From Thiohalomonas denitrificans (GTDB taxonomy: Bacteria; Pseudomonadota; Gammaproteobacteria; Thiohalomonadales; Thiohalomonadaceae), in NCBI RefSeq assembly GCF_016841685.1, contig NZ_JAENYR010000009.1, forward strand, positions 1-64,000: DNA of 64,000 nucleotides. The letters run 5' to 3'. The notes under the pieces were generated by a model. That model did not search any database. It was not told the origin of the DNA and saw only the letters and a program-made list of their open reading frames with translations. Positions 1 to 64,000 of this stretch are shown here, in pieces (the first letter of the stretch is position 1; every line of letters begins with the position of its first letter). A program made the position numbers and the translations under genes.

Positions 1-205
1 TTCGGGCCTGCGCAGCAGGGGGTACGGCTCGCAATGACGGCTAAGAGTTCGTCACCGATTCGGGCCTGCGCAGCAGGGGGTACGGCTCGCAATGACGGCT
101 AAGAGTTCCTCATCGATTCGGGGCTGCGGAGCGGCGGGTGGGGCTCGCAATGACGGGTTCGTCTTTGATTCGAGCCTGCGCAGCAAGGGGCACGGCTCCT
201 GAAAA
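1..205. repeat. Tandem repeat array, 58-bp period, four copies, running off the left edge
   Basis: Copies begin at 1, 59, 117 and 169. The first two are nearly identical over 58 bp; the third is diverged and shortened to 52 bp; the fourth is truncated. Each contains the core GGCTCGCAATGACGG (reverse complement CCGTCATTGCGAGCC), which resembles the CGTCATTGCGAG-type repeats seen in many bacterial intergenic regions. No coding sequence is supported here. The array probably continues to the left of the window. Confidence 0.85.
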
Positions 206-231
206 ACTTAACGAATCAGCGTTGAGTTTCG

Positions 232-314
232 AACCACGGAGAACACGGGGCGCACGGGAGAAATAACCCCAGCCACCTGTTTGGCCCCCGTGGTCCCCGT
301 GTACCCCTTGGTTA
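232..314. repeat. Palindromic intergenic element, ACCACGG/ACACGGGG type
   Basis: The left arm (AACCACGGAGAACACGGGG) pairs imperfectly with the right arm (CCCCGTGTACCCCTTGGTT), making a long hairpin on either strand. The same arm sequences recur around 40323-40484. It lies about 40 bp downstream of the Nudix gene, so it could help end transcription, but no T-tract follows. Confidence 0.7.
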
Positions 315-355
315 TCGTTCGCCGTTGAGCGGAAGCAAACCTCCACCAAGAGATC

Positions 356-1327
356 TCAAGGAATGGGATTCCAAAGCGACCGGATGGCGGCGATTCCCTG
401 TGCGCCGGACTGCCAGGCACGCAGGCGGTCGGCTGGTCCGAGTCCTCCCAGTGCATAAACCGGAATAGGGCTTCTTTCGCAGAGTGCCCTGAGGCCATTC
501 CAGCCCAGAGTCGGTGCCCCGGGATGGCTCTCGGTGGGCAGGACCGGCGACGCGAATACGAAATCCACTCCGATCGAGAGCGCCCGCTCCAGTTCCTCTT
601 CACCGTGACAGGCCGCGGATACCCAACGCTCCGACCCCAGAGGCCGCTCCGTAAGCTCTCGCAGTCTGGTGCCGGTCAGATGCACACCCGCCCCGGGAAT
701 GGCCTCAGCCATACTCACCGGACCATTGAGGCCCAAGTGAGCGCCGAACTGGCGACACAGAGTGGCAACCTGCTCCGAAAGGACCACAAGTTCACTTGGC
801 GGTAGCGATTTTGCCCGCAGCTGAACCAGCCGAATCCCTTTTTTTAAGCGGCTTTCCAATCCGCCGAGGAAAGCGTCCCATTCAGCGGGCCGACCGGGGT
901 CCGGCGTAATCAGTCCCCGATCGGGGAGCCGTGCCGCGTTCACGATGGGGCGGTTGGCAGCCGGAAATGCGTAATCGCTGAGCGCCTCCGGTCGAACCCA
1001 GGCGATCGGCTGACCTTCCCGGCCGTAGGCGACTCCGTCAAAGGCGTCGACTCGCCGGACGTTCAGCAGGACTTGCCGGCCACCGTAGTCGTGGGGGATT
1101 CGGATGAGCGGTCGACTCTGCGTCGGGACAATACCCAGCTCCTCATCCAGCTCCCGCCCCAGGGCGTGCTCCACCGTTTCACCGGGTTCTATTTTACCGC
1201 CCGGGAATTCCCACAGTCCGCCCTGGTGACGATGGTCGGCCCGACGGGCGATCAGAATCTGGCCCGCAGGATCGTGGATAACCGCTGCGGCGACCTGAAG
1301 GTATCGGGAGTAGTCAGGTGTGTGCAT
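356..1327 (-). CDS. Nudix hydrolase (MutT-like) fused to a thiamine-phosphate-synthase-like domain
   Basis: 323 aa. A complete Nudix box lies at residues 44-66 (G-x5-E-x7-REL-DEELGI), so a nucleotide-pyrophosphohydrolase of the 8-oxo-dGTP type is expected. From about residue 135 the protein resembles the TIM-barrel of thiamine phosphate synthase/TenI proteins (LRAKSLP near the start; ALGGL near the end). This two-domain arrangement is known in gammaproteobacteria, where the second domain's role is unclear. It is the last gene of the secA-argJ-Nudix string, 140 bp below argJ. The MutT activity is a family inference; the exact substrate cannot be read from sequence. Confidence 0.88.
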   Translation of the reverse strand: MHTPDYSRYLQVAAAVIHDPAGQILIARRADHRHQGGLWEFPGGKIEPGETVEHALGRELDEELGIVPTQSRPLIRIPHDYGGRQVLLNVRRVDAFDGVAYGREGQPIAWVRPEALSDYAFPAANRPIVNAARLPDRGLITPDPGRPAEWDAFLGGLESRLKKGIRLVQLRAKSLPPSELVVLSEQVATLCRQFGAHLGLNGPVSMAEAIPGAGVHLTGTRLRELTERPLGSERWVSAACHGEEELERALSIGVDFVFASPVLPTESHPGAPTLGWNGLRALCERSPIPVYALGGLGPADRLRAWQSGAQGIAAIRSLWNPIP

Positions 1328-1467
1328 TCAGGTAGTATTCGCCCGTGAAGGGGGGCTCCGATACGGTTTTTGCCCCCGCTGTTTGGGCAAGTAGGCCACT
1401 TGGCACAACAGAGCTGGTAGCGGAATCCCCGCGGGTGCCCATCCCCAATCCGAACTCCGGCGCCCAG

Positions 1468-2682
1468 TCAAGTCCGGTATTCGGCATTGATGCGGACGTA
1501 GTCATAGGAGAAGTCGCAGGTCCAGACCGTCGCCTCGGCCGAGCCACGGGAGAGATCGACGCGAATGGTGATCTCCTCCTGATCCATGACCAGCTGGCCC
1601 TTGGCTTCTTCATAGTCCGCTGCGCGGCCGCCATCGCGAACGATACAGACCTCGTTCAGGTGAATGGTAACGCTCTCCAGGTCCAGGTCCGGGACTCCGG
1701 CCCGGCCGACGGCAGCCAGGATTCGGCCCCAGTTCGGGTCGGAGGCAAAGAAGGCGGTTTTCACCAGTGGCGAATGGGCGATGGTATAGGCCACATCCGT
1801 GCACTCTTTCTGGTCGCGACCCTTCACCACCTCGATGGCGATGAACTTGGTGGCGCCCTCACCATCTCGCACGATGAGCTGCGCCAGCTCCCGGCAGACC
1901 CCGGTCACCGCCGCTTCGAGGGTCGAAAAGTCGTCGCTTCCCGGTTCTGGTTCTACACCGCTGGCGCCGGTGGCCATCAGCACGCAGGCGTCATTGGTAG
2001 AGGTGTCGCCATCGACGCTGATGCGATTGAAGGAGAGGTCGGCGACTCGCTTCAGCAAGCCTTCGAGAGCGCCTCGTTCGACGACCGCATCGGTGGCGAT
2101 GAAAGCCAGCATGGTCGCCATATCCGGCCGGATCATCCCGGCGCCCTTGGAGATCCCGGTTACTGTCACCATTCGACCACCGATCTCGACCTGCCGTGAG
2201 GCCCCTTTCGGGACCGTATCAGTGGTCAGGATACCGTCGGCGGCGCTCGCCCAGCCCTCCGTGTTGAGGGCGGCAAACGCAGCGGGGATGGCGTCGGCAA
2301 GGGTCGCTACCGGTAGCGGTTCGCCGATCACGCCGGTGGAAAACGGCAGGATGTCGGCCGCTTCACAGCCCCCTCGGGCGGCGACAGCTTCACAGCAGGT
2401 ATGGGCGTCGATAAAGCCCTGTCGCCCAGTCCCGGCATTGGCATTACCGGTGTTGATTAGCAGGTAGGCGGGGGCGCGGGCCGACAGGTGCTCGCGGGCA
2501 ACGATGACGGGAGCCGCACAGAAGGCGTTGCGCGTAAAGACCGCCGATGCCGTCGTGCCCCGAGCCAATTCGATCAGGACCAGATCCGGACGGCCCGGCT
2601 TTTTGATGCCGGCAGCGGTTGTGCCAAGGCGCACGCCCCCCACTGGATATAGCTTTGGCAGCCCTTGGTAACCGACGGCCAT
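1468..2682 (-). CDS. argJ: Bifunctional glutamate N-acetyltransferase/ornithine acetyltransferase ArgJ
   Basis: 404 aa, the usual family length. ArgJ recycles the acetyl group from N-acetylornithine to glutamate in arginine synthesis and, in bifunctional forms, also uses acetyl-CoA. The precursor self-cleaves before a conserved threonine; here the motif DMATML places it at Thr190. The N-terminal ATAAGIKKxGRxDL and the C-terminal end with the family-typical DYVRINAEYRT are present. It lies 111 bp downstream of secA on the same strand. Whether it is mono- or bifunctional cannot be decided from this window. Confidence 0.96.
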   Translation of the reverse strand: MAVGYQGLPKLYPVGGVRLGTTAAGIKKPGRPDLVLIELARGTTASAVFTRNAFCAAPVIVAREHLSARAPAYLLINTGNANAGTGRQGFIDAHTCCEAVAARGGCEAADILPFSTGVIGEPLPVATLADAIPAAFAALNTEGWASAADGILTTDTVPKGASRQVEIGGRMVTVTGISKGAGMIRPDMATMLAFIATDAVVERGALEGLLKRVADLSFNRISVDGDTSTNDACVLMATGASGVEPEPGSDDFSTLEAAVTGVCRELAQLIVRDGEGATKFIAIEVVKGRDQKECTDVAYTIAHSPLVKTAFFASDPNWGRILAAVGRAGVPDLDLESVTIHLNEVCIVRDGGRAADYEEAKGQLVMDQEEITIRVDLSRGSAEATVWTCDFSYDYVRINAEYRT

Positions 2683-2793
2683 TGTCTCTCCTTAACCCAA
2701 AAACCATTTCACTGCAAAGATGTAAGAAACGTTTGCAGCCACAGCGGACACCAACGTGAGATTGCTGGCGCTCCTGTGGCACCTTTTAATGGT

Positions 2794-5505
2794 CTAGCTC
2801 AACTGCCCGTGGCACTGTTTGTATTTCTTTCCGGAGCCGCACGGGCACGGTTCGTTGCGCCCGACTTTCCGGCCTTCACGAACGAAGGGGCGGTGCTCCT
2901 CTTCGGTATCGCGCGGCTCGGAAGCGCCGGTGCCGGCGATGGCCGAGGCCGCGGCGTGCTTGAACTCCATCTTTGCAGCCGCGCGCCGCTGCTCCTCGAC
3001 CGCCGCCACATCCTCCTCGGCCTTCACCTGAACCTTGGAGAGCACGCCGATGGTTTCCCGCTTGATGCGTCCGAGCATCTCGTCGAACAGCGTGAAGGCC
3101 TCGCGCTTGTATTCCTGCTTGGGATTTTTCTGCGCATAACCACGCAGGTGAATGCCCTGGCGCAGGTAATCCATTGCCGCGAGGTGCTCCTTCCAGTGGG
3201 TATCGAGCACTTGCAACATGACCGCCTTTTCGAAGTGGCGCAGAACTGTGGTCCCCGCCTGCTCCTCCTTCTCCTCGTAGCGGTTCACCATCTCTTCAAG
3301 GATGCGCCGGCGCAGATTCTCCTCATGCAGGTCGTCATCTTCATCCAGCCGCTGGCGAATCGGCAGTTTTAACCCGAATTCGTACTCCAGTGCCTCTTCC
3401 AAACCGGGTACATCCCACTGCTCCTCGATGCTCCGGGGCGGGATAAAACCATCGACGACGTCGTTGAGCACATCCACCCGAATCGTTTCGATAGCCTCGG
3501 AGATGTCATCCTGCGCCATGAGATCGTTGCGCTGCTCATAGATAACCTTGCGTTGGTCGTTAGCCACATCGTCATATTCCAGCAGCTGCTTGCGGATGTC
3601 GAAGTTATGACCTTCCACCTTGCGCTGGGCGTTCTCGATGGCGCGCGACACCCAGGGGTGCTCAATGGCCTCACCCTCCTCCATGCCGAGCTTCTGCATG
3701 ATCCCCGCCACCCGGTCGGAGGCGAAGATCCGCATCAGATTGTCCTCGAGAGACAGATAAAAACGGGTTGAACCCGGATCGCCCTGACGCCCGGAACGAC
3801 CACGCAGTTGGTTGTCGATACGCCGCGATTCATGGCGCTCCGTCCCAATGATATGGAGGCCCCCGGCTTCGAGCACGGATTGATTTCGCTTTTTCCAATC
3901 CTCGCGAATCCTGGCCTGCTGCTCTTTAGTCGCTTCTTCGCCCAATGTATCCAATTCAGCAGCGAGATTACCGCCAAGCACGATGTCGGTACCACGGCCC
4001 GCCATGTTGGTGGCAATGGTGACCGCACCGGGCATACCGGCGGCAATGACGATCTCCGCCTCACGTTCATGCTGCTTGGCGTTCAGCACCTCATGCCTGA
4101 TCTTTTCCTTGTCCAGGAGCCGCGACAGGTACTCCGAAATCTCGATAGAGGTGGTACCCACCAGGACCGGCTGCTGACGCCCGTGGCAATCTTTGATGTC
4201 TTCGGTAACGGCGTCGAATTTCTCCTGCTGAGTGAGATAGATCAGGTCACCCATATCCATGCGGACCATGGGATGATGGGTGGGAATCACCGCCACCTCC
4301 AGACCATAGATCTGCTGGAACTCGTAGGCTTCCGTATCGGCAGTACCGGTCATGCCGGAGAGCTTGTCGTAAAGTCGGAAGTAGTTCTGGAAAGTGATCG
4401 AGGCGAGGGTCTGGTTCTCACTCTGTACCGGAACTCCCTCTTTGGCCTCAACCGCCTGATGCAGACCATCGGACCAACGCCGCCCGGCCATGCTGCGGCC
4501 GGTGAACTCGTCGACGATCACCACCTGATTGTCCTTAACGAGATAGTGAACATCCTTCTGGAACAGGACATGGGCGCGCAGAGCGGCATTGAGGTGGTGC
4601 ATCAGGCCGATATTGGCCGCATCGTAGAGGGTGTCGCCCTCCTGCAGCAGCCCGGCCTCTGTCAACAGGCTCTCTACGTGTTCGTGCCCTTCCTCGGTCA
4701 GATGGACTTGGCGTCCCTTTTCGTCGAGGCTGTAATCGCCCGGACCCTCCTCTTCTTCCTGTCGGGTCAGTTCGGGGACCAGCCCGTTCATGCGATAGTA
4801 CAGTTCAGAACTGTTCTCGGCCTGCCCCGAGATAATCAGGGGTGTACGCGCCTCATCGATAAGAATCGAGTCCACCTCATCCACAATCGCGAAAGGGCGC
4901 TCCCGCTGAACCCGCTCTTCGGGCTTGAACGCCATATTATCGCGGAGGTAGTCGAAGCCGTATTCATTGTTAGTGCCATAGGTGATGTCAGCAAAATAGG
5001 CGAGGCGTTTGGAGTCGTGGTCCATGCCCGGTACGACCACCCCGGTCTCCATACCCAGGAAGCCGTAGAGCTTGCCCATCCAGGCGGCATCACGCCGGGC
5101 CAGATAGTCATTAACGGTGATGACGTGTACGCCCTTTCCCGGCAGCGCATTGAGATAGGCAGCGAGAGTGGCAACCAGGGTCTTGCCCTCGCCGGTCTTC
5201 ATCTCGGCGATCTTGCCCTGGTGCAGTACCATGCCCCCAATCAGCTGCACATCGTAGTGGCGCATGCCGAGAACCCGCTTGGCCCCCTCGCGCACCACCG
5301 CGAACGCCTCCGCCAGCAGATCGTCGAGACTGACACCCTCCTCGATGCGCTGCCGAAATTCGAGCGTCTTTCCCTGAAGCGCCTCATCGGAGAGCGCCTC
5401 GAGTTCCGCTTCGAGGTCGTTGATACGCGCGACGTCCTTACGCAGGCGTTTAAGCAGCCGCTCGTTTCGGCTGCCGAAAATCTTGCTCAACATGTTGGTG
5501 ACCAT
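2794..5505 (-). CDS. secA: Preprotein translocase ATPase SecA
   Basis: 903 aa from the chosen start (E. coli SecA is 901). SecA drives Sec-dependent export by binding preproteins and SecYEG and hydrolysing ATP. Walker A (GEGKT, residues 105-109), the [15 protein letters not shown] helicase motif and the C-terminal zinc/SecB-binding tail [14 protein letters not shown] are visible. The frame stays open to 5640, but the SecA-like N-terminus ([12 protein letters not shown]) begins only after the ATG at 5505, which has GGGAAG a few bases upstream; ATG 5493 is an alternative. A transposon-like 216-bp element separates it from the upstream M23 peptidase gene. Confidence 0.97.
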
Positions 5506-5706
5506 AAACTTCCCGGATTGCCCCGAATTGAATTCCTTGCACTCAGCCGTGTATCGACCGGGCAAAAGCAAACATTTTAACGAACGCGGATGGGTTTGCG
5601 CGGTTTGACGCACACACTTTAGATACCCTGATGGGAGCAAAATTCCCTGGGCTGTCGACGATCGAGCGGATCCGCACCATACCTTCCGGCTTTAGGGTAA
5701 GCAGAA

Positions 5707-5922
5707 CTAGGAGCCTGTCCGAGAATAGCGACCGTCACGAGGGCAAGACGGATTGAGTCGGATTTTTCGGTCATTTGAGGCGAATAGTGGTTCTATTTAA
5801 CGAAAATGAGCGGGAAATCCGGCCAAGCAGGCTTGGCCGCACGACTCCACGGATGGAGGAGTTAAGAGCGAAGCAGGATGCCAGAGCCGAGTAGGTCAGT
5901 CTATTCTCGGACAGGCTCCTAG
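5707..5922. mobile_element. MITE-like element with perfect 22-bp terminal inverted repeats
   Basis: 216 bp. The first and last 22 bases are perfect inverted repeats (core GGAGCCTGTCCGAGAATAG). The outermost CTAG is itself palindromic, so it may be a 4-bp target duplication matching the YTAR targets known for IS5-group elements. No transposase gene is inside, so any mobility would be in trans. The internal part (GAGGCGAATAGTGG, CTATTTAACGA) is shared with the element at 41894-42060. Its right edge supplies the TAG stop codon of the M23 peptidase gene. Confidence 0.8.
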
Positions 5923-6839
5923 CCGGCCACCTTCAGGTATTTGGATGGATTAACGGTTTTGCCATCGAGAATGACCTCGAAGTGCACATGGGGCCCGGTG
6001 GAGCGGCCGGTGCTTCCCATCGTGGCGATCAATTGGCCCTTTTTCACCGTGTCCCCGACTTCAACCGTGACTTCGTTACAATGACCGTAACGGGTCACAT
6101 AGCCATTACCGTGAGTAACCTCGACCAGATTGCCGTACCCGTAGCGATCCCCGGCCCAGGTCACCACTCCGGAACCAACCGCCATCACGTCAGAGCCTTC
6201 CTTACCGGCAAAATCGATGCCTTTGTGGTAGTCCTTTTTCCCGGTAAAGGGATCATTACGCCATCCGAAATGCGATGACAGCCATCCCCCCTTGATGGGC
6301 TTTCCCCTCGGGTGCACCTGGGCCTGGAGGTTGCGATTCATCAGCAGGCTTTCAAGCACGGAGAGTTGACGATCGCGGCTTTCCAACTGTTGCGACAACT
6401 CATCGAGTTGGTTCATAAAGTCCGGAACCGCCAGTGCCGGCTGATTGAGCTCACTACTTTCGGGGCCACCCTGAGCCGGCAGGGTGCTGAAATCGAACTC
6501 TCCGTTATCCAGGCCCCCGATCCGGGTGAGACGTTGTCCCAGTGCATCCAGACGTATTACGTGGGCTTGCATCTGCCCCAAGCGCAGCGTAAGGGCATTG
6601 AGATTCTCCTCGGCGGTACGGGTAGCCTCGGCCACCTCGGCTCGCTGTTCCGCCATCTCCTGTTCGAGGCCTTGGGCAAGAACCTCGCTGGTGCCATGCT
6701 CTATCCCGAGCCGATAGCCCGCATAGAGGCCCGTTACGGGAAGCGCAATAGTTAGAACCACAACGGCGATGAAGGCATGACCGCCCAGTTCGAGGCATTT
6801 GGAGCGTCCGGATTGTTTGGAAACCAGCAGGATATTCAT
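5919..6839 (-). CDS. M23-family peptidoglycan endopeptidase, membrane-anchored
   Basis: 306 aa. One N-terminal membrane helix (about residues 20-42) is followed by a coiled-coil region rich in Glu/Gln/Leu (about 50-180) and a C-terminal LytM/peptidase M23 domain with the zinc motifs HKGIDF and HVHFE. Proteins of this build cleave peptide cross-bridges or activate amidases during growth and division. It sits between lpxC/dciA and secA, as in other non-enteric gammaproteobacteria. It is divergent from the DciA-like gene, with a 73-bp AT-rich space between them. The TAG stop codon falls within the CTAG end of the adjacent MITE, so the native C-terminus may have been slightly altered. Confidence 0.93.
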   Translation of the reverse strand: MNILLVSKQSGRSKCLELGGHAFIAVVVLTIALPVTGLYAGYRLGIEHGTSEVLAQGLEQEMAEQRAEVAEATRTAEENLNALTLRLGQMQAHVIRLDALGQRLTRIGGLDNGEFDFSTLPAQGGPESSELNQPALAVPDFMNQLDELSQQLESRDRQLSVLESLLMNRNLQAQVHPRGKPIKGGWLSSHFGWRNDPFTGKKDYHKGIDFAGKEGSDVMAVGSGVVTWAGDRYGYGNLVEVTHGNGYVTRYGHCNEVTVEVGDTVKKGQLIATMGSTGRSTGPHVHFEVILDGKTVNPSKYLKVAG

Positions 6840-6912
6840 ATTGTGCTGTCTCGGTAACCCTTGTGCGTTTATTATTGGTTATTATGCTTGATTTGGCGCC
6901 CGGATCCTAAAA
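6840..6912. promoter_or_regulatory. Divergent promoter region between M23 peptidase and DciA-like genes
   Basis: This AT-rich 73-bp stretch is the only space available for initiation in both directions. Towards the plus strand, TTGTGC (6862-6867) and TATGCT are 16 bp apart, a weak sigma70-like pair. I see no equally clear pair towards the M23 gene. Confidence 0.35.
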
Positions 6913-7359
6913 GTGTTTCGACCCCGAAATCTCAAATCGCTGCTTGCCGGTGGCCTGGGCCGGACTATCGACCACGCCAGGGTGCTGATTCGACTGGAAC
7001 AGCAGGTAATCGGCTGCCTGGACGCTAAGCTGGCCTCCCACTGCCGGGTCGCCAACGTCAAAAACGGTATTCTGGTCCTGCAGGTCGACACGCCCGCCTG
7101 GGCCGGTCGCCTCCGCCAGCAAGCCCCCAAACTGGTCGCTCAGCTGCGGGAAACCGGGGAATTCGCCTCTATCGAACAGATCCGCGTTACGGTGCGTCCG
7201 GTTGAACACCGAAGCGTTCCCTCTCGGCCAATGGCCCGGCTATCGGCCGAAAGCGCCCAAGGAATCGAAGCGGCGGCCGAAACAATCGGTGACGAGGCGC
7301 TCAGCGCCGCCCTCAGACGGCTGGCCAAGCACCGGAATTCATCCGACCGCGACTCTTGA
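6913..7359 (+). CDS. DUF721 family protein, DciA-like
   Basis: 148 aa, starting at GTG 6913. The central region (LEQQVIGCLDAKLASHCRVANVKNGILVLQVDTPAWAGRLR in outline) matches the DUF721/DciA fold, including the W-A-x-x-L-R core. DciA loads the replicative helicase in bacteria lacking DnaC/DnaI; the family also holds uncharacterised members. A DUF721 gene between lpxC and the M23-secA pair is a recurrent arrangement. The C-terminal third is polar, low in conservation and probably flexible. It is transcribed opposite to its neighbours and converges on lpxC with a 51-bp gap. Confidence 0.8.
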   Translation: MFRPRNLKSLLAGGLGRTIDHARVLIRLEQQVIGCLDAKLASHCRVANVKNGILVLQVDTPAWAGRLRQQAPKLVAQLRETGEFASIEQIRVTVRPVEHRSVPSRPMARLSAESAQGIEAAAETIGDEALSAALRRLAKHRNSSDRDS

Positions 7360-7410
7360 CAACCCGTCGACTTGATAACACTAATCCACTACGGAAAAGC
7401 GCTACGGCTG

Positions 7411-8322
7411 CTAGCCGACCGGCAGCGGCTGGACGTAGGAAATCGGTGCGCTCTCGGGCTCATCGAAGGTCACGACTTCCCAAGCCTCCTCGTCGGCCAA
7501 CAACGCCAGCAGCAGCAGGTTGTTCAGGGCATGGCCCGACTTGTAACCGTCGAACGCCCCGATAAGACTGTGGCCGAGCAGATAGAGATCTCCGATGGCA
7601 TCGAGGATCTTGTGCTTCACGAACTCGTTCTCGTAACGCAAGCCGTCTTCGTTCAGAATACGGTAATCGTCGACTACCACAGCGTTATCCAGACTACCGC
7701 CCAACGCCAAATTCTGCGCCCGTAGCGCCTCGACCTGGCTCATGAAGCCGAATGTTCGCGCCCGACTGACTTCTTTAACAAAGGAGGTGGTTGAGAAGTC
7801 GATTTCTGAATGCTGGATATCACTGTTGAAGGCCGGGTGATCGAAATCGATAGCCATTCCGACCTTGAAACCGTCGAACGGCTCGAAACGGACCCATTTG
7901 TCATCTTCCCGGACCTCGACCGCCTGCTTGATGCGGATAAATCGCTTGGCCGCCTCCTGTTCCTGAATGCCCGCTGACTGAATCAGAAACACGAATGGAC
8001 CGGCGCTGCCATCCATAATGGGAACTTCTGGGGCGGAGAGATCAATATACGCATTATCGATACCCATCCCCGCCAGGGCGGAGAGCAGATGCTCGACGGT
8101 AGAAATGCGTACGTCTCCCTTTACCAGGGTGGAAGACAGTGTGGTCTCTCCCACATTTTGCGCCTTGGCCTCCACTTCCACCGGGACCTCGTAATCCACC
8201 CGACGGAATATAATACCGGAGTCTACCGGCGCCGGCCGTAGCGTGAGATAGACCTTCTCTCCCGTATGCAGGCCGACCCCCGTGGCCCGAATGACGTTCT
8301 TTAGCGTGCGTTGCCGGATCAC
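7411..8322 (-). CDS. lpxC: UDP-3-O-acyl-N-acetylglucosamine deacetylase LpxC
   Basis: 303 aa, from GTG 8322 with AGGAA about 7 nt upstream. LpxC catalyses the committed step of lipid A synthesis. Zinc ligands are visible as His78 (TVEHLLSAL) and His237/Asp241 (HKILD), and His264 (SGHALN) matches the catalytic histidine of E. coli LpxC. The C-terminus is [16 protein letters not shown], resembling enterobacterial LpxC only in part. It follows ftsZ by 98 bp, as in E. coli, and a separate promoter may lie in the gap. Confidence 0.97.
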
Positions 8323-8354
8323 CGTAACTTCCTGATTTTTGTTGTTAAGTCGAA

Positions 8355-8383
8355 ATCATACCATGGAGCAAATCCCGTGCCTA
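8355..8383 (-). promoter_or_regulatory. Candidate lpxC promoter (extended -10)
   Basis: On the minus strand, TGGTATGAT gives an extended -10 (TATGAT at 8355-8360), and TAGGCA (8378-8383) lies 17 bp upstream as a 4/6 match to the -35 box. The placement, about 33 bp before the GTG start, is reasonable. Confidence 0.45.
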
Positions 8384-8387
8384 GTGG

Positions 8388-8407
8388 GGGTTTTCACAGT
8401 AAAACCC
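8388..8407. other. Short hairpin between ftsZ and lpxC
   Basis: GGGTTTT (8388-8394), loop CACAGT and AAAACCC (8401-8407) form a perfect 7-bp stem just after the ftsZ stop codon. On the transcribed strand no run of T follows, so it would be at best a weak terminator or an mRNA 3'-end stabiliser separating ftsZ from lpxC expression. Confidence 0.4.
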
Positions 8408-8420
8408 GTGAGCCGTGCCG

Positions 8421-9563
8421 TCAGTCGGCCTGGCGGCGCAGGAAGGCCGGGATATCCAGGTAATCCATATCCCCCTCTTTCGCCTTTGCCTTGGTGGTTT
8501 CGGCAGCACGCTGGCGAAGCACCGTGGGACGATCGTAATCGACACCATCTGTGCCGGTCGCCTGCTGGTTAACCACCAGTTTGACCGATTCCCCCTGTTT
8601 GGCCCCGTCCGGTCCCAGACCGGTGGCGACAACAGTGACCCGCAGTTCATCCGACATCTCGGGATCGATCACGGTACCGACGACGACAGTGGCGTTTTCA
8701 GAGGCGAATTCGGCGATAGTGTCACCCACATCCTGGAACTCGCCCATCGACATGTCCATACCGGCCGTCACGTTGACGAGGATACCGCGCGCACCGGAGA
8801 GGTTGACATCCTCCAGCAACGGACTGGACACCGCAGCTTCCGCCGCTTGACGGGCGCGAGTATCACCCGACGCCGAACCGGTCCCCATCATGGCCATGCC
8901 CATCTCGCTCATGACCGTACGCACGTCGGCAAAATCGACATTGATGAGGCCGGGACGGGTGATCAGATCGGCAATACCCTGGACCGCGCCCAGCAGTACG
9001 TCATTGGCCGCTTTGAAGGCGTCTAGCAGTGTGGCGCTTTTCCCCATCACCGATAACAGCTTGTCATTGGGAATGGTGATCAGGGAGTCCACATGCTTCT
9101 TCAGCTCCTCCATGCCTTCAACGGCCTGGGCCATGCGTTTTTTGCCCTCGAAAGGGAACGGCTTGGTGACCACCGCCACGGTGAGGATACCCAACTCTTT
9201 CGCTACCTGGGCCACCACGGGTGCGCCGCCCGTACCGGTGCCTCCGCCCATTCCGGCGGTAATGAAGATCATATCCGCGCCGGCCAACACCTCCTGGATT
9301 CGATCCCGATCCTCCATGGCGGCCTGCCGGCCAATCTCGGGATTGGCCCCCGCCCCGAGACCTTTGGTGATGTTGCTGCCGATCTGCAGTACCGTCTGGT
9401 TGGAAAGCTTCATCAACGCCTGGGCATCGGTGTTGGCGCAGATGAAATCCACACCCTCGATGTTCTGCATCACCATATGCTCCACGGCGTTTCCTCCGCC
9501 GCCACCCACACCAACGACCTTGATAACCGCGTTCTGGGCCTGTGCATCCATCAGTTCGAACAT
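8421..9563 (-). CDS. ftsZ: Cell division protein FtsZ
   Basis: 380 aa. FtsZ is the tubulin-like GTPase that forms the Z ring. The tubulin signature GGGTGTG is at residues 106-112, and the N-terminal nucleotide-binding [10 protein letters not shown] at 18-27 is intact. The C-terminal conserved peptide [11 protein letters not shown], which binds FtsA and ZipA, closes the protein. ftsA ends 58 bp upstream, and the order ftsQ-ftsA-ftsZ-lpxC is the classical gammaproteobacterial one. The upstream CAGGAGGTGATGACATG provides a strong ribosome-binding site. Confidence 0.98.
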
Positions 9564-9621
9564 GTCATCACCTCCTGATTATGGTTATAGGGCAACGCCC
9601 CTTCCCACTAATTCTCATTGG

Positions 9622-10851
9622 TCAGAAATTCCCCTGGAACCAGCTTTTCATACGCTGGTAGACACTGCGCAGCCCGGCCCCGGCAAAGTCCGGTGCGTGG
9701 CCACGGTTATGCTTGCCGAACAGCAACAGCCCGACGCCGGTGGAATAGATGGGATTCCGCACCACGTCGGACAGACCGGCAACGCCGTGGGGCAGCCCCA
9801 GGCGCACCGGCATGTGAAAGATCTCTTCCGCCAGCTCGACCCCGCCCTCCATCTTGGCGGTACCGCCGGTGAGCACCACGCCCGCGGCGCACAGATCCTC
9901 ATAACCGCTGCGACGCAACTCCGCCTGCACCAGTGTGAACAGTTCGTCATAGCGGGGTTCGACCACCTCCGCCAGGGTCTGCCGTTCCAGGCGCCGAGCC
10001 GGCCGATCCCCCACGCTCGGCACCTCGATAGTGTCGTCGGGGCTCGCCAGCTGGGTGAGAGCACAGGCGTACTTGATTTTGATATCCTCCGCGTGCTGTG
10101 TCGGCGTGCGCAGGGCCACGGCGATATCGTTGGTCACCTGGTCGCCGGCGATGGGTATCACCGCCGTGTGACGAATGGCCCCTTCGGTAAACACCGCGAT
10201 GTCGGTAGTGCCGCCTCCGACGTCGACCAGACACACCCCGAGTTCCTTTTCATCCTCGGAAAGGACCGCATAACTCGAGGCCAGCTGTTCGAGGATGATG
10301 TCGTCGACTTCCAGCCCGCAGCGGCGCACGCATTTGATAATATTTTGAGCGGCACTCACCGCACCGGTCACCAGATGGACCTTGGCTTCCAGGCGCACCC
10401 CGGACATGCCGACCGGTTCGCGAATGCCCTCCTGGTTGTCGATAATGAATTCCTGTGGCAACACGTGCAGGATCTTTTGATCAGCGGGAATCGCTACGGC
10501 CCGGGCGGCGTCGATCACCCGCTCCACGTCGCTCTGGTGCACCTCTTTGTCCTTGATAGCAACGATGCCGTGGGAATTGAGGCTTCGGACGTGGCTACCC
10601 GCGATCCCGGTGAACACCGAATGGATCTGACAGCCGGCCATGAGCTCCGCCTCTTCCACGGCGCGCTGAATGGACTGGACCGTGGATTCGATATTGACCA
10701 CTACTCCTTTTTTGAGACCCCGCGACGGATGCGATCCGATCCCGATGATCTCGATCTCCTGCCCGGCGGTAATCTCGCCAACGATGGCACTCACCTTGGA
10801 GGTGCCGATGTCCAGGGCGACGATCAGGTTCTTGTCCAATTTTTTCGACAT
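9622..10851 (-). CDS. ftsA: Cell division protein FtsA
   Basis: 409 aa. FtsA is an actin-like ATPase that tethers FtsZ to the membrane. The phosphate motif near the start (IVALDIGTSKV), the second motif VDVGGGTTDIAVF, and a C-terminal amphipathic tail (MKSWFQGNF) for membrane binding are visible. The frame is open to 10887, but ATG 10851 has GGAGG four bases upstream and gives the family-typical N-terminus MSKKLDKNLIVALDIG. It begins 17 bp after ftsQ. Confidence 0.97.
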   Translation of the reverse strand: MSKKLDKNLIVALDIGTSKVSAIVGEITAGQEIEIIGIGSHPSRGLKKGVVVNIESTVQSIQRAVEEAELMAGCQIHSVFTGIAGSHVRSLNSHGIVAIKDKEVHQSDVERVIDAARAVAIPADQKILHVLPQEFIIDNQEGIREPVGMSGVRLEAKVHLVTGAVSAAQNIIKCVRRCGLEVDDIILEQLASSYAVLSEDEKELGVCLVDVGGGTTDIAVFTEGAIRHTAVIPIAGDQVTNDIAVALRTPTQHAEDIKIKYACALTQLASPDDTIEVPSVGDRPARRLERQTLAEVVEPRYDELFTLVQAELRRSGYEDLCAAGVVLTGGTAKMEGGVELAEEIFHMPVRLGLPHGVAGLSDVVRNPIYSTGVGLLLFGKHNRGHAPDFAGAGLRSVYQRMKSWFQGNF

Positions 10852-10868
10852 ACCTCCACTCCCCTGCC

Positions 10869-13445
<2,577 letters not shown>

Positions 13446-13449
<4 letters not shown>

Positions 13450-14915
13450 GTATCCACCTCCAGCTGCTTTGGCAAGGCGGCTGCAATGCCGCCGATGTCG
13501 CCGGCTCCCAGCGTCAGCACCACATCGCCATCCCGCAGCACACCCAGCAGGGTCTCCGGCAGGTCTTCCCGACCGTGGACAAACACCGGGTCCACCTGGC
13601 CGCGGGCGCGGATAGCCCGACAGAGGGTGCGGCTGTCCGCACCCGCCACCGGTGTCTCGCCGGCGGCGTAGACCTCGAGCACCAGCAGGGCGTCCGCGTC
13701 GGTCAGCACTTCGGTGAAATCCTCGAACAGGTCCCGGGTGCGGGAGTAGCGGTGCGGCTGAAAGACCACTACCAGGCGACGCTCCGGCCATGCAGCACGG
13801 GCGGCCTTCAGGGTGGCCTCCACCTCTCTTGGATGGTGTCCGTAATCATCCACCAGCAGAACCTGGCCCTTGGGTGTTTGCACTTCGCCGTGGACCTGGA
13901 AGCGGCGGCCGATACCCTCGAATTTATCCAGGGCGCTTTCGATGGCCGCATCGCTGACGCCAACCTCGTGGGCAACCGCTACCGCAGCGAGGGCATTGAG
14001 GACATTGTGTTCTCCCGGCATATTGAGGGTGACGTGCAGCCACTCCTCGGCGCCGGGCCGGGCGATACGAAAGCGGGTGCGCAGGCCATCCTGCACCATA
14101 TCCACGGCACGCACGTCGGCATCGGCGCTGAAACCGTAGGTGGTTACGGGACGAGACATTTCCGGAATCAGCTCACGCACTACCGGGTCATCCAGGCAGA
14201 CCACCGCCAATCCGTAAAAAGGCAGGTGGTGAACGAATTCCACGAAGGTTTCACGCAGCTTGCCGAAGTCGCCGCCATAGGTGCCCATATGGTCCATATC
14301 GATATTGGTGACCACCGCCGTCATGGGCTGCAGATAGAGGAAAGACGCGTCGCTCTCGTCGGCTTCGGCCACCAGAAAATGGCTCGCACCCAGTCGTGCA
14401 TGACTGCCTGCGCTATTCAGGCGCCCGCCGATCACGAAGGTGGGATCGAGGCCCCCCTCGGCGAGGATGCTGGCGATCAGGCTGGTGGTGGTGGTCTTGC
14501 CATGGGTGCCGGCAACAGCGATGCCGTGACGGAAACGCATCAGTTCGGCCAGCATTTCCGCGCGGCGAACCACCGGGATGCGACGCGCCTTGGCCGCTTT
14601 CACCTCGGGGTTGGCGTCATTGACCGCCGAGGAGATCACCACCGCATCACAACCCTCGATCTGTTTGGCCTCATGACCGAGAAACAGCGTTGCGCCCAGT
14701 GCCTCCAGATGGCGGGTGACGGCGTTCTCCCGCAGGTCGGAACCGACGATCCGGTAACCGAGATTGAGCAGCACTTCGGCAATTCCACCCATTCCGGAAC
14801 CGCCGATCCCGACCATGTAGATCGAGCGAATGCGGCCCATCACCGTCTGGTTCGCGGAGTAATTGGCCCTGTTGTTGGTCCCGGAGACCAGGTCGGTTTC
14901 GCTCTCAATGCTCAT
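13446..14915 (-). CDS. murC: UDP-N-acetylmuramate--L-alanine ligase MurC
   Basis: 489 aa. MurC adds L-alanine to UDP-MurNAc. The N-terminal nucleotide-binding fold starts at [18 protein letters not shown], the ATP loop is [12 protein letters not shown], and the C-terminal domain with [13 protein letters not shown] is typical. The N-terminal extension before residue 27 is slightly longer than in E. coli; ATG 14915 overlaps the murG stop by four bases. ATG at the MGRIRS position is a possible shorter start. Confidence 0.97.
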
Positions 14916-16009
14916 ACATCACTCCCGGGACGCGCCAGTTGCAGGCACGCCCTTGTCACTTCATCTGTTGCCGCCGGCCGGGCCCCCGCCCGGGCCGACC
15001 GCGCCATTGTCAAAAGCCGCTCGCGCCCGCTGGCGGCATCGGTGGCAAATTCCTCGATCCGGGCCGACAGCCCTTCGGCCGTCAGTTCCGCCTGTGGCAC
15101 CAGCAAGGCGGCGCCGGCATCCGTCAGATAGCGGGCGTTGCGCGTCTGGTGGTCATCGACTGCATAGGGAAACGGGACCAGGATCGCCGGTGCACCGGCA
15201 GCGGCCAGCTCGCTGACGGTCAGCGCCCCGGCCCGGCAAATCACCAGATCGGCCCAGCCGTAGGCTTCGGCCATGTCCTCCAGGAAGGGGCGGACATCGG
15301 CCGTGATTCCGACGGCCGTATAGCTCTCCCGCGCCGAGGCCAGTTTCTTCTCGCCGGCCTGATGCAGAATCAGGGGCTGCCGATCGGGCGCTATCCGACC
15401 CAACGCCTCCGGAACGATGCGATTGAGGGCTTCCGCACCCTGGCTGCCGCCGATCACCAGTACCCGCAGAGAACCCGTACGGCCCGCAAAGCGATCATCC
15501 GGGCTGGGCAGCGCGGCGATCTCTTCGCGTACCGGATTGCCCACCGCCTCACCCCGTGTCAGTACATCGGGGAATGCGGTCAACACCCGATGGGCCCAGC
15601 GGGCCAGCAGCCGATTGGTGAGCCCCGCCGCGGCATTCTGCTCATGAATCAGCAAAGGAAACCCGAGCAGCTTGGCGCCCAGTCCCCCCGGGCCGGCGAC
15701 AAATCCGCCCATGCCCAATACAACGCCCGGGCGGAATCGCCGCAGTACCGCTAGCGACTGTGCCAGCGCACGCACCAGCCTGACGGGGGCCGTCAGCCAG
15801 CCCAGTGCGCCCTTACCTCGGAGCCCGGCAATGCTGATGAAATCAATCGGGAAGCCCGCTGCAGTGACCACCCGCGCCTCCATGCCGGCGCGGGTCCCCA
15901 GCCAGCGGACCTCAACGCCCTGCTCGGCGAGGGCACGCGCCACGGCAAGAGCCGGGAACACATGGCCGCCCGTACCACCGGCCATGATCAGAATGCGCGG
16001 GGCACTCAT
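14912..16009 (-). CDS. murG: UDP-GlcNAc transferase MurG (lipid II synthesis)
   Basis: 365 aa. MurG adds GlcNAc to lipid I on the inner membrane face. The N-terminal glycine-rich loop [16 protein letters not shown] and the C-terminal [10 protein letters not shown] and [16 protein letters not shown] motifs define this GT28 glycosyltransferase. ATG 16009 overlaps the ftsW stop by four bases; upstream in-frame codons have no MurG homology. Confidence 0.97.
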
Positions 16010-17184
16010 CGGCGACCTCCCCCGGACATGCCGGCCAGCTGCGTCTCCAGTCCCACCCGCAGTACCAGTGCGATCGCCATACAGCTGATCAGCATGCTGC
16101 TGCCGCCGTAGCTCATCAACGGCAGGGTGAGCCCCTTGGTGGGCAGCACGCCCATGTTGACGCCGATATTGACGACCACCTGCAGCGCAATCCACATACC
16201 GACCCCGAAGGCCAGATAGCTGCCGAACGGCTGTCCCGCTTCGGCTGCACGGCGGCCAATCCGGAATACCCGCCAGAGAAGAAGGGAAAACAGGGCCATG
16301 ACGCCCAGGGTACCCATCAGCCCGAGCTCCTCGGCCAATACCGCCAGCAGAAAATCGGTATGTGCCTCGGGGAGGTAGAAGAGCTTTTGCACGCTGCCGC
16401 CGAGACCTACCCCCAACCAGTCACCCCGCCCAAAGGCGATCAGGGCCTGGGTGAGCTGAAAGCCGCTGTTGAAAGGGTCTTCCCATGGGTTGAGAAAAGT
16501 GGTCAGTCGCTCTAGCCGATAGGGTGAAGAGACCGCCAGGACCGACAGTACCGCGCCGGCCAGTCCCACCAGCAGCGCGAACAGCCACAGACGCACACCA
16601 CCCAGGAACATCATGCCGAGCGCCGTTGCCATGAGCACGGCAGCGGCGCCAAAATCGGGTTCGACAAGGAGCAATACGGCGATCAGCGTGACCAGGGACA
16701 TGGGGATCAGGAAGCCGGCCACCGTCGTGCGCACCGCTCCGCCGTGACGCACCAGGTAACCGGACATATAGATCACCACTGCAAGTTTCACGAATTCCGA
16801 CACCTGAAAGTTGAATGGTCCCACCATCAGCCAGCGGGTACTGCCGTTTACCGTTCGTCCCAATCCCGGAATGAAGAGCACCGCCAGCAGCACTAGCCCA
16901 CCAACCAGAAGTGCCGGACCGATTTTTTCCCAGACGGAAAGCGGAACGCGCAGGACCCCGAGGGCCAGAGTGAGGCCCAGCCCGGCATAGGCGAACTGCC
17001 GCCACAGGTAATAAAAGGGCTCACCGGTTTGCCGATCGGCAATGGCTACCGAGGCCGACCCGATCATCACCAACCCCAAGGCCAGCAGCGTCACGGCAGC
17101 GCCGGCCAACGGGGTATCCATCAGCGGGCGGCCACGGCGCCGCGGCGGCATCTTCAGATCGGCTGTCAGTGCCTGAGCGGTCAT
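16006..17184 (-). CDS. ftsW: Divisome lipid II polymerase/SEDS protein FtsW
   Basis: 392 aa with about ten hydrophobic segments. FtsW polymerises glycan strands with FtsI at the septum. SEDS signatures include GSTRWLMVGPFNFQVSEFVKL and the C-terminal PTKGLTLPLMSYGGSSML. The ATG at 17184 overlaps the murD stop by four bases. Its place between murD and murG is the conserved dcw position and separates it from the paralogue RodA. Confidence 0.97.
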   Translation of the reverse strand: MTAQALTADLKMPPRRRGRPLMDTPLAGAAVTLLALGLVMIGSASVAIADRQTGEPFYYLWRQFAYAGLGLTLALGVLRVPLSVWEKIGPALLVGGLVLLAVLFIPGLGRTVNGSTRWLMVGPFNFQVSEFVKLAVVIYMSGYLVRHGGAVRTTVAGFLIPMSLVTLIAVLLLVEPDFGAAAVLMATALGMMFLGGVRLWLFALLVGLAGAVLSVLAVSSPYRLERLTTFLNPWEDPFNSGFQLTQALIAFGRGDWLGVGLGGSVQKLFYLPEAHTDFLLAVLAEELGLMGTLGVMALFSLLLWRVFRIGRRAAEAGQPFGSYLAFGVGMWIALQVVVNIGVNMGVLPTKGLTLPLMSYGGSSMLISCMAIALVLRVGLETQLAGMSGGGRR

Positions 17185-18566
17185 GCCGGCAGCCTCCCGA
17201 CCGCTTCCACGAAGGCCTCGCCCCTCTCGGCATAGCCGCCGTACATATCGAAACTCGCACAAGCGGGAGAGAGCAATACCGCATCCCCTGATCGAGCCAG
17301 ACCGGAGGCCTTGCTGACCGCCTCATCCATCGACGCGGCCCACACGATCGGCACGATCCCATCGAGCACCCGCGCAATCAGTGCGGCATCCCGCCCCAGC
17401 AGTACCGCCGCCCGTCCGCGCCGGGCGAGGATCGGAGCCAGCTCCTGGAAATCGGCACCCTTGCCGAGACCACCCGCAATCAACACCACCCGTTTTCCGG
17501 GCATTCCGGCCACCGCAGCCAGGGTGGCGCCCACATTGGTACCCTTGGAATCATTGAAAAAACGTACGCCGGCCTTTTCCGCCACCTGCTGACAACGGTG
17601 CGGCAATCCCGGGAACCTCTTGAGGGCCATCAGCATGGCATTTATCGGCAGATCGACAGCTTCACCCAGGGCCAGGGCGGCCAATGCATTGAGCCAGTTG
17701 TGCCGGCCGGCAATACGGAGTCCGGACACGTCCATCAGGGGTTCACCCCGGCGGGCCAGAGAGACAGAACCATCGCGATCGATGAGATGGTAATCAGCCC
17801 CTTCGCTCTCCCCGAAACTGATCACGCGACGTTTGGGATCGGCCATGGCGGCCACCAGCGGATCGTCACGATTGATGACCATCACCCCGCCACTATTAGG
17901 GCCGCTATCACCGCCGTTATTGAAGACCCGCTGTTTGATGGCAGCGTAAGTCGCAATATCGCCGTGGCGGTCGAGGTGATCGTCACTGACATTCAGAACC
18001 GTTGCCGCCGCCGTCTCGAGGGATTCAGTCGTCTCCAGTTGAAAGCTCGACAGTTCGAGCACGTAAAGATCGGGTTCGCTGTCGACGAGCTCGAGCGCCG
18101 GAGTTCCTATATTCCCACCCACACCAATCGTACGCCCCGCCTCCCGGCCCATTTCGGCGAGGAGGGTCGTCACCGTGCTTTTACCATTGGAGCCGGTGAT
18201 CACCGCCACCGGAGCACTGGCAGCGCGGGCAAACAGTTCGATATCGCCCAATACCGGCACCCCGGCCCTGCGGGCAGCAACGATTGCCGGCGCGTCCAGT
18301 GAGACCCCGGGGCTGACGATCAACTTGCCGGCCTTTACGAACATCGCGGGGTCAAAGGCCCCCAGGCATATTTCGGTATTCGGCTGCTCCCTCTGCAACT
18401 CCTCTCTTCCCGGCGGCGCTTGCCGGCTGTCGGCCACCATGAAAGCCTCGCCCCGGGTAGCCAGGAAGCGCGCACAGGACAGACCGGTCCGGCCAAGTCC
18501 GACGATGATCGTCGGTCCCTGTACGGCCCTGACGGTTTGCCTTGCGATGTCCTGTTGCGCAATCAA
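17181..18566 (-). CDS. murD: UDP-N-acetylmuramoylalanine--D-glutamate ligase MurD
   Basis: 461 aa. MurD adds D-glutamate to UDP-MurNAc-L-Ala. Visible motifs are the N-terminal IIVGLGRTGLSCARFL, the ATP loop ITGSNGKSTVTTL and the C-terminal LSPACASFDMYGGYAERGEAF. It starts 14 bp after mraY. Confidence 0.97.
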   Translation of the reverse strand: MIAQQDIARQTVRAVQGPTIIVGLGRTGLSCARFLATRGEAFMVADSRQAPPGREELQREQPNTEICLGAFDPAMFVKAGKLIVSPGVSLDAPAIVAARRAGVPVLGDIELFARAASAPVAVITGSNGKSTVTTLLAEMGREAGRTIGVGGNIGTPALELVDSEPDLYVLELSSFQLETTESLETAAATVLNVSDDHLDRHGDIATYAAIKQRVFNNGGDSGPNSGGVMVINRDDPLVAAMADPKRRVISFGESEGADYHLIDRDGSVSLARRGEPLMDVSGLRIAGRHNWLNALAALALGEAVDLPINAMLMALKRFPGLPHRCQQVAEKAGVRFFNDSKGTNVGATLAAVAGMPGKRVVLIAGGLGKGADFQELAPILARRGRAAVLLGRDAALIARVLDGIVPIVWAASMDEAVSKASGLARSGDAVLLSPACASFDMYGGYAERGEAFVEAVGRLPA

Positions 18567-18580
18567 TTCTTCACACTCCG

Positions 18581-19663
18581 TTATCGAATCTTCAACGAGG
18601 AAAGCCCGATGAGCACAAGGACCACCGTGATGATCCAGAAACGCACGATGACCCGCGGTTCGGGCCAGCCCTTCAATTCGAAATGGTGGTGCAGCGGGGC
18701 CATACGAAAGATCCGCCGTCCGGTGAGCTTGAAGGAAGCCACCTGCAGGATCACCGAAACGGTCTCCATCACGAACACCCCGCCCATCACCAGCAGTACC
18801 AGCTCCTGTCGCACCACGACCGCCATGGCCCCCAGCGCCGCACCCAACCCGAGGGCACCGACATCGCCCATGAACACCTGGGCCGGATAGGTGTTGAACC
18901 AGAGGAAGCCGAGGCCGGCCCCCACCAGCGCGCCGGCGATCACCACCACTTCACCCACACCCGGCACATAGGGAATACTCAGGTAGGAGGCAAAATTGAC
19001 GTTGCCGGTGACATAGGCGAACAGGCCCAGTGCCCCGCCGACCATTACCGTCGGCAGGATCGCCAGCCCGTCCAGTCCGTCGGTCAGGTTCACCGCGTTG
19101 CTGGTGCCGACGATGACGAAGTAGCTGAGGACGACAAAGCCGGCTCCCAGCGGGATGGCGATGTCCTTGAAAAAGGGCACGATGAGCTGGGTCTCGACCG
19201 GCGCCTCCGCCGTATAGAAGAGGAACAGCGCCGCACCGAGTCCCGCCACCGACTGATAAAAGTACTTCTCGCGCGCCTTGAGCCCCTCGGAACGGCGGTT
19301 CATCAGCTTGCGCCAGTCATCCACCCATCCGATGCCCCCGAACAGGAGGATGACCCCGACCACCACCCATACATGACGATTGGAAAGGTCCGCCCACAGC
19401 AAGGTGGATAAAACCACCGCAAGAATAATTAGGGCGCCGCCCATGGTGGGTGTGCCCGCCTTGGCGAGGTGGGTCTGCGGACCATCGTCCCGTACATGCT
19501 GACCGATCTGCAGTTCGGTCAGGCGCCGGATCAGTACCGGCCCCAGCACCAGGGAAAACACCAGGGCGGTCAGAGCGCCAAGAATGGCGCGCAGCGTCAG
19601 ATACTGAAAAACACTGAAGCCGGTCTGAAATTGTTCAAGATATTCGGCCAGATAAAGCAGCAT
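18581..19663 (-). CDS. mraY: Phospho-MurNAc-pentapeptide translocase MraY
   Basis: 360 aa, exactly the E. coli length. This integral membrane enzyme makes lipid I from UDP-MurNAc-pentapeptide and undecaprenyl phosphate. About ten membrane helices are evident; conserved cytosolic motifs include [20 protein letters not shown] and the C-terminal [14 protein letters not shown]. The ATG shares one base with the murF stop (TGATG). Confidence 0.98.
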
Positions 19664-21036
19664 CAGGCATCTCCTCCCGCCAGTGCATCGACCACCCGCT
19701 CCATGCGGGCCGCCCGCGACCCCTTGACCAGGACGGTCACTTCGGGTGACAACTCCGGCCTGAGTGCCGCTACCAGCGCTTCAATAGTGTCAAAATGTCG
19801 CCCCCGTGGTCCGAACGCCTCGGCGGCAAAACGGGCCAATGGTCCGGTGGCATAGAGTGCATCGATGTGCTTCAGGCGAGCCTCATGCCCCGCTTGGGCA
19901 TGCAGTGCCGGCGCATCGTCGCCCAACTCCCCCATATCACCGAGCGCGAGCACGCGTCGTCCGGAAAGGGCGGCCAGCACCTCGATTCCCGCCCTTAGCG
20001 AGGCTGGATTGGCGTTATAGCTGTCGTCCATGAGCCGGGCTCCATTCAGTGCCGCACGCGGCACCAGCCGTCCCTTTACCGGTTCCAGTGAACCGAGGCC
20101 GGCGGCGATATCGTCACCCGAAAGACCCATCGACGTGGCGAGTGCGGCGGCGGCCAGGGCGTTCACGACATTGTGGCGACCCAGCAGCGCCAGCCGGCAT
20201 TCGAATTCGCCGTCGGGTAGCTGGAGCACCAGTCGGCTGCCGTCCGCTTTGGTACTCCAGCTGGCGGTCAGCTCTGCCTCGTGGTCAAGCCCGAAGCGCA
20301 GCACCCGCCGGTCGCCGGCGAGCTCAATCCAGAGCCGCGCAAAGTCATCATCGGCGTTAATCACCGCCGTCCCACTCTCGCCCAGGCCGGAGAAAACTTC
20401 CCCCTTCGCACGGGCCACGCCCTCCAGTGATCCGAAACCGGCGAGGTGGGCCGCCGCGGCGTTGGTAATGACCGACGCATCGGGACGGGCCAGTTCGCTC
20501 AGATAAGCGATTTCGCCGGCATGGTTCGCGCCCATTTCCACGACCGCAAAACGGTGTTCGGGGGTAAGCCGCAGCAGTGTCAGCGGCACGCCGATATCGT
20601 TGTTGAGATTGCCGTGGGTCGCCAGCACGGCGCCCTTTCGGGAGAGGATCGCGGCAGTCATCTCCTTGACGGTGGTCTTGCCGTTGGAGCCGGTGATGGC
20701 GACCAGCGGCGTCGCCAGTTCCCGCCGCCAGCCCGCGGCCAACCGTCCAAGTGCGGCCAGCGTGGAGGAAACGCGAATCTGCGGCACCTGGATCTCAGCG
20801 GGAAGAACGACCGGCTTCTCGACGAGAGCGGCGACGGCGCCTTTTTCGATCGCTGCACGGACATGGTCATGGCCGTCGTGATTAGGGCCATGCAGGGCGA
20901 TAAAGAGGCTGCCCGGAATCACCCGGCGTGAATCGGTGGTCACGCCATGGAAGACCCGGCTCTCTCCCTCGATACGGCCTTCGCACCACTCGGCGGCCCG
21001 GGCAAGAGCTGTGTGGATACCGGTCGGCTCAATCAC
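19663..21036 (-). CDS. murF: UDP-MurNAc-tripeptide--D-Ala-D-Ala ligase MurF
   Basis: 457 aa. MurF adds the D-Ala-D-Ala dipeptide made by Ddl. The N-terminal [21 protein letters not shown] loop [14 protein letters not shown] and central ADDDF are typical. It overlaps the end of murE by eight bases. Confidence 0.97.
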
Positions 21037-22543
21037 TCGGCACCTCCTCCCCCAGCAGCCGCGCGGCGGTCTCCCGGTCGCTGAACGGCAGCGAGCGTCC
21101 GCCCATTACCTGCTCGCTTTCATGGCCCTTGCCGGCGATCACGACCACATCTCCCGGCACCGCTGCTTGCAGTGCACAGGCCATTGCCTCGCCGCGATCG
21201 CGGATCACCTGAACGGCGTCCGGATCCGCCATACCTTGCCGGATCTGCTCGATAATTAAATACGGGTCCTCATTGCGGGGATTGTCATCGGTCATTACCA
21301 CGAAATCGGCATAGCGCTCGGCAATGCGGCCCATGAGCGGACGCTTGTCCCGGTCGCGATCCCCGCCACAGCCGAACACACACCAGAGATTCCCCCGGCA
21401 GTGCTCACCGGCGGCGCGCAGCACGTGCTCCAACGCATCGGGTGTATGGGCATAATCGACCACCACCAGCGGTCGGTGTCCGCCGCCGCCAAAGCTTTCC
21501 ATCCGACCGGGCACCGTTTGTACCCGGCTCAGACGTTCAAGGGCGTCATCGAATTCGAGGCCGGCGGCCAACAAGGCGCCGAGCGCGGCCAGAAGATTGT
21601 GGGCGTTGAAGCGGCCGAGCAGCCCGGTGGCCAATGTCCCGCTGCCCCAGGGGGAGCGGATCACAAGGCTCAACCCCCTCGGCCCGAGGCGCACATCCGT
21701 ACCCAAAAGCCGCGGCGAGCGGCCGTGGCGCTCAGCCAGGCCGTAATCGATGACATTCAGGTCCACATCCAGACGGGCGAGCCAGTCGCTACCCACCGGG
21801 TCATCGGCATTGATAACGGCAGTCTTGAGGCCCGGCTGTTCAAACAGCTGCCGTTTGGCGGCGGCATAGGCCTCCATATTGCCGTGGTAGTCCAGGTGCT
21901 CATGAGTGAGGTTGGTGAACACGGCAGTATCAAACGCCACCCCGGCTACACGCTCCTGCACCAGGGCGTGGGAGGAGACCTCCATCACCAGGCGGTTGAC
22001 CCCGGCGCTGTACACGGAGTTCAGCAGCGCCTGCAGTGTCACCGGGTCCGGGGTCGTGTGTCCGGTGCTGTGCAGCGCACCGAAAACACCCGCCCCCAGC
22101 GTCCCCATCACTCCGCAGGGGGCCGAATCCTGGAGCGACGAGGCGATGAAATGACTCACCGACGTCTTGCCGTTGGTGCCGGTGACGCCGATCACATGCA
22201 TCTGCCGCGACGGCTCTCCATAGAAGCGTCCGGCAATCCGTCCCGCCCGCGAAGTCAGCTGCCGAACCTTTATCAAGGGAACCCCCTGGTAAAGGCTTGC
22301 CGGCTCGTCATCCGCCGATTCCGTGAGAATGGCAGCGGCGCCTCTGGCAACGGCACTCTCCACGTATTCGAGGCCATGCCGGGAGTGGCCGGACAGGGCC
22401 AGGAATAGCCCGCCCTCGACCACCCGCCGGCTGTCGAGGGCGATACCGGACACCATGACCGAGGCGAACCGGCCGGGATCGGCCAGCTCCGTCAGCAATT
22501 CGCCGAGGCGGATTCCGGGCGTCTGAATCGACGCGGCCATCAT
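21029..22543 (-). CDS. murE: UDP-MurNAc-L-Ala-D-Glu--2,6-diaminopimelate ligase MurE
   Basis: 504 aa. MurE adds the third residue of the peptide stem. The ATP loop is GVTGTNGKTSVSHF. The substrate motif DNPR (in TDDNPRNEDP) marks meso-diaminopimelate rather than lysine, as expected for a Gram-negative. The start codon overlaps the ftsI stop by four bases; the following ATG is an alternative start one residue in. Confidence 0.97.
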   Translation of the reverse strand: MMAASIQTPGIRLGELLTELADPGRFASVMVSGIALDSRRVVEGGLFLALSGHSRHGLEYVESAVARGAAAILTESADDEPASLYQGVPLIKVRQLTSRAGRIAGRFYGEPSRQMHVIGVTGTNGKTSVSHFIASSLQDSAPCGVMGTLGAGVFGALHSTGHTTPDPVTLQALLNSVYSAGVNRLVMEVSSHALVQERVAGVAFDTAVFTNLTHEHLDYHGNMEAYAAAKRQLFEQPGLKTAVINADDPVGSDWLARLDVDLNVIDYGLAERHGRSPRLLGTDVRLGPRGLSLVIRSPWGSGTLATGLLGRFNAHNLLAALGALLAAGLEFDDALERLSRVQTVPGRMESFGGGGHRPLVVVDYAHTPDALEHVLRAAGEHCRGNLWCVFGCGGDRDRDKRPLMGRIAERYADFVVMTDDNPRNEDPYLIIEQIRQGMADPDAVQVIRDRGEAMACALQAAVPGDVVVIAGKGHESEQVMGGRSLPFSDRETAARLLGEEVPSD

Positions 22544-24252
22544 TGTGACGCCTCCGCCACGGTCACACCCAGCGAATCGATATCGTCGGGAGGGATATCG
22601 AGCAGCCGCAGGGCTCCCTCCATTACCCGCGCAAACACCGGCGCCGCCACCTGGCCGCCGAAATACTCGCCGGCACTGGGTTCATCAATCATCACCATCA
22701 TCACCAATCGCGGACGGCTCACCGGCGCCATGCCGGCAAATACCGCACTGTAGCGATCTTCGCTGTATCCGCCGACAATGGCTTTGTGCACCGTCCCAGT
22801 TTTGCCAGCCACTCGATAACCCGGGACCCGTGCGGCTTCTCCGGTTCCTCCCGGGCTGACCACCGCTTCGAGCATCCCGCGGACCTGCCGCACGGTTTTT
22901 GGGCTGAGGGCAACTCGACCGGCGGGGGCATCCCCGGCGTCCAGAGAGAGAAAACTGACCGGCCTCAGACGCCCGTCACCAGCGATCACCGAATAGGCAT
23001 TCGCCAGTTGCAACGGTGTTACGGAGAGCCCGTAACCATAGGAAACGGTGGCACGGGTCACGTTGCGCCACTCATTCCAGCCACTCAGGGTGCCGGTCGC
23101 TTCCCCGGGGAACCCGCTGCCGCTGTCGATTCCCAGCCCTACACGGCTGAAAGTCTGCCACAGCTGTCGCGGCTGGAGGTCCAGGGCGATGCGGCTCGCC
23201 CCGACATTACTTGATTTCTTGATCACGGTGGCGACATCGATTTCGCCGTAATTTTGATGGTCGCTGACGGTAAAACCTGCCAGCTGATAGTAACCCGGCG
23301 AGGTATCCACCGAGGTTTCCGGCTCATACCGGCCGGTTTCGAGAGCAGCCGACACGGTAAAGGGCTTGACCGTCGAACCGGGTTCAAAGACGTCGGTAAC
23401 CGCCCGGTTACGGTAGCGCCAGCTCACCAGGTCATTTCGGTTGTTGGGGTTGTAGGCGGGCTGATTGACCATTGCCAGCACCTCCCCGGTACGGGCATCG
23501 AGCACCACGGCTGATCCGGCCTTGGCCTTGTGGCGGCTGACCGCCGCTTTCAGTTCGCGATAGGCCAGATACTGAATGCGACGGTCGAGGCTAAGGGCAA
23601 TGTCACGGCCCGGACGGGGCTCCTCGATACTCTCCACATTGGCTATGGTCTGGCCGAGTCGATCCCTGATCACCCGTTTGCTGCCATTGTGGCCGCGCAG
23701 ATAACGCTCGAACTGCAATTCGAGCCCCTCCTGGCCTTCATCATCGATGTTGGTGAACCCCACCACGTGAGCGGAGACCTCGCCGGTTGGATAGTAGCGG
23801 CGATACTCCTTTTGAATCGAAACCCCGGGAATCCCCAATACCAGTACTTCTTGAGCGTCGGAAGGATTCATGTGCCGCCGCAGATAGACAAACTCGCGAC
23901 TGCGGCGTGACTCGACCTGTTGCGCCAACCGTTCCGGTGCCATCTCCAGAGCGCGCGCCAATTCCGGCCAGCGGTCGCGGGCAGTCATCAGTTTGGCGGG
24001 ATTCACCCAGACGGACTGGACCGGTGTGCTCATCGCGAGCGGTTCCCCATGCCGATCGGTGATCATGCCCCGATGGGCGGGGACCGAGACCACCCGCAGG
24101 TGACGGGCATCCCCCTGATCCTGCAGGAACTGGCGATCCACCACCTGCAGATCCACCGCGCGCCAGACGAGTCCGGCCGTGACCAGACACAAGGTGCCCA
24201 ACACCACCGCATAACGTCCTCTATAAAAGCGCACCGGATTGCTTTCGCTCAT
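22540..24252 (-). CDS. ftsI: Septal peptidoglycan transpeptidase FtsI (PBP3)
   Basis: 570 aa. A short cytoplasmic tail and one membrane helix (about 16-34) precede the dimerisation domain and a penicillin-binding transpeptidase domain. The active-site serine lies in PGSTVKPF, the second motif is SSN (KKSSNVGAS) and the third is KTGT (VAGKTGTVHK). It cross-links septal peptidoglycan together with FtsW. ATG 24252 overlaps the ftsL stop by four bases; the upstream extension of the open frame lies within ftsL in another frame. Confidence 0.97.
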   Translation of the reverse strand: MSESNPVRFYRGRYAVVLGTLCLVTAGLVWRAVDLQVVDRQFLQDQGDARHLRVVSVPAHRGMITDRHGEPLAMSTPVQSVWVNPAKLMTARDRWPELARALEMAPERLAQQVESRRSREFVYLRRHMNPSDAQEVLVLGIPGVSIQKEYRRYYPTGEVSAHVVGFTNIDDEGQEGLELQFERYLRGHNGSKRVIRDRLGQTIANVESIEEPRPGRDIALSLDRRIQYLAYRELKAAVSRHKAKAGSAVVLDARTGEVLAMVNQPAYNPNNRNDLVSWRYRNRAVTDVFEPGSTVKPFTVSAALETGRYEPETSVDTSPGYYQLAGFTVSDHQNYGEIDVATVIKKSSNVGASRIALDLQPRQLWQTFSRVGLGIDSGSGFPGEATGTLSGWNEWRNVTRATVSYGYGLSVTPLQLANAYSVIAGDGRLRPVSFLSLDAGDAPAGRVALSPKTVRQVRGMLEAVVSPGGTGEAARVPGYRVAGKTGTVHKAIVGGYSEDRYSAVFAGMAPVSRPRLVMMVMIDEPSAGEYFGGQVAAPVFARVMEGALRLLDIPPDDIDSLGVTVAEASQ

Positions 24253-24515
24253 GGTTCGACAATCACCACCGCACCTATCTGCGGCATTTGCATGCTCAAG
24301 TCCTCCCGGGCGACGCGCTCGATGCGACCATCCGTCGCCCAGGTACTCTGCTCCAACTGCAGCTGCCCCCACTCCACGTTGAGCTGGTCCCGCACCTCGA
24401 CAATGTCCTGCAGTTCCACGAACTGTTTGCGGGCTTCGTGAGTGGAGAACACCACCCCCAGAGCCGACGCGAACACGGCGGCAGCGAGCACCAGCAGGGA
24501 GAGCCGCGCCGTCAT
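24249..24515 (-). CDS. ftsL: Cell division protein FtsL
   Basis: 88 aa. It has an N-terminal membrane helix (about residues 5-22) and a periplasmic leucine-zipper-like coiled coil with regular hydrophobic spacing. FtsL forms the FtsQLB complex that licenses septal synthesis. Its length and its position between rsmH and ftsI identify it even though sequence conservation is low. It overlaps both neighbours by four bases. Confidence 0.93.
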
Positions 24516-25453
24516 GCCATCCGCTCCGCTACCCGCAACACGGCACTGCGTGCCCGCGGATTGCGATCCAGTTCCCCTTTGCCCGCACGTACCGGTTTGC
24601 CGATCACCTTTAACTGCGGCTGGAAATGGCTGGCCTGCACCGGAAAATCCGGAGGCAATTCATCACGGCCACTCGCCTCATCCCGCATGAAACGCTTGAC
24701 CCGCCGATCTTCCAGCGAGTGGAAACTGATCACCGCCAGTCGGCCGCCGGATGCCAGCAGCTCCACCGTCTGCCCGAGCACCGCCTCCAGTTCCTCCAAC
24801 TCGCGATTGATGTGAATCCGGATGGCCTGGAACGACCGGGTCGCCGGATGGCGGTCCCGCTCCCAGCGGGGATGCGCCTTGGCGATCACATCCGCCAGAT
24901 GCGCCGTGGTCTTGATCGGACCCTCTTTCTCACGGGTGCGCACAATGGCACGGGCAATGCGCTTGGCGTAGCGCTCATCGCCGTAGTGTTTGAGTACGTC
25001 GGCAATTTCCCGATCGGAAGCCCTTGCCAGCCAGTCGGCGGCACTCTCTCCCGACGCCGGGTCCATGCGCATATCGAGGGGGCCGTCGGCGCGGAAGCTG
25101 AAACCCCGGAGGGCATCATCAAGCTGGGGCGAGGAGACGCCCAGGTCCAGCAAAATGCCCTGGACCTTGCCGCTCCAACCCCGCTTCGCCGCTTCCTCGG
25201 CCAGCATGGTGTAGCTTCCTCTTACAATGGTGAATCGATCGTCGCCCCCGAACCGCTGCCGGGCCGCCTCGACCGCTTCCGGATCTTTGTCGGTCGCCAG
25301 CAGGCGCCCTTCCGGTCCCAACCGCTCCAGGATTGCAGCCGCATGGCCGCCGCGCCCGAAAGTCCCGTCAAGGTAGATCCCGTCGGGACGGATATTCAGT
25401 GCAACCAGTACTTCCTCGAGAAGTACCGGCGCGTGTCGATTCATCTCAGCCAT
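24512..25453 (-). CDS. rsmH: 16S rRNA m4C1402 methyltransferase RsmH
   Basis: 313 aa. RsmH (MraW) methylates N4 of C1402 in 16S rRNA; RsmI, also in this window at 27221-28069, adds the 2'-O-methyl to the same nucleotide. SAM-binding [13 protein letters not shown] and the motif [14 protein letters not shown] are present. The first ATG (25453) is 3 bp past the mraZ stop; the in-frame ATG at 25444 (MNRHAPVLL) matches homologues as well and could be the true start. Confidence 0.97.
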
Positions 25454-25456
25454 TGT

Positions 25457-25924
25457 TCAAAGGGACAGTGATTCGAGTTCCGCGGGCAACTCGCCGTCGG
25501 CGACCGTCTCCTCGGCCAGCCACTCGTCCCGTTTCTGCTGCCACTGGTCTTCATCCCAAATCTCGAACTTCTTGCCCTGCCCAATCAGCACGATGCGCTT
25601 TTCGAGACCCGCATACTGTCGCAAAGGCGGCGGCAGCAGCAGACGACCATTGCCGTCCATATCCACATCGGAAGCGTGCCCCATCAGAAGCCGCTGAATA
25701 CGGCGGGCCTGGGCATTGAAGGTGGGTAGAGCGTCGAGCTTACGTTCGATGACTTCCCATTCGGGCAAGGGGTAAAGAAGCAGGCAGCGCTCGCCCGTAT
25801 CGATGGTCGCGACCAATTGGCCGCTGCACCGTTCGGACAGACGCTCCCGGTAGCGGCTTGGTATTGCCATCCGCCCCTTGGCGTCGAGATTAAGTTCTGC
25901 CACTCCCCTGAACAGCACCGGCAT
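25457..25924 (-). CDS. mraZ: Transcriptional regulator MraZ
   Basis: 155 aa (E. coli 152). MraZ is an AbrB/SpoVT-like DNA-binding protein with two tandem half-domains; both DAKGRMAIPSRYR and DGNGRLLLPPPLR copies are visible. It represses its own promoter and the dcw operon by binding repeated TGGG-type boxes. The ATG 25924 fits the family N-terminus MPVLFRGVAELNLDAKGR; longer in-frame starts would lie inside the operator. The predicted operator is directly upstream. Confidence 0.96.
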   Translation of the reverse strand: MPVLFRGVAELNLDAKGRMAIPSRYRERLSERCSGQLVATIDTGERCLLLYPLPEWEVIERKLDALPTFNAQARRIQRLLMGHASDVDMDGNGRLLLPPPLRQYAGLEKRIVLIGQGKKFEIWDEDQWQQKRDEWLAEETVADGELPAELESLSL

Positions 25925-25943
25925 CGCCCTCGGGGACTCTTCC

Positions 25944-25977
25944 CCACTTTGATCCACTTTACACCACGCAACCACAC
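25944..25977 (-). promoter_or_regulatory. Probable MraZ operator: GTGG boxes with 10-bp period
   Basis: On the minus strand GTGG occurs at exact 10-bp spacing (CCAC on the plus strand at 25944, 25954 and 25964), with a degenerate fourth box in phase at 25974-25977. E. coli MraZ is known to bind TGGGN boxes repeated at 10-bp spacing between the promoter and mraZ. The array lies just downstream of the -10 box, where bound MraZ would block initiation. Confidence 0.8.
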
Positions 25978-26005
25978 TATAGGTAGGCCCTAACCGGGGT
26001 GTCAA
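25976..26005 (-). promoter_or_regulatory. mraZ/dcw operon promoter
   Basis: On the minus strand the -35 box TTGACA (26000-26005) is a perfect consensus and the -10 box TATAGT (25976-25981) matches 5/6. They are separated by 18 bp. This is the best sigma70-like promoter I found in the window and fits a single strong promoter feeding the tightly overlapping genes from mraZ towards ftsZ. Confidence 0.85.
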
Positions 26006-26215
26006 GGAAAAGCCGGCAGCAAAAACTCAAATTCCTACTTATTTCACAGTTACTTACGTGAAGTGGGAAGTGGTGGAGGATAGGTGGGAACTAATTCCAA
26101 ACAATGTACGTTTGGCAATCAGCCGCTTGGTGATCAAACCTAAAGTAAATTATAAGGTTTGCCAGAAGAGCGGCAGGGGCTAGTCGGTCCATGCGGGAAA
26201 TAGTGCGGCACTCAG
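26006..26215. other. Non-coding stretch upstream of the dcw promoter
   Basis: I see no coding sequence. The AT content is higher than in the surroundings near 26020-26060 and 26100-26160. A second cluster of GTGG boxes in the opposite orientation lies at 26063-26088 (starts 26063, 26073, 26084). The rest carries no recognisable feature. Confidence 0.5.
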
Positions 26216-26357
26216 AGCCCCGCTAATGGGCCAAGGCAAGGCGCGCCGGGCGGGGAATGGCGCGCCCTTTGATGTGCAGGGATGCACGAAGGCCGCGAGC
26301 GCATGGATGCGCAGGAGCGGCCCAGGCAGCGCCCGGGATTGGCCCATTAACGGGGCT
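26216..26357. repeat. Foldback element with 19-bp inverted ends and internal hairpins
   Basis: The 19-bp ends (26216-26234 and 26339-26357) are inverted repeats with one mismatch. Inside lie GGCGCGCC repeated around an 11-nt loop, GTGCA-GGGA-TGCAC, and GCGCATGGATGCGC, each able to form a hairpin. A 77-codon open frame crosses it but is a by-product of the repeat. Confidence 0.75.
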
Positions 26358-26365
26358 CCCTTCGG

Positions 26366-26466
26366 GCCGGCTCACAAGCCCCCTCGGCTGCACTGCAGTC
26401 GCTTGAATTGGCTATACGGCCAGTCCGGCGCTCCTGCGCCTTGTCGAAGGCGCTTGTGAGACCGGC
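26366..26466. repeat. Second foldback element, inverted ends GCCGG(T)CTCACAAG
   Basis: GCCGGCTCACAAG at 26366-26378 pairs with CTTGTGAGACCGGC at 26453-26466, with one extra base on the right. An inner hairpin GGCGCTCCTGCGCC is also visible. It lies directly after the 26216-26357 element and before rnpB. Confidence 0.65.
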
Positions 26467-26548
26467 TAAGTATTACACGATGTTTTCGCATGGAACACGA
26501 GTGGCTGGTGGCAAGGAGTCGGAGTCCTGTAACCGGCCACAAAATAAG

Positions 26549-26916
26549 GAGGAAGCCGGCCTGTAAGCCGGGTTCTGTCGGGGACAGTCATTCATCTGGG
26601 CCACACGTCACCATGCGCCTCAAGCGACCTACCCGGGAACCGTGCGGGCCGCACGCGGCGACCAAAATCGCCTGTTCCCCTATTTGGTCTTGCTCCGGGT
26701 GGGGTTTACCTTGCCGCGGCGTGTTACCACCCGCGCGGTGCGCTCTTACCACACCTTTTCACCCTTACCTGTGCGCCTCCCGTGGAGGGCCATCGGCGGT
26801 AGTTTTCTGCGGCACTTTCCGTCGGCTCTCGCCGCCCAGGCGTTACCTGGCACCCTGCCCTGCGGAGCCCGGACTTTCCTCCACACCGAAGTGCAGCGAC
26901 TGCCCGGCCGGCTTCC
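26549..26916 (-). ncRNA. rnpB: RNase P RNA, bacterial type A
   Basis: About 367 nt. RNase P RNA is the catalytic RNA that removes tRNA 5' leaders. On the minus strand the 5' part has GAGGAAAGTCCGGGCTCC and GGGCAGGGTGCCAGGTAACG, both nearly universal. The middle has GGTAAACCCCACCCGGAGCAAG, and the 3' part has CTAGATGAATGACTG-like and GACAGAACCCGGCTTA sequences, all as in E. coli. The P1 stem pairs GAAGCCGGCC at the 5' end with GGCCGGCTTC at the 3' end, which sets the ends to within a few bases. Confidence 0.96.
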
Positions 26917-26961
26917 GATGGGTTAGTCTCCGGATCCAGGGGAAAGTTGCAAGGAGTTTCA

Positions 26962-26996
26962 GTGGCGAAGGGCTAGTGGCTAGTGGCGAGTGGCGA
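26962..26996. repeat. Heptamer repeat block, GTGGCGA type
   Basis: Five consecutive 7-bp units (GTGGCGA, AGGGCTA, GTGGCTA, GTGGCGA, GTGGCGA). The same heptamers occur inverted at about 27170-27237, next to rsmI. Confidence 0.8.
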
Positions 26997-27004
26997 GGCA
27001 GAGA

Positions 27005-27102
27005 TGAGAGACGAGAGATGAGAGATGAGAGATGAGAGATGAGAGATGAGAGATGAGAGATGAGAGACGAGAGATGAGAGATGAGAGATGAGAGATGAGA
27101 GA
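27005..27102. repeat. Microsatellite, (TGAGAGA)14
   Basis: Fourteen uninterrupted 7-bp units: twelve TGAGAGA and two CGAGAGA (at 27012 and 27068). A tract this regular is prone to slippage, so its length may vary between strains or be collapsed in assemblies. No protein is supported across it. Confidence 0.97.
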
Positions 27103-27169
27103 GCCCATTTAGTTGGCAGAGAGTCATTCGAAGTTCAACGGGCCAAAGCCCGACTTTATGTATTTTGTA

Positions 27170-27237
27170 CCTCGTACCTCGCCACTCGCTACTCGCCACT
27201 AGCGACTAGCCACTCGCCACTCATCCCTCGCCACTAG
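27170..27237. repeat. Heptamer repeat block, inverted GTGGCGA type, entering the 3' end of rsmI
   Basis: On the minus strand the units run GTGGCGA, GGGATGA, GTGGCGA, GTGGCTA, GTCGCTA, GTGGCGA, GTAGCGA, GTGGCGA. The first units encode the last residues and stop codon of RsmI. It is inverted relative to 26962-26996, so the TGAGAGA tract lies between two arms. Confidence 0.8.
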
Positions 27238-28069
27238 CCAGTAAAAACTGATAGATCGCGTTCTTCTTCGCCCCGGTGATCCTGGCGGTCAGCGCGGCGG
27301 CCTGTTTCACCGGCAGGTCGTCAACCAGGATGGTCGCGACTCGCTCTGCCTCGTCGTCGAGTTCTCCGGATTTGGCCGGCGCGCCTTCGACTACCAGCAC
27401 AAATTCACCTCTTCTCTGGTTGGGATCGGCAGCGACGAAGTCGCACACTCCGGCCAGAGTGTCGTGGTGGACGGTTTCAAAGGTCTTGGTCAGCTCCCGG
27501 CACAGCGTGGCCCGCCTTTCACTACCGAGTACCTGGGCCATATCCACCAATGCCGCCTCGATTCGATGGGGCGCCTCGAAAAACACCAGCGTGACTGTCA
27601 ATTCGCGCAACCGTTCCAGCTCCTTCCTCCGCTGGCCCGGCTTCGGGGGCAGAAAACCGACGAACAGGAAACGATCGGTAGGCAGCCCCGCCACCGAGAG
27701 GCCGGCGATGGGGGCACTGGGCCCGGGAATCGGGACTACACGCAGACCGGCCTCGAGGGCAGCACGGGTCAGATGGTAGCCGGGATCGCTTACCAGGGGT
27801 GTCCCGGCATCGGAAATCAAGGCAATGGACTCTCCGGATGCGATTTTCCCGATCAGCTCCGGACCGATACGCCGTTCGTTGTGCTCGTGAAAAGGAATAA
27901 GCGGCGTATCGATCCCGAAATCACGCAGTAGTGGCTTGCTGCGCCGAGTATCCTCGGCCGCGATCCGGTCGACCCCCTTGAGAGTTTCAATGGCGCGCGG
28001 CGACATATCGGCCCGATTGCCGATGGGGGTCGCCACGACATAGAGAATTCCCGCTTCAATTGACACCAT
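27221..28069 (-). CDS. rsmI: 16S rRNA 2'-O-ribose C1402 methyltransferase RsmI
   Basis: 282 aa. The tetrapyrrole-methylase fold is shown by LYVVATPIGNRADMSPRA, EDTRRSKPLL, SDAGTPLVSDPG and GPSAPIAGLSVAGLPTDRF. It methylates the same 16S nucleotide as RsmH. The start has GGGGTGAG just upstream. Divergence from lpoA follows the E. coli yraL-yraM arrangement. The C-terminal residues ASGEG and the stop codon lie within a heptamer repeat. Confidence 0.97.
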   Translation of the reverse strand: MVSIEAGILYVVATPIGNRADMSPRAIETLKGVDRIAAEDTRRSKPLLRDFGIDTPLIPFHEHNERRIGPELIGKIASGESIALISDAGTPLVSDPGYHLTRAALEAGLRVVPIPGPSAPIAGLSVAGLPTDRFLFVGFLPPKPGQRRKELERLRELTVTLVFFEAPHRIEAALVDMAQVLGSERRATLCRELTKTFETVHHDTLAGVCDFVAADPNQRRGEFVLVVEGAPAKSGELDDEAERVATILVDDLPVKQAAALTARITGAKKNAIYQFLLASGEG

Positions 28070-28161
28070 CTCACCCCATTAACATACTGTGTCTTTCCGC
28101 ACGGCGTACGATTTCCCGCCGCCTTATGATCGACCCCGCAAACTACTAACTATACATATCT

Positions 28162-30019
28162 ATGCGCGCGATTTTCAGGGTAGTGCCAATACTGATCCTT
28201 CTAGCCGGCTGTGCCGGAGCCCCGGTGACGCCAGAGCCAGCCTCAGACAAAGCAGCCGCTGAGCAAGCCTTAGAGTCGGGTGACTATCACGCCGCCGCCC
28301 GCCTTTATGAAGGCCTTGCCGAACGTGCCCGGTTCCCCCGGCGCGAGGAGTACCGTCTGAAGTCCGTACAGGCCCTGATTCAGGCTGGACTTGCAGGTCC
28401 GGCAATGCGCCTTTTGCAGTCAGTCGACAGCAGCGGACTCCCGGCCGATCTGGCAATGCAGCACCAGCTGCTCCAGGCCACCGTGGTGCTCTCGGACGAC
28501 CCGGATCTGGCACTTTCTCTACTTGCCGAGCCAGCCGCACCGGAGAGCGAGACCGCCCTGCACGCCCAGTTCCACCAACTCCGCGCGCGCGCCTTCGGTA
28601 AACTCGGCAATCACCTCGAAGCAGCCCGCGAATCGATCGAACGTGAACTTTTTCTCACCGAGATAAGGGACATCGAAGCCAACCAGCTGGTCATTTGGGA
28701 GGCACTTTCAAACCTGTCCAATCAGGCACTCGAGCAGCTACGCGTGCGCCCGCCACCCAGTGTGCTGAGCGGCTGGATGGAGCTGGCAAGCATCGCCAAG
28801 GATACCCGGCAGCCATCCGTTCACATTGCCGAGCGCATTGAACTGTGGCGGCAGCGCTACCCCGGCCACCCCGTCCTCGAGCCGATGCTGAAAGCCATCG
28901 AGGTCAAGAGTAAGGCACTGGCGGTACGGCCGAATCACATCGCCGTCCTGTTGCCCCTTGACGGCCGCTTCGCGCAGGCGGGGGAAGCAATTCGCGACGG
29001 CATCCTGGCGGCCCATTATGACAGCGCTCAACGCCACGACGTCACCCTGCGCTTCTACGATGAAGGCTCCGCCGACGAGGTCCTTGCACAATATGATGCG
29101 GCGGTTAATCAAGGCGCCGAATTCGTCATCGGTCCGCTGGGAAAAGAGGCGGTCCGGGTTCTCGCCCGGGAGGAGCAATTACCGGTGCCGACGATCGCCC
29201 TCAATCGCGCCGAACCGGCTGCCTCCGACTCCCTGTTCCAGTTCAGCCTGGCACCGGAGACAGAAGCGCGTCAGATCGCCGAACTGGCGTGGCTCGAGGG
29301 CCATAACAACGCAGCGATTCTGGCACCCGCGGGAGCCTGGGGCGAGCGAGTGCACGCCTCATTCCTTGAACGCTGGGAGGAGCTGGGCGGAAAAACCGCC
29401 TCGACCTCCAAGTATGATGCGGAGGAAAGCGATTTTTCCGGCCCCATCAAGAGAATGCTGAGCATTGATGCCAGTGAAAGGCGAAGTATCGCAGTGCGGG
29501 ATGCCATCGGCCGGCAAGTCGAATTCGAGGCGTATCGACGTCAAGACATCGATTTTGTGTTCCTCGCCGCTTTTCCCCGCCAGGCGCGTCTGATTCGTCC
29601 ACAACTCCGCTACCATCGTGCGATCGGGCTCCCGATCTATGCCACTTCACATCTCTATACGGGCCACATCAATGCAGCCCAGGACCGGGACATGGAAGGC
29701 ATCATATTCGGCGATACCCCCTGGACACTGAATGCCGAAACGCCCCACGCCCCCTTGCGCCGGGAAGTCCGCAAGGTATTGAAACAACACACCGGTTCGC
29801 TGCAGCGGCTAGTGGCACTGGGTTTGGATGCCTACCTTCTGGTCCCGCGCCTGAGGCTGCTGGATCGCTATCCCAACGACCGTTTCCAGGGTGAAACGGG
29901 CAATCTTCATGTCGCCCCTGACAACCGCATCCAGCGGCAACTGGTCTGGGCACGATTTCAACGTGGCGAACCCCAGGTGCTGCCACGCACCCTGTTCGCC
30001 GAGCCGATCGAAATCGACG

Positions 30020-30033
<14 letters not shown>
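28162..30033 (+). CDS. lpoA: Penicillin-binding protein activator LpoA
   Basis: 623 aa. A lipoprotein signal ends at LLAGC (Cys17), so it should be anchored to the outer membrane. The N-terminal half has TPR-like helices (about 30-240) and the C-terminal half a periplasmic-binding-protein-like fold starting at IAVLLPLDGRFAQAGEAIRDG. LpoA reaches through the peptidoglycan to stimulate PBP1a. The order rsmI/lpoA-yraN-diaA-dolP matches E. coli. Confidence 0.94.
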
Positions 30034-30996
<963 letters not shown>

Positions 30997-30998
30997 AC

Positions 30999-31583
30999 AT
31001 GACCGCTATCAGAATGGCACTCATCGCCCTGCTTGGTAGCCTGTTGTACGGCTGTGCCACTCCGGTGCTGTTGGCGGGTGCCACCGGCAGCGGAGCCATG
31101 GCGGCCCACGACCGGCGCACAGCAGGTAGTCAGATCGATGATCAGGCCATCGAAATGAAAGCGTTCGCCCGAATGACACGGGACGCCGAGCTGGCCGAGC
31201 CGGAAAACGCCCACATCAACACCGTCAGCTTTAATGGCGTGCTTCTCCTGAGCGGCGAGACACGCACCGCGGAATTGCGTCGCCGCGCCGAAGAATACGT
31301 GTCCGACATTCCCGGGGTCCGCAAAGTCCACAACGAAATCGAGGTGAGGGAACTGGCCAGGATAGGCGCGCGCACCAGGGACAGCTGGATCACCACCAAG
31401 GTGAAGACCAAACTGCTGGCCAACGAGGCCGTCGACGGTACCCGTATCAAGGTCTTTACCGAGAGCGGGACGGTCTACCTGATGGGGATCGTCACCCGCG
31501 GCGAATCCAATCTCGCCACATCCATCGCCAGCGACACCAATGGCGTCAAGCGCATCGTCCGCGCCTTTGAATATCTCGATTGA
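30999..31583 (+). CDS. dolP: BON-domain outer-membrane lipoprotein DolP (YraP-like)
   Basis: 194 aa. The lipobox LLYGC gives Cys19. Two BON domains follow: one beginning near AFARMTRDAELAEPENAHIN, the other near ITTKVKTKLLANEAVDGTRIK. DolP helps maintain outer-membrane integrity and sits at division sites in E. coli. It starts 2 bp after diaA. Confidence 0.92.
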   Translation: MTAIRMALIALLGSLLYGCATPVLLAGATGSGAMAAHDRRTAGSQIDDQAIEMKAFARMTRDAELAEPENAHINTVSFNGVLLLSGETRTAELRRRAEEYVSDIPGVRKVHNEIEVRELARIGARTRDSWITTKVKTKLLANEAVDGTRIKVFTESGTVYLMGIVTRGESNLATSIASDTNGVKRIVRAFEYLD

Positions 31584-32992
31584 TTTTGCCGCACTTGAAT
31601 GACGCTCGGCTAGCCGAAGCCCAACGCCAGCGGTTCCTGGAAATCCTCGGAACCGACGGGCTGCTACTGGAGACCGCGGATCGCTGGACCTACGGCTACG
31701 ACAACAGCCGCCGGCATTGCACTCCTCTCGCCGTCGCTTTGCCCGCAAATGCCGTTGAAGTCGCCGCCGTCGTGGCCCTGTGTAATGAATCAAACCTGTC
31801 TCTGGTGGTGCGCGGTCGCGGCACCGGCACCGCCGGAGCCGCTGTTCCCATCGCAGGAGGGCTGGTGCTCTCCACCGAACGGCTCGATCGGATTATCCAA
31901 GTGGACCCGGACAACCGGGTCCTGGTGACGCAACCGGGGGCGACCAATCAGGCCGTCCAGCAAGCCGCCGCTGAGTATGGATTTTTCTGGCCCCCCGATC
32001 CCACCAGCGCCGCCGTCTGCACGATCGGCGGCAATCTCTCCTGCAACGCCGCCGGCCCCCGGGCCGTCAAGTACGGCACCCCGCGCGAGAATACCCTGGG
32101 TTTACGCGGCGTGACGGGGGATGGCCGGCCCCTGCGTACCGGCGTCTACACCACCAAGGGGGTGGTCGGATACGACCTTACCCGGCTGCTGCTGGGCTCC
32201 GAGGGAACCCTCGGGGTGATCACCGAGGCCACCTTGAAGCTGTCACCGCTTCCTGAAGCGCGCCGGACGCTGAGGGCCCTTTACCGGAGTACCCGAACCG
32301 CAGCCGAAGCCGTTGCCCGCATCATGGCCCAGCCGGTCACCCCCTGCGCCCTGGAGTTCATGGACGAGGGCGCCATCGGCATGATCCGCAACTACTCCAA
32401 AATCACCATTCCCGAAGAGGTCGGCGCCCTGCTGATGATCGAAGTGGACGGCCCCGCGGCTTGTATCGACCACGCCGCCGATGCGGTGGCGGAGGCTGCC
32501 CGCAACGTGGACTGTCTGGAGCTGATCGAAGCGCGTAACGCCGGGGAGATTCAGGCACTCTGGCAAATGCGTAAGGCCCTTTCACCGGCCCTGCGGAATG
32601 TAGCCCCGAAGAAGATCAATGAAGATGTGGTGGTACCCGTCTCCCGAATGCCGGACCTGATTGACGGCTTGAACGACCTGGGCCGCCACTACGGCATCAC
32701 TATCGTCAATTTCGGCCACGCGGGCAATGGCAATATCCATGTCAATCTTCTGGTCGATCCCGATGATCCGAGTCAGATGGGCGCCGCAGCCGAGTGCCTC
32801 TCCGACATCTTCGATATGGTACTGGGCCTTGATGGCACCCTGTCGGGGGAACATGGCATCGGCCTCGACAAACGCGACTATGTTGTGCGTGAGACCGACC
32901 CCGTAGCCCTCGACCTCATGCATCGCATCAAGGCCCAGTTCGACCCGCGCGGCATCCTCAATCCCGGCAAGAAACTCCCGCCACTCGAATAG
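31580..32992 (+). CDS. FAD-linked oxidase, GlcD/D-lactate dehydrogenase type
   Basis: 470 aa. An FAD_binding_4 domain (VVRGRGTGTAGAAVPIAGGLVLS; IGGNLSCNAAGPRAVKYG) precedes the C-terminal FAD oxidase domain (NFGHAGNGNIHVNLL; LSGEHGIGLDKRD). This family oxidises 2-hydroxyacids such as D-lactate or glycolate and passes electrons to the quinone pool. The substrate cannot be assigned from sequence. The TTG start overlaps the dolP stop (TTGA); no better start is visible in the conserved N-terminus. Confidence 0.9.
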   Translation: MILPHLNDARLAEAQRQRFLEILGTDGLLLETADRWTYGYDNSRRHCTPLAVALPANAVEVAAVVALCNESNLSLVVRGRGTGTAGAAVPIAGGLVLSTERLDRIIQVDPDNRVLVTQPGATNQAVQQAAAEYGFFWPPDPTSAAVCTIGGNLSCNAAGPRAVKYGTPRENTLGLRGVTGDGRPLRTGVYTTKGVVGYDLTRLLLGSEGTLGVITEATLKLSPLPEARRTLRALYRSTRTAAEAVARIMAQPVTPCALEFMDEGAIGMIRNYSKITIPEEVGALLMIEVDGPAACIDHAADAVAEAARNVDCLELIEARNAGEIQALWQMRKALSPALRNVAPKKINEDVVVPVSRMPDLIDGLNDLGRHYGITIVNFGHAGNGNIHVNLLVDPDDPSQMGAAAECLSDIFDMVLGLDGTLSGEHGIGLDKRDYVVRETDPVALDLMHRIKAQFDPRGILNPGKKLPPLE

Positions 32993-33008
32993 ACGCAAGC
33001 CAGGAAGG

Positions 33009-33086
33009 CACCGCAGAGACGCAGAGTGCGCAGAGGTTCAGAGTTTTTATTGGATTCACTCCGCGTACTCCGCGCCTCTGCGGTGC
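33009..33086. repeat. Palindromic intergenic element, ACCGCAGAGACGC type
   Basis: The left arm (GCACCGCAGAGACGCAGAG) pairs imperfectly with the right arm (CTCCGCGCCTCTGCGGTGC). It lies between the converging oxidase and sspB genes, where it could act as a bidirectional terminator-like hairpin. Related arms occur near 39140-39220, 40361-40435, 41807-42146 and 62929-62987. Confidence 0.75.
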
Positions 33087-33108
33087 AAAGCTCTTCTTCC
33101 TTTAGCCC

Positions 33109-33504
33109 CTATTTCACCACCTTGAGGCTCGGCCGTTTCGGCTTGTCACCGTCATCCCCTCCCCCGGGAGGTGATGGCGGCGGCTGATCGCCGCCCTCCT
33201 CATCCGTGAAAACCATGCCTTTGCCGTTTTCGCGGGCATAGATCGCAAGTACGGCCATAATCGGCACATTGACCTGCATCGGGCTACCGGAGAAACGGGC
33301 ATCCAGCAAGACCCAATCATTGCCCAGCTCCAGGTTTCGGACGGCCGAGGGGCTTACATTGAAAACGATCTTGCCATTTTCCACGAACTGTTTGGGGACT
33401 TCGACATTCTCCTGCTCGGCATCGATTAATAGATACGGCGTCATGCCGTTGTCGAGAATCCACTCATAGAGGGCACGCAGCAGATAGGGACGACTTGGAG
33501 TCAT
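33109..33504 (-). CDS. sspB: ClpXP adaptor SspB
   Basis: 131 aa. SspB delivers ssrA-tagged and other substrates to ClpXP. The N-terminal substrate-binding fold begins SRPYLLRALYEWILDNGMTPYLLID. A flexible Pro/Gly/Asp-rich linker leads to a C-terminal ClpX-binding tail (RPSLKVVK) as in the family. It lies 75 bp downstream of sspA in the same direction. Confidence 0.96.
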   Translation of the reverse strand: MTPSRPYLLRALYEWILDNGMTPYLLIDAEQENVEVPKQFVENGKIVFNVSPSAVRNLELGNDWVLLDARFSGSPMQVNVPIMAVLAIYARENGKGMVFTDEEGGDQPPPSPPGGGDDGDKPKRPSLKVVK

Positions 33505-33579
33505 GGCAACTCTGGATTGGGATTGGAACGAAGGATGGCGATGCGAGTGCGGGGCCGTTTGCCCCGCACCGGTCGGACT

Positions 33580-34206
33580 TCAGCTTCGAAGCTCACGCTC
33601 CGCTTCGCTGAGACTAGCCTGGAATGAATCACGCCCAAATAGCCGCTCGGCATACGCCACCAGCGGTGCCGCCTGTTTTGGCAGGCTGATGTTGTAGGCC
33701 GGCAGACGCCACAGCAGCGGTGCGAGACTGCAATCAACCAACGAAAAGTCATCCGCCATGAAAAAGGGCTTTTGCTCGAAAACGGGACTGACCACCACGA
33801 GACTGTCCCTAATTTCCTTGCGTGCCTTGACGGCCGACTTTTCGGGACCGTTTTCCAGCACATCGATGTAGCTGTAAAGATCCTTCTCGATTCGATAGAG
33901 CATCATCCGATTGTTGGCCCTGGATACCGGGTCCACAGGCATCAGTGGCGGATGAGGAAAACGCTCGTCCAGATACTCCATAATGATCTGGGAATGGTAA
34001 AGCACCAGATCACGGTCCACCAGCGTGGGAACCGAGTTGTAAGGATTCAGGTCGATCAGGTCTTCTGGAAGGTTATTGAGATCAACGTTGACGATATCGA
34101 CATTGATCCCCTTCTCCGCGAGGACGATTCTCACCCGATGACTGTAAATGTCATTGTCACCGGAAAAAAGCGTCATAACGGAACGTCGGTTGGCGACCAC
34201 CCCCAT
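33580..34206 (-). CDS. sspA: Stringent starvation protein A SspA
   Basis: 208 aa. It has a glutathione-S-transferase-like fold starting MTLFSGDNDIYSHRVRIVLAEKG; SspA binds RNA polymerase and affects stationary-phase and stress transcription. The N-terminal MGVVANRRSVMTLFSG is typical of the family and AAGGAG lies upstream of ATG 34206. It is the middle gene of a petABC-sspA-sspB string, as in Pseudomonas. Confidence 0.96.
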   Translation of the reverse strand: MGVVANRRSVMTLFSGDNDIYSHRVRIVLAEKGINVDIVNVDLNNLPEDLIDLNPYNSVPTLVDRDLVLYHSQIIMEYLDERFPHPPLMPVDPVSRANNRMMLYRIEKDLYSYIDVLENGPEKSAVKARKEIRDSLVVVSPVFEQKPFFMADDFSLVDCSLAPLLWRLPAYNISLPKQAAPLVAYAERLFGRDSFQASLSEAERELRS

Positions 34207-34235
34207 GGGAAGTTCTCCTTGCTATCAAACGAACG

Positions 34236-34262
34236 GGGGTTTGGGCTATGGGCCCAAACCCC
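34236..34262 (-). terminator. Strong hairpin between petC and sspA
   Basis: A perfect 11-bp stem (GGGGTTTGGGC / GCCCAAACCCC) with a 5-nt loop lies 30 bp before the sspA start. The downstream sequence (CGTTCGTTTG) has only a weak T-run, so a partial terminator or attenuator is more likely than a full stop. A second stem (GGGCCGGT/ACCGGCCC) lies at about 34307-34337. Confidence 0.5.
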
Positions 34263-34347
34263 TGGGTCAACCAATATATGCGGCGCGCCGCTTTCAAGAA
34301 AACCACGGGCCGGTCAGGCAGTATAGCACACCGGCCCCCACCCGGCG

Positions 34348-35082
34348 TCAGTGGATGTCGCGCCAGTACTCCTTCTTCAACAGATAAGCGAAAACGAAGA
34401 ACACGCCCAGGAAGCCCAATACCCACCAGCCGAGACGTTCACGCTCGGTACGGATCGGTTCCGCTATGTAGACCATGAAGTTCGTCAGGTCAGCGGCGGC
34501 ACGGTCGTACTCGGCCTCGGTCATGCTGCCCTCGGTAACCTGTTGGTAGCCGGTGATTACCTGGGTCTCCTGATCGCCGTGAACCACCGTCTCCAGGACG
34601 GGTTTCTTCAGACCCTCCAACTCCCACAGCGCATGCGGCATGCCGACATCCGGAAAAACGGCATTATTGACGCCAAACGGCCGCGAATCATCGACATAAA
34701 AGCTACGGAAATAGGTGTAGAGGTAGTCCGCACCCCGGGCCCGGGCCAGCACCGAGAGGTCCGGCGGTGCCGTGCCGAACCAGGTTTCGGCCTGGTCCTC
34801 AGGCATAGCCACGTTCATGGTTTCGCCCACCTTGTCAGTGGTGAACATCAGATTCTCCCGGACCTGCTCGTCACTCATTTCCAGGTCCCGAGCCATGCGG
34901 TTAAAACGCATGTACTGGGCCGAGTGGCAGCTCAGACAGTAGTTGGCGAACAACTGGGCACCCCGCTGCAGGGAGGCCTTGTCATGCAAGTCGACGGGGG
35001 CCTTGTCCAACTGGACACCACCGGCTGCGATGGTCAGTCCGGGCAGCGCCGCGATCAGTAGTGCATAGATAAACTTTTTCAT
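34348..35082 (-). CDS. petC: Cytochrome c1 of the bc1 complex
   Basis: 244 aa. A signal peptide (MKKFIYALLIAALPGLTIAA) is followed by the haem c motif CLSCH (Cys49, Cys52, His53) and a C-terminal membrane anchor (WWVLGFLGVFFVFAYLL). It takes electrons from the Rieske protein and passes them to soluble cytochrome c. The ATG at 35082 overlaps the petB stop by four bases; the longer open frame above it lies inside petB. Confidence 0.96.
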   Translation of the reverse strand: MKKFIYALLIAALPGLTIAAGGVQLDKAPVDLHDKASLQRGAQLFANYCLSCHSAQYMRFNRMARDLEMSDEQVRENLMFTTDKVGETMNVAMPEDQAETWFGTAPPDLSVLARARGADYLYTYFRSFYVDDSRPFGVNNAVFPDVGMPHALWELEGLKKPVLETVVHGDQETQVITGYQQVTEGSMTEAEYDRAAADLTNFMVYIAEPIRTERERLGWWVLGFLGVFFVFAYLLKKEYWRDIH

Positions 35083-36299
35083 TGCGTCACCCTTTCCGGA
35101 ACCGGCTTGTTCTTTTCCATCTTCGTGTAGATGGGCATCAGCAGGAAGAACGCGAAGTAGATAGCCGTCGCAACCTGGGCGATAAACGTTTTGACCGGCG
35201 ATGGCGCCTCCATACCCAGGTAACCCAGCACGACGAAGGCAATCACAAACAGGGTCAGCATCACCTTGTACTGCCAGCCACGATAGCGGATGGACTTGAC
35301 CGGGTTGCGATCGAGCCATGGCAGGAAGAACAGTATGACCACTGCGGCACCCATGGTGACCACACCCAGGAACTTGTCGGGAATGGCGCGCAGGATGGCG
35401 TAGAACGGCGTGAAGTACCAGACCGGCGCGATATGCAGCGGAGTCTTCAGCGGGTCGGCCGGCTCGAAGTTGGCGTGCTCAAGGAAATAACCGCCCATCT
35501 CCGGCACGAAGAACACCACAATGGAGAAGAACATCAGGAAAACGACGACGCCGACAATGTCCTTGACCGTGTAGTAAGGGTGGAACGGAATGCCATCTTT
35601 CGGGATGCCGTTCTCGTCCTTGTTCTTCTTGATTTCCACGCCGTCGGGGTTGTTGGAGCCGACTTCGTGCAGGGCAAGGACATGGGCCACGACCAAGGCA
35701 ACCAGTACGAACGGCACTGCGATGACATGGAAAGCAAAGAAGCGGTTCAGGGTAACGTCGGAAATCACGAAGTCACCACGAATCCACAGCGACAGCTCAT
35801 CGCCTACCACCGGAATCGCCCCGAACAGGGAGACGATCACCTGGGCGCCCCAATAGGACATCTGTCCCCAAGGCAGCAGATAACCGAAGAAGGCCTCGGC
35901 CATCAGCGCCAGGTAGATCAGCATGCCGAAGATCCACAGCAGTTCCCGTGGCTGCTTGTATGAGCCGTAAATCAGCCCGCGGAACATGTGCAGATAGACA
36001 ACAATGAAGAAGGCCGAGGCACCGGTGGAGTGCATGTAGCGGATCAACCAACCCCAGTTCACGTCGCGCATGATGTACTCGACAGAACTGAAGGCAAAAG
36101 CTGCGTCCGGCTTGTAACTCATGGTCAGAAAGATGCCGGTGACAATCTGGAGCACCAGCACCAGCAGGGCGAGAGAGCCGAAGAAGTACCAGAAGTTGAA
36201 ATTCTTCGGTGCATAGTATTCGGAAAGGTGCTCTTTCCACATTTTGGAGGCCGGGAAGCGGTCATCGACCCAGCCCATTACGCTGTTCATGACGCTCAT
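35079..36299 (-). CDS. petB: Cytochrome b of the bc1 complex
   Basis: 406 aa with eight or more membrane helices. Haem ligands lie in the helices with GWLIRYMHSTGASAFF and RFFAFHVIAVPF; the Qo motif appears as PEMGG in place of PEWY-type sequences of mitochondria, with the surrounding region modified. It oxidises ubiquinol and pumps protons via the Q cycle. It shares one base with petA and four with petC. Confidence 0.97.
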   Translation of the reverse strand: MSVMNSVMGWVDDRFPASKMWKEHLSEYYAPKNFNFWYFFGSLALLVLVLQIVTGIFLTMSYKPDAAFAFSSVEYIMRDVNWGWLIRYMHSTGASAFFIVVYLHMFRGLIYGSYKQPRELLWIFGMLIYLALMAEAFFGYLLPWGQMSYWGAQVIVSLFGAIPVVGDELSLWIRGDFVISDVTLNRFFAFHVIAVPFVLVALVVAHVLALHEVGSNNPDGVEIKKNKDENGIPKDGIPFHPYYTVKDIVGVVVFLMFFSIVVFFVPEMGGYFLEHANFEPADPLKTPLHIAPVWYFTPFYAILRAIPDKFLGVVTMGAAVVILFFLPWLDRNPVKSIRYRGWQYKVMLTLFVIAFVVLGYLGMEAPSPVKTFIAQVATAIYFAFFLLMPIYTKMEKNKPVPERVTQ

Positions 36300-36895
36300 C
36301 AGGCGGCTCCTTTATCTTCACCCACCAGGATTCGGGTGTCGCTCAGGTATTTGTGCGGCGGCACCTCGAGGTTCAACGGCGCCGGCACACCCGAGTACAC
36401 GCGACCAGCCAGGTCAAACTTGGAACCGTGGCAGGGACAGAAAAAGCCACCCCTCCAGTCGCTCCCCAAATCGGCCGGTGCGATCTCCGGACGGTAGCTG
36501 GGCGCACAACCGAGGTGCGTGCAAATGCCGATCAGGACCAGGTACTCCGGCTTAATGGAGCGCTGCGGATTCTGGGCATACTCCGGCTGCTGCGGCTGCT
36601 CGGATGCCGGGTCACGCAGCTTCTCGTCCATGGACGGCAGGTCGTCGAGGTTGCGCTCGCTCCGGCGAACGATCCAGACCGGCTTGCCGCGCCACTCGTA
36701 CGTCACCATTTGACCCGGCTCGAGCTTGCTTATATCGGCTTCAACCGGGGCACCGGCCGCCTGGGCACGCGCGCTCGGCTGCATGGAAATTACAAAAGGG
36801 GCAGCTACAAAACCTACACCCACTGCACCCGCGCCTGCGGTAACAGTGGTGAGGAACCGGCGCCGACCCCTGTCTACACCTTCAGTGCTCATCAA
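36299..36895 (-). CDS. petA: Rieske iron-sulfur subunit of the bc1 complex
   Basis: 198 aa. A twin-arginine signal anchor (GRRRFLTTVTAG) leads into the membrane helix. The [2Fe-2S] ligands are Cys125 and His127 in CTHLGC and Cys153 and His156 in CPCHG; the disulfide cysteines are Cys130 and Cys155. petA is the first gene of the petABC operon. The next ATG one codon in is an alternative start. Confidence 0.97.
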   Translation of the reverse strand: MMSTEGVDRGRRRFLTTVTAGAGAVGVGFVAAPFVISMQPSARAQAAGAPVEADISKLEPGQMVTYEWRGKPVWIVRRSERNLDDLPSMDEKLRDPASEQPQQPEYAQNPQRSIKPEYLVLIGICTHLGCAPSYRPEIAPADLGSDWRGGFFCPCHGSKFDLAGRVYSGVPAPLNLEVPPHKYLSDTRILVGEDKGAA

Positions 36896-37095
36896 GCCTC
36901 TCCCACTCGCTGGAAAGTTCAGTTAATCAACTCAACGCAAAAAACCACCCACCTTAGGCGAGCGGTCAAGAAAATAGTAATATTCTGTAATTGAGCAAAA
37001 CCAACACGCATTTTCCCCCATCGTCTAAATAAAGGTCAAGCTGGGAGGTACCTCCATGGGGGGGGAGTCCGTGGGTGGTCGGCTTTCCAGCGCAC
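36896..37095. promoter_or_regulatory. Intergenic region upstream of petABC
   Basis: An AT-rich segment at about 36965-37035 is the likely place for the petABC promoter. TTGCTC and TATTTT lie 16 bp apart on the minus strand, a weak match. GGAGGTACCTCC at 37044-37055 is a perfect 12-bp palindrome. No gene is supported. Confidence 0.35.
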
Positions 37096-37845
37096 TCAGA
37101 CCGGATTCGGTACCTCGATAAAGTGGTGCTCAATCCGGAATTGTTCTGCCAGATGGCCGCCAAGGGCCTGGACCCCGTAGCGTTCGGTGGCATGGTGCCC
37201 GGCAGCGAAATAATCGATGCCGAGTTCACGCGCAGTATGCACCGTCGGTTCCGAAATCTCACCGCTTATGAATGCATCCAGCCCCAGAGCGGCAGCGTCG
37301 GCCAAAAAACCTTGAGCCGCACCGGAACACCAACCAATGCGTTCAAGCGGCCGTTCCGCGCCCCGGATATGCAAGGGAGCGCGCTCCAGGGTGCTTTCCA
37401 GCCGCCGGGCCAGTTCAATGGAGGAAACGGCCTTTTCCAGAACGGCGAAACGGGCCAAATTGTCACGCCCGAAATATCCGGTGGTCTCCAGCCCCAATAA
37501 CGCTCCCAGGCGGGCGTTGTTCCCGAGTTCCGGATGTCCGTCGAGGGGAAGATGGTAACCGATAAGGCTGATTCCGGCATCGATCAGGCATCGAAGTCGT
37601 TCGTATTTCATGCCGATCACCCGCGGGTCTTCGCCTTTCCAGAAGTAGCCGTGATGGACAAGCAGGGCGTCCGCCCCCACGTGTGCAGCCCGCTCCACCA
37701 ATTCGCGGCTGGCGGTGACGCCGGAAACCAGGGTGTTAACCTCCTCCCGGCCCTGGACTTGCAGCCCGTTGGGGCAGTAGTCCTGGTACTCATCGATCGC
37801 CAGCAGATCATCGGTATAGGTGACAATATCGCTGAGTCGGGCCAT
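37096..37845 (-). CDS. Nif3-like dinuclear metal-centre protein
   Basis: 249 aa. Nif3/YbgI proteins form hexamers with a dinuclear metal site; their activity is debated. Metal-ligand regions LVHHGYFW, GYHLPLDGHPELGNNARLG and the C-terminal GHHATERYGVQALGGHL are present. GGAGGAG lies just before ATG 37845. The gene is convergent with nothing and divergent from the DegS-like gene; a Nif3-algW neighbourhood also occurs in Pseudomonas. Confidence 0.93.
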   Translation of the reverse strand: MARLSDIVTYTDDLLAIDEYQDYCPNGLQVQGREEVNTLVSGVTASRELVERAAHVGADALLVHHGYFWKGEDPRVIGMKYERLRCLIDAGISLIGYHLPLDGHPELGNNARLGALLGLETTGYFGRDNLARFAVLEKAVSSIELARRLESTLERAPLHIRGAERPLERIGWCSGAAQGFLADAAALGLDAFISGEISEPTVHTARELGIDYFAAGHHATERYGVQALGGHLAEQFRIEHHFIEVPNPV

Positions 37846-37966
37846 GGTTAACTCCTCCCTCCAGGTTTTCACCCTGTCTTGGGGTCAAAACGGGGTTGTC
37901 GAATGCAGTGGTTATTTGCCGAAGAGGCGTTAGACTGTGGAGCTCACGTCCCAATGGGAGCCGCTC

Positions 37967-39133
37967 ATGAAGGGCTATAAACCGCTGTTATTCCTGTTCC
38001 AGTCGATTACCGTGGGGCTGGCTGCCGCCTTTGTGGTCCTGCTCTGGCGTCCGGAGCTACTGGAAAACGGTATGGTGGTGGAGATCGTCGAAAGCACCAC
38101 TTCGGCCGCCGTTTCTCCCGCAAGCGGCCCGGTTTCCTATGCGGACGCCGTCGCCCGCGCTGCCCCCGCTGTAGTCAACATCTATACGCGCAAGATCGCA
38201 ACGGACGATGCCCATGGCATGTTCGACGATCCCATATTCCGTCACTTTTTCGGTGACAGTCTCCAGTTCCCGCCTCAGGAACGCCGGGAGTCGTCGCTCG
38301 GCTCCGGCGTCATCGTCAACGCGCGTGGCTATGTGCTGACGAACAATCATGTCATCGAGGACGCTGATACCATTCGTGTAGCCCTGCGGGACGGGCGCAA
38401 GGCGGAAGCCGAAGTGGTCGGCGCCGATCCGGAAGCGGACCTGGCCGTACTCAAAATTGCCCTTGAAGACCTGCCGACCATAACACTGGGGCGCTCCGAG
38501 GAGCTTCAAGTGGGCGATGTCGTACTGGCCATTGGTAATCCGTTTGGTGTGGGTCAGACCGTCACGCTCGGAATCGCCAGTGCTACCGGACGCAACCAAC
38601 TGGGCATCAATACCTTCGAAAATTTCATTCAGACAGACGCGGCCATTAACCCGGGCAACTCCGGCGGCGCCCTCATAACCGCCACCGGCGAATTGGTCGG
38701 TATCAATACCGCCATCTTCTCCCGGACCGGCGGCTCCCAGGGGATCGGCTTCGCCATTCCCATGACGCTCGCCAAGGGCAGTATGACTCAGATCATCGAG
38801 ACCGGCCACGTCTCTCGCGGCTGGTTGGGAATCGAGATCCAGGAGATCACGGCCGAACTGGCGGAATCCTTCGGGCTGGAGAGTGAAGAGGGTGTCATTA
38901 TTGCCGGCGTGCTACGCGACGGACCGGCCTATCGCTCCGGTCTGAGGCCGGGGGATGTGGTGACCCGGATCGGGGGCGAGTCGGTCGCCGATCTGCGCGA
39001 CGCACTGAACACCATCACCCGGGCACGTCCGGGCGATAATCTTCTCGTCCGGGGAACTCGGGATGGTCAGCCCTTCGAGTTAGAAACGGAAGTCGCCGAA
39101 CGGCCCGTACAGAGCGCGTCCCCGAAGGGGTAA
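37967..39133 (+). CDS. HtrA-family periplasmic serine protease, DegS/AlgW type
   Basis: 388 aa. One N-terminal membrane helix (about 7-25) anchors a trypsin-like domain with catalytic His in LTNNHVIED, Asp in DPEADLAVLKI and Ser in NPGNSGGALI. A single PDZ domain follows. One PDZ plus a membrane anchor is the DegS/AlgW pattern, which senses misfolded outer-membrane proteins and starts RseA/MucA cleavage. The position next to hisC-hisD-hisG also matches algW of Pseudomonas. Confidence 0.93.
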   Translation: MKGYKPLLFLFQSITVGLAAAFVVLLWRPELLENGMVVEIVESTTSAAVSPASGPVSYADAVARAAPAVVNIYTRKIATDDAHGMFDDPIFRHFFGDSLQFPPQERRESSLGSGVIVNARGYVLTNNHVIEDADTIRVALRDGRKAEAEVVGADPEADLAVLKIALEDLPTITLGRSEELQVGDVVLAIGNPFGVGQTVTLGIASATGRNQLGINTFENFIQTDAAINPGNSGGALITATGELVGINTAIFSRTGGSQGIGFAIPMTLAKGSMTQIIETGHVSRGWLGIEIQEITAELAESFGLESEEGVIIAGVLRDGPAYRSGLRPGDVVTRIGGESVADLRDALNTITRARPGDNLLVRGTRDGQPFELETEVAERPVQSASPKG

Positions 39134-39138
39134 GCCAC

Positions 39139-39222
39139 AAAAGCCACAGCATTTCGCCGCAAAGGCGACCGCAAAGCATCCGAGGGCTCAACTCTGTATC
39201 CTCCGCACCTCTGCGGTGCATC
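39139..39222. repeat. Imperfect palindromic element, CGCAAAG type
   Basis: CCGCAAAGGCGACCGCAAAGC on the left and CCTCCGCACCTCTGCGGTGC on the right resemble diverged arms of the ACCGCAAAGRCGC family found elsewhere in the window. It separates the converging protease and hisC genes. Confidence 0.5.
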
Positions 39223-39230
39223 ATCGTCGT

Positions 39231-40310
39231 TTACCCGAGGCTCTCCCGCAGGGCTGTCAGGAAAGCGTTGTTTTCCTCCGGTGTACCGATGGTCACCCGC
39301 AGGCAGCCGGCGAGCGCCCCGCCGGCACGGTTCAGGTTTTTGATGAGAACGCCCCGCGCCTGCAAACCCGCGAATACCGCATCGGCATCCCCTGCCACAC
39401 GCAAGAGGATAAAGTTGGCCGCTGAGGGATAGGGTGTGACGCCCCCGATATCACCCAGCGTCGAGGCCAGCCGGTCCCGCTCCTGGCGAATACGGGCGGT
39501 TTGTTCATCCAGCACCGCTACATGACGGAGCGCGAATTCGCCACTGGCCTGGGTCAGAACATTGATATTGTAGGGCAGGCGAACCTTGTCGAGTTCACTG
39601 ATCCACTCCCGCGGGCCCGCCAGGAATCCCAGACGAAGGCCCGCCAGTCCCAGCTTGGAGACGGTGCGCATCACCAGCAGGTTGTCATACTGTCCGAGGC
39701 GGCCCATGAAGCTCTGTTCGGCAAAGGCGTGATAGGCCTCATCGACCACCACCAGTCCGGGCGCGGCCCTGATAATCGCAACCATATCCTCTTCAGCGAA
39801 AAGATTGCCCGTCGGGTTATTCGGGTAAGCCAGATAGACGATGGCGGGCTGATGTTCATCGATGGCCTTCAGCATCGCGTCCCGATCGAGGCCAAAATCC
39901 TTCTCCCGCAGCGGCACTCCCACATAATCCATTCCGGTGAAGGTGGCGATCATCCGGTACATCACGAACCCGGGTTCGGGGGCCAGTACGGTCCGCCCCG
40001 GTCCGCCCAGCGCCAGAGCCAGCATCTGGATGATCTCATCCGAGCCATTGCCGAGCAGCAGGTCCATCCCCGCCGGCACATCCATCGTGGCCCGCAAACG
40101 ATCGGTCAGCTGGCGCGCCTTTGCATCCGGATAGCGGTTGAGCGGCACATCGCGTAACGCGTGCAGCCACTCCTCCAGGAGTTCCGGCGGCAGGGTGTAG
40201 GGGTTTTCCATGGCGTCCAGCTTGATCAGCCTGCCGGGATCCGGCACCGGATAGGCATTGATTGCCCGAATCTCGGGCCGCACCCACTTTTCGATGAGTT
40301 CTTTTTTCAT
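39231..40310 (-). CDS. hisC: Histidinol-phosphate aminotransferase HisC
   Basis: 359 aa. HisC is a PLP-dependent class II aminotransferase of histidine synthesis. The internal-aldimine lysine is in MRTVSKLGLAGLRLGF, and the earlier LLGNGSDEIIQML and YPNNPTGN motifs are typical. The ATG at 40310 gives the family-like N-terminus MKKELIEKWVRPEIRAI. No clear ribosome-binding site precedes it because palindromic repeats begin within 15 bp. Confidence 0.95.
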   Translation of the reverse strand: MKKELIEKWVRPEIRAINAYPVPDPGRLIKLDAMENPYTLPPELLEEWLHALRDVPLNRYPDAKARQLTDRLRATMDVPAGMDLLLGNGSDEIIQMLALALGGPGRTVLAPEPGFVMYRMIATFTGMDYVGVPLREKDFGLDRDAMLKAIDEHQPAIVYLAYPNNPTGNLFAEEDMVAIIRAAPGLVVVDEAYHAFAEQSFMGRLGQYDNLLVMRTVSKLGLAGLRLGFLAGPREWISELDKVRLPYNINVLTQASGEFALRHVAVLDEQTARIRQERDRLASTLGDIGGVTPYPSAANFILLRVAGDADAVFAGLQARGVLIKNLNRAGGALAGCLRVTIGTPEENNAFLTALRESLG

Positions 40311-40322
40311 AACGTCGGTTTT

Positions 40323-40484
40323 AACCACGGGGAACACGGGGACTTCTGATCTGAATTGTTCGCCGCAGAGTACGCAGAGAATGAATTTTCTTGAGCCGTT
40401 TTCTCTGTGCCCTCTGCGTCTCTGCGGTTACCCATAAAACGTTCGGATCAATTCCCCGTGTTCCCCGTGCACCCCGTGGTTAAT
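40323..40484. repeat. Nested palindrome: ACGGGG-type outer arms around a CGCAGAG-type inner hairpin
   Basis: The outer arms TTAACCACGGGGAACACGGG (left) and CCCGTGTTCCCCGTGCACCC (right, continuing CGTGGTTAA) pair with each other. Between them the inner arms GCCGCAGAGTACGCAGAG and CTCTGCGTCTCTGCGG pair separately. This fills the whole hisD-hisC gap, so one palindrome appears to be inserted in the other. Confidence 0.75.
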
Positions 40485-41784
40485 GTTTCTTTATCCGATA
40501 TTCGGCCGATCGGGCGTGGGCGGTGAGGCCTTCGCCGCGGGCGAAGGTGGAAGCGATTTTACCCATTTCCGAGGCGCCTTCGGGGGAGAACATGAGGAGA
40601 CTGGAACGCTTCTGGAAGTCGTAGACGCCCAGGGGCGAGGAGAAGCGTGCGGTGCGCGAAGTGGGCAGGACGTGATTGGGCCCGGCACAGTAATCGCCCA
40701 GCGCCTCAGCCGTGTAACGGCCCATGAAGATGGCTCCGGCATGTCGAATACGAGGCGCCATCGCCTCCGGATCGGCAACCGACAACTCCAGGTGTTCGGG
40801 GGCGATGAAGTTGGCCACATCCACCGCCTCATCCATATCCTTCACCTGTATGAATGCCCCGCGCGCTTCCAGAGAGGTACGGATGATCTCCGCCCGCTCC
40901 ATGGTGGGCAGGAGCCGTGCAATCGCTTCGCCGACCCGGTCGAGAAAGGCGCCGTCGGGGCAAACCAGGATCGATTGGGCATCTTCGTCGTGCTCGGCCT
41001 GGGAAAACAGGTCCATGGCGATCCAGTCCGGGTCCGTCTCCCCGTCACAGATCACCAGTATTTCCGAGGGACCCGCGATCATATCGATGCCGACTGTCCC
41101 GTAGACCATGCCTTTGGCGGTCGCCACAAAAATATTGCCCGGCCCGACGATCTTGTCCACCGCGGGCACCGTTTCGGTCCCGTAGGCCAGGGCCGCAATG
41201 GCCTGGGCGCCCCCCAGAGCAAATACCCGGTCGACTCCGACCACCGCCGCTGCGGCAAGAACCAGGTCGTTGACTTCGCCATCCGGGGTCGGCACCACCA
41301 TGATCAGCTCACCAACGCCGGCCACCTTGGCCGGAATGCCATTCATCAGTACCGAGGACGGATAGGCCGCCTTGCCGCCCGGCACATAGAGGCCCGCGCG
41401 TTCCAGGGGGGAGATCTGCTGACCGAGCAGGGTGCCATCCGGCTCGGTGTAGCTCCACGATTCGCCCTTCTGATGTTCGTGATAGACACGAACGCGACTA
41501 GCGGAGAGTTCGAGAGCCTGGCGCTGCTCGGTGGAGATGGAGGCCAGCGCCCGCTCCAACCGTTCCTTGGGGATCTCCAGCTGCTGAACGCTCTTGACAT
41601 CCATCCGGTCCAGCCAATTGGTCAACTCGACCAACGCCGCATCGCCCCGCTCGCGGACCGCCTTCAGGATGTCGCGAACAATGCCATTGACCTTGTCGTC
41701 AGAGACCCCCTCCCAGGAAAGCAGGGACTCCAACTCACTCCAGAAATCAGCTTGCTTCGTGTCGAACCTTCGGATATTCGGCAT
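40480..41784 (-). CDS. hisD: Histidinol dehydrogenase HisD
   Basis: 434 aa from ATG 41784. HisD oxidises histidinol to histidine in two NAD-dependent steps. Signatures include [40 protein letters not shown] and the zinc-ligand region [20 protein letters not shown] is near the end. The frame opens four codons earlier at TTG 41796, but ATG gives [11 protein letters not shown] and a GAAAG sequence upstream. A 376-bp repeat-filled gap separates it from hisG. Confidence 0.96.
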
Positions 41785-41806
41785 GGCTACTTTCAACTCG
41801 TGTTAT

Positions 41807-42146
41807 TAACCGCAAAGGCGCAAAGACCGCAAAGAACTGCCTCAAGATGCTTTTCGATGGACGGCTTGGAGCCAAGCGGCGAGGACGCTGACGCCAGGAG
41901 CCTGTCGGACTTGACCGATCTGGCGAGGGAATGCCGGTTTGAGACAGATTTTTCGATCTTTCGAGGCGAATAGTGGGTCTATTTAACGAGAAAGATCCGA
42001 AAATATGGGCAAATCCGGCTTTTGCGCAGTAGATCAGTGTTAAGTCCGACAGGCTCCTGGCAACATCAAACCCGAATAGGCTTCCTAAACGTGGTGCGTA
42101 TCACCGCTCTGCAACTGGCCTTTGCGCTCTTGGCGTCTTTGCAGTT
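41807..42146. repeat. Palindromic element, ACCGCAAAGGCGC type, split by a MITE
   Basis: The left arm (41807-41840, TTAACCGCAAAGGCGCAAAG) pairs with the right arm (42115-42146, CTTTGCGCTCTTGGCGTCTT). The MITE 41894-42060 lies between the arms. The remaining parts have no coding support, so this region accounts for the whole hisG-hisD gap. Confidence 0.65.
41894..42060. mobile_element. MITE-like element with perfect 19-bp terminal inverted repeats
   Basis: 167 bp. The first 19 bases (CCAGGAGCCTGTCGGACTT) are the perfect reverse complement of the last 19. The interior shares GAGGCGAATAGTGG and CTATTTAACGA with the element at 5707-5922, so both belong to one family with differing ends. No transposase is present. 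Confidence 0.85.
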
Positions 42147-42160
42147 CGAACGAATAGTTC

Positions 42161-44374
<2,214 letters not shown>

Positions 44375-44430
44375 AGTGACTCCAGAATCCACAATAGCCG
44401 CCCATCTTAACGCGCGCCCGAAGGTCCTGT

Positions 44431-44459
44431 CATCCGTCCTGAATCCGGGATGAGGACGG
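44431..44459. other. Hairpin between mlaB and ibaG
   Basis: CCGTCCT and AGGACGG pair around a 14-nt loop in the 177-bp mlaB-ibaG gap. No T-run follows on the minus strand. It could be a weak terminator for the mla operon. The rest of the gap has no recognisable gene. Confidence 0.35.
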
Positions 44460-44551
44460 CCGCATACTTTGCCTTAAAATGAGGAGCGGCGGGAGCCGGT
44501 TTCCGGGCGGAGTTGCGAAAGGGTCCCGCCTGTAAGAGGGAGTAAGAGGGA

Positions 44552-44896
44552 TTACCGCCGCTCCTGCTGCCCTGCCGGACGCGATTTCGCGGCTGCCGCC
44601 GATGCTACTGGCAGCAGCGGTTCCATTCCACTGGTGCGGGCAATCGCCAGCATCTGTTCGGGGACCTGTCGAAAACGGAGCTCCCGGCCGGCCTGCCGCG
44701 CCCGGCGTATCCATTCCATCAGTAAGGCAACACCCGCGCTGTCGGCCCGTGTCACACCGGAAAGGTCGATGGTGAGATCGCCGCTATCAGTTTTAAACAC
44801 CGACTCGCTCTGTTTCAGGACCTTCGTCACCGTCTCGAAGGTCAACTCCCCTTCCACCCGGCATGATCCGTTATCAGCATTGAAGCCGGCCGTCAT
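44552..44896 (-). CDS. mlaB: STAS-domain protein MlaB
   Basis: 114 aa. The STAS fold (LTIDLSGVTRADSAGVALLMEWIRRA) contains the serine typical of the family. MlaB is the cytoplasmic subunit that stabilises the MlaFE transporter. It is the last mla gene and overlaps mlaC by four bases. The C-terminal 20 residues (AAAKSRPAGQQERR) look unstructured. Confidence 0.93.
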   Translation of the reverse strand: MTAGFNADNGSCRVEGELTFETVTKVLKQSESVFKTDSGDLTIDLSGVTRADSAGVALLMEWIRRARQAGRELRFRQVPEQMLAIARTSGMEPLLPVASAAAAKSRPAGQQERR

Positions 44897-45522
44897 GAAG
44901 GCGCCCGGCCGTTCTTCCCGGACATGCGCGCAAGCAGGGCATCCATTCCTTCCCGCCGGATTACTGTATTGTATTCATTACGGTAATTGAGCAGCAGGCT
45001 AACCCCGTCCACGCTGATGTCGTAGACCAGCCACTTGCCATTTGCCTGATGGAGCCGATATACGATGGGGATCGAGGGTCCGCCCTGGTCCGAAACGACT
45101 TCGGTGGGCACGCTGACCCGATCGGCATTCTCTCCGGCATGAACCGGCCGATAATCGATCGTCTCGCCACTGTATTCCAGAAGGGCCGTGCCGTAGGTAC
45201 GCACCAGAAGACGCCGAAACTCCTCCACAAACTGCCGACGCTGCTCCTCGCTGGCGGTACGCCAGTGCCGGGCGAGAACAAGGCGCGACATGGCCTCGAA
45301 ATCGAAGTGCGGCAGAACAATGTCTTCGATCAGGGCGTAGAGCTCCTCGGGATTCTGCTGCAAGGCCTCACGCTTGGACTCGAGCCGGGAGAGCACGGCA
45401 TCGGTGGTCTCCCGTACCAGCGATTGCGCCTGCTCGGCCGATTGGGACTGGGCCGCCACCGGGCCCGCGCTCAAAAACCATGCCGTCAGGCCCCAGATCA
45501 CTATTCGTCGAATCCGTTTCAT
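44893..45522 (-). CDS. mlaC: Periplasmic phospholipid-binding protein MlaC
   Basis: 209 aa. A signal peptide (IRRIVIWGLTAWFLSAGPVAAQ) precedes the Tol-Tol-Ttg2 (MlaC) domain, with IVLPHFDFEAMSRLVLARHWR and the C-terminal WLVYDISVDGVSLLLNYR. MlaC shuttles phospholipids between MlaA at the outer membrane and the MlaFEDB complex. Confidence 0.96.
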   Translation of the reverse strand: MKRIRRIVIWGLTAWFLSAGPVAAQSQSAEQAQSLVRETTDAVLSRLESKREALQQNPEELYALIEDIVLPHFDFEAMSRLVLARHWRTASEEQRRQFVEEFRRLLVRTYGTALLEYSGETIDYRPVHAGENADRVSVPTEVVSDQGGPSIPIVYRLHQANGKWLVYDISVDGVSLLLNYRNEYNTVIRREGMDALLARMSGKNGRAPS

Positions 45523-45995
45523 GGCTCTGCACCCTCCTTCGAATCATCCGATCCCTGGCTGAACAGGAACTGGCCGATGAGCCTTTCCAACACCAGTGAG
45601 GACTGTGTCAGATGAATAACGTCCCCATCGGCAAGGTTGTCCAGCGCACCGCCCGGTTCCAGCCCGATATATTTCTCTCCCAGCAAGCCGGAGGTGAATA
45701 CCGAGGCGCTGCTGTCCTCGGGCAACTGGTCGTACTGCGACTCGATGCGCATGCTGACCACCGCCTCGAAGGTCTTCTCATCGAAGTCGATATCGACCAC
45801 CCGCCCGATACGCACACCGGCCATGGTGACCGGCGAGCGGACATTCAGCCCGCTGATGTTGTCGAAGCGGGCCTTGATCTCGTAGCCGTCCGTTTCACCA
45901 ACCGACGTCAGGTTGCTCACCTGCATTGCCAGCATGAAAAGCGCCGCCAGCCCACCGGCCACGAATACTCCCACCCAAATCTCAATCGTCCGCAT
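45519..45995 (-). CDS. mlaD: MCE-domain protein MlaD
   Basis: 158 aa. One N-terminal membrane helix (about 7-25) and a single MCE domain (MAGVRIGRVVDIDFDEKT; GLLGEKYIGLEPGG) are seen. MlaD forms a hexameric ring on MlaFE through which lipids pass. It overlaps mlaE by one base and mlaC by four. Confidence 0.96.
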   Translation of the reverse strand: MRTIEIWVGVFVAGGLAALFMLAMQVSNLTSVGETDGYEIKARFDNISGLNVRSPVTMAGVRIGRVVDIDFDEKTFEAVVSMRIESQYDQLPEDSSASVFTSGLLGEKYIGLEPGGALDNLADGDVIHLTQSSLVLERLIGQFLFSQGSDDSKEGAEP

Positions 45996-46792
45996 CAGGG
46001 TTCCCCGAACATCAAAGCCGTCAAAATGAAATCCAATCCCAGCACCGCCAGAGAGGTGTGAACCACCGTACGGGTCGTGGCCCGGCTCACCCCCTCGGAG
46101 GTCGGTACGGCGTCATAACCCTCGAAAACCGCGATCCACGAGGCCACAAAGCCGAATGCCAGACTCTTGATGACACCATTGATGATGTCATCCCAAAAGT
46201 TGACGCTGTTTTGCATCTGCGACCAGTAGGCACCCTCATCGACACCCAGCAGTTGTACCCCCACGATATAGCCGCCCATGATGCCGATGGCACTGAAAAT
46301 CGCCGCCAGCAGAGGCAGGGAGAGAAAGCCCGCCAGGAAACGTGGGGCCAGCGTCCGCTTGATGGGATCCACCGCCATCATCTCCATTCCGGAGAGTTGC
46401 TCGGTCGCCTTCATCAGCCCGATCTCCGCGGTCAGGGCCGATCCGGCGCGACCGGCGAACAGCAGCGCGGCCACCACCGGTCCCAGCTCGCGCACCAGCG
46501 TCAGCGCCACGACGGTCCCCAGGGACTGCTCGGCCCCGAAATCCACCAGCGTGTAGTAACCCTGTAGACCCAGCACCATCCCGACGAAGAGGCCCGAGAC
46601 CAGAATAATCAGCAGCGAGAGTACGCCGACGCTGTAGATCTGCTGCACCACCAGTCCGAAACGCGGCACCAGGGCCGGCAGGCGACCCAGGATCGAAAAC
46701 AGCAGAAGATGACCGCGTCCGAGCCGCTCGAAAAAGCCCAATGCGCTGGCGCCCAGAGCCTGGAACCAGCCGGCGGGTCCCTTTATTGCCAT
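45995..46792 (-). CDS. mlaE: MlaE permease
   Basis: 265 aa with five or six hydrophobic segments. The MlaE/YrbE family motifs [27 protein letters not shown] and the following [17 protein letters not shown] are present. It forms the membrane channel of the phospholipid transporter and overlaps mlaF by ten bases. Confidence 0.97.
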
Positions 46793-47613
46793 GCACGGCC
46801 CCCTTCACTCCCGGCCAGGAGGTCTTCAGCGAAGTCGGGCGCCGGATAGTGGAATGGCACCGGCCCGTCGGGCAGGGCCTTGAGGAACTGGCGGGCCCAC
46901 TCGGAATCGTAGTGTTCGAGCTCGCCCGGGCTGCCGTGGGCGACCACCTTGCCGTCCGAAAGCAGGTAGATGTCATCGGCGATGGCCGAGGTCTCCTGCA
47001 CGTCATGGGAAACGATGACACTGGTCAATCCCAGGGCGTCGTTCAGCTCCCGAATGAGCTTGACCAGTACCCCCATGGAGATGGGGTCCTGCCCGGTGAA
47101 CGGCTCGTCATACAGAATCATCATCGGATCCAGGGCAATCGCCCGGGCCAGTGCTACCCGCCGTGCCATCCCCCCCGAAAGCTCAGCGGTCGTGAGCCCG
47201 CGCGCGCCTCGCAGACCGACGGCCTCCAGTTTCATCAACACCAGGTCCCGAATCATCGATTCCGGCAGATCGGTGTGCTCGCGCAGGGGAAAGGCCACAT
47301 TATCGAAGACGTTGAGATCGGTGAGTAGTGCCCCGCTCTGGAACAGCATGCCCATGCGCTGACGCAGCCGGTACAACTCCCGGGTACGGAGCTTCGGCAC
47401 TTCCAGGCCGTCGACGCGCACGCTTCCCTTATCGGGCCGGAGCTGCCCACCAATCAGGCGCAACAGCGTCGTCTTGCCGGTGCCGCTGGGCCCCATGATC
47501 GCGGTGACCTGTCCGCGACGGATATCGATGTCCACGCCGTCAAAGATCGTCTTGCGCCCGCGCGCGAAATGCAGGTCGCGGATACTCACCAATGGCTCAA
47601 TGTCCGGGGACAT
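46783..47613 (-). CDS. mlaF: MlaF ATPase
   Basis: 276 aa. ABC ATPase motifs are Walker [10 protein letters not shown], signature [14 protein letters not shown] and Walker [15 protein letters not shown], typical for MlaF. It powers MlaFEDB. First gene of the mlaFEDCB operon. Above the start, TTGACG (47666-47671) and TAGACA (47644-47649) lie 16 bp apart as a weak promoter candidate. Confidence 0.97.
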
Positions 47614-47708
47614 GCCAACCCCTTTTTCTTGTTAGCAGCACAGTGTCTAACATCGACTGCCCGAGCGTCAACTCGCCATGCCGCAGCAACAGGGCCCCGC
47701 ATATTTTA

Positions 47709-47952
47709 GAAGCGAGCGGTGTCACTCCTTGATAGCAGGTCGTCGGCAGCACGCCGCCAGGGATGGCGGTGTTAGACAATGCAGGAGCACACTTGTCGAG
47801 GGATGCTGCCCTCGAGCGTACACGGATGAAAGATGATTGCTCCTGCATAATCTTCACTTCCTACATCCCTGTAGGTCGTATTCACAGCGTACCGGCTATC
47901 AAGGACTTGGTTCGCTCGCCGGCATCAAAAATGGGGGTATGCGCTTACCCTG
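47709..47952. repeat. 244-bp direct repeat, copy 1, containing a foldback element
   Basis: Almost identical to 48711-48954. Inside, 47712-47736 and 47895-47919 form inverted ends (GCGAGCG and TCCTTGATAGC parts pair). ATGCAGGAGCA (from 47780) and TGCTCCTGCAT are a perfect inner inverted repeat, and CCGCC-AGGGAT-GGCGG, CTCGAGGG-type and CCTACATCCCTGTAGG hairpins are also present. An open frame crosses it but is not supported as coding (see rejected items). Confidence 0.93.
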
Positions 47953-48011
47953 GCTGCAGCAACGGTGCAACCCCGCCTTGGGACAAGCGTCACAATACGG
48001 GTAACGAGACC

Positions 48012-48632
48012 CTATACGCCCAGCAGATCGGCAATGACCCGTGCCTGATGCATCATCTCCAGGGCGTCGGGTTCCCGGCCGCACCACAGCAACCCCTCTC
48101 CCGCTCCGCTGGCGGCAAGCAGCTCCAGCATTTCCCGAAGTGCCCGCGACTCGACACGGCTCCCTGTGCAGCGCCGAATGGCCAGCCGCCCCGGTCCGCG
48201 GCAACTCCTTCCGTCGGACGAGCAGATATCCACCCGCTCGTCTGCATACTCCGGTGCGGCAATCAGACAAACCGGAGCAAGCTCGGCCCATCCTGCGCCA
48301 AAAGCAATCCGCGGGGGAGGCTCACACCCGGAATCGGCGACGAACCCACCCAGGCGTTCACCCACAAGCGCCGCAAGTGCGAGCAACCGGCCGGGATCGA
48401 TCGATGCCGCCTCTTCGCTCGGCAACTCCAGATAGAAACGGAAGTCTTCACCGGTATCATCACGCCATTCGTCGGCCCGCTCCCGAGTCAGTCCAAGCCA
48501 ATCGGGCACTGGCACCACCACCGCCGAAAATTCACCGGCGTAATAGCCAAGGCGCCAATCCCCGGGCAGATCATCCGGGTAAAAACGCCCCTGCCACCTG
48601 TCATGGTCCCAACCATAGGCCCCAATCCGCAC
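48012..48632 (-). CDS. DUF72-like protein (YecE family), short
   Basis: 206 aa. The N-terminus MRIGAYGWDHDRWQGRFYPDD resembles the start of DUF72 proteins (MRIGTSGWSYxxWxGxFYP). The family forms a TIM-barrel of unknown function and is usually about 240-280 aa, so this member is short; the usual central motifs are hard to find. It stands alone between two 244-bp direct repeats, in the space between mlaF and mlaA. It may be a diverged or decaying copy. The DUF72 assignment rests mainly on the first 30 residues. Confidence 0.6.
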   Translation of the reverse strand: MRIGAYGWDHDRWQGRFYPDDLPGDWRLGYYAGEFSAVVVPVPDWLGLTRERADEWRDDTGEDFRFYLELPSEEAASIDPGRLLALAALVGERLGGFVADSGCEPPPRIAFGAGWAELAPVCLIAAPEYADERVDICSSDGRSCRGPGRLAIRRCTGSRVESRALREMLELLAASGAGEGLLWCGREPDALEMMHQARVIADLLGV

Positions 48633-48710
48633 GAAGGTTCTCCTGCTATTCTGTAAACCGCGGCAATGATAACCTGCCTGCCTCTGGCTCCCAGGGCAAC
48701 CGCCTACTTT

Positions 48711-48954
48711 GAAGCGAGCGGTGTAAGTCCTTGATAGCAGGTCGTCGGCAGCACGCCGCCAGGGATGGCGGTGTTAGACAATGCAGGAGCACACTTGTCG
48801 AGGGATGCTGCCCTCGAGCATACACGGATGAAAGATGATTGCTCCTGCATCATCTTCACTTCCTACATCCCTGTAGGTCGTATTCACAGCGTATCGGCTA
48901 TCAAGGACTTGGTTCGCTCGCCGGCATCAAAAATGGGAGTATGCGTTTACCCTG
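48711..48954. repeat. 244-bp direct repeat, copy 2, containing a foldback element
   Basis: Same length and orientation as 47709-47952 with only scattered substitutions. Its outer inverted ends (48714-48738 and 48897-48921) pair better than in copy 1, because AAGTCCTTGATAGC is fully matched. The region from here to the mlaA start holds no other recognisable feature. Confidence 0.93.
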
Positions 48955-49115
48955 CTCTGGCTCCATAGCAAGAGGCCCTGGACGGGACAAACCTGCCCTC
49001 CCGAACACCCGGAGCTTTGCAGAGAATCACGCCAAGTCGCCATCGGCCTTGATCACCACACCCCCGCCTGCGGATAATGCGCGTCCTTAGAGTCCGGGAA
49101 AGAAGGAATAATCAG

Positions 49116-49895
49116 GTGCTGCCAACCCGCACAACGGCCATGGCCGGAGTACTGTTTCTGCTTGCCGGCGCTGCCGGCGCACAGGAAGCCTGGCCCGAGG
49201 AGCCCCACGATCCGCTGGAAGGCTTCAACCGAGCCGTCTACCGTTTCAATGACACCTTTGATCGGACGCTGCTCAAGCCTGTCGCCCAGACCTATCAGGA
49301 TGTGCTTCCCAGGCCGGTCAACCGCGGCATTTCCAATTTCTTCGGCAATCTCGGCGACGTGGTCAACCTCGTCAACAATCTGCTTCAGTTCAAATTCAAG
49401 CAGGCGGTCTCCGACGCAGGCCGCATAACCTTCAACACCACGGTGGGGTTGGGCGGACTTATCGACGTGGCCACGCCAATGGATTTCCCCAAGCATAACG
49501 AAGACTTTGGACAGACGCTGGGTTACTGGGGTCTGGGAAGCGGCCCCTATCTGGTGCTGCCGTTCCTCGGACCCAGCACGCTGCGCGACGGCTTCGGTCG
49601 GATCCCGGATGGCTACGCCTATCCCGTGTACCGGTTGGATGACGAGACTACCCGCTGGAGCCTGATTGGCCTGGAAGCGGTGGATACGCGTGCCGGACTG
49701 CTGCGTGCCAGCCGCGTGCTTGAGGAGGCCGCACTGGATCCCTACGGATTCATGCGGGATTCCTACCTGCAGCGACGACAGAGCCTGGTCCACGACGGCA
49801 GCCCGCCGATGATGGACTCGGATCCGTTTCTGGACGATTCCTTCCTGGATGATGATTCGTTCCTGGACAGCCCCGATTCCGGCGGCGCGCCCTAA
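49116..49895 (+). CDS. mlaA: MlaA (VacJ) family outer-membrane lipid-asymmetry protein
   Basis: 259 aa from GTG 49116 (GAAGGAATAATCAG upstream); ATG 49140 is a shorter alternative. MlaA removes phospholipids from the outer leaflet and hands them to MlaC. Family motifs DPLEGFNRAVYRFND, RGISNFFGNLGDVVNLVNNLLQ, DFGQTLGYWG and GPYLVLPFLGPSTLRDG are intact. The signal peptide ends AAGAQ and has no lipobox cysteine, unlike E. coli MlaA. An acidic C-terminal tail repeats FLDD/SFLDD. It faces away from mlaFEDCB but is only 1.5 kb from it. Confidence 0.93.
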   Translation: MLPTRTTAMAGVLFLLAGAAGAQEAWPEEPHDPLEGFNRAVYRFNDTFDRTLLKPVAQTYQDVLPRPVNRGISNFFGNLGDVVNLVNNLLQFKFKQAVSDAGRITFNTTVGLGGLIDVATPMDFPKHNEDFGQTLGYWGLGSGPYLVLPFLGPSTLRDGFGRIPDGYAYPVYRLDDETTRWSLIGLEAVDTRAGLLRASRVLEEAALDPYGFMRDSYLQRRQSLVHDGSPPMMDSDPFLDDSFLDDDSFLDSPDSGGAP

Positions 49896-49915
49896 CGACC
49901 CTTTCCGGAGACGTC

Positions 49916-50902
49916 ATGCTGCTGTCATCTTCACTCGCCGTACTGGCCGGTTTCGCCCTGCTGGTGTGGGGTGCCGATCGCTTCGTGGAAGGCGCAGCCG
50001 CAATCGCCCGCAACCTGGGCATCACACCCATGGTGATCGGCCTGACCGTGGTCGGGGTAGGCACCTCCGCCCCGGAAATACTGGTATCCGCCACTGCCGC
50101 CTGGGCCGGCAGCCCGGATATGGGGGTCGGCAACGCAATCGGTTCCAATATCACCAACATTGCGCTGGTGCTGGGCGCGACGGCGGTGATTACGCCACTT
50201 GCGGTACGTTCGGAGACCTTGCGCCGCGAATTCCCGCTACTGCTGGTGGTAATGCTGATCGCTCTGGGACTGCTGCTGGACGGGCACCTGGGGCGGCTTG
50301 ATGGTACGCTCCTGGTGCTGGGCATGGGCTTGGTCATCTACTGGATCGTTACCCTTGCCCTTCAGCAGCGTGCTGGCGGGGAAGCCGACCCGCTGGATGC
50401 CGAGTACAGCAACGAACTTCCTCCGGAAATGGGCACCGCCAAGGCGATATTCTGGCTGGTGGTGGGCATAATGGTGCTGGTTGGCAGTTCACGGCTGCTG
50501 GTCTGGGGCGCGGTCAATATCGCCCAGTGGCTCGAGGTGCCGGATCTGATTATCGGGCTGACCATCGTCGCCCTGGGCACCAGCCTCCCGGAACTGGCTG
50601 CCTCGATCATGAGCGCGTTGAAGGGAGAACACGACATTGCTATCGGCAACGTCTTGGGCTCCAATATGTTCAACCTGCTGGCCGTGCTGGGCATGCCCGG
50701 GTTGATTCACCCTGCCGTGCTTCAGGGAGATGTTCTCACCCGCGACTACCCGATCATGATCGGCCTTAGCATAGCGCTGTTCGCCATGGCCTACGGATTC
50801 CGTAAACCCGGCCATATCAGCCGCACCGAAGGCGGTATCCTGCTAGCCGCCTACGTCGGCTACATGTGGCTGCTGTATGAGAGCGTTCAGGGTGCCGTCT
50901 GA
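49916..50902 (+). CDS. yrbG: Sodium/calcium exchanger family protein YrbG
   Basis: 328 aa with about ten membrane helices. Two Na+/Ca2+ exchanger repeats carry the ion-binding motifs GVGTSAPEILVS and ALGTSLPELAAS in inverted topology. YrbG sits next to kdsD in E. coli as well. The substrate ion has not been firmly shown for YrbG. Confidence 0.94.
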   Translation: MLLSSSLAVLAGFALLVWGADRFVEGAAAIARNLGITPMVIGLTVVGVGTSAPEILVSATAAWAGSPDMGVGNAIGSNITNIALVLGATAVITPLAVRSETLRREFPLLLVVMLIALGLLLDGHLGRLDGTLLVLGMGLVIYWIVTLALQQRAGGEADPLDAEYSNELPPEMGTAKAIFWLVVGIMVLVGSSRLLVWGAVNIAQWLEVPDLIIGLTIVALGTSLPELAASIMSALKGEHDIAIGNVLGSNMFNLLAVLGMPGLIHPAVLQGDVLTRDYPIMIGLSIALFAMAYGFRKPGHISRTEGGILLAAYVGYMWLLYESVQGAV

Positions 50903-50934
50903 TGACCGCACAATTCACAAATTAGAGGTTAACG

Positions 50935-51141
50935 ATGCAGACCGAACAATTCACCGTGCAAAACGTAAAATGTGCCGGTTGCGCGAGCAATATCGAAACC
51001 GGGCTAAAAGCGTTACCCGGTGTCAGCGATGTCGAGGTGATGGTTGAGGGCGGCACGGTCACCGTAAAAGGGGATACTCTGGACCGGGGTCAGCTCAGCG
51101 CCAAACTCACCGAGCTTGGCTACCCGGAGGCATGGCTCTGA
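50935..51141 (+). CDS. Small heavy-metal-associated (HMA) domain protein, CopZ-like
   Basis: 68 aa. A complete single HMA ferredoxin-like domain with the metal-binding motif Cys13-Ala-Gly-Cys16 (VKCAGCASNIETGL). Such proteins carry Cu(I) or other soft metals to P-type ATPases, but no such ATPase is in this window. The AGAGGTTAACG before the ATG is a good ribosome-binding site. Its end overlaps the kdsD start by 10 bases, so it is translated with the LPS genes. Confidence 0.9.
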   Translation: MQTEQFTVQNVKCAGCASNIETGLKALPGVSDVEVMVEGGTVTVKGDTLDRGQLSAKLTELGYPEAWL

Positions 51142-52160
51142 AAGTGCCATTTGACATGAAACAGCACACTGGCACACCACGAACGGCCGACGACGTCCGT
51201 CTTTGCAACCTGGGCCGCGCGGTGCTTGAGACCGAGGCCCATGCAGTAGCCTGTCTGGCGGAGCGTCTTGATGGTGAATTCGCCACTGCATGCCGACTGA
51301 TGTTGGCCTGTGAAGGGCGGGTGGTAGTCACGGGCATGGGAAAATCGGGCCATATCGGGGCCAAAATTGCCGCCACCCTGGCCAGCACCGGCACTCCGGC
51401 CTTTTTCGTGCATCCCGGCGAAGCCAGCCATGGTGATCTGGGGATGATCACGCCCAAGGACCTAGTGCTGGCGCTGTCGAATTCCGGGGAAACCGACGAA
51501 CTGCTGACCATCCTGCCGCTCATCAAGCGGCTGGCCGTTCCGATGATCGCCTTTACCGGAAAACCGGCTTCACGTCTTGCGCAGACCGCAACCGTGCACA
51601 TCGACGTCTCGGTGGAAAAAGAGGCGTGTCCGCTGGGTCTGGCGCCGACGGCCAGTACCACTGCGACCCTGGCCATGGGCGATGCCATGGCCGTGGCCCT
51701 GCTGGAGTCACGTGGCTTTACCGCCGAGGATTTCGCCCGTTCTCATCCGGCGGGCACACTGGGCCGGCGTCTGCTGTTGCGAATCGAGGATTTGATGCAT
51801 ACCGGTGAAGCATCGCCGCGGGTCCATGAAAAGGCACGCCTTTCCGAGGCACTGGTGGAGATGACCCAGAAGGGCCTGGGAATGACCTCGGTCGTAGATG
51901 CCGAAGAGCGGCTGATCGGCATCTTCACCGATGGCGACCTGCGCCGCCTTTTGGACCACGGCGACTTCCATTTTTCCAACTTGCCGATTGCCGAGGTCAT
52001 GCACCAGGGCGGCATCACCGCCCGCCCCGCCATGTTGGCCGCGGAGGCTTTGAAGATAATGGAGTCCGGCAAGATCAACGCGTTACCGGTGGTGGACGAT
52101 GAGGGAAAGCTGCTGGGCGCGCTCAATATGCACGATCTGCTGCGGGCCGGCGTGGTATAG
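51132..52160 (+). CDS. kdsD: Arabinose-5-phosphate isomerase KdsD
   Basis: 342 aa. It converts ribulose 5-phosphate to arabinose 5-phosphate for KDO. An N-terminal SIS domain (VVVTGMGKSGHIGAKIAATLASTGTPAFFVHPGEASHGDLGM in outline) is followed by two CBS domains (from about residue 215). ATG 51132 overlaps the HMA gene; ATG 51156 (MKQHTGTP) is an alternative. Confidence 0.96.
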   Translation: MALKVPFDMKQHTGTPRTADDVRLCNLGRAVLETEAHAVACLAERLDGEFATACRLMLACEGRVVVTGMGKSGHIGAKIAATLASTGTPAFFVHPGEASHGDLGMITPKDLVLALSNSGETDELLTILPLIKRLAVPMIAFTGKPASRLAQTATVHIDVSVEKEACPLGLAPTASTTATLAMGDAMAVALLESRGFTAEDFARSHPAGTLGRRLLLRIEDLMHTGEASPRVHEKARLSEALVEMTQKGLGMTSVVDAEERLIGIFTDGDLRRLLDHGDFHFSNLPIAEVMHQGGITARPAMLAAEALKIMESGKINALPVVDDEGKLLGALNMHDLLRAGVV

Positions 52161-52172
52161 GCAGACGGGCAC

Positions 52173-52193
52173 CTAAGTCCGACAGGCTGCTAG
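52173..52193. mobile_element. Solo end of the MITE family
   Basis: TAAGTCCGACAGGCTGCTAG matches the right terminal repeat of the 41894-42060 element (AAGTCCGACAGGCTCCTGG) with few changes. No partner end is present, so it looks like a remnant in the kdsD-kdsC gap. Confidence 0.6.
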
Positions 52194-52222
52194 AACCTCG
52201 CGAACGAAGTGAGTAATTGATT

Positions 52223-52747
52223 ATGCAGGATATACTGGAAAAAGCCGCCCGAATCCGCCTGGTGATCTTTGATGTCGACGGTGTGCTGACCGATGGCAGT
52301 CTGTTCATCGGCGATGATGGCCAGGAATACAAGGCCTTCTATTCGCGTGACGGTCACGGCATGAAAATCCTGCAGGCCAGCGGCGTCGAGATCGGCATCA
52401 TCACCGGCCGCACCTCGGAAGTGGTCAGGCTGCGCATGGAAAGCCTCGGAATTCGGCACGTCTACCAGGGGCGTATGGAAAAACTTCCGGCCTTCGAGGA
52501 CCTGCTTGCAGCCACCGGAGTGCTTGCCGAAGAGGTCGCCTATGTGGGTGACGATATCATGGACCTTCCGGTCATGCGGCGGGTCGGTCTGGCAGTGGCG
52601 GTTCAGGACGCCCATACACTGGTCAAGAAACACAGTCACTGGGTCACCCCCAATGGAGGCGGCCGGGGCGCGGGCCGGGATACTTGTGAACTCATTATGG
52701 AGGCGCAGGGCACTCTGGACGCGCAGCTTGTTCCCTATCTGCGATGA
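52223..52747 (+). CDS. kdsC: KDO-8-phosphate phosphatase KdsC
   Basis: 174 aa from ATG 52223. It is a HAD-family phosphatase with the nucleophile Asp17 and acid Asp19 (FDVDGVLTDG) and the later YVGDDIMDLPVM. It releases KDO from KDO-8-phosphate. The frame also opens at TTG 52217. It overlaps lptC by four bases. Confidence 0.97.
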   Translation: MQDILEKAARIRLVIFDVDGVLTDGSLFIGDDGQEYKAFYSRDGHGMKILQASGVEIGIITGRTSEVVRLRMESLGIRHVYQGRMEKLPAFEDLLAATGVLAEEVAYVGDDIMDLPVMRRVGLAVAVQDAHTLVKKHSHWVTPNGGGRGAGRDTCELIMEAQGTLDAQLVPYLR

Positions 52748-53313
52748 ATCGTCGCGTTCTACTCTTGGTGTTATTCGCTTTGGGGGCTCTCCTGTTGAGC
52801 AACTGGCTCTCCCGGCAGGCTGAAGACAAGCGAGAGAGGCGTGAACAGGTCCGTCGCCAGATTCCCGATTACTTTCTGACGGATTTCACCGCCACCACAA
52901 TGGGACCGAAAGGTCAGCCCGAGTACCGGCTCTCTGCCATGCGTATGGAGCACTATCCTGATACGGATACGGCCGTGCTAATGCAGCCGCGTATCCTGCT
53001 CTATGGGGATGGTGAGGCAAACTGGCATGCCCGCGCCGATGGCGGCCGGGTAGGCCCCGGGGGCGAAGTGGTGTACCTTAACGGCAATGTGGAAATCCAT
53101 CAGCCGGGCGAAACCGGCAGCCCTCCACGCATGTTGGAAACCGAGCATATCCAGATATACCCGCAGAAGAATTATGCGGAGACCGATGCCCCGGTAACGA
53201 TCACGGGACCGCAGACTCAAATCGATGGAGTGGGAATGCGGGCTTACTTTGTGCAACAGCGTCTTGAACTGCTTTCCGAGGTGACTGGAACCCATGAACC
53301 GATCCGCCGCTAA
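52744..53313 (+). CDS. lptC: LPS export protein LptC
   Basis: 189 aa. An N-terminal membrane helix (about 4-19) anchors the beta-jellyroll (DYFLTDFTATTMGPKGQPEYRLSA). LptC links LptBFG to LptA. Its last 20 bases overlap lptA. Confidence 0.94.
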   Translation: MNRRVLLLVLFALGALLLSNWLSRQAEDKRERREQVRRQIPDYFLTDFTATTMGPKGQPEYRLSAMRMEHYPDTDTAVLMQPRILLYGDGEANWHARADGGRVGPGGEVVYLNGNVEIHQPGETGSPPRMLETEHIQIYPQKNYAETDAPVTITGPQTQIDGVGMRAYFVQQRLELLSEVTGTHEPIRR

Positions 53314-53803
53314 TCTATTCTGGCTCCTGCTAGTGTTCGCCCCATCCATTGCATGGGCGCTCTCCAGCGATCGCGAACAGCCGATCCATATTCGTGCCGC
53401 CAGCGTCGAGATCAACGAAAAAACCGGAGTCAGTGTCTACACCGGCGATGTCAATGTAACCCAGGGCAGTATGGAACTCACCGCCGAAGAGTTGATTGTC
53501 TATCACGAAAACGGTGAGGTAAATCGCATGGAGGGTGAAGGCAAACCCGCCACCTTCCGACAGCAGCCGGACGGGGCCGCACACGAGGTGCGCGGCGAGG
53601 CACTGCGCATCGAATACGATGCCGATGCCGAGAAGGCCTATCTTGTCGGGCAAGGCCATGTCTGGCGGGGCAATGATGAATTTCTGGGCGAACGTATTGT
53701 CTTCGATACCGTAGAAAGCATCGTTCACGCCACCAGCGGCGATGATGATCGGGTGCGCGCAGTAATCCAGCCCAGAAAGGACAAGGAGAATGATTCGCCA
53801 TGA
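53294..53803 (+). CDS. lptA: LPS periplasmic bridge protein LptA
   Basis: 169 aa. The signal peptide ([22 protein letters not shown]) precedes the OstA-like beta-jellyroll ([21 protein letters not shown]). LptA polymers bridge the periplasm from LptC to LptD. It overlaps lptB by four bases. Confidence 0.95.
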
Positions 53804-54546
53804 CCGCTCCAGCCGCGCAGCCGGCACGTCTGGCCGGACTCGGGCTGGCCAAACAGTATCGTTCCAAAACCGTAGTCGACGACGTTTCTGTCGAAATCTA
53901 CAGCGGCGAAGTGGTCGGACTGCTCGGTCCCAACGGCGCCGGCAAAACCACCTGCTTTTACATGATCGTGGGGCTCGTTCCCTGTGATGCCGGGCATATC
54001 CTTCTCGACGAGGAGGATCTCACCCGCCATCCCATGCACCGCCGGGCACGCCGGGGTGTCGGCTACCTTCCGCAGGAGGCATCCATCTTTCGCAAGCTCA
54101 CTGTTGCCGAAAACATCCTGGCGATCCTTGAAACGCGAGCGGATCTGGAACGCAGCGAGCGCGGGGACCACCTGGAATCGCTCCTGGAGGAGCTGCATAT
54201 TACCCATATCCGCAACAATGTCGGCATGAGCCTGTCAGGGGGTGAGCGGCGGCGGGTCGAAATTGCCCGGGCACTCGCCACCGAACCCCGATTTATCCTT
54301 CTGGATGAGCCGTTCGCCGGCGTGGACCCGATTTCGGTAATCGATATCCAGGGCATCATCAAGCACCTTCAGGAACGCGGTATCGGCGTACTGATAACCG
54401 ACCACAACGTTCGCGAAACGCTGGGAATCTGTGATCGCGGTTACATTCTCAACCAGGGCCGGGTGATCGCCCAGGGAAATCCCGACCAGCTGTTGTCCAA
54501 TCAACAGGTGCGGGACGTGTACCTGGGCCAGCACTTCCGGCTCTGA
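53800..54546 (+). CDS. lptB: LPS export ATPase LptB
   Basis: 248 aa. ABC ATPase with Walker [10 protein letters not shown], signature [14 protein letters not shown] and Walker [14 protein letters not shown], ending with the LptB-typical [12 protein letters not shown]. It energises LPS extraction by LptFG, which are encoded elsewhere. A 267-bp gap without clear features follows before rpoN. Confidence 0.97.
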
Positions 54547-54813
54547 GGCACGGACGGGGACAACGGCAGCGACAAGCAAAATTACTGCCAAAACCATGAA
54601 GTATCCGTTAGACTGCCTCAGTCCCGTGTCGGCCCGAATGGTTCACAAATTACACGCGCCCTCGTTTGCCTTTGTCCGCACCAGGGATGTTTCTCAGTCG
54701 GCCGTAGCTACCAATAAGCCACTCCGTCGGAAAGTCCCATGTGCGAACCATATCCTGCGCGACCATCGCGCGAATTTACAAAACATCGAGGCTAGGGATT
54801 TCGCAGTGTCGCC

Positions 54814-56283
54814 ATGAAGCAATCGCTACAACTCCGTCTAGGCCAGAACCTCACCATGACGCCGCAATTGCAGCAGGCGATCCGCATGCTGCAATTGTCG
54901 ACCCTGGAATTGCAGATAGAGGTACAGCAGGCCCTCGAATCCAACCTGATGCTCGAGGAGACTGAAGAGCCCGAGGAGGAGAGCGAAGCGCGGGATGCCG
55001 AAAGGGAGGAAGCGGATGCCGCCCGGGAGTCCGACGAAAAGACGGATGACATTCGACTCGATGAAGATGCCGGCATGCCGGACGAGCTCCCGGTGGACAG
55101 TGCCTGGGAGGACGTCTACGAGACACTCTCCACCACGCCAGCATCATCCGGCGATGACGATGATCGTCCTGTGGACTATGGCGACACCCGCTCCGAAAGC
55201 CTCCGCGAACACCTGCTCTGGCAGATGCAGATGACACCGATGTCAGAGGTCGACCAAACCATCGCCGAGGCAATTATCGATGCTGTGAGCGATGATGGCC
55301 TCCTGACGCTGCCGCTCGAAGAGATTCACGAAGGGCTGGTGCGCCAGGATGCGGAGATCGAATTCGACGAAGTGGAAGCCGTTCTGCACCGGGTGCAGAA
55401 TTTTGATCCGCCCGGAGTGGCCGGCCGTGATCTGCGGGAAACCCTGCTCCTCCAGGCCCGACAGCTCGAGACACGCAACCCGCGCCTGAAAATGGCCATC
55501 CGATTGCTTGAGGATTTTTTCGAGCTGCTCGCCAAACGCGACTACAACCAGCTCAAACGGCGCCTGAAGGTGGATGAAGAAGAGCTGCTTGCCGTGATTC
55601 GTGTTATACAGTCGCTCAATCCACGGCCCGGCAGTACCATTGGTGCAGCGAATTCGGAATACGTGATACCGGACGTGATTGTCCGTAAACTCAAGGGGCA
55701 CTGGCGAGTGGAGCTGAATCCCGAAACGGCACCCCGGCTGCGCGTCAACGCCCAGTATGCGGCCCTGATCAAGAAGATGGAAAACAGAAGCGATTCCACG
55801 ACCCTGAAAAACCACCTTCAGGAGGCGCGCTGGTTTATCAAGAGCCTCCAGAGCCGCAACGAGACTCTGCTACGGGTTGCGACCGCAATCGTAAAGCATC
55901 AACAAGAGTTCCTGGAACGGGGCGAGGTTGGCATGAAAGCCATGGTGCTGCACGATATCGCCGAGGAGCTCGCGCTGCACGAATCCACCATTTCGCGCGT
56001 CACCACCCGCAAATACATGCATACCCCACGGGGTATCTTCGAACTCAAGTACTTCTTTTCCAGCCATGTCGGCACAGCCGACGGTGGCGAGGCTTCCTCC
56101 ACCGCAATTCGAGCCTTGATCAAACAGCTGGTTGCCGATGAAAATGCGGCAAAACCACTGAGTGACAGTAAAATTACCACCCTTCTCGGAGAGAAGGGGA
56201 TTAAAGTGGCCCGCCGCACGGTGGCGAAATACCGGGAGGCGATGGCCATCCCCCCATCCAACGAACGCAAACGCCTGGCCTGA
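54814..56283 (+). CDS. rpoN: RNA polymerase sigma-54 factor RpoN
   Basis: 489 aa. The N-terminal region I (MKQSLQLRLGQNLTMTPQLQQAIRMLQ) binds enhancer-binding proteins, an acidic region II follows (about 50-100), and the C-terminal RpoN box ARRTVAKYRE begins near residue 466. It recognises -24/-12 promoters. The order lptB-rpoN-hpf-ptsN-rapZ is highly conserved. Confidence 0.98.
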   Translation: MKQSLQLRLGQNLTMTPQLQQAIRMLQLSTLELQIEVQQALESNLMLEETEEPEEESEARDAEREEADAARESDEKTDDIRLDEDAGMPDELPVDSAWEDVYETLSTTPASSGDDDDRPVDYGDTRSESLREHLLWQMQMTPMSEVDQTIAEAIIDAVSDDGLLTLPLEEIHEGLVRQDAEIEFDEVEAVLHRVQNFDPPGVAGRDLRETLLLQARQLETRNPRLKMAIRLLEDFFELLAKRDYNQLKRRLKVDEEELLAVIRVIQSLNPRPGSTIGAANSEYVIPDVIVRKLKGHWRVELNPETAPRLRVNAQYAALIKKMENRSDSTTLKNHLQEARWFIKSLQSRNETLLRVATAIVKHQQEFLERGEVGMKAMVLHDIAEELALHESTISRVTTRKYMHTPRGIFELKYFFSSHVGTADGGEASSTAIRALIKQLVADENAAKPLSDSKITTLLGEKGIKVARRTVAKYREAMAIPPSNERKRLA

Positions 56284-56314
56284 TCGGCCAGGCTCAATAC
56301 GAAAGGAGCGTACC

Positions 56315-56629
56315 ATGCAACTCAACGTTACCGGTCACCACGTGGACATCACCCCGGCCCTTCGGGACTATGTTTCTTCCAAGCTTGAACGCCTGGAGCG
56401 TCACTTCGATCATGTAACCAATGTCCACGTTATCCTTACGGTCGAGAAACTGTCTCAAAAAGCGGAGGCGACCATCAATATCACCGGTAACCAGCTGTTT
56501 GCAGATGCCGAGGACGAGGACATGTATGCCGCCATCGATGCACTGGTGGACAAGCTGGACCGGCAGATCCGACGCCACAAGGACAAGGTCACCGATCACC
56601 ACCGTAACGAAGGCGCCGCCTTTAAATAG
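56315..56629 (+). CDS. hpf: Ribosome hibernation promoting factor HPF, short form
   Basis: 104 aa. The ribosome-binding fold (MQLNVTGHHVDITPALRDYV; DMYAAIDALVDKLDRQIRRHKDK) is complete, without the long C-terminal dimerisation domain. HPF promotes 100S ribosome formation in resting cells. AAAGGAGCG precedes the ATG. It follows rpoN by 31 bp. Confidence 0.96.
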   Translation: MQLNVTGHHVDITPALRDYVSSKLERLERHFDHVTNVHVILTVEKLSQKAEATINITGNQLFADAEDEDMYAAIDALVDKLDRQIRRHKDKVTDHHRNEGAAFK

Positions 56630-56655
56630 TCCCCTGAGGAGCTTCAATAGACATC

Positions 56656-57111
56656 ATGGAACTAGCCGATTTGTTATCTCCCAGTCGCGTCAGCACCGGC
56701 CTGCCGGCTGCCAGCAAAAAACGCGCCTTAGAGGAACTGAGTGGCCTGATGGCTGCCGAGGATCCTGCGTTGACGCAGAAGGATATCTTCGACAGCCTGC
56801 TCTCACGGGAGCGACTTGGCAGTACCGGCCTGGGCCATGGAGTGGCCATTCCCCACGGGCGGCTGAAGAAGAGCCAGCGGGTGCTTGCCGCCTTTGTACG
56901 GCTTGAAAATGCCGTCGACTACGACGCCGTGGATCACGAGCCGGTGGATCTGATGTTTGCTCTTCTCGTACCCGAAGAATCGACTGATGAGCACCTGCAA
57001 TTGCTGTCGCAATTGGCCCAGATGTTCAGCGATCCTGAACTCCTGGACCGACTGCGCAGTGCCGGCGATTCCGACTCGCTCTATCGGTTGATTAAAAACT
57101 GGCAGCCCTAA
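56656..57111 (+). CDS. ptsN: PTS IIA-like nitrogen-regulatory protein PtsN
   Basis: 151 aa. The EIIA-Ntr fold has the phospho-acceptor histidine in VAIPHGR (His67). It takes phosphate from HPr/NPr and acts as a regulator, for example of potassium uptake, in other bacteria. The last base is shared with the hprK start. Confidence 0.95.
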   Translation: MELADLLSPSRVSTGLPAASKKRALEELSGLMAAEDPALTQKDIFDSLLSRERLGSTGLGHGVAIPHGRLKKSQRVLAAFVRLENAVDYDAVDHEPVDLMFALLVPEESTDEHLQLLSQLAQMFSDPELLDRLRSAGDSDSLYRLIKNWQP

Positions 57112-58046
57112 TGACCTCCCGGCCGGTCACCACCGATAGCCTGTACGATGCTCATCATGAGCGCCTCAAGCTGCGCTGGCTGGCCGGTCCGCGCGGGGCC
57201 GGACGTCCCGTGCTACAGGCGGAGGACACGGAAACCTCGCTGATCGGACACCTCAATTTTATCCACCCGCACCGCATTCAGGTGATCGGCCATGCCGAAC
57301 TCGACTACCTGCACGGACTCGGAAAAAACTCGTACGAAGATACCCTGGCCCTCCTCTTCTCCGGCGATAGCGCCATCGTCATCATTGCCGAAGATCAACC
57401 GCCACCCCGACGGATGCTGGAACTGGCCGAACAGAAGGAAATACCGCTGCTGGGCACCACCAAAAGCAGCGAGAGAGTCATCGACCACCTCAACTATTAC
57501 CTGACACACCTGCTGGCTGCCAAGACGATGCTGCACGGTGTCTTCATGGAGGTAATGGGCATCGGCGTACTGCTGACGGGCAAGTCGGCCATTGGCAAAA
57601 GCGAACTGGCCCTGGAACTCATAACCCGCGGCCACCGTCTTATTGCCGACGATGCTCCCGAATTCGTGCGAATCACCCCGGACATCCTCCAGGGACAGTG
57701 CCCCGAAGCCCTGCGAGACTTTCTGGAAGTCCGGGGCCTGGGGGTCCTCAATATCCGTGCCATGTTCGGCGACACCTCCGTCAAACGTCAGAAGTACCTG
57801 CGGTTGATCGTCCAGCTCACCGAGTTTCAGGAGCCGGAGGAGGCGGACCGGTTCACCGGTAGCCGTCGGATGGAGCGGATTCTCGAGATCGATGTTCCTG
57901 AAATTTGTCTGCCGGTCGCCCCCGGGCGCAATCTGGCGGTTCTGGTGGAGGCGGCTGCCCGCAACCACATCCTGTACCGTAACGGCTATGACGCTGCCGA
58001 AGACTTCATTGGTCGACAGCGCGAGTTGATGGAGAGAGAGCGGTGA
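57111..58046 (+). CDS. hprK: HPr kinase/phosphorylase HprK
   Basis: 311 aa. Walker A GKSAIGKS (157-164), the upstream catalytic His142 region (LHGVFMEV) and the signature EVRGLGVLNIRAMFG are intact. HprK phosphorylates Ser46 of HPr and reverses it. Its neighbour HPr has that serine. Found in many non-enteric proteobacteria; it supports a regulatory PTS. Confidence 0.96.
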   Translation: MTSRPVTTDSLYDAHHERLKLRWLAGPRGAGRPVLQAEDTETSLIGHLNFIHPHRIQVIGHAELDYLHGLGKNSYEDTLALLFSGDSAIVIIAEDQPPPRRMLELAEQKEIPLLGTTKSSERVIDHLNYYLTHLLAAKTMLHGVFMEVMGIGVLLTGKSAIGKSELALELITRGHRLIADDAPEFVRITPDILQGQCPEALRDFLEVRGLGVLNIRAMFGDTSVKRQKYLRLIVQLTEFQEPEEADRFTGSRRMERILEIDVPEICLPVAPGRNLAVLVEAAARNHILYRNGYDAAEDFIGRQRELMERER

Positions 58047-58903
58047 GACTCTTCGTTGTCAGTGGCACTTCGGGAGCCGGCAAGAGCGTAGTCCTGCACG
58101 CACTGGAGGACGCAGGCTTCTACTGCATCGACAATTTGCCCATGGGGCTGCTCCCGGCCTTTGCCAAGGAACTGGTAAATGCGGGTAGCGAGAACTACCA
58201 GTATGCCGCCGTTGGTGTGGATGCTCGCGATCTTACGGGCGATTTGAGCAATTTTCCGCGGATCCTCGGTCGACTGGGTGAACTTGAGGTGGACTGCCGG
58301 GTAGTCTTCCTCGACGCAGACGACGCAACACTCATCAAGCGCTTTTCCGAGACGCGTCGACGCCACCCACTCACTGACGAACAACTGACCCTTGCGGATG
58401 CCATCCGCCACGAGCGGACCCGACTGGAACCGATCTCCACCCGGGCGGATCTGAAGTTCGATACCAGCCGCACCACCATCCACCAGCTGCGCGATTGGGT
58501 TTTGCAGCAATTGGGGGGGCCGCCGAGCGAGACCACCTCCCTGCTGTTCGAATCTTTTGGTTTCAAACACGGGATTCCGGTGGACGCCGATTTTGTCTTC
58601 GACGTAAGATGCCTGCCCAATCCCCACTGGGAACCCCATCTGCGGGCCCTTACCGGTCGTGATGAGGAGGTGGCCGCTTATCTGCAAGGCCACGAGGACG
58701 TCACTCATATGCTCGATGACATCGTCAACTTTCTGGACACCTGGCTGCCTCGTTTCGAGGCCGATCGCCGCAGCTATGTCACCGTCGCAGTCGGTTGTAC
58801 CGGCGGCCAGCACCGTTCAGTTTACCTGACCGAGCAGCTGGCCGAATGTTTCCGCCGCGCTTACCCACGGGTACTGACGCGGCATAGGGAGCTGGTGCAC
58901 TGA
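58043..58903 (+). CDS. rapZ: RNase adapter RapZ
   Basis: 286 aa. The N-terminal ATP/GTP-binding loop GTSGAGKS (8-15) and the C-terminal VGCTGGQHRSVYLTEQL are typical. In E. coli RapZ senses glucosamine-6-phosphate and steers GlmZ to RNase E. It overlaps hprK by four bases and shares one base with the EIIA gene. Confidence 0.96.
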   Translation: MRLFVVSGTSGAGKSVVLHALEDAGFYCIDNLPMGLLPAFAKELVNAGSENYQYAAVGVDARDLTGDLSNFPRILGRLGELEVDCRVVFLDADDATLIKRFSETRRRHPLTDEQLTLADAIRHERTRLEPISTRADLKFDTSRTTIHQLRDWVLQQLGGPPSETTSLLFESFGFKHGIPVDADFVFDVRCLPNPHWEPHLRALTGRDEEVAAYLQGHEDVTHMLDDIVNFLDTWLPRFEADRRSYVTVAVGCTGGQHRSVYLTEQLAECFRRAYPRVLTRHRELVH

Positions 58904-59313
58904 TGAATACGGGCCTTTTGATTATCGCGCATGATCAACTCGGCGCGGCCCTTCTCGAAACCGCATCCAATACCCTGGGCTGCTGTCCGATCAATGCGGA
59001 GGTCCTGCCGGTTTCGCGGGATCAGGATCCCGAGGCCCTGCGCATGGAGGCGCGGCGGCTCGCCGAGAGCCTGGACAAGGGTGATGGACTCCTGGTCCTG
59101 ACCGACATGTACGGTTCCACACCCGGCAATATCGCCTGCAGTCTGCTTGGGCGATCCGCCGTGCGTGTCGTTGCCGGGGTCAACCTGCCCATGCTTATCC
59201 GGGTATTCAATTATGCCAACATGGAACTCGATGCCCTGACAGCGAAAGCCCTGTCGGGGGGTCACGACGGCGTGCTGCTCTGCGAGGAACCCCTGGAGGC
59301 CAAACATGCCTGA
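58903..59313 (+). CDS. PTS EIIA component, mannose/fructose type
   Basis: 136 aa. The EIIA-Man fold starts MNTGLLIIAHDQLGAALLE with the phospho-acceptor His10. The conserved LTDMYGSTPGNIA follows. No EIIB, EIIC or EIID gene is nearby, so a regulatory role is likely. It overlaps the HPr gene by eight bases. Confidence 0.94.
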   Translation: MNTGLLIIAHDQLGAALLETASNTLGCCPINAEVLPVSRDQDPEALRMEARRLAESLDKGDGLLVLTDMYGSTPGNIACSLLGRSAVRVVAGVNLPMLIRVFNYANMELDALTAKALSGGHDGVLLCEEPLEAKHA

Positions 59314-59575
59314 ACGGGAAGTGGAGGTCGTCAACAAACTGGGCCTGCACGCCCGGGCGGCGGCCAAGTTCGTCAAGCTGGCGTCGGAGTTCGAATCCGA
59401 TGTCGGACTCGCCCGGGACGGCCGCAAGGTCAACGGCAAGAGCATTATGGGTGTGATGATGCTCGCCGCCGGAAAAGGGAGCCGCGTTACGCTCACGGCC
59501 GCCGGCCCTGATGAACAGCAGGCGCTGGACCGTCTGCAGTCGCTCTTCGAAGAACGCTTCGGCGAGGAGGTCTAG
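59306..59575 (+). CDS. HPr family phosphocarrier protein
   Basis: 89 aa. His15 (LGLHARAA) accepts phosphate from EI, and Ser46 (NGKSIMGVM) is the HprK target. Both are present, so both forms of phosphorylation are possible. It is similar to both HPr and NPr; the neighbours (HprK, EIIA-Ntr, EIIA-Man) fit a regulatory HPr. Confidence 0.96.
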   Translation: MPEREVEVVNKLGLHARAAAKFVKLASEFESDVGLARDGRKVNGKSIMGVMMLAAGKGSRVTLTAAGPDEQQALDRLQSLFEERFGEEV

Positions 59576-59688
59576 CAGCCACGGGGCTGTCGCTCGTAGG
59601 TCGGCCTCCAGGCCGACACCCGGTGGGGCTAAAAGTCGACCGATGTGGGTTGTCACCACTCGGTTCGCTGCCCTGGCAGACTGCTAGA
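59571..59688. repeat. Possible degenerate inverted-end element between HPr and EI genes
   Basis: TCTAGCAG at 59571-59578 and CTGCTAGA at 59681-59688 are inverted, and TCTAGCAG matches the MITE end seen at 52173-52193. Inside, GTCGGCCT (59600-59607) and AGGCCGAC (59610-59617) form a strong hairpin. The left end covers the HPr stop codon. Confidence 0.4.
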
Positions 59689-59705
59689 CACGGGAGATTT
59701 CGACC

Positions 59706-61430
59706 ATGGCCGTAGCCCTGCCCGGCACGGGCGTCTCCAAGGGAGTTGGCATCGGCAAGGCCCGCATCCTGCAGCGGGGCCGATTGGAGATACTCGAATA
59801 CGTGCTCCCCCGACAGCACGTCGAGGAGGAGGTCGTCCGCTTTCAAAAGGCCCTCGCCACCGCCCGCAGCCAGCTTGAGGCGATCCGCGATCGTATTCCC
59901 TCCGATACACCGGAAGAGATCGCGGCATTCATCGACACCCACCTGCTGATGCTCGAAGACAGCACGCTCTCGGCAGCACCGGTCGAGCTGATCCGCTCCA
60001 GACGCTGCAATGCCGAATGGGCCCTCAAACTGCAGCAGAATGCCCTGGAAAAGGTGTTCGATGCCATGGACGATGCCTATCTCAAGACCCGGCGCGATGA
60101 TGTCGCTCATGTAGCGGGGCGGGTACAGCAGGTGCTGTCCCAGGGGGAACGTTCGGCAGGCGTGCCTGAACCCGACGCCGGGTCACGAATCGTTATTGCC
60201 ATCGATATTGCCCCCAGCGACTTGCTCCTGCTGCATGAACAGCAGGTGGCGGCGATTGTCACGGAACGCGGTGGCCCGCTCTCCCACACCGCCATCCTCG
60301 CTCGCAATCTCGGGATCCCGGCAATCATGGGCGTAACGCGCGCCTACCAGTACATTGACGATGATGAACCGGTGGTCGTGGACGGGGAGCGCGGGGTCCT
60401 GATGGCCGGCCTGGACCCGGCGACGCTCGATTCCTATCGACGCTATGAGCGAGCACGCCGACGCGCCCGCGCTTCCCTCAACAAGCTCAAGGATCAGCCG
60501 GCAACCACCCGGGACGGCGTCGAGATCGTGCTGCACGTCAATATCGACTTGCCCGGGGATTTGGGCCAGGTACGCCGTGTCGGAGCCAGCGGGGTAGGAC
60601 TGTTTCGTACCGAGTTTCTCTACATGAACCGCCGGGTCCTGCCCGATGAGGAGGAGCAGTATCGTATTTACCGGCGGGCGCTCAAGCGCCTGCGCGGTCT
60701 GCCGCTCACCCTGCGCACTCTGGACCTGGGCGCCGACAAGGGTACCGAGGCAGAGATCACCACCTCGGTCTCACCCCTCGGACTGCGCGCGGTGCGCTTC
60801 TGCCTGAAGGAGGTGGACCTGTTCCGTGCTCAGTTGAGAGCCGCCCTGCGCGCCTCGGCTCACGGTCCCGTCCGACTGCTGATTCCCATGCTCACCCATA
60901 TCGGCGAGGTGCACCAGGTCCGCGGGCTGCTGGTACGCTATATGGAGGAGTTGAGCCACGAGGGCAAGCCCTTCGACTCGAACATCCCCATGGGCGGGAT
61001 GATCGAAGTGCCCGCCGCCGCCCTCTGTGCCGAATCCCTGGCGGGTCACCTGGACTTTCTCTCCGTCGGCACCAACGACCTGATCCAGTACACCCTCGCC
61101 ACCGACCGTATCGATGCGGCCGTGAGTCACCTTTATGACCCGCTCAACCCTGCCGTGCTGCGGCTACTCGCCATGATTCTCGACGCCGGACGCCGCCGAG
61201 GTGTTCCGGTTGCCATGTGCGGAGAAATGGCCGGCGACCCGCTGTTCACCCGTTTGCTCCTTGGCATGGGCCTCAGCGAATTCTCCATGCCTGCCGGCGC
61301 ACTGCTTGAGGTCAAAAGCATCATCACCTCCAGTGACGTCGCCAAGATCAGACACCGTGTCCATCGACTTCTGAAACAGCACGATCCCCTCGAAATCGCC
61401 GACGCCCTGGAGGCAATCAATCGGCTCTGA
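59706..61430 (+). CDS. ptsI: Phosphoenolpyruvate-protein phosphotransferase (PTS enzyme I)
   Basis: 574 aa, the standard EI length. The phospho-histidine is His194 (GGPLSHTAILARN). The PEP-binding C-terminal barrel has GASGVGLFRTEFLYMNR, DKGTEAEITT and the catalytic cysteine region PVAMCGEMAGDP. There is no N-terminal GAF domain, which separates it from PtsP/EI-Ntr. It phosphorylates HPr. Confidence 0.97.
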   Translation: MAVALPGTGVSKGVGIGKARILQRGRLEILEYVLPRQHVEEEVVRFQKALATARSQLEAIRDRIPSDTPEEIAAFIDTHLLMLEDSTLSAAPVELIRSRRCNAEWALKLQQNALEKVFDAMDDAYLKTRRDDVAHVAGRVQQVLSQGERSAGVPEPDAGSRIVIAIDIAPSDLLLLHEQQVAAIVTERGGPLSHTAILARNLGIPAIMGVTRAYQYIDDDEPVVVDGERGVLMAGLDPATLDSYRRYERARRRARASLNKLKDQPATTRDGVEIVLHVNIDLPGDLGQVRRVGASGVGLFRTEFLYMNRRVLPDEEEQYRIYRRALKRLRGLPLTLRTLDLGADKGTEAEITTSVSPLGLRAVRFCLKEVDLFRAQLRAALRASAHGPVRLLIPMLTHIGEVHQVRGLLVRYMEELSHEGKPFDSNIPMGGMIEVPAAALCAESLAGHLDFLSVGTNDLIQYTLATDRIDAAVSHLYDPLNPAVLRLLAMILDAGRRRGVPVAMCGEMAGDPLFTRLLLGMGLSEFSMPAGALLEVKSIITSSDVAKIRHRVHRLLKQHDPLEIADALEAINRL

Positions 61431-61505
61431 GGTCCTGTTTCTCTTTGGCCAGCGAAATCGCAGAGCGTAAACCTCCGGTTACGTTCCAGGGCCACCAAAA
61501 CCTGG

Positions 61506-61530
61506 TTGCCATGTGCGCCTAACCCGCCCT
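61506..61530. repeat. Half of a GCGCCTAACCC repeat
   Basis: GCGCCTAACCCGCCCTAC just before mgtE matches one arm of the hairpin at 63800-63873. The partner arm is missing here. Confidence 0.5.
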
Positions 61531-61562
61531 ACACTTCCCTGCTCTATCCAGCCGGTGCTCCC

Positions 61563-62921
61563 ATGACCGAAGCCATTGAGAAAGAAAAAACACCCGATCG
61601 TCTGCAGAGTTTTCACCGCTTTCTGTCGGCAGACGATACCGAGGGCATGCGCCAGGCGCTCGCGGAGATGCACCCGGCAGAAATCGCCGTGCTGCTGGAA
61701 TCCCTGCCCACGGATGAACGGCTTCAGGCCTGGAAAGAGGTCCCCTCCGAGCAGACCGGCGAAGTGCTCGCCCAGGTTCACGACAAGGTCCGCCTGACCC
61801 TGATCGGCACGATGGACTCGGATGAGCTCATCGCAGCCACCGAAAACCTGGACACGGATGACCTTGCGGACCTGCTGCCGGATATGCCCGAAGAGGTCAT
61901 CCAGCAGCTGCTGAATACGATGGATGAGCAGAACCGCGAGCGACTCGAAACGGTCCTGCCCTACCCGGAGGACAGCGCCGGCGGGTTGATGAACGTCGAC
62001 ACCATCACGGTGCGGGCGGATATCACCCTTGATGTGGTCCTGCGCTACCTGCGCCGCCGCGGCGAAATCCCCGAAACCACCGATAATCTGGTGGTGATCA
62101 ATCGCACCGGACATTATCTGGGACTGCTGCCGATCACCGAACTGCTGACCAACAAACCCGACCAGTCGGTGGCCGAGGTCATGCAGCGTGGCGTCGAGCC
62201 GATATCGGCCGATACCGAAGCGCACGAGGTCGCCCGCATCTTCGAGCAGCGCGATCTGGTCACCGCCCCTGTGGTGGATGCCGACGGCAGGCTGCTCGGC
62301 CGCATCACCATCGATGATGTCGTCGACGTCATTCGCGAAAGGGCCGATCACTCCTTCATGGGTATGGCGGGCCTCACCGAGGAAGAGGACATCTTCGCCC
62401 CGGTAATCACTTCGAGCCGCCGCCGCGCTATCTGGCTGGGGGTCAATCTCATGACTGCTTTCCTCGCCTCCTGGGTGATCGGCCTGTTCGATGCGACCAT
62501 CGACCAGCTGGTGGCGCTGGCGGTTCTGATGCCCATCGTCGCCAGTATGGGCGGCATCGCCGGCAGTCAGACGTTAACGCTGGTGATCCGTGCCCAGGCC
62601 CTTGGCCAGGTGGGCGTAAGCAACGCACGTCAGCTGTTGATCAAGGAGCTCACCGTCGGGTTTCTGAACGGGCTGGTGTGGGCCACGGTCATCGCGGTGG
62701 TGGCCGGACTCTGGTTCGATAGCGTATGGCTTGGAGTCATCATTGCCGCTGCGATGATGATCAATCTGGTCGTGGCGGCCCTCTCCGGCACGGTCATCCC
62801 ACTGATCCTGAAAAAAGTGGGCGCCGATCCGGCCCTGGCCGGCGGGGTGGTCCTGACGACAGTCACCGATGTAGTGGGCTTTTTCGCGTTCCTCGGACTG
62901 GCGACGCTGTTCCTGGTCTAG
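61563..62921 (+). CDS. mgtE: Magnesium transporter MgtE
   Basis: 452 aa from ATG 61563. It has an N-terminal cytosolic MgtE-N superhelix (about 20-125), two CBS domains (about 130-250) that sense Mg2+, and five membrane helices including MPIVASMGGIAGSQTLTLVIRA. It imports Mg2+ passively under control of the cytosolic sensor. The in-frame ATG at 61506 lies in a repeat and adds residues without homology. Confidence 0.96.
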   Translation: MTEAIEKEKTPDRLQSFHRFLSADDTEGMRQALAEMHPAEIAVLLESLPTDERLQAWKEVPSEQTGEVLAQVHDKVRLTLIGTMDSDELIAATENLDTDDLADLLPDMPEEVIQQLLNTMDEQNRERLETVLPYPEDSAGGLMNVDTITVRADITLDVVLRYLRRRGEIPETTDNLVVINRTGHYLGLLPITELLTNKPDQSVAEVMQRGVEPISADTEAHEVARIFEQRDLVTAPVVDADGRLLGRITIDDVVDVIRERADHSFMGMAGLTEEEDIFAPVITSSRRRAIWLGVNLMTAFLASWVIGLFDATIDQLVALAVLMPIVASMGGIAGSQTLTLVIRAQALGQVGVSNARQLLIKELTVGFLNGLVWATVIAVVAGLWFDSVWLGVIIAAAMMINLVVAALSGTVIPLILKKVGADPALAGGVVLTTVTDVVGFFAFLGLATLFLV

Positions 62922-62928
62922 TTTTTCA

Positions 62929-62987
62929 CCGCAAAGACGCAAGCGCGCGAAATCAAAACGGGTTTTCTTTGCGCCTTTGCTCGGCAA
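62929..62987. repeat. Palindromic element, ACCGCAAAGACGC type
   Basis: CACCGCAAAGACGCAAGCGC pairs imperfectly with TTTCTTTGCGCCTTTGCTCG just after the mgtE stop. Possible terminator-like role. Confidence 0.6.
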
Positions 62988-63006
62988 CGATTCGACGAGG
63001 GAATCT

Positions 63007-63198
63007 ATGAAGCAGGAGAGACTGATCGCATTGGCGGAAGCGGTAAGGAAGCGCTGCGTAGAGACGGCCGAGGAAGCGTACGAACAGGCCTCGATCAGCG
63101 GGTTATGCGGGAGTGGCGCGTGGGAAGTCGCCCAGGGTGCCGTGAAGACACTGGATATCGAGCCCCTTATCCGGGAGTTTCTCCGTTCCAACCGCTGA
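63007..63198 (+). CDS. Small conserved-looking protein of unknown function
   Basis: 63 aa. The sequence is mostly helical, with a patterned EAVRKRCVETAEEAYEQASISGLC core and a C-terminal IEPLIREFLRSN. I do not recognise a named family. The start is supported by GAGGGAATCT upstream. It lies between mgtE and yjgA. Codon use looks like that of neighbours. The helical design and two cysteines suggest a real gene, but function is unknown. Confidence 0.7.
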   Translation: MKQERLIALAEAVRKRCVETAEEAYEQASISGLCGSGAWEVAQGAVKTLDIEPLIREFLRSNR

Positions 63199-63259
63199 AG
63201 GAGGGGCTGGTTCGACAACGGTGAAGGATGCGGCCCGCAAACCCGGGTATAATCCCCCC

Positions 63260-63784
63260 ATGAACGAATCTGATTTCGAGTCCGGTATCGAAGAGCAGCC
63301 GGAGCCCCCCAGCAAAGGCCACTTCAAGCGCGAGAGCCATGCATTGCTAAAGGCGGCGTATCAGTTGGTTGAACTGCCCGACGCCAAATTACAGCTGGTG
63401 CCGATGTCCGACGACCTGAAAGAGGCGGTGGAACTGGGCCGGAAAATCAACAAGCACGGCGGTCGCAAACGGCAGATCAAGTACATCGGTAAACTGCTGC
63501 GCAGCATCGACGCAGAGCCCATTATGGAGGCCCTGGAGACCGTCGACTCGCGGGCTGCCGCCGCTACCGCGCGGCACCATCTGGCCGAACGCTGGCGCGA
63601 ACGCCTGCTGGACGAAGGGGATACCGCAGTCGGCGAGTTCGTAGAGACCTATCCGCAGGTGGACCGTCAGCATCTGCGTCAGCTGATGCGGAACGCCCGC
63701 GCCGAACGCAAGTCGGAAAAGCCGCCGCGCCACAGCCGCGAACTCTTCCGACTGGTTCGGGATACCATCGAAGGGCAGACGTAA
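63260..63784 (+). CDS. yjgA: DUF615 ribosome-associated protein YjgA (DarP)
   Basis: 174 aa (E. coli 183). The family motif KRESHALLKAAYQLVELPDAKL and the central GRKRQIKYIGKLLRSID are clear. DarP assists late 50S subunit assembly. ATG 63260 gives MNESDFESG; the frame upstream is not conserved. Confidence 0.95.
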   Translation: MNESDFESGIEEQPEPPSKGHFKRESHALLKAAYQLVELPDAKLQLVPMSDDLKEAVELGRKINKHGGRKRQIKYIGKLLRSIDAEPIMEALETVDSRAAAATARHHLAERWRERLLDEGDTAVGEFVETYPQVDRQHLRQLMRNARAERKSEKPPRHSRELFRLVRDTIEGQT

Positions 63785-63799
63785 AAGCGGGTTAACGAG

Positions 63800-63873
63800 G
63801 CGGTGGGTTACGGCGCGTTCAGCGTTCCAGTCCCATTCACTGCTGCGGCGCGCCTAACCCACCACCCTACGCA
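63800..63873. terminator. Hairpin GGTGGGTTA...TAACCCACC after yjgA
   Basis: GGTGGGTTACGGCGCG pairs with CGCGCCTAACCCACC, about 20 bp after the yjgA stop and just before the convergent gene. It could end transcription from both sides, but there is no clear T-run. It belongs to a repeat type also found as one arm at 61513-61530. Confidence 0.55.
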
Positions 63874-63884
63874 GCACCTAGCCA

Positions 63885-64000
63885 CTAAGTACCTTCAGTC
63901 ATATCGCAGGCGATACGGCGGTGACTCAGAACGGGGAAGGTGCGGCGGATGTCCGATAGGCGGTTGCGGTCGATCTCGGCGCTGACCACACCAGAGCCCC
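63885..64000 (-). CDS. C-terminal fragment of a carbon-nitrogen hydrolase (nitrilase superfamily)
   Basis: Only about 37 C-terminal residues are visible; the gene continues beyond the right edge. The tail reads VVSAEIDRNRLSDIRRTFPV followed by LSHRR, which matches the end of omega-amidase/nitrilase proteins (AEIDLxRLxxVRRxLPVLxHRR). The stop is TAG at 63885-63887 read on the minus strand. A carbon-nitrogen hydrolase gene commonly lies near tldD and yjgA in gammaproteobacteria. Confidence 0.7.
   Translation of the reverse strand, partial: GSGVVSAEIDRNRLSDIRRTFPVLSHRRIACDMTEGT

Follow-up and report, generated by a model that had tools for sequence, protein, structure and literature searches.

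A stand-alone HMA-domain gene between yrbG and kdsD in an LPS operon of Thiohalomonas denitrificans and its relatives: probably a cytosolic metal chaperone or buffer

The locus

The window is the whole stretch of DNA that was analysed, 64,000 nucleotides of Thiohalomonas denitrificans (RefSeq assembly GCF_016841685.1, contig NZ_JAENYR010000009.1, positions 1 to 64,000 of the forward strand). An LPS operon crosses it on the plus strand. The gene mlaA (49077-49895; Pfam MlaA, 274.5 bits) lies upstream of yrbG, which encodes a CaCA-type Na+/Ca2+ exchanger (49916-50902; TIGR00367, 266.3 bits, cut-off 179.65). Downstream come kdsD, encoding an arabinose-5-phosphate (A5P) isomerase of the KpsF/KdsD type (51132-52160, with a possible start at 51156; TIGR00393, 362.1 bits, cut-off 203.7), and kdsC, encoding a KDO-8-phosphate phosphatase (52223-52747; NF007019, 216.9 bits, cut-off 208). 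The lptC, lptA and lptB-like genes that follow (52744-54546) are ORFs named by their position relative to the order in Escherichia coli K-12. A further profile, NF008141, matches the kdsD product from residue 21 with 446.8 bits, under its cut-off of 505.

Farther upstream, between mlaF and mlaA, a 247-nt direct repeat (97%) occupies 47706-47952 and 48708-48954 and flanks a minus-strand ORF (48012-48632) that has no Pfam match and looks DUF72-like by eye. The repeat has at least 49 matching pieces in its own genome and 12 shorter pieces in the sister species; one of six other family members has short pieces only and five have none. Folded as RNA it forms a long hairpin (z -4.1) with no Rfam match, and it may be a dispersed element of the MITE or BIME kind.

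The subject of this report is the gene that sits between yrbG and kdsD, at 50935-51141 on the plus strand. It starts with ATG 32 nt after the end of yrbG, has a Shine-Dalgarno-like AGAGG (50924-50928, plus strand, read from the sequence) 6 nt ahead of that ATG, and encodes in 68 codons a protein of 68 aa, MQTEQFTVQNVKCAGCASNIETGLKALPGVSDVEVMVEGGTVTVKGDTLDRGQLSAKLTELGYPEAWL. The product scores 54.4 bits on the curated Pfam HMA model (PF00403, cut-off 24.8) and contains the CxxC metal-binding motif, with codons at 50971-50982 on the plus strand (C-A-G-C, preceded by V-K). Both cysteines, C13 and C16, are invariant in the 19 aligned strong-match members, and inspection of MQTEQFTVQNVKC by eye shows no signal peptide. 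The original prediction of a complete CXXC HMA gene in this place thus stands, with the ORF, the Pfam match and flanking genes identified by curated models all agreeing. A chance ORF is ruled out by orthologues at the matching place, by the conservation of that place and by dN/dS, so that the gene can be taken as confirmed.

Selection keeps it. Against the sister species (G001) its dN/dS is 0.058, next to 0.086 for yrbG and 0.077 for kdsD, and over 11 pairs the value ranges from 0.06 to 0.34. The AlphaFold model of the protein (pLDDT 92) has a CopZ-like fold over its full length. Its top structural match is the CopZ structure 2qif (Z 13.3, rmsd 1.1, 67 residues aligned, 30% identity), followed by CopZ 6ff2 (Z 13.1); ZntA and MerP likewise occur among the matches. 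The HMA profile itself matches 27 PDB sequences, 18 named as copper or CopZ proteins and 4 as zinc ATPases or ZntA.

The HMA gene had also been described as overlapping kdsD by 10 bases, and as translationally coupled to it through that overlap. This part of the prediction fares poorly. The overlap presumes a start at ATG 51132, and GGAGG stands only 1 nt from that codon. Candidate kdsD starts in the window fall at -10, +2 and +14 relative to the HMA stop, the last being ATG 51156; in the sister species they fall at +8, +20 and +38, every in-frame candidate thus lying past the HMA stop. The spacing of GGAGG and the lack of an overlapping in-frame start in the sister species make the 10-base overlap doubtful, and ATG 51156 appears at least as likely a start as ATG 51132. 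A conserved 10-base overlap is also unsupported by the start candidates of other relatives. In 11 other loci a candidate kdsD ATG does lie within the end of the HMA gene (overlap of 1, 4 or 8 bases), and coupling may be real in those.

A conserved place in the operon

Is the yrbG-HMA-kdsD order a peculiarity of one strain? A first survey covered 56 genomes, from the genome of the window out to the class, and counted as strong any match of at least 56% identity. It found an HMA match at E<=0.001 in 31 genomes and a strong one in 19, the window's own included. Among these 19, kdsD lies directly downstream of the HMA gene in 18, and yrbG lies directly upstream in 17 of the 18 loci that have upstream sequence; the exceptions are a locus without kdsD (L009 in G014), one with the order mlaA-HMA-kdsD (L015 in G002) and one cut by the contig end (L008). 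A scan of named genomes, which used a DNA pattern fixing Val or Ile before KC, returned 80 loci: 33 with HMA-kdsD, one with yrbG-HMA (L035) and 46 elsewhere. The yrbG-HMA-kdsD order also occurs at L041, in a metagenome-assembled genome named Thiohalomonas.

An evenly spread sample of the class, which the genome names indicate to be Gammaproteobacteria, comprised 274 genomes. An HMA profile match at E<=1e-9 occurs in 79 of them and a KdsD match at E<=1e-60 in 257. The HMA gene stands directly upstream of kdsD in 32 genomes from 20 families, adjacency being taken from contig coordinates or from loci where the KdsD row is missing; in one of them (G233), which is excluded from the 257, a contig end leaves only part of kdsD. 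Three further genomes from two more families (G143, G090 and G219) have yrbG-HMA followed by kdsC or lptC, without kdsD. The G219 order is read on one contig, and that of G090 is pieced from two contig ends that both bear the HMA gene. Conversely, 226 of the 257 KdsD-bearing genomes have no such HMA gene adjoining kdsD at the thresholds used. The loci of the three surveys partly share genomes.

These surveys support the view that the yrbG-kdsD-kdsC-lptC operon houses a metal-carrier-type gene at a stable position. The conservation of order that the original prediction proposed to check is widespread, and a strain-specific insertion is ruled out by the presence of the gene across the sampled genomes. 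The prediction was to fall if the gene proved confined here to one strain and adjoined copper ATPases elsewhere, and neither is true of the copies at this locus. No paper on this HMA/yrbG/kdsD arrangement appeared among the literature matches listed, in a collection too limited to imply absence from print, and a search on motif strings gave no title on such a protein in the best 20 of 40 matches.

How the gene came to the junction was approached through a tree of HMA stretches. The 196 hits were reduced to 155 by dropping repeats of identical sequence and to 148 by dropping 7 short ones; over 65 columns the resulting tree is coarse, with many open forks. The label "kdsD/yrbG-linked" nevertheless changes only 4 times on it, where shuffled labels average 47.3. 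These 4 changes, of which the starred branches force at least 3, do not support a single clade of kdsD-linked copies. Beyond one branch (support 96/80) lie 65 of the 68 other unlinked copies together with one ATPase domain. Another group (100/89) unites 8 of 9 ATPase domains with all 10 copies near P-type ATPases; it hangs on the kdsD-linked side, where four kdsD-linked rows adjoin it. The pattern is compatible with a small number of entries at the yrbG-kdsD junction, perhaps a single one, followed by inheritance.

Two metagenome-assembled genomes carry HMA copies by lipid A genes. In one (L044:9989-10192) the copy follows lpxD-fabZ-lpxA-lpxB-rnhB-like genes, and in the other (L036:5844-6041) it lies downstream of lpxD-fabZ-like genes, both named by eye. 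These copies nest among kdsD-linked rows (99/90), which indicates that they moved to the lipid A genes.

Gain and loss of the neighbouring genes

The HMA gene is kept in four genomes without a close KdsD. In G143, G219 and G090 there is no KdsD at E<=1e-60 and no TIGR00393 match over the cut-off. KdsA scores over its cut-off in G090 and below it in G143 and G219; divergent Kdo-like genes may lie elsewhere in these three genomes, and no loss of KDO is claimed. No KdsD over the cut-off was found in the fourth, G014. The G219 locus (L153:4802-7855) reads yrbG-HMA-lptC-lptA-lptB, with lptA named by eye, and lacks kdsD as well as kdsC. In G014 (L035:10222-12708) the kdsD position after the HMA gene is filled by two unassigned ORFs and a second KdsC-like HAD gene.

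Four other genomes have the HMA gene at kdsD without an adjoining yrbG. The gene upstream is mlaA in G002, ubiA-like in G224 and G100, and dapB-like in G135, the last three by eye. G002 and G224 encode YrbG at another place in the genome. In G100 the best candidate reaches 85.4 bits on TIGR00367, short of the cut-off of 179.65.

Loss also runs in the opposite direction. Five genomes of the window's own family keep kdsD and have no intact HMA gene at the locus (G004, G007, G010, G013 and G019). In G004, G013 and G019, yrbG and kdsD are still neighbours; in G007 about 8 kb separates them, and in G010 there is no yrbG in the stretch examined. In G019 a 40-codon in-frame HMA remnant that has lost the second cysteine lies between yrbG and kdsD (L184:3773-3895).

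Since the HMA gene is kept in the absence of one or the other neighbour and lost where the neighbours stay, an obligate partnership with KdsD or with YrbG is ruled out. The long co-location is itself weak evidence of shared function because the mla-yrbG-kdsD-kdsC-lpt order is stable without any HMA gene, E. coli included.

Metal pumps and other HMA proteins

The genome of the window has three HMA matches, two inside frames of ATPase size and the third in the window protein, which is the only stand-alone HMA protein found there. Its three ATPase-IB1_Cu matches are all on contigs other than that of the window. Likewise, a partial ATPase query gave no match above 45 bits in the flanks of any of the 34 kdsD/yrbG-linked loci of the named-genome scan, where flanks reach up to 10 kb a side and are much shorter in some. 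The earlier remark that no copper ATPase is nearby holds. A Cu-type ATPase was present in all 50 genomes tested (42 carriers, 7 comparison genomes and G139), so co-occurrence cannot test a link between the HMA protein and such pumps. In the class sample, 44 of the 79 carriers fall outside the kdsD/yrbG-linked set; 27 of their loci were examined, the remaining 17 being placed by coordinates or left out, and a P-type ATPase match stands beside the HMA gene in 7 of the 27 and in none of the other 20.

Fifteen of the 20 genomes of the own family carry the HMA gene at this locus. In nine of these it is the only HMA match over the cut-off in a frame shorter than 450 aa, and the other six (G002, G003, G009, G011, G015 and G017) have a further short-frame match. 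Among the HMA-less genomes, no other stand-alone HMA protein was found in G004 (78% complete) or G013 (72%). Another is present in each of G007, G010 and G019 (84-99% complete): in G007 it adjoins an ATPase gene and a CsoR-like ORF, in G010 it is a paralogue located elsewhere, and in G019 it belongs to a MerR-ATPase-HMA row, the gene names in G007 and G019 being given by eye. In these three genomes, a small number, one cytosolic copper chaperone seems to have taken the place of another.

Variation next to the metal-binding cysteines

The CxxC motif is intact in all 61 kdsD/yrbG/lpt-linked copies longer than 55 aa. The copper chaperone CopZ has the motif MxCxxC, the Met being a core residue and not a ligand. 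The window protein has VKCAGC, and at this locus the position two residues ahead of the first Cys holds Val or Ile in 41 of 41 copies and Met in none. These 41 were found without pattern bias; the loci of the named-genome scan, whose pattern fixes Val/Ile, are excluded from this count and from those that follow. One copy near a contig end (L204), not among the 41, has no CxxC in the aligned stretch. The residue is Ile, Val or Leu in 22 of 22 other unlinked copies, a set in which Met-type copies may be under-sampled because these, like all the copies counted here, were found by kdsD-linked queries or the HMA profile. All 10 copies that lie near P-type ATPase genes have Met, where "near" denotes a match within 2.5 kb and some frames, of 223 and 367 aa, are maybe ATPase pieces; so do 12 of 14 ATPase HMA domains. 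With Met replaced in 41 of 41 copies, the metal or the partner may differ from that of CopZ.

What the protein may do

The reading we consider probable, with some reserve, is that the window protein is a cytosolic chaperone or buffer, for Cu(I) or a different soft metal, whose gene shares the LPS operon without being dedicated to LPS. It would be a small metallochaperone of the Atx1/CopZ fold whose two cysteines bind Cu(I), or another soft metal; it would buffer this metal in the cytosol and pass it on to P1B-type ATPases whose genes lie at other places in the genome. An ancient insertion at the yrbG-kdsD junction, perhaps a single one, would have been inherited by many families of the class, and the gene would stay there for the steady expression that the LPS operon gives and not for any action on KdsD or YrbG. 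A Cu(I) chaperone or buffer is favoured by the apparent chaperone replacement in G007, G010 and G019.

Could the metal be another one? A chaperone or buffer for zinc, cadmium or a metal of the mercury class, with Val/Ile-Lys-Cys marking the selectivity, is unlikely on balance. The distribution just described speaks for it, Val/Ile or Leu away from the pumps and Met next to them, as do ZntA and MerP among the structural matches. However, the Met that has been replaced is a core residue rather than a ligand, it is a Lys and not an acidic residue that precedes CxxC, the best fold matches are CopZ proteins, and queries of the kdsD-linked type may under-sample the Met-type unlinked copies.

The idea that the protein serves LPS directly, by keeping an inhibitory soft metal off KdsD or by linking metal stress to LPS output, has rather little probability. 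A5P isomerases are inhibited by zinc. The HMA gene adjoins kdsD in the 32 class genomes, the pairing persists without an adjoining yrbG in f82 and f117 genomes, and the lipid A loci of the two metagenome-assembled genomes would fit as well. A study of mixed heavy metals in another bacterium, Lampropedia (PMC10629017), reports kdsA-D expression as raised and gives copZ as a separate entry; it neither supports nor excludes an LPS-metal link at this locus. Against a direct role stand the four genomes that keep the HMA gene without a close KdsD, the five that keep kdsD without it, the 226 KdsD-bearing genomes with no such neighbour, and an operon order that is stable by itself, also in HMA-less E. 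coli. The functional link to KDO/LPS synthesis that had been proposed for the gene finds no backing in these comparisons. A more specific version, in which a distinct HMA subfamily with V/I-K-C-x-x-C and a GYP end acts as a cytosolic metal sensor, or as a guard of envelope assembly, that adjusts KDO/LPS supply to the copper or zinc status of the cell, is a long shot.

Least credible of all is an extension of the YrbG partnership suggested at the outset, in which the protein is an accessory carrying metal to or from the exchanger: yrbG is the usual upstream neighbour (17 of 18) and yrbG-HMA remains in three kdsD-less loci (G143, G219 and the pieced G090), but YrbG belongs to a calcium/sodium and not a soft-metal family, the HMA gene stands at kdsD without yrbG in G002, G224, G100 and G135, with G100 having no YrbG above threshold, and G004, G013 and G019 keep yrbG next to kdsD without an intact HMA gene.

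These results give a place to a small metalloprotein of wide conservation that none of the curated chaperone models tested recognises at its cut-off, and they show that stand-alone HMA genes need not adjoin a metal pump. Were the operon link functional, metal status would be tied to outer-membrane assembly; the present evidence makes this unlikely. The case recommends caution before function is read from gene neighbourhood.

Comparison with known systems

The E. coli K-12 yrbG-kdsD-kdsC-lptCAB operon has the same gene order as the window. It differs in having no HMA gene between yrbG and kdsD, which stand 13 nt apart.

The window protein does not qualify as MerP: it scores 22.6 bits on TIGR02052 against a cut-off of 92.55, no mer genes lie beside it, its neighbours being those of the LPS operon, and no signal peptide is seen by eye. 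With the HMA domains of CopA-type P1B ATPases it shares domain family and fold, but it is a stand-alone protein of 68 aa, and the ATPase domains mostly have Met (12 of 14).

Another comparison is with the unlinked NIKCGGC-type paralogues, found as a second copy in G009 and G010, in other members of the class, in Campylobacterota and in Arenibacter. Like the window protein they have Ile or Val before KCGGC and most end in GYP, and like its gene they mostly have no ATPase beside them (20 of 27 non-kdsD class loci). They differ from the kdsD-linked copies in lying across a tree branch (65 of 68 rows). Two that were inspected (L241:2200-2676 and L242:2866-3150) have a similar C-terminal tail with an additional Cys (SFVSCA-GR), a type of tail absent from the window protein.

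The CopZ/Atx1 chaperones (2qif, 6ff2, 1cpz) share with the window protein its length, the ferredoxin-like HMA fold, the place of CxxC and a Tyr near the C-terminus. It scores under every CopZ model tested (NF047957, 38.6 bits against a cut-off of 85; NF033794, 35.1 against 95; NF033795, 33.3 against 91; TIGR00003, 28.1 against 62), and these CopZ-type NCBIfam models are also the ones that the remaining 18 aligned members match. Unlike these chaperones, the copies at this locus have Val or Ile in place of the Met before CxxC, and the window gene, with no P-type copper ATPase gene adjoining it, has its home in an LPS operon.
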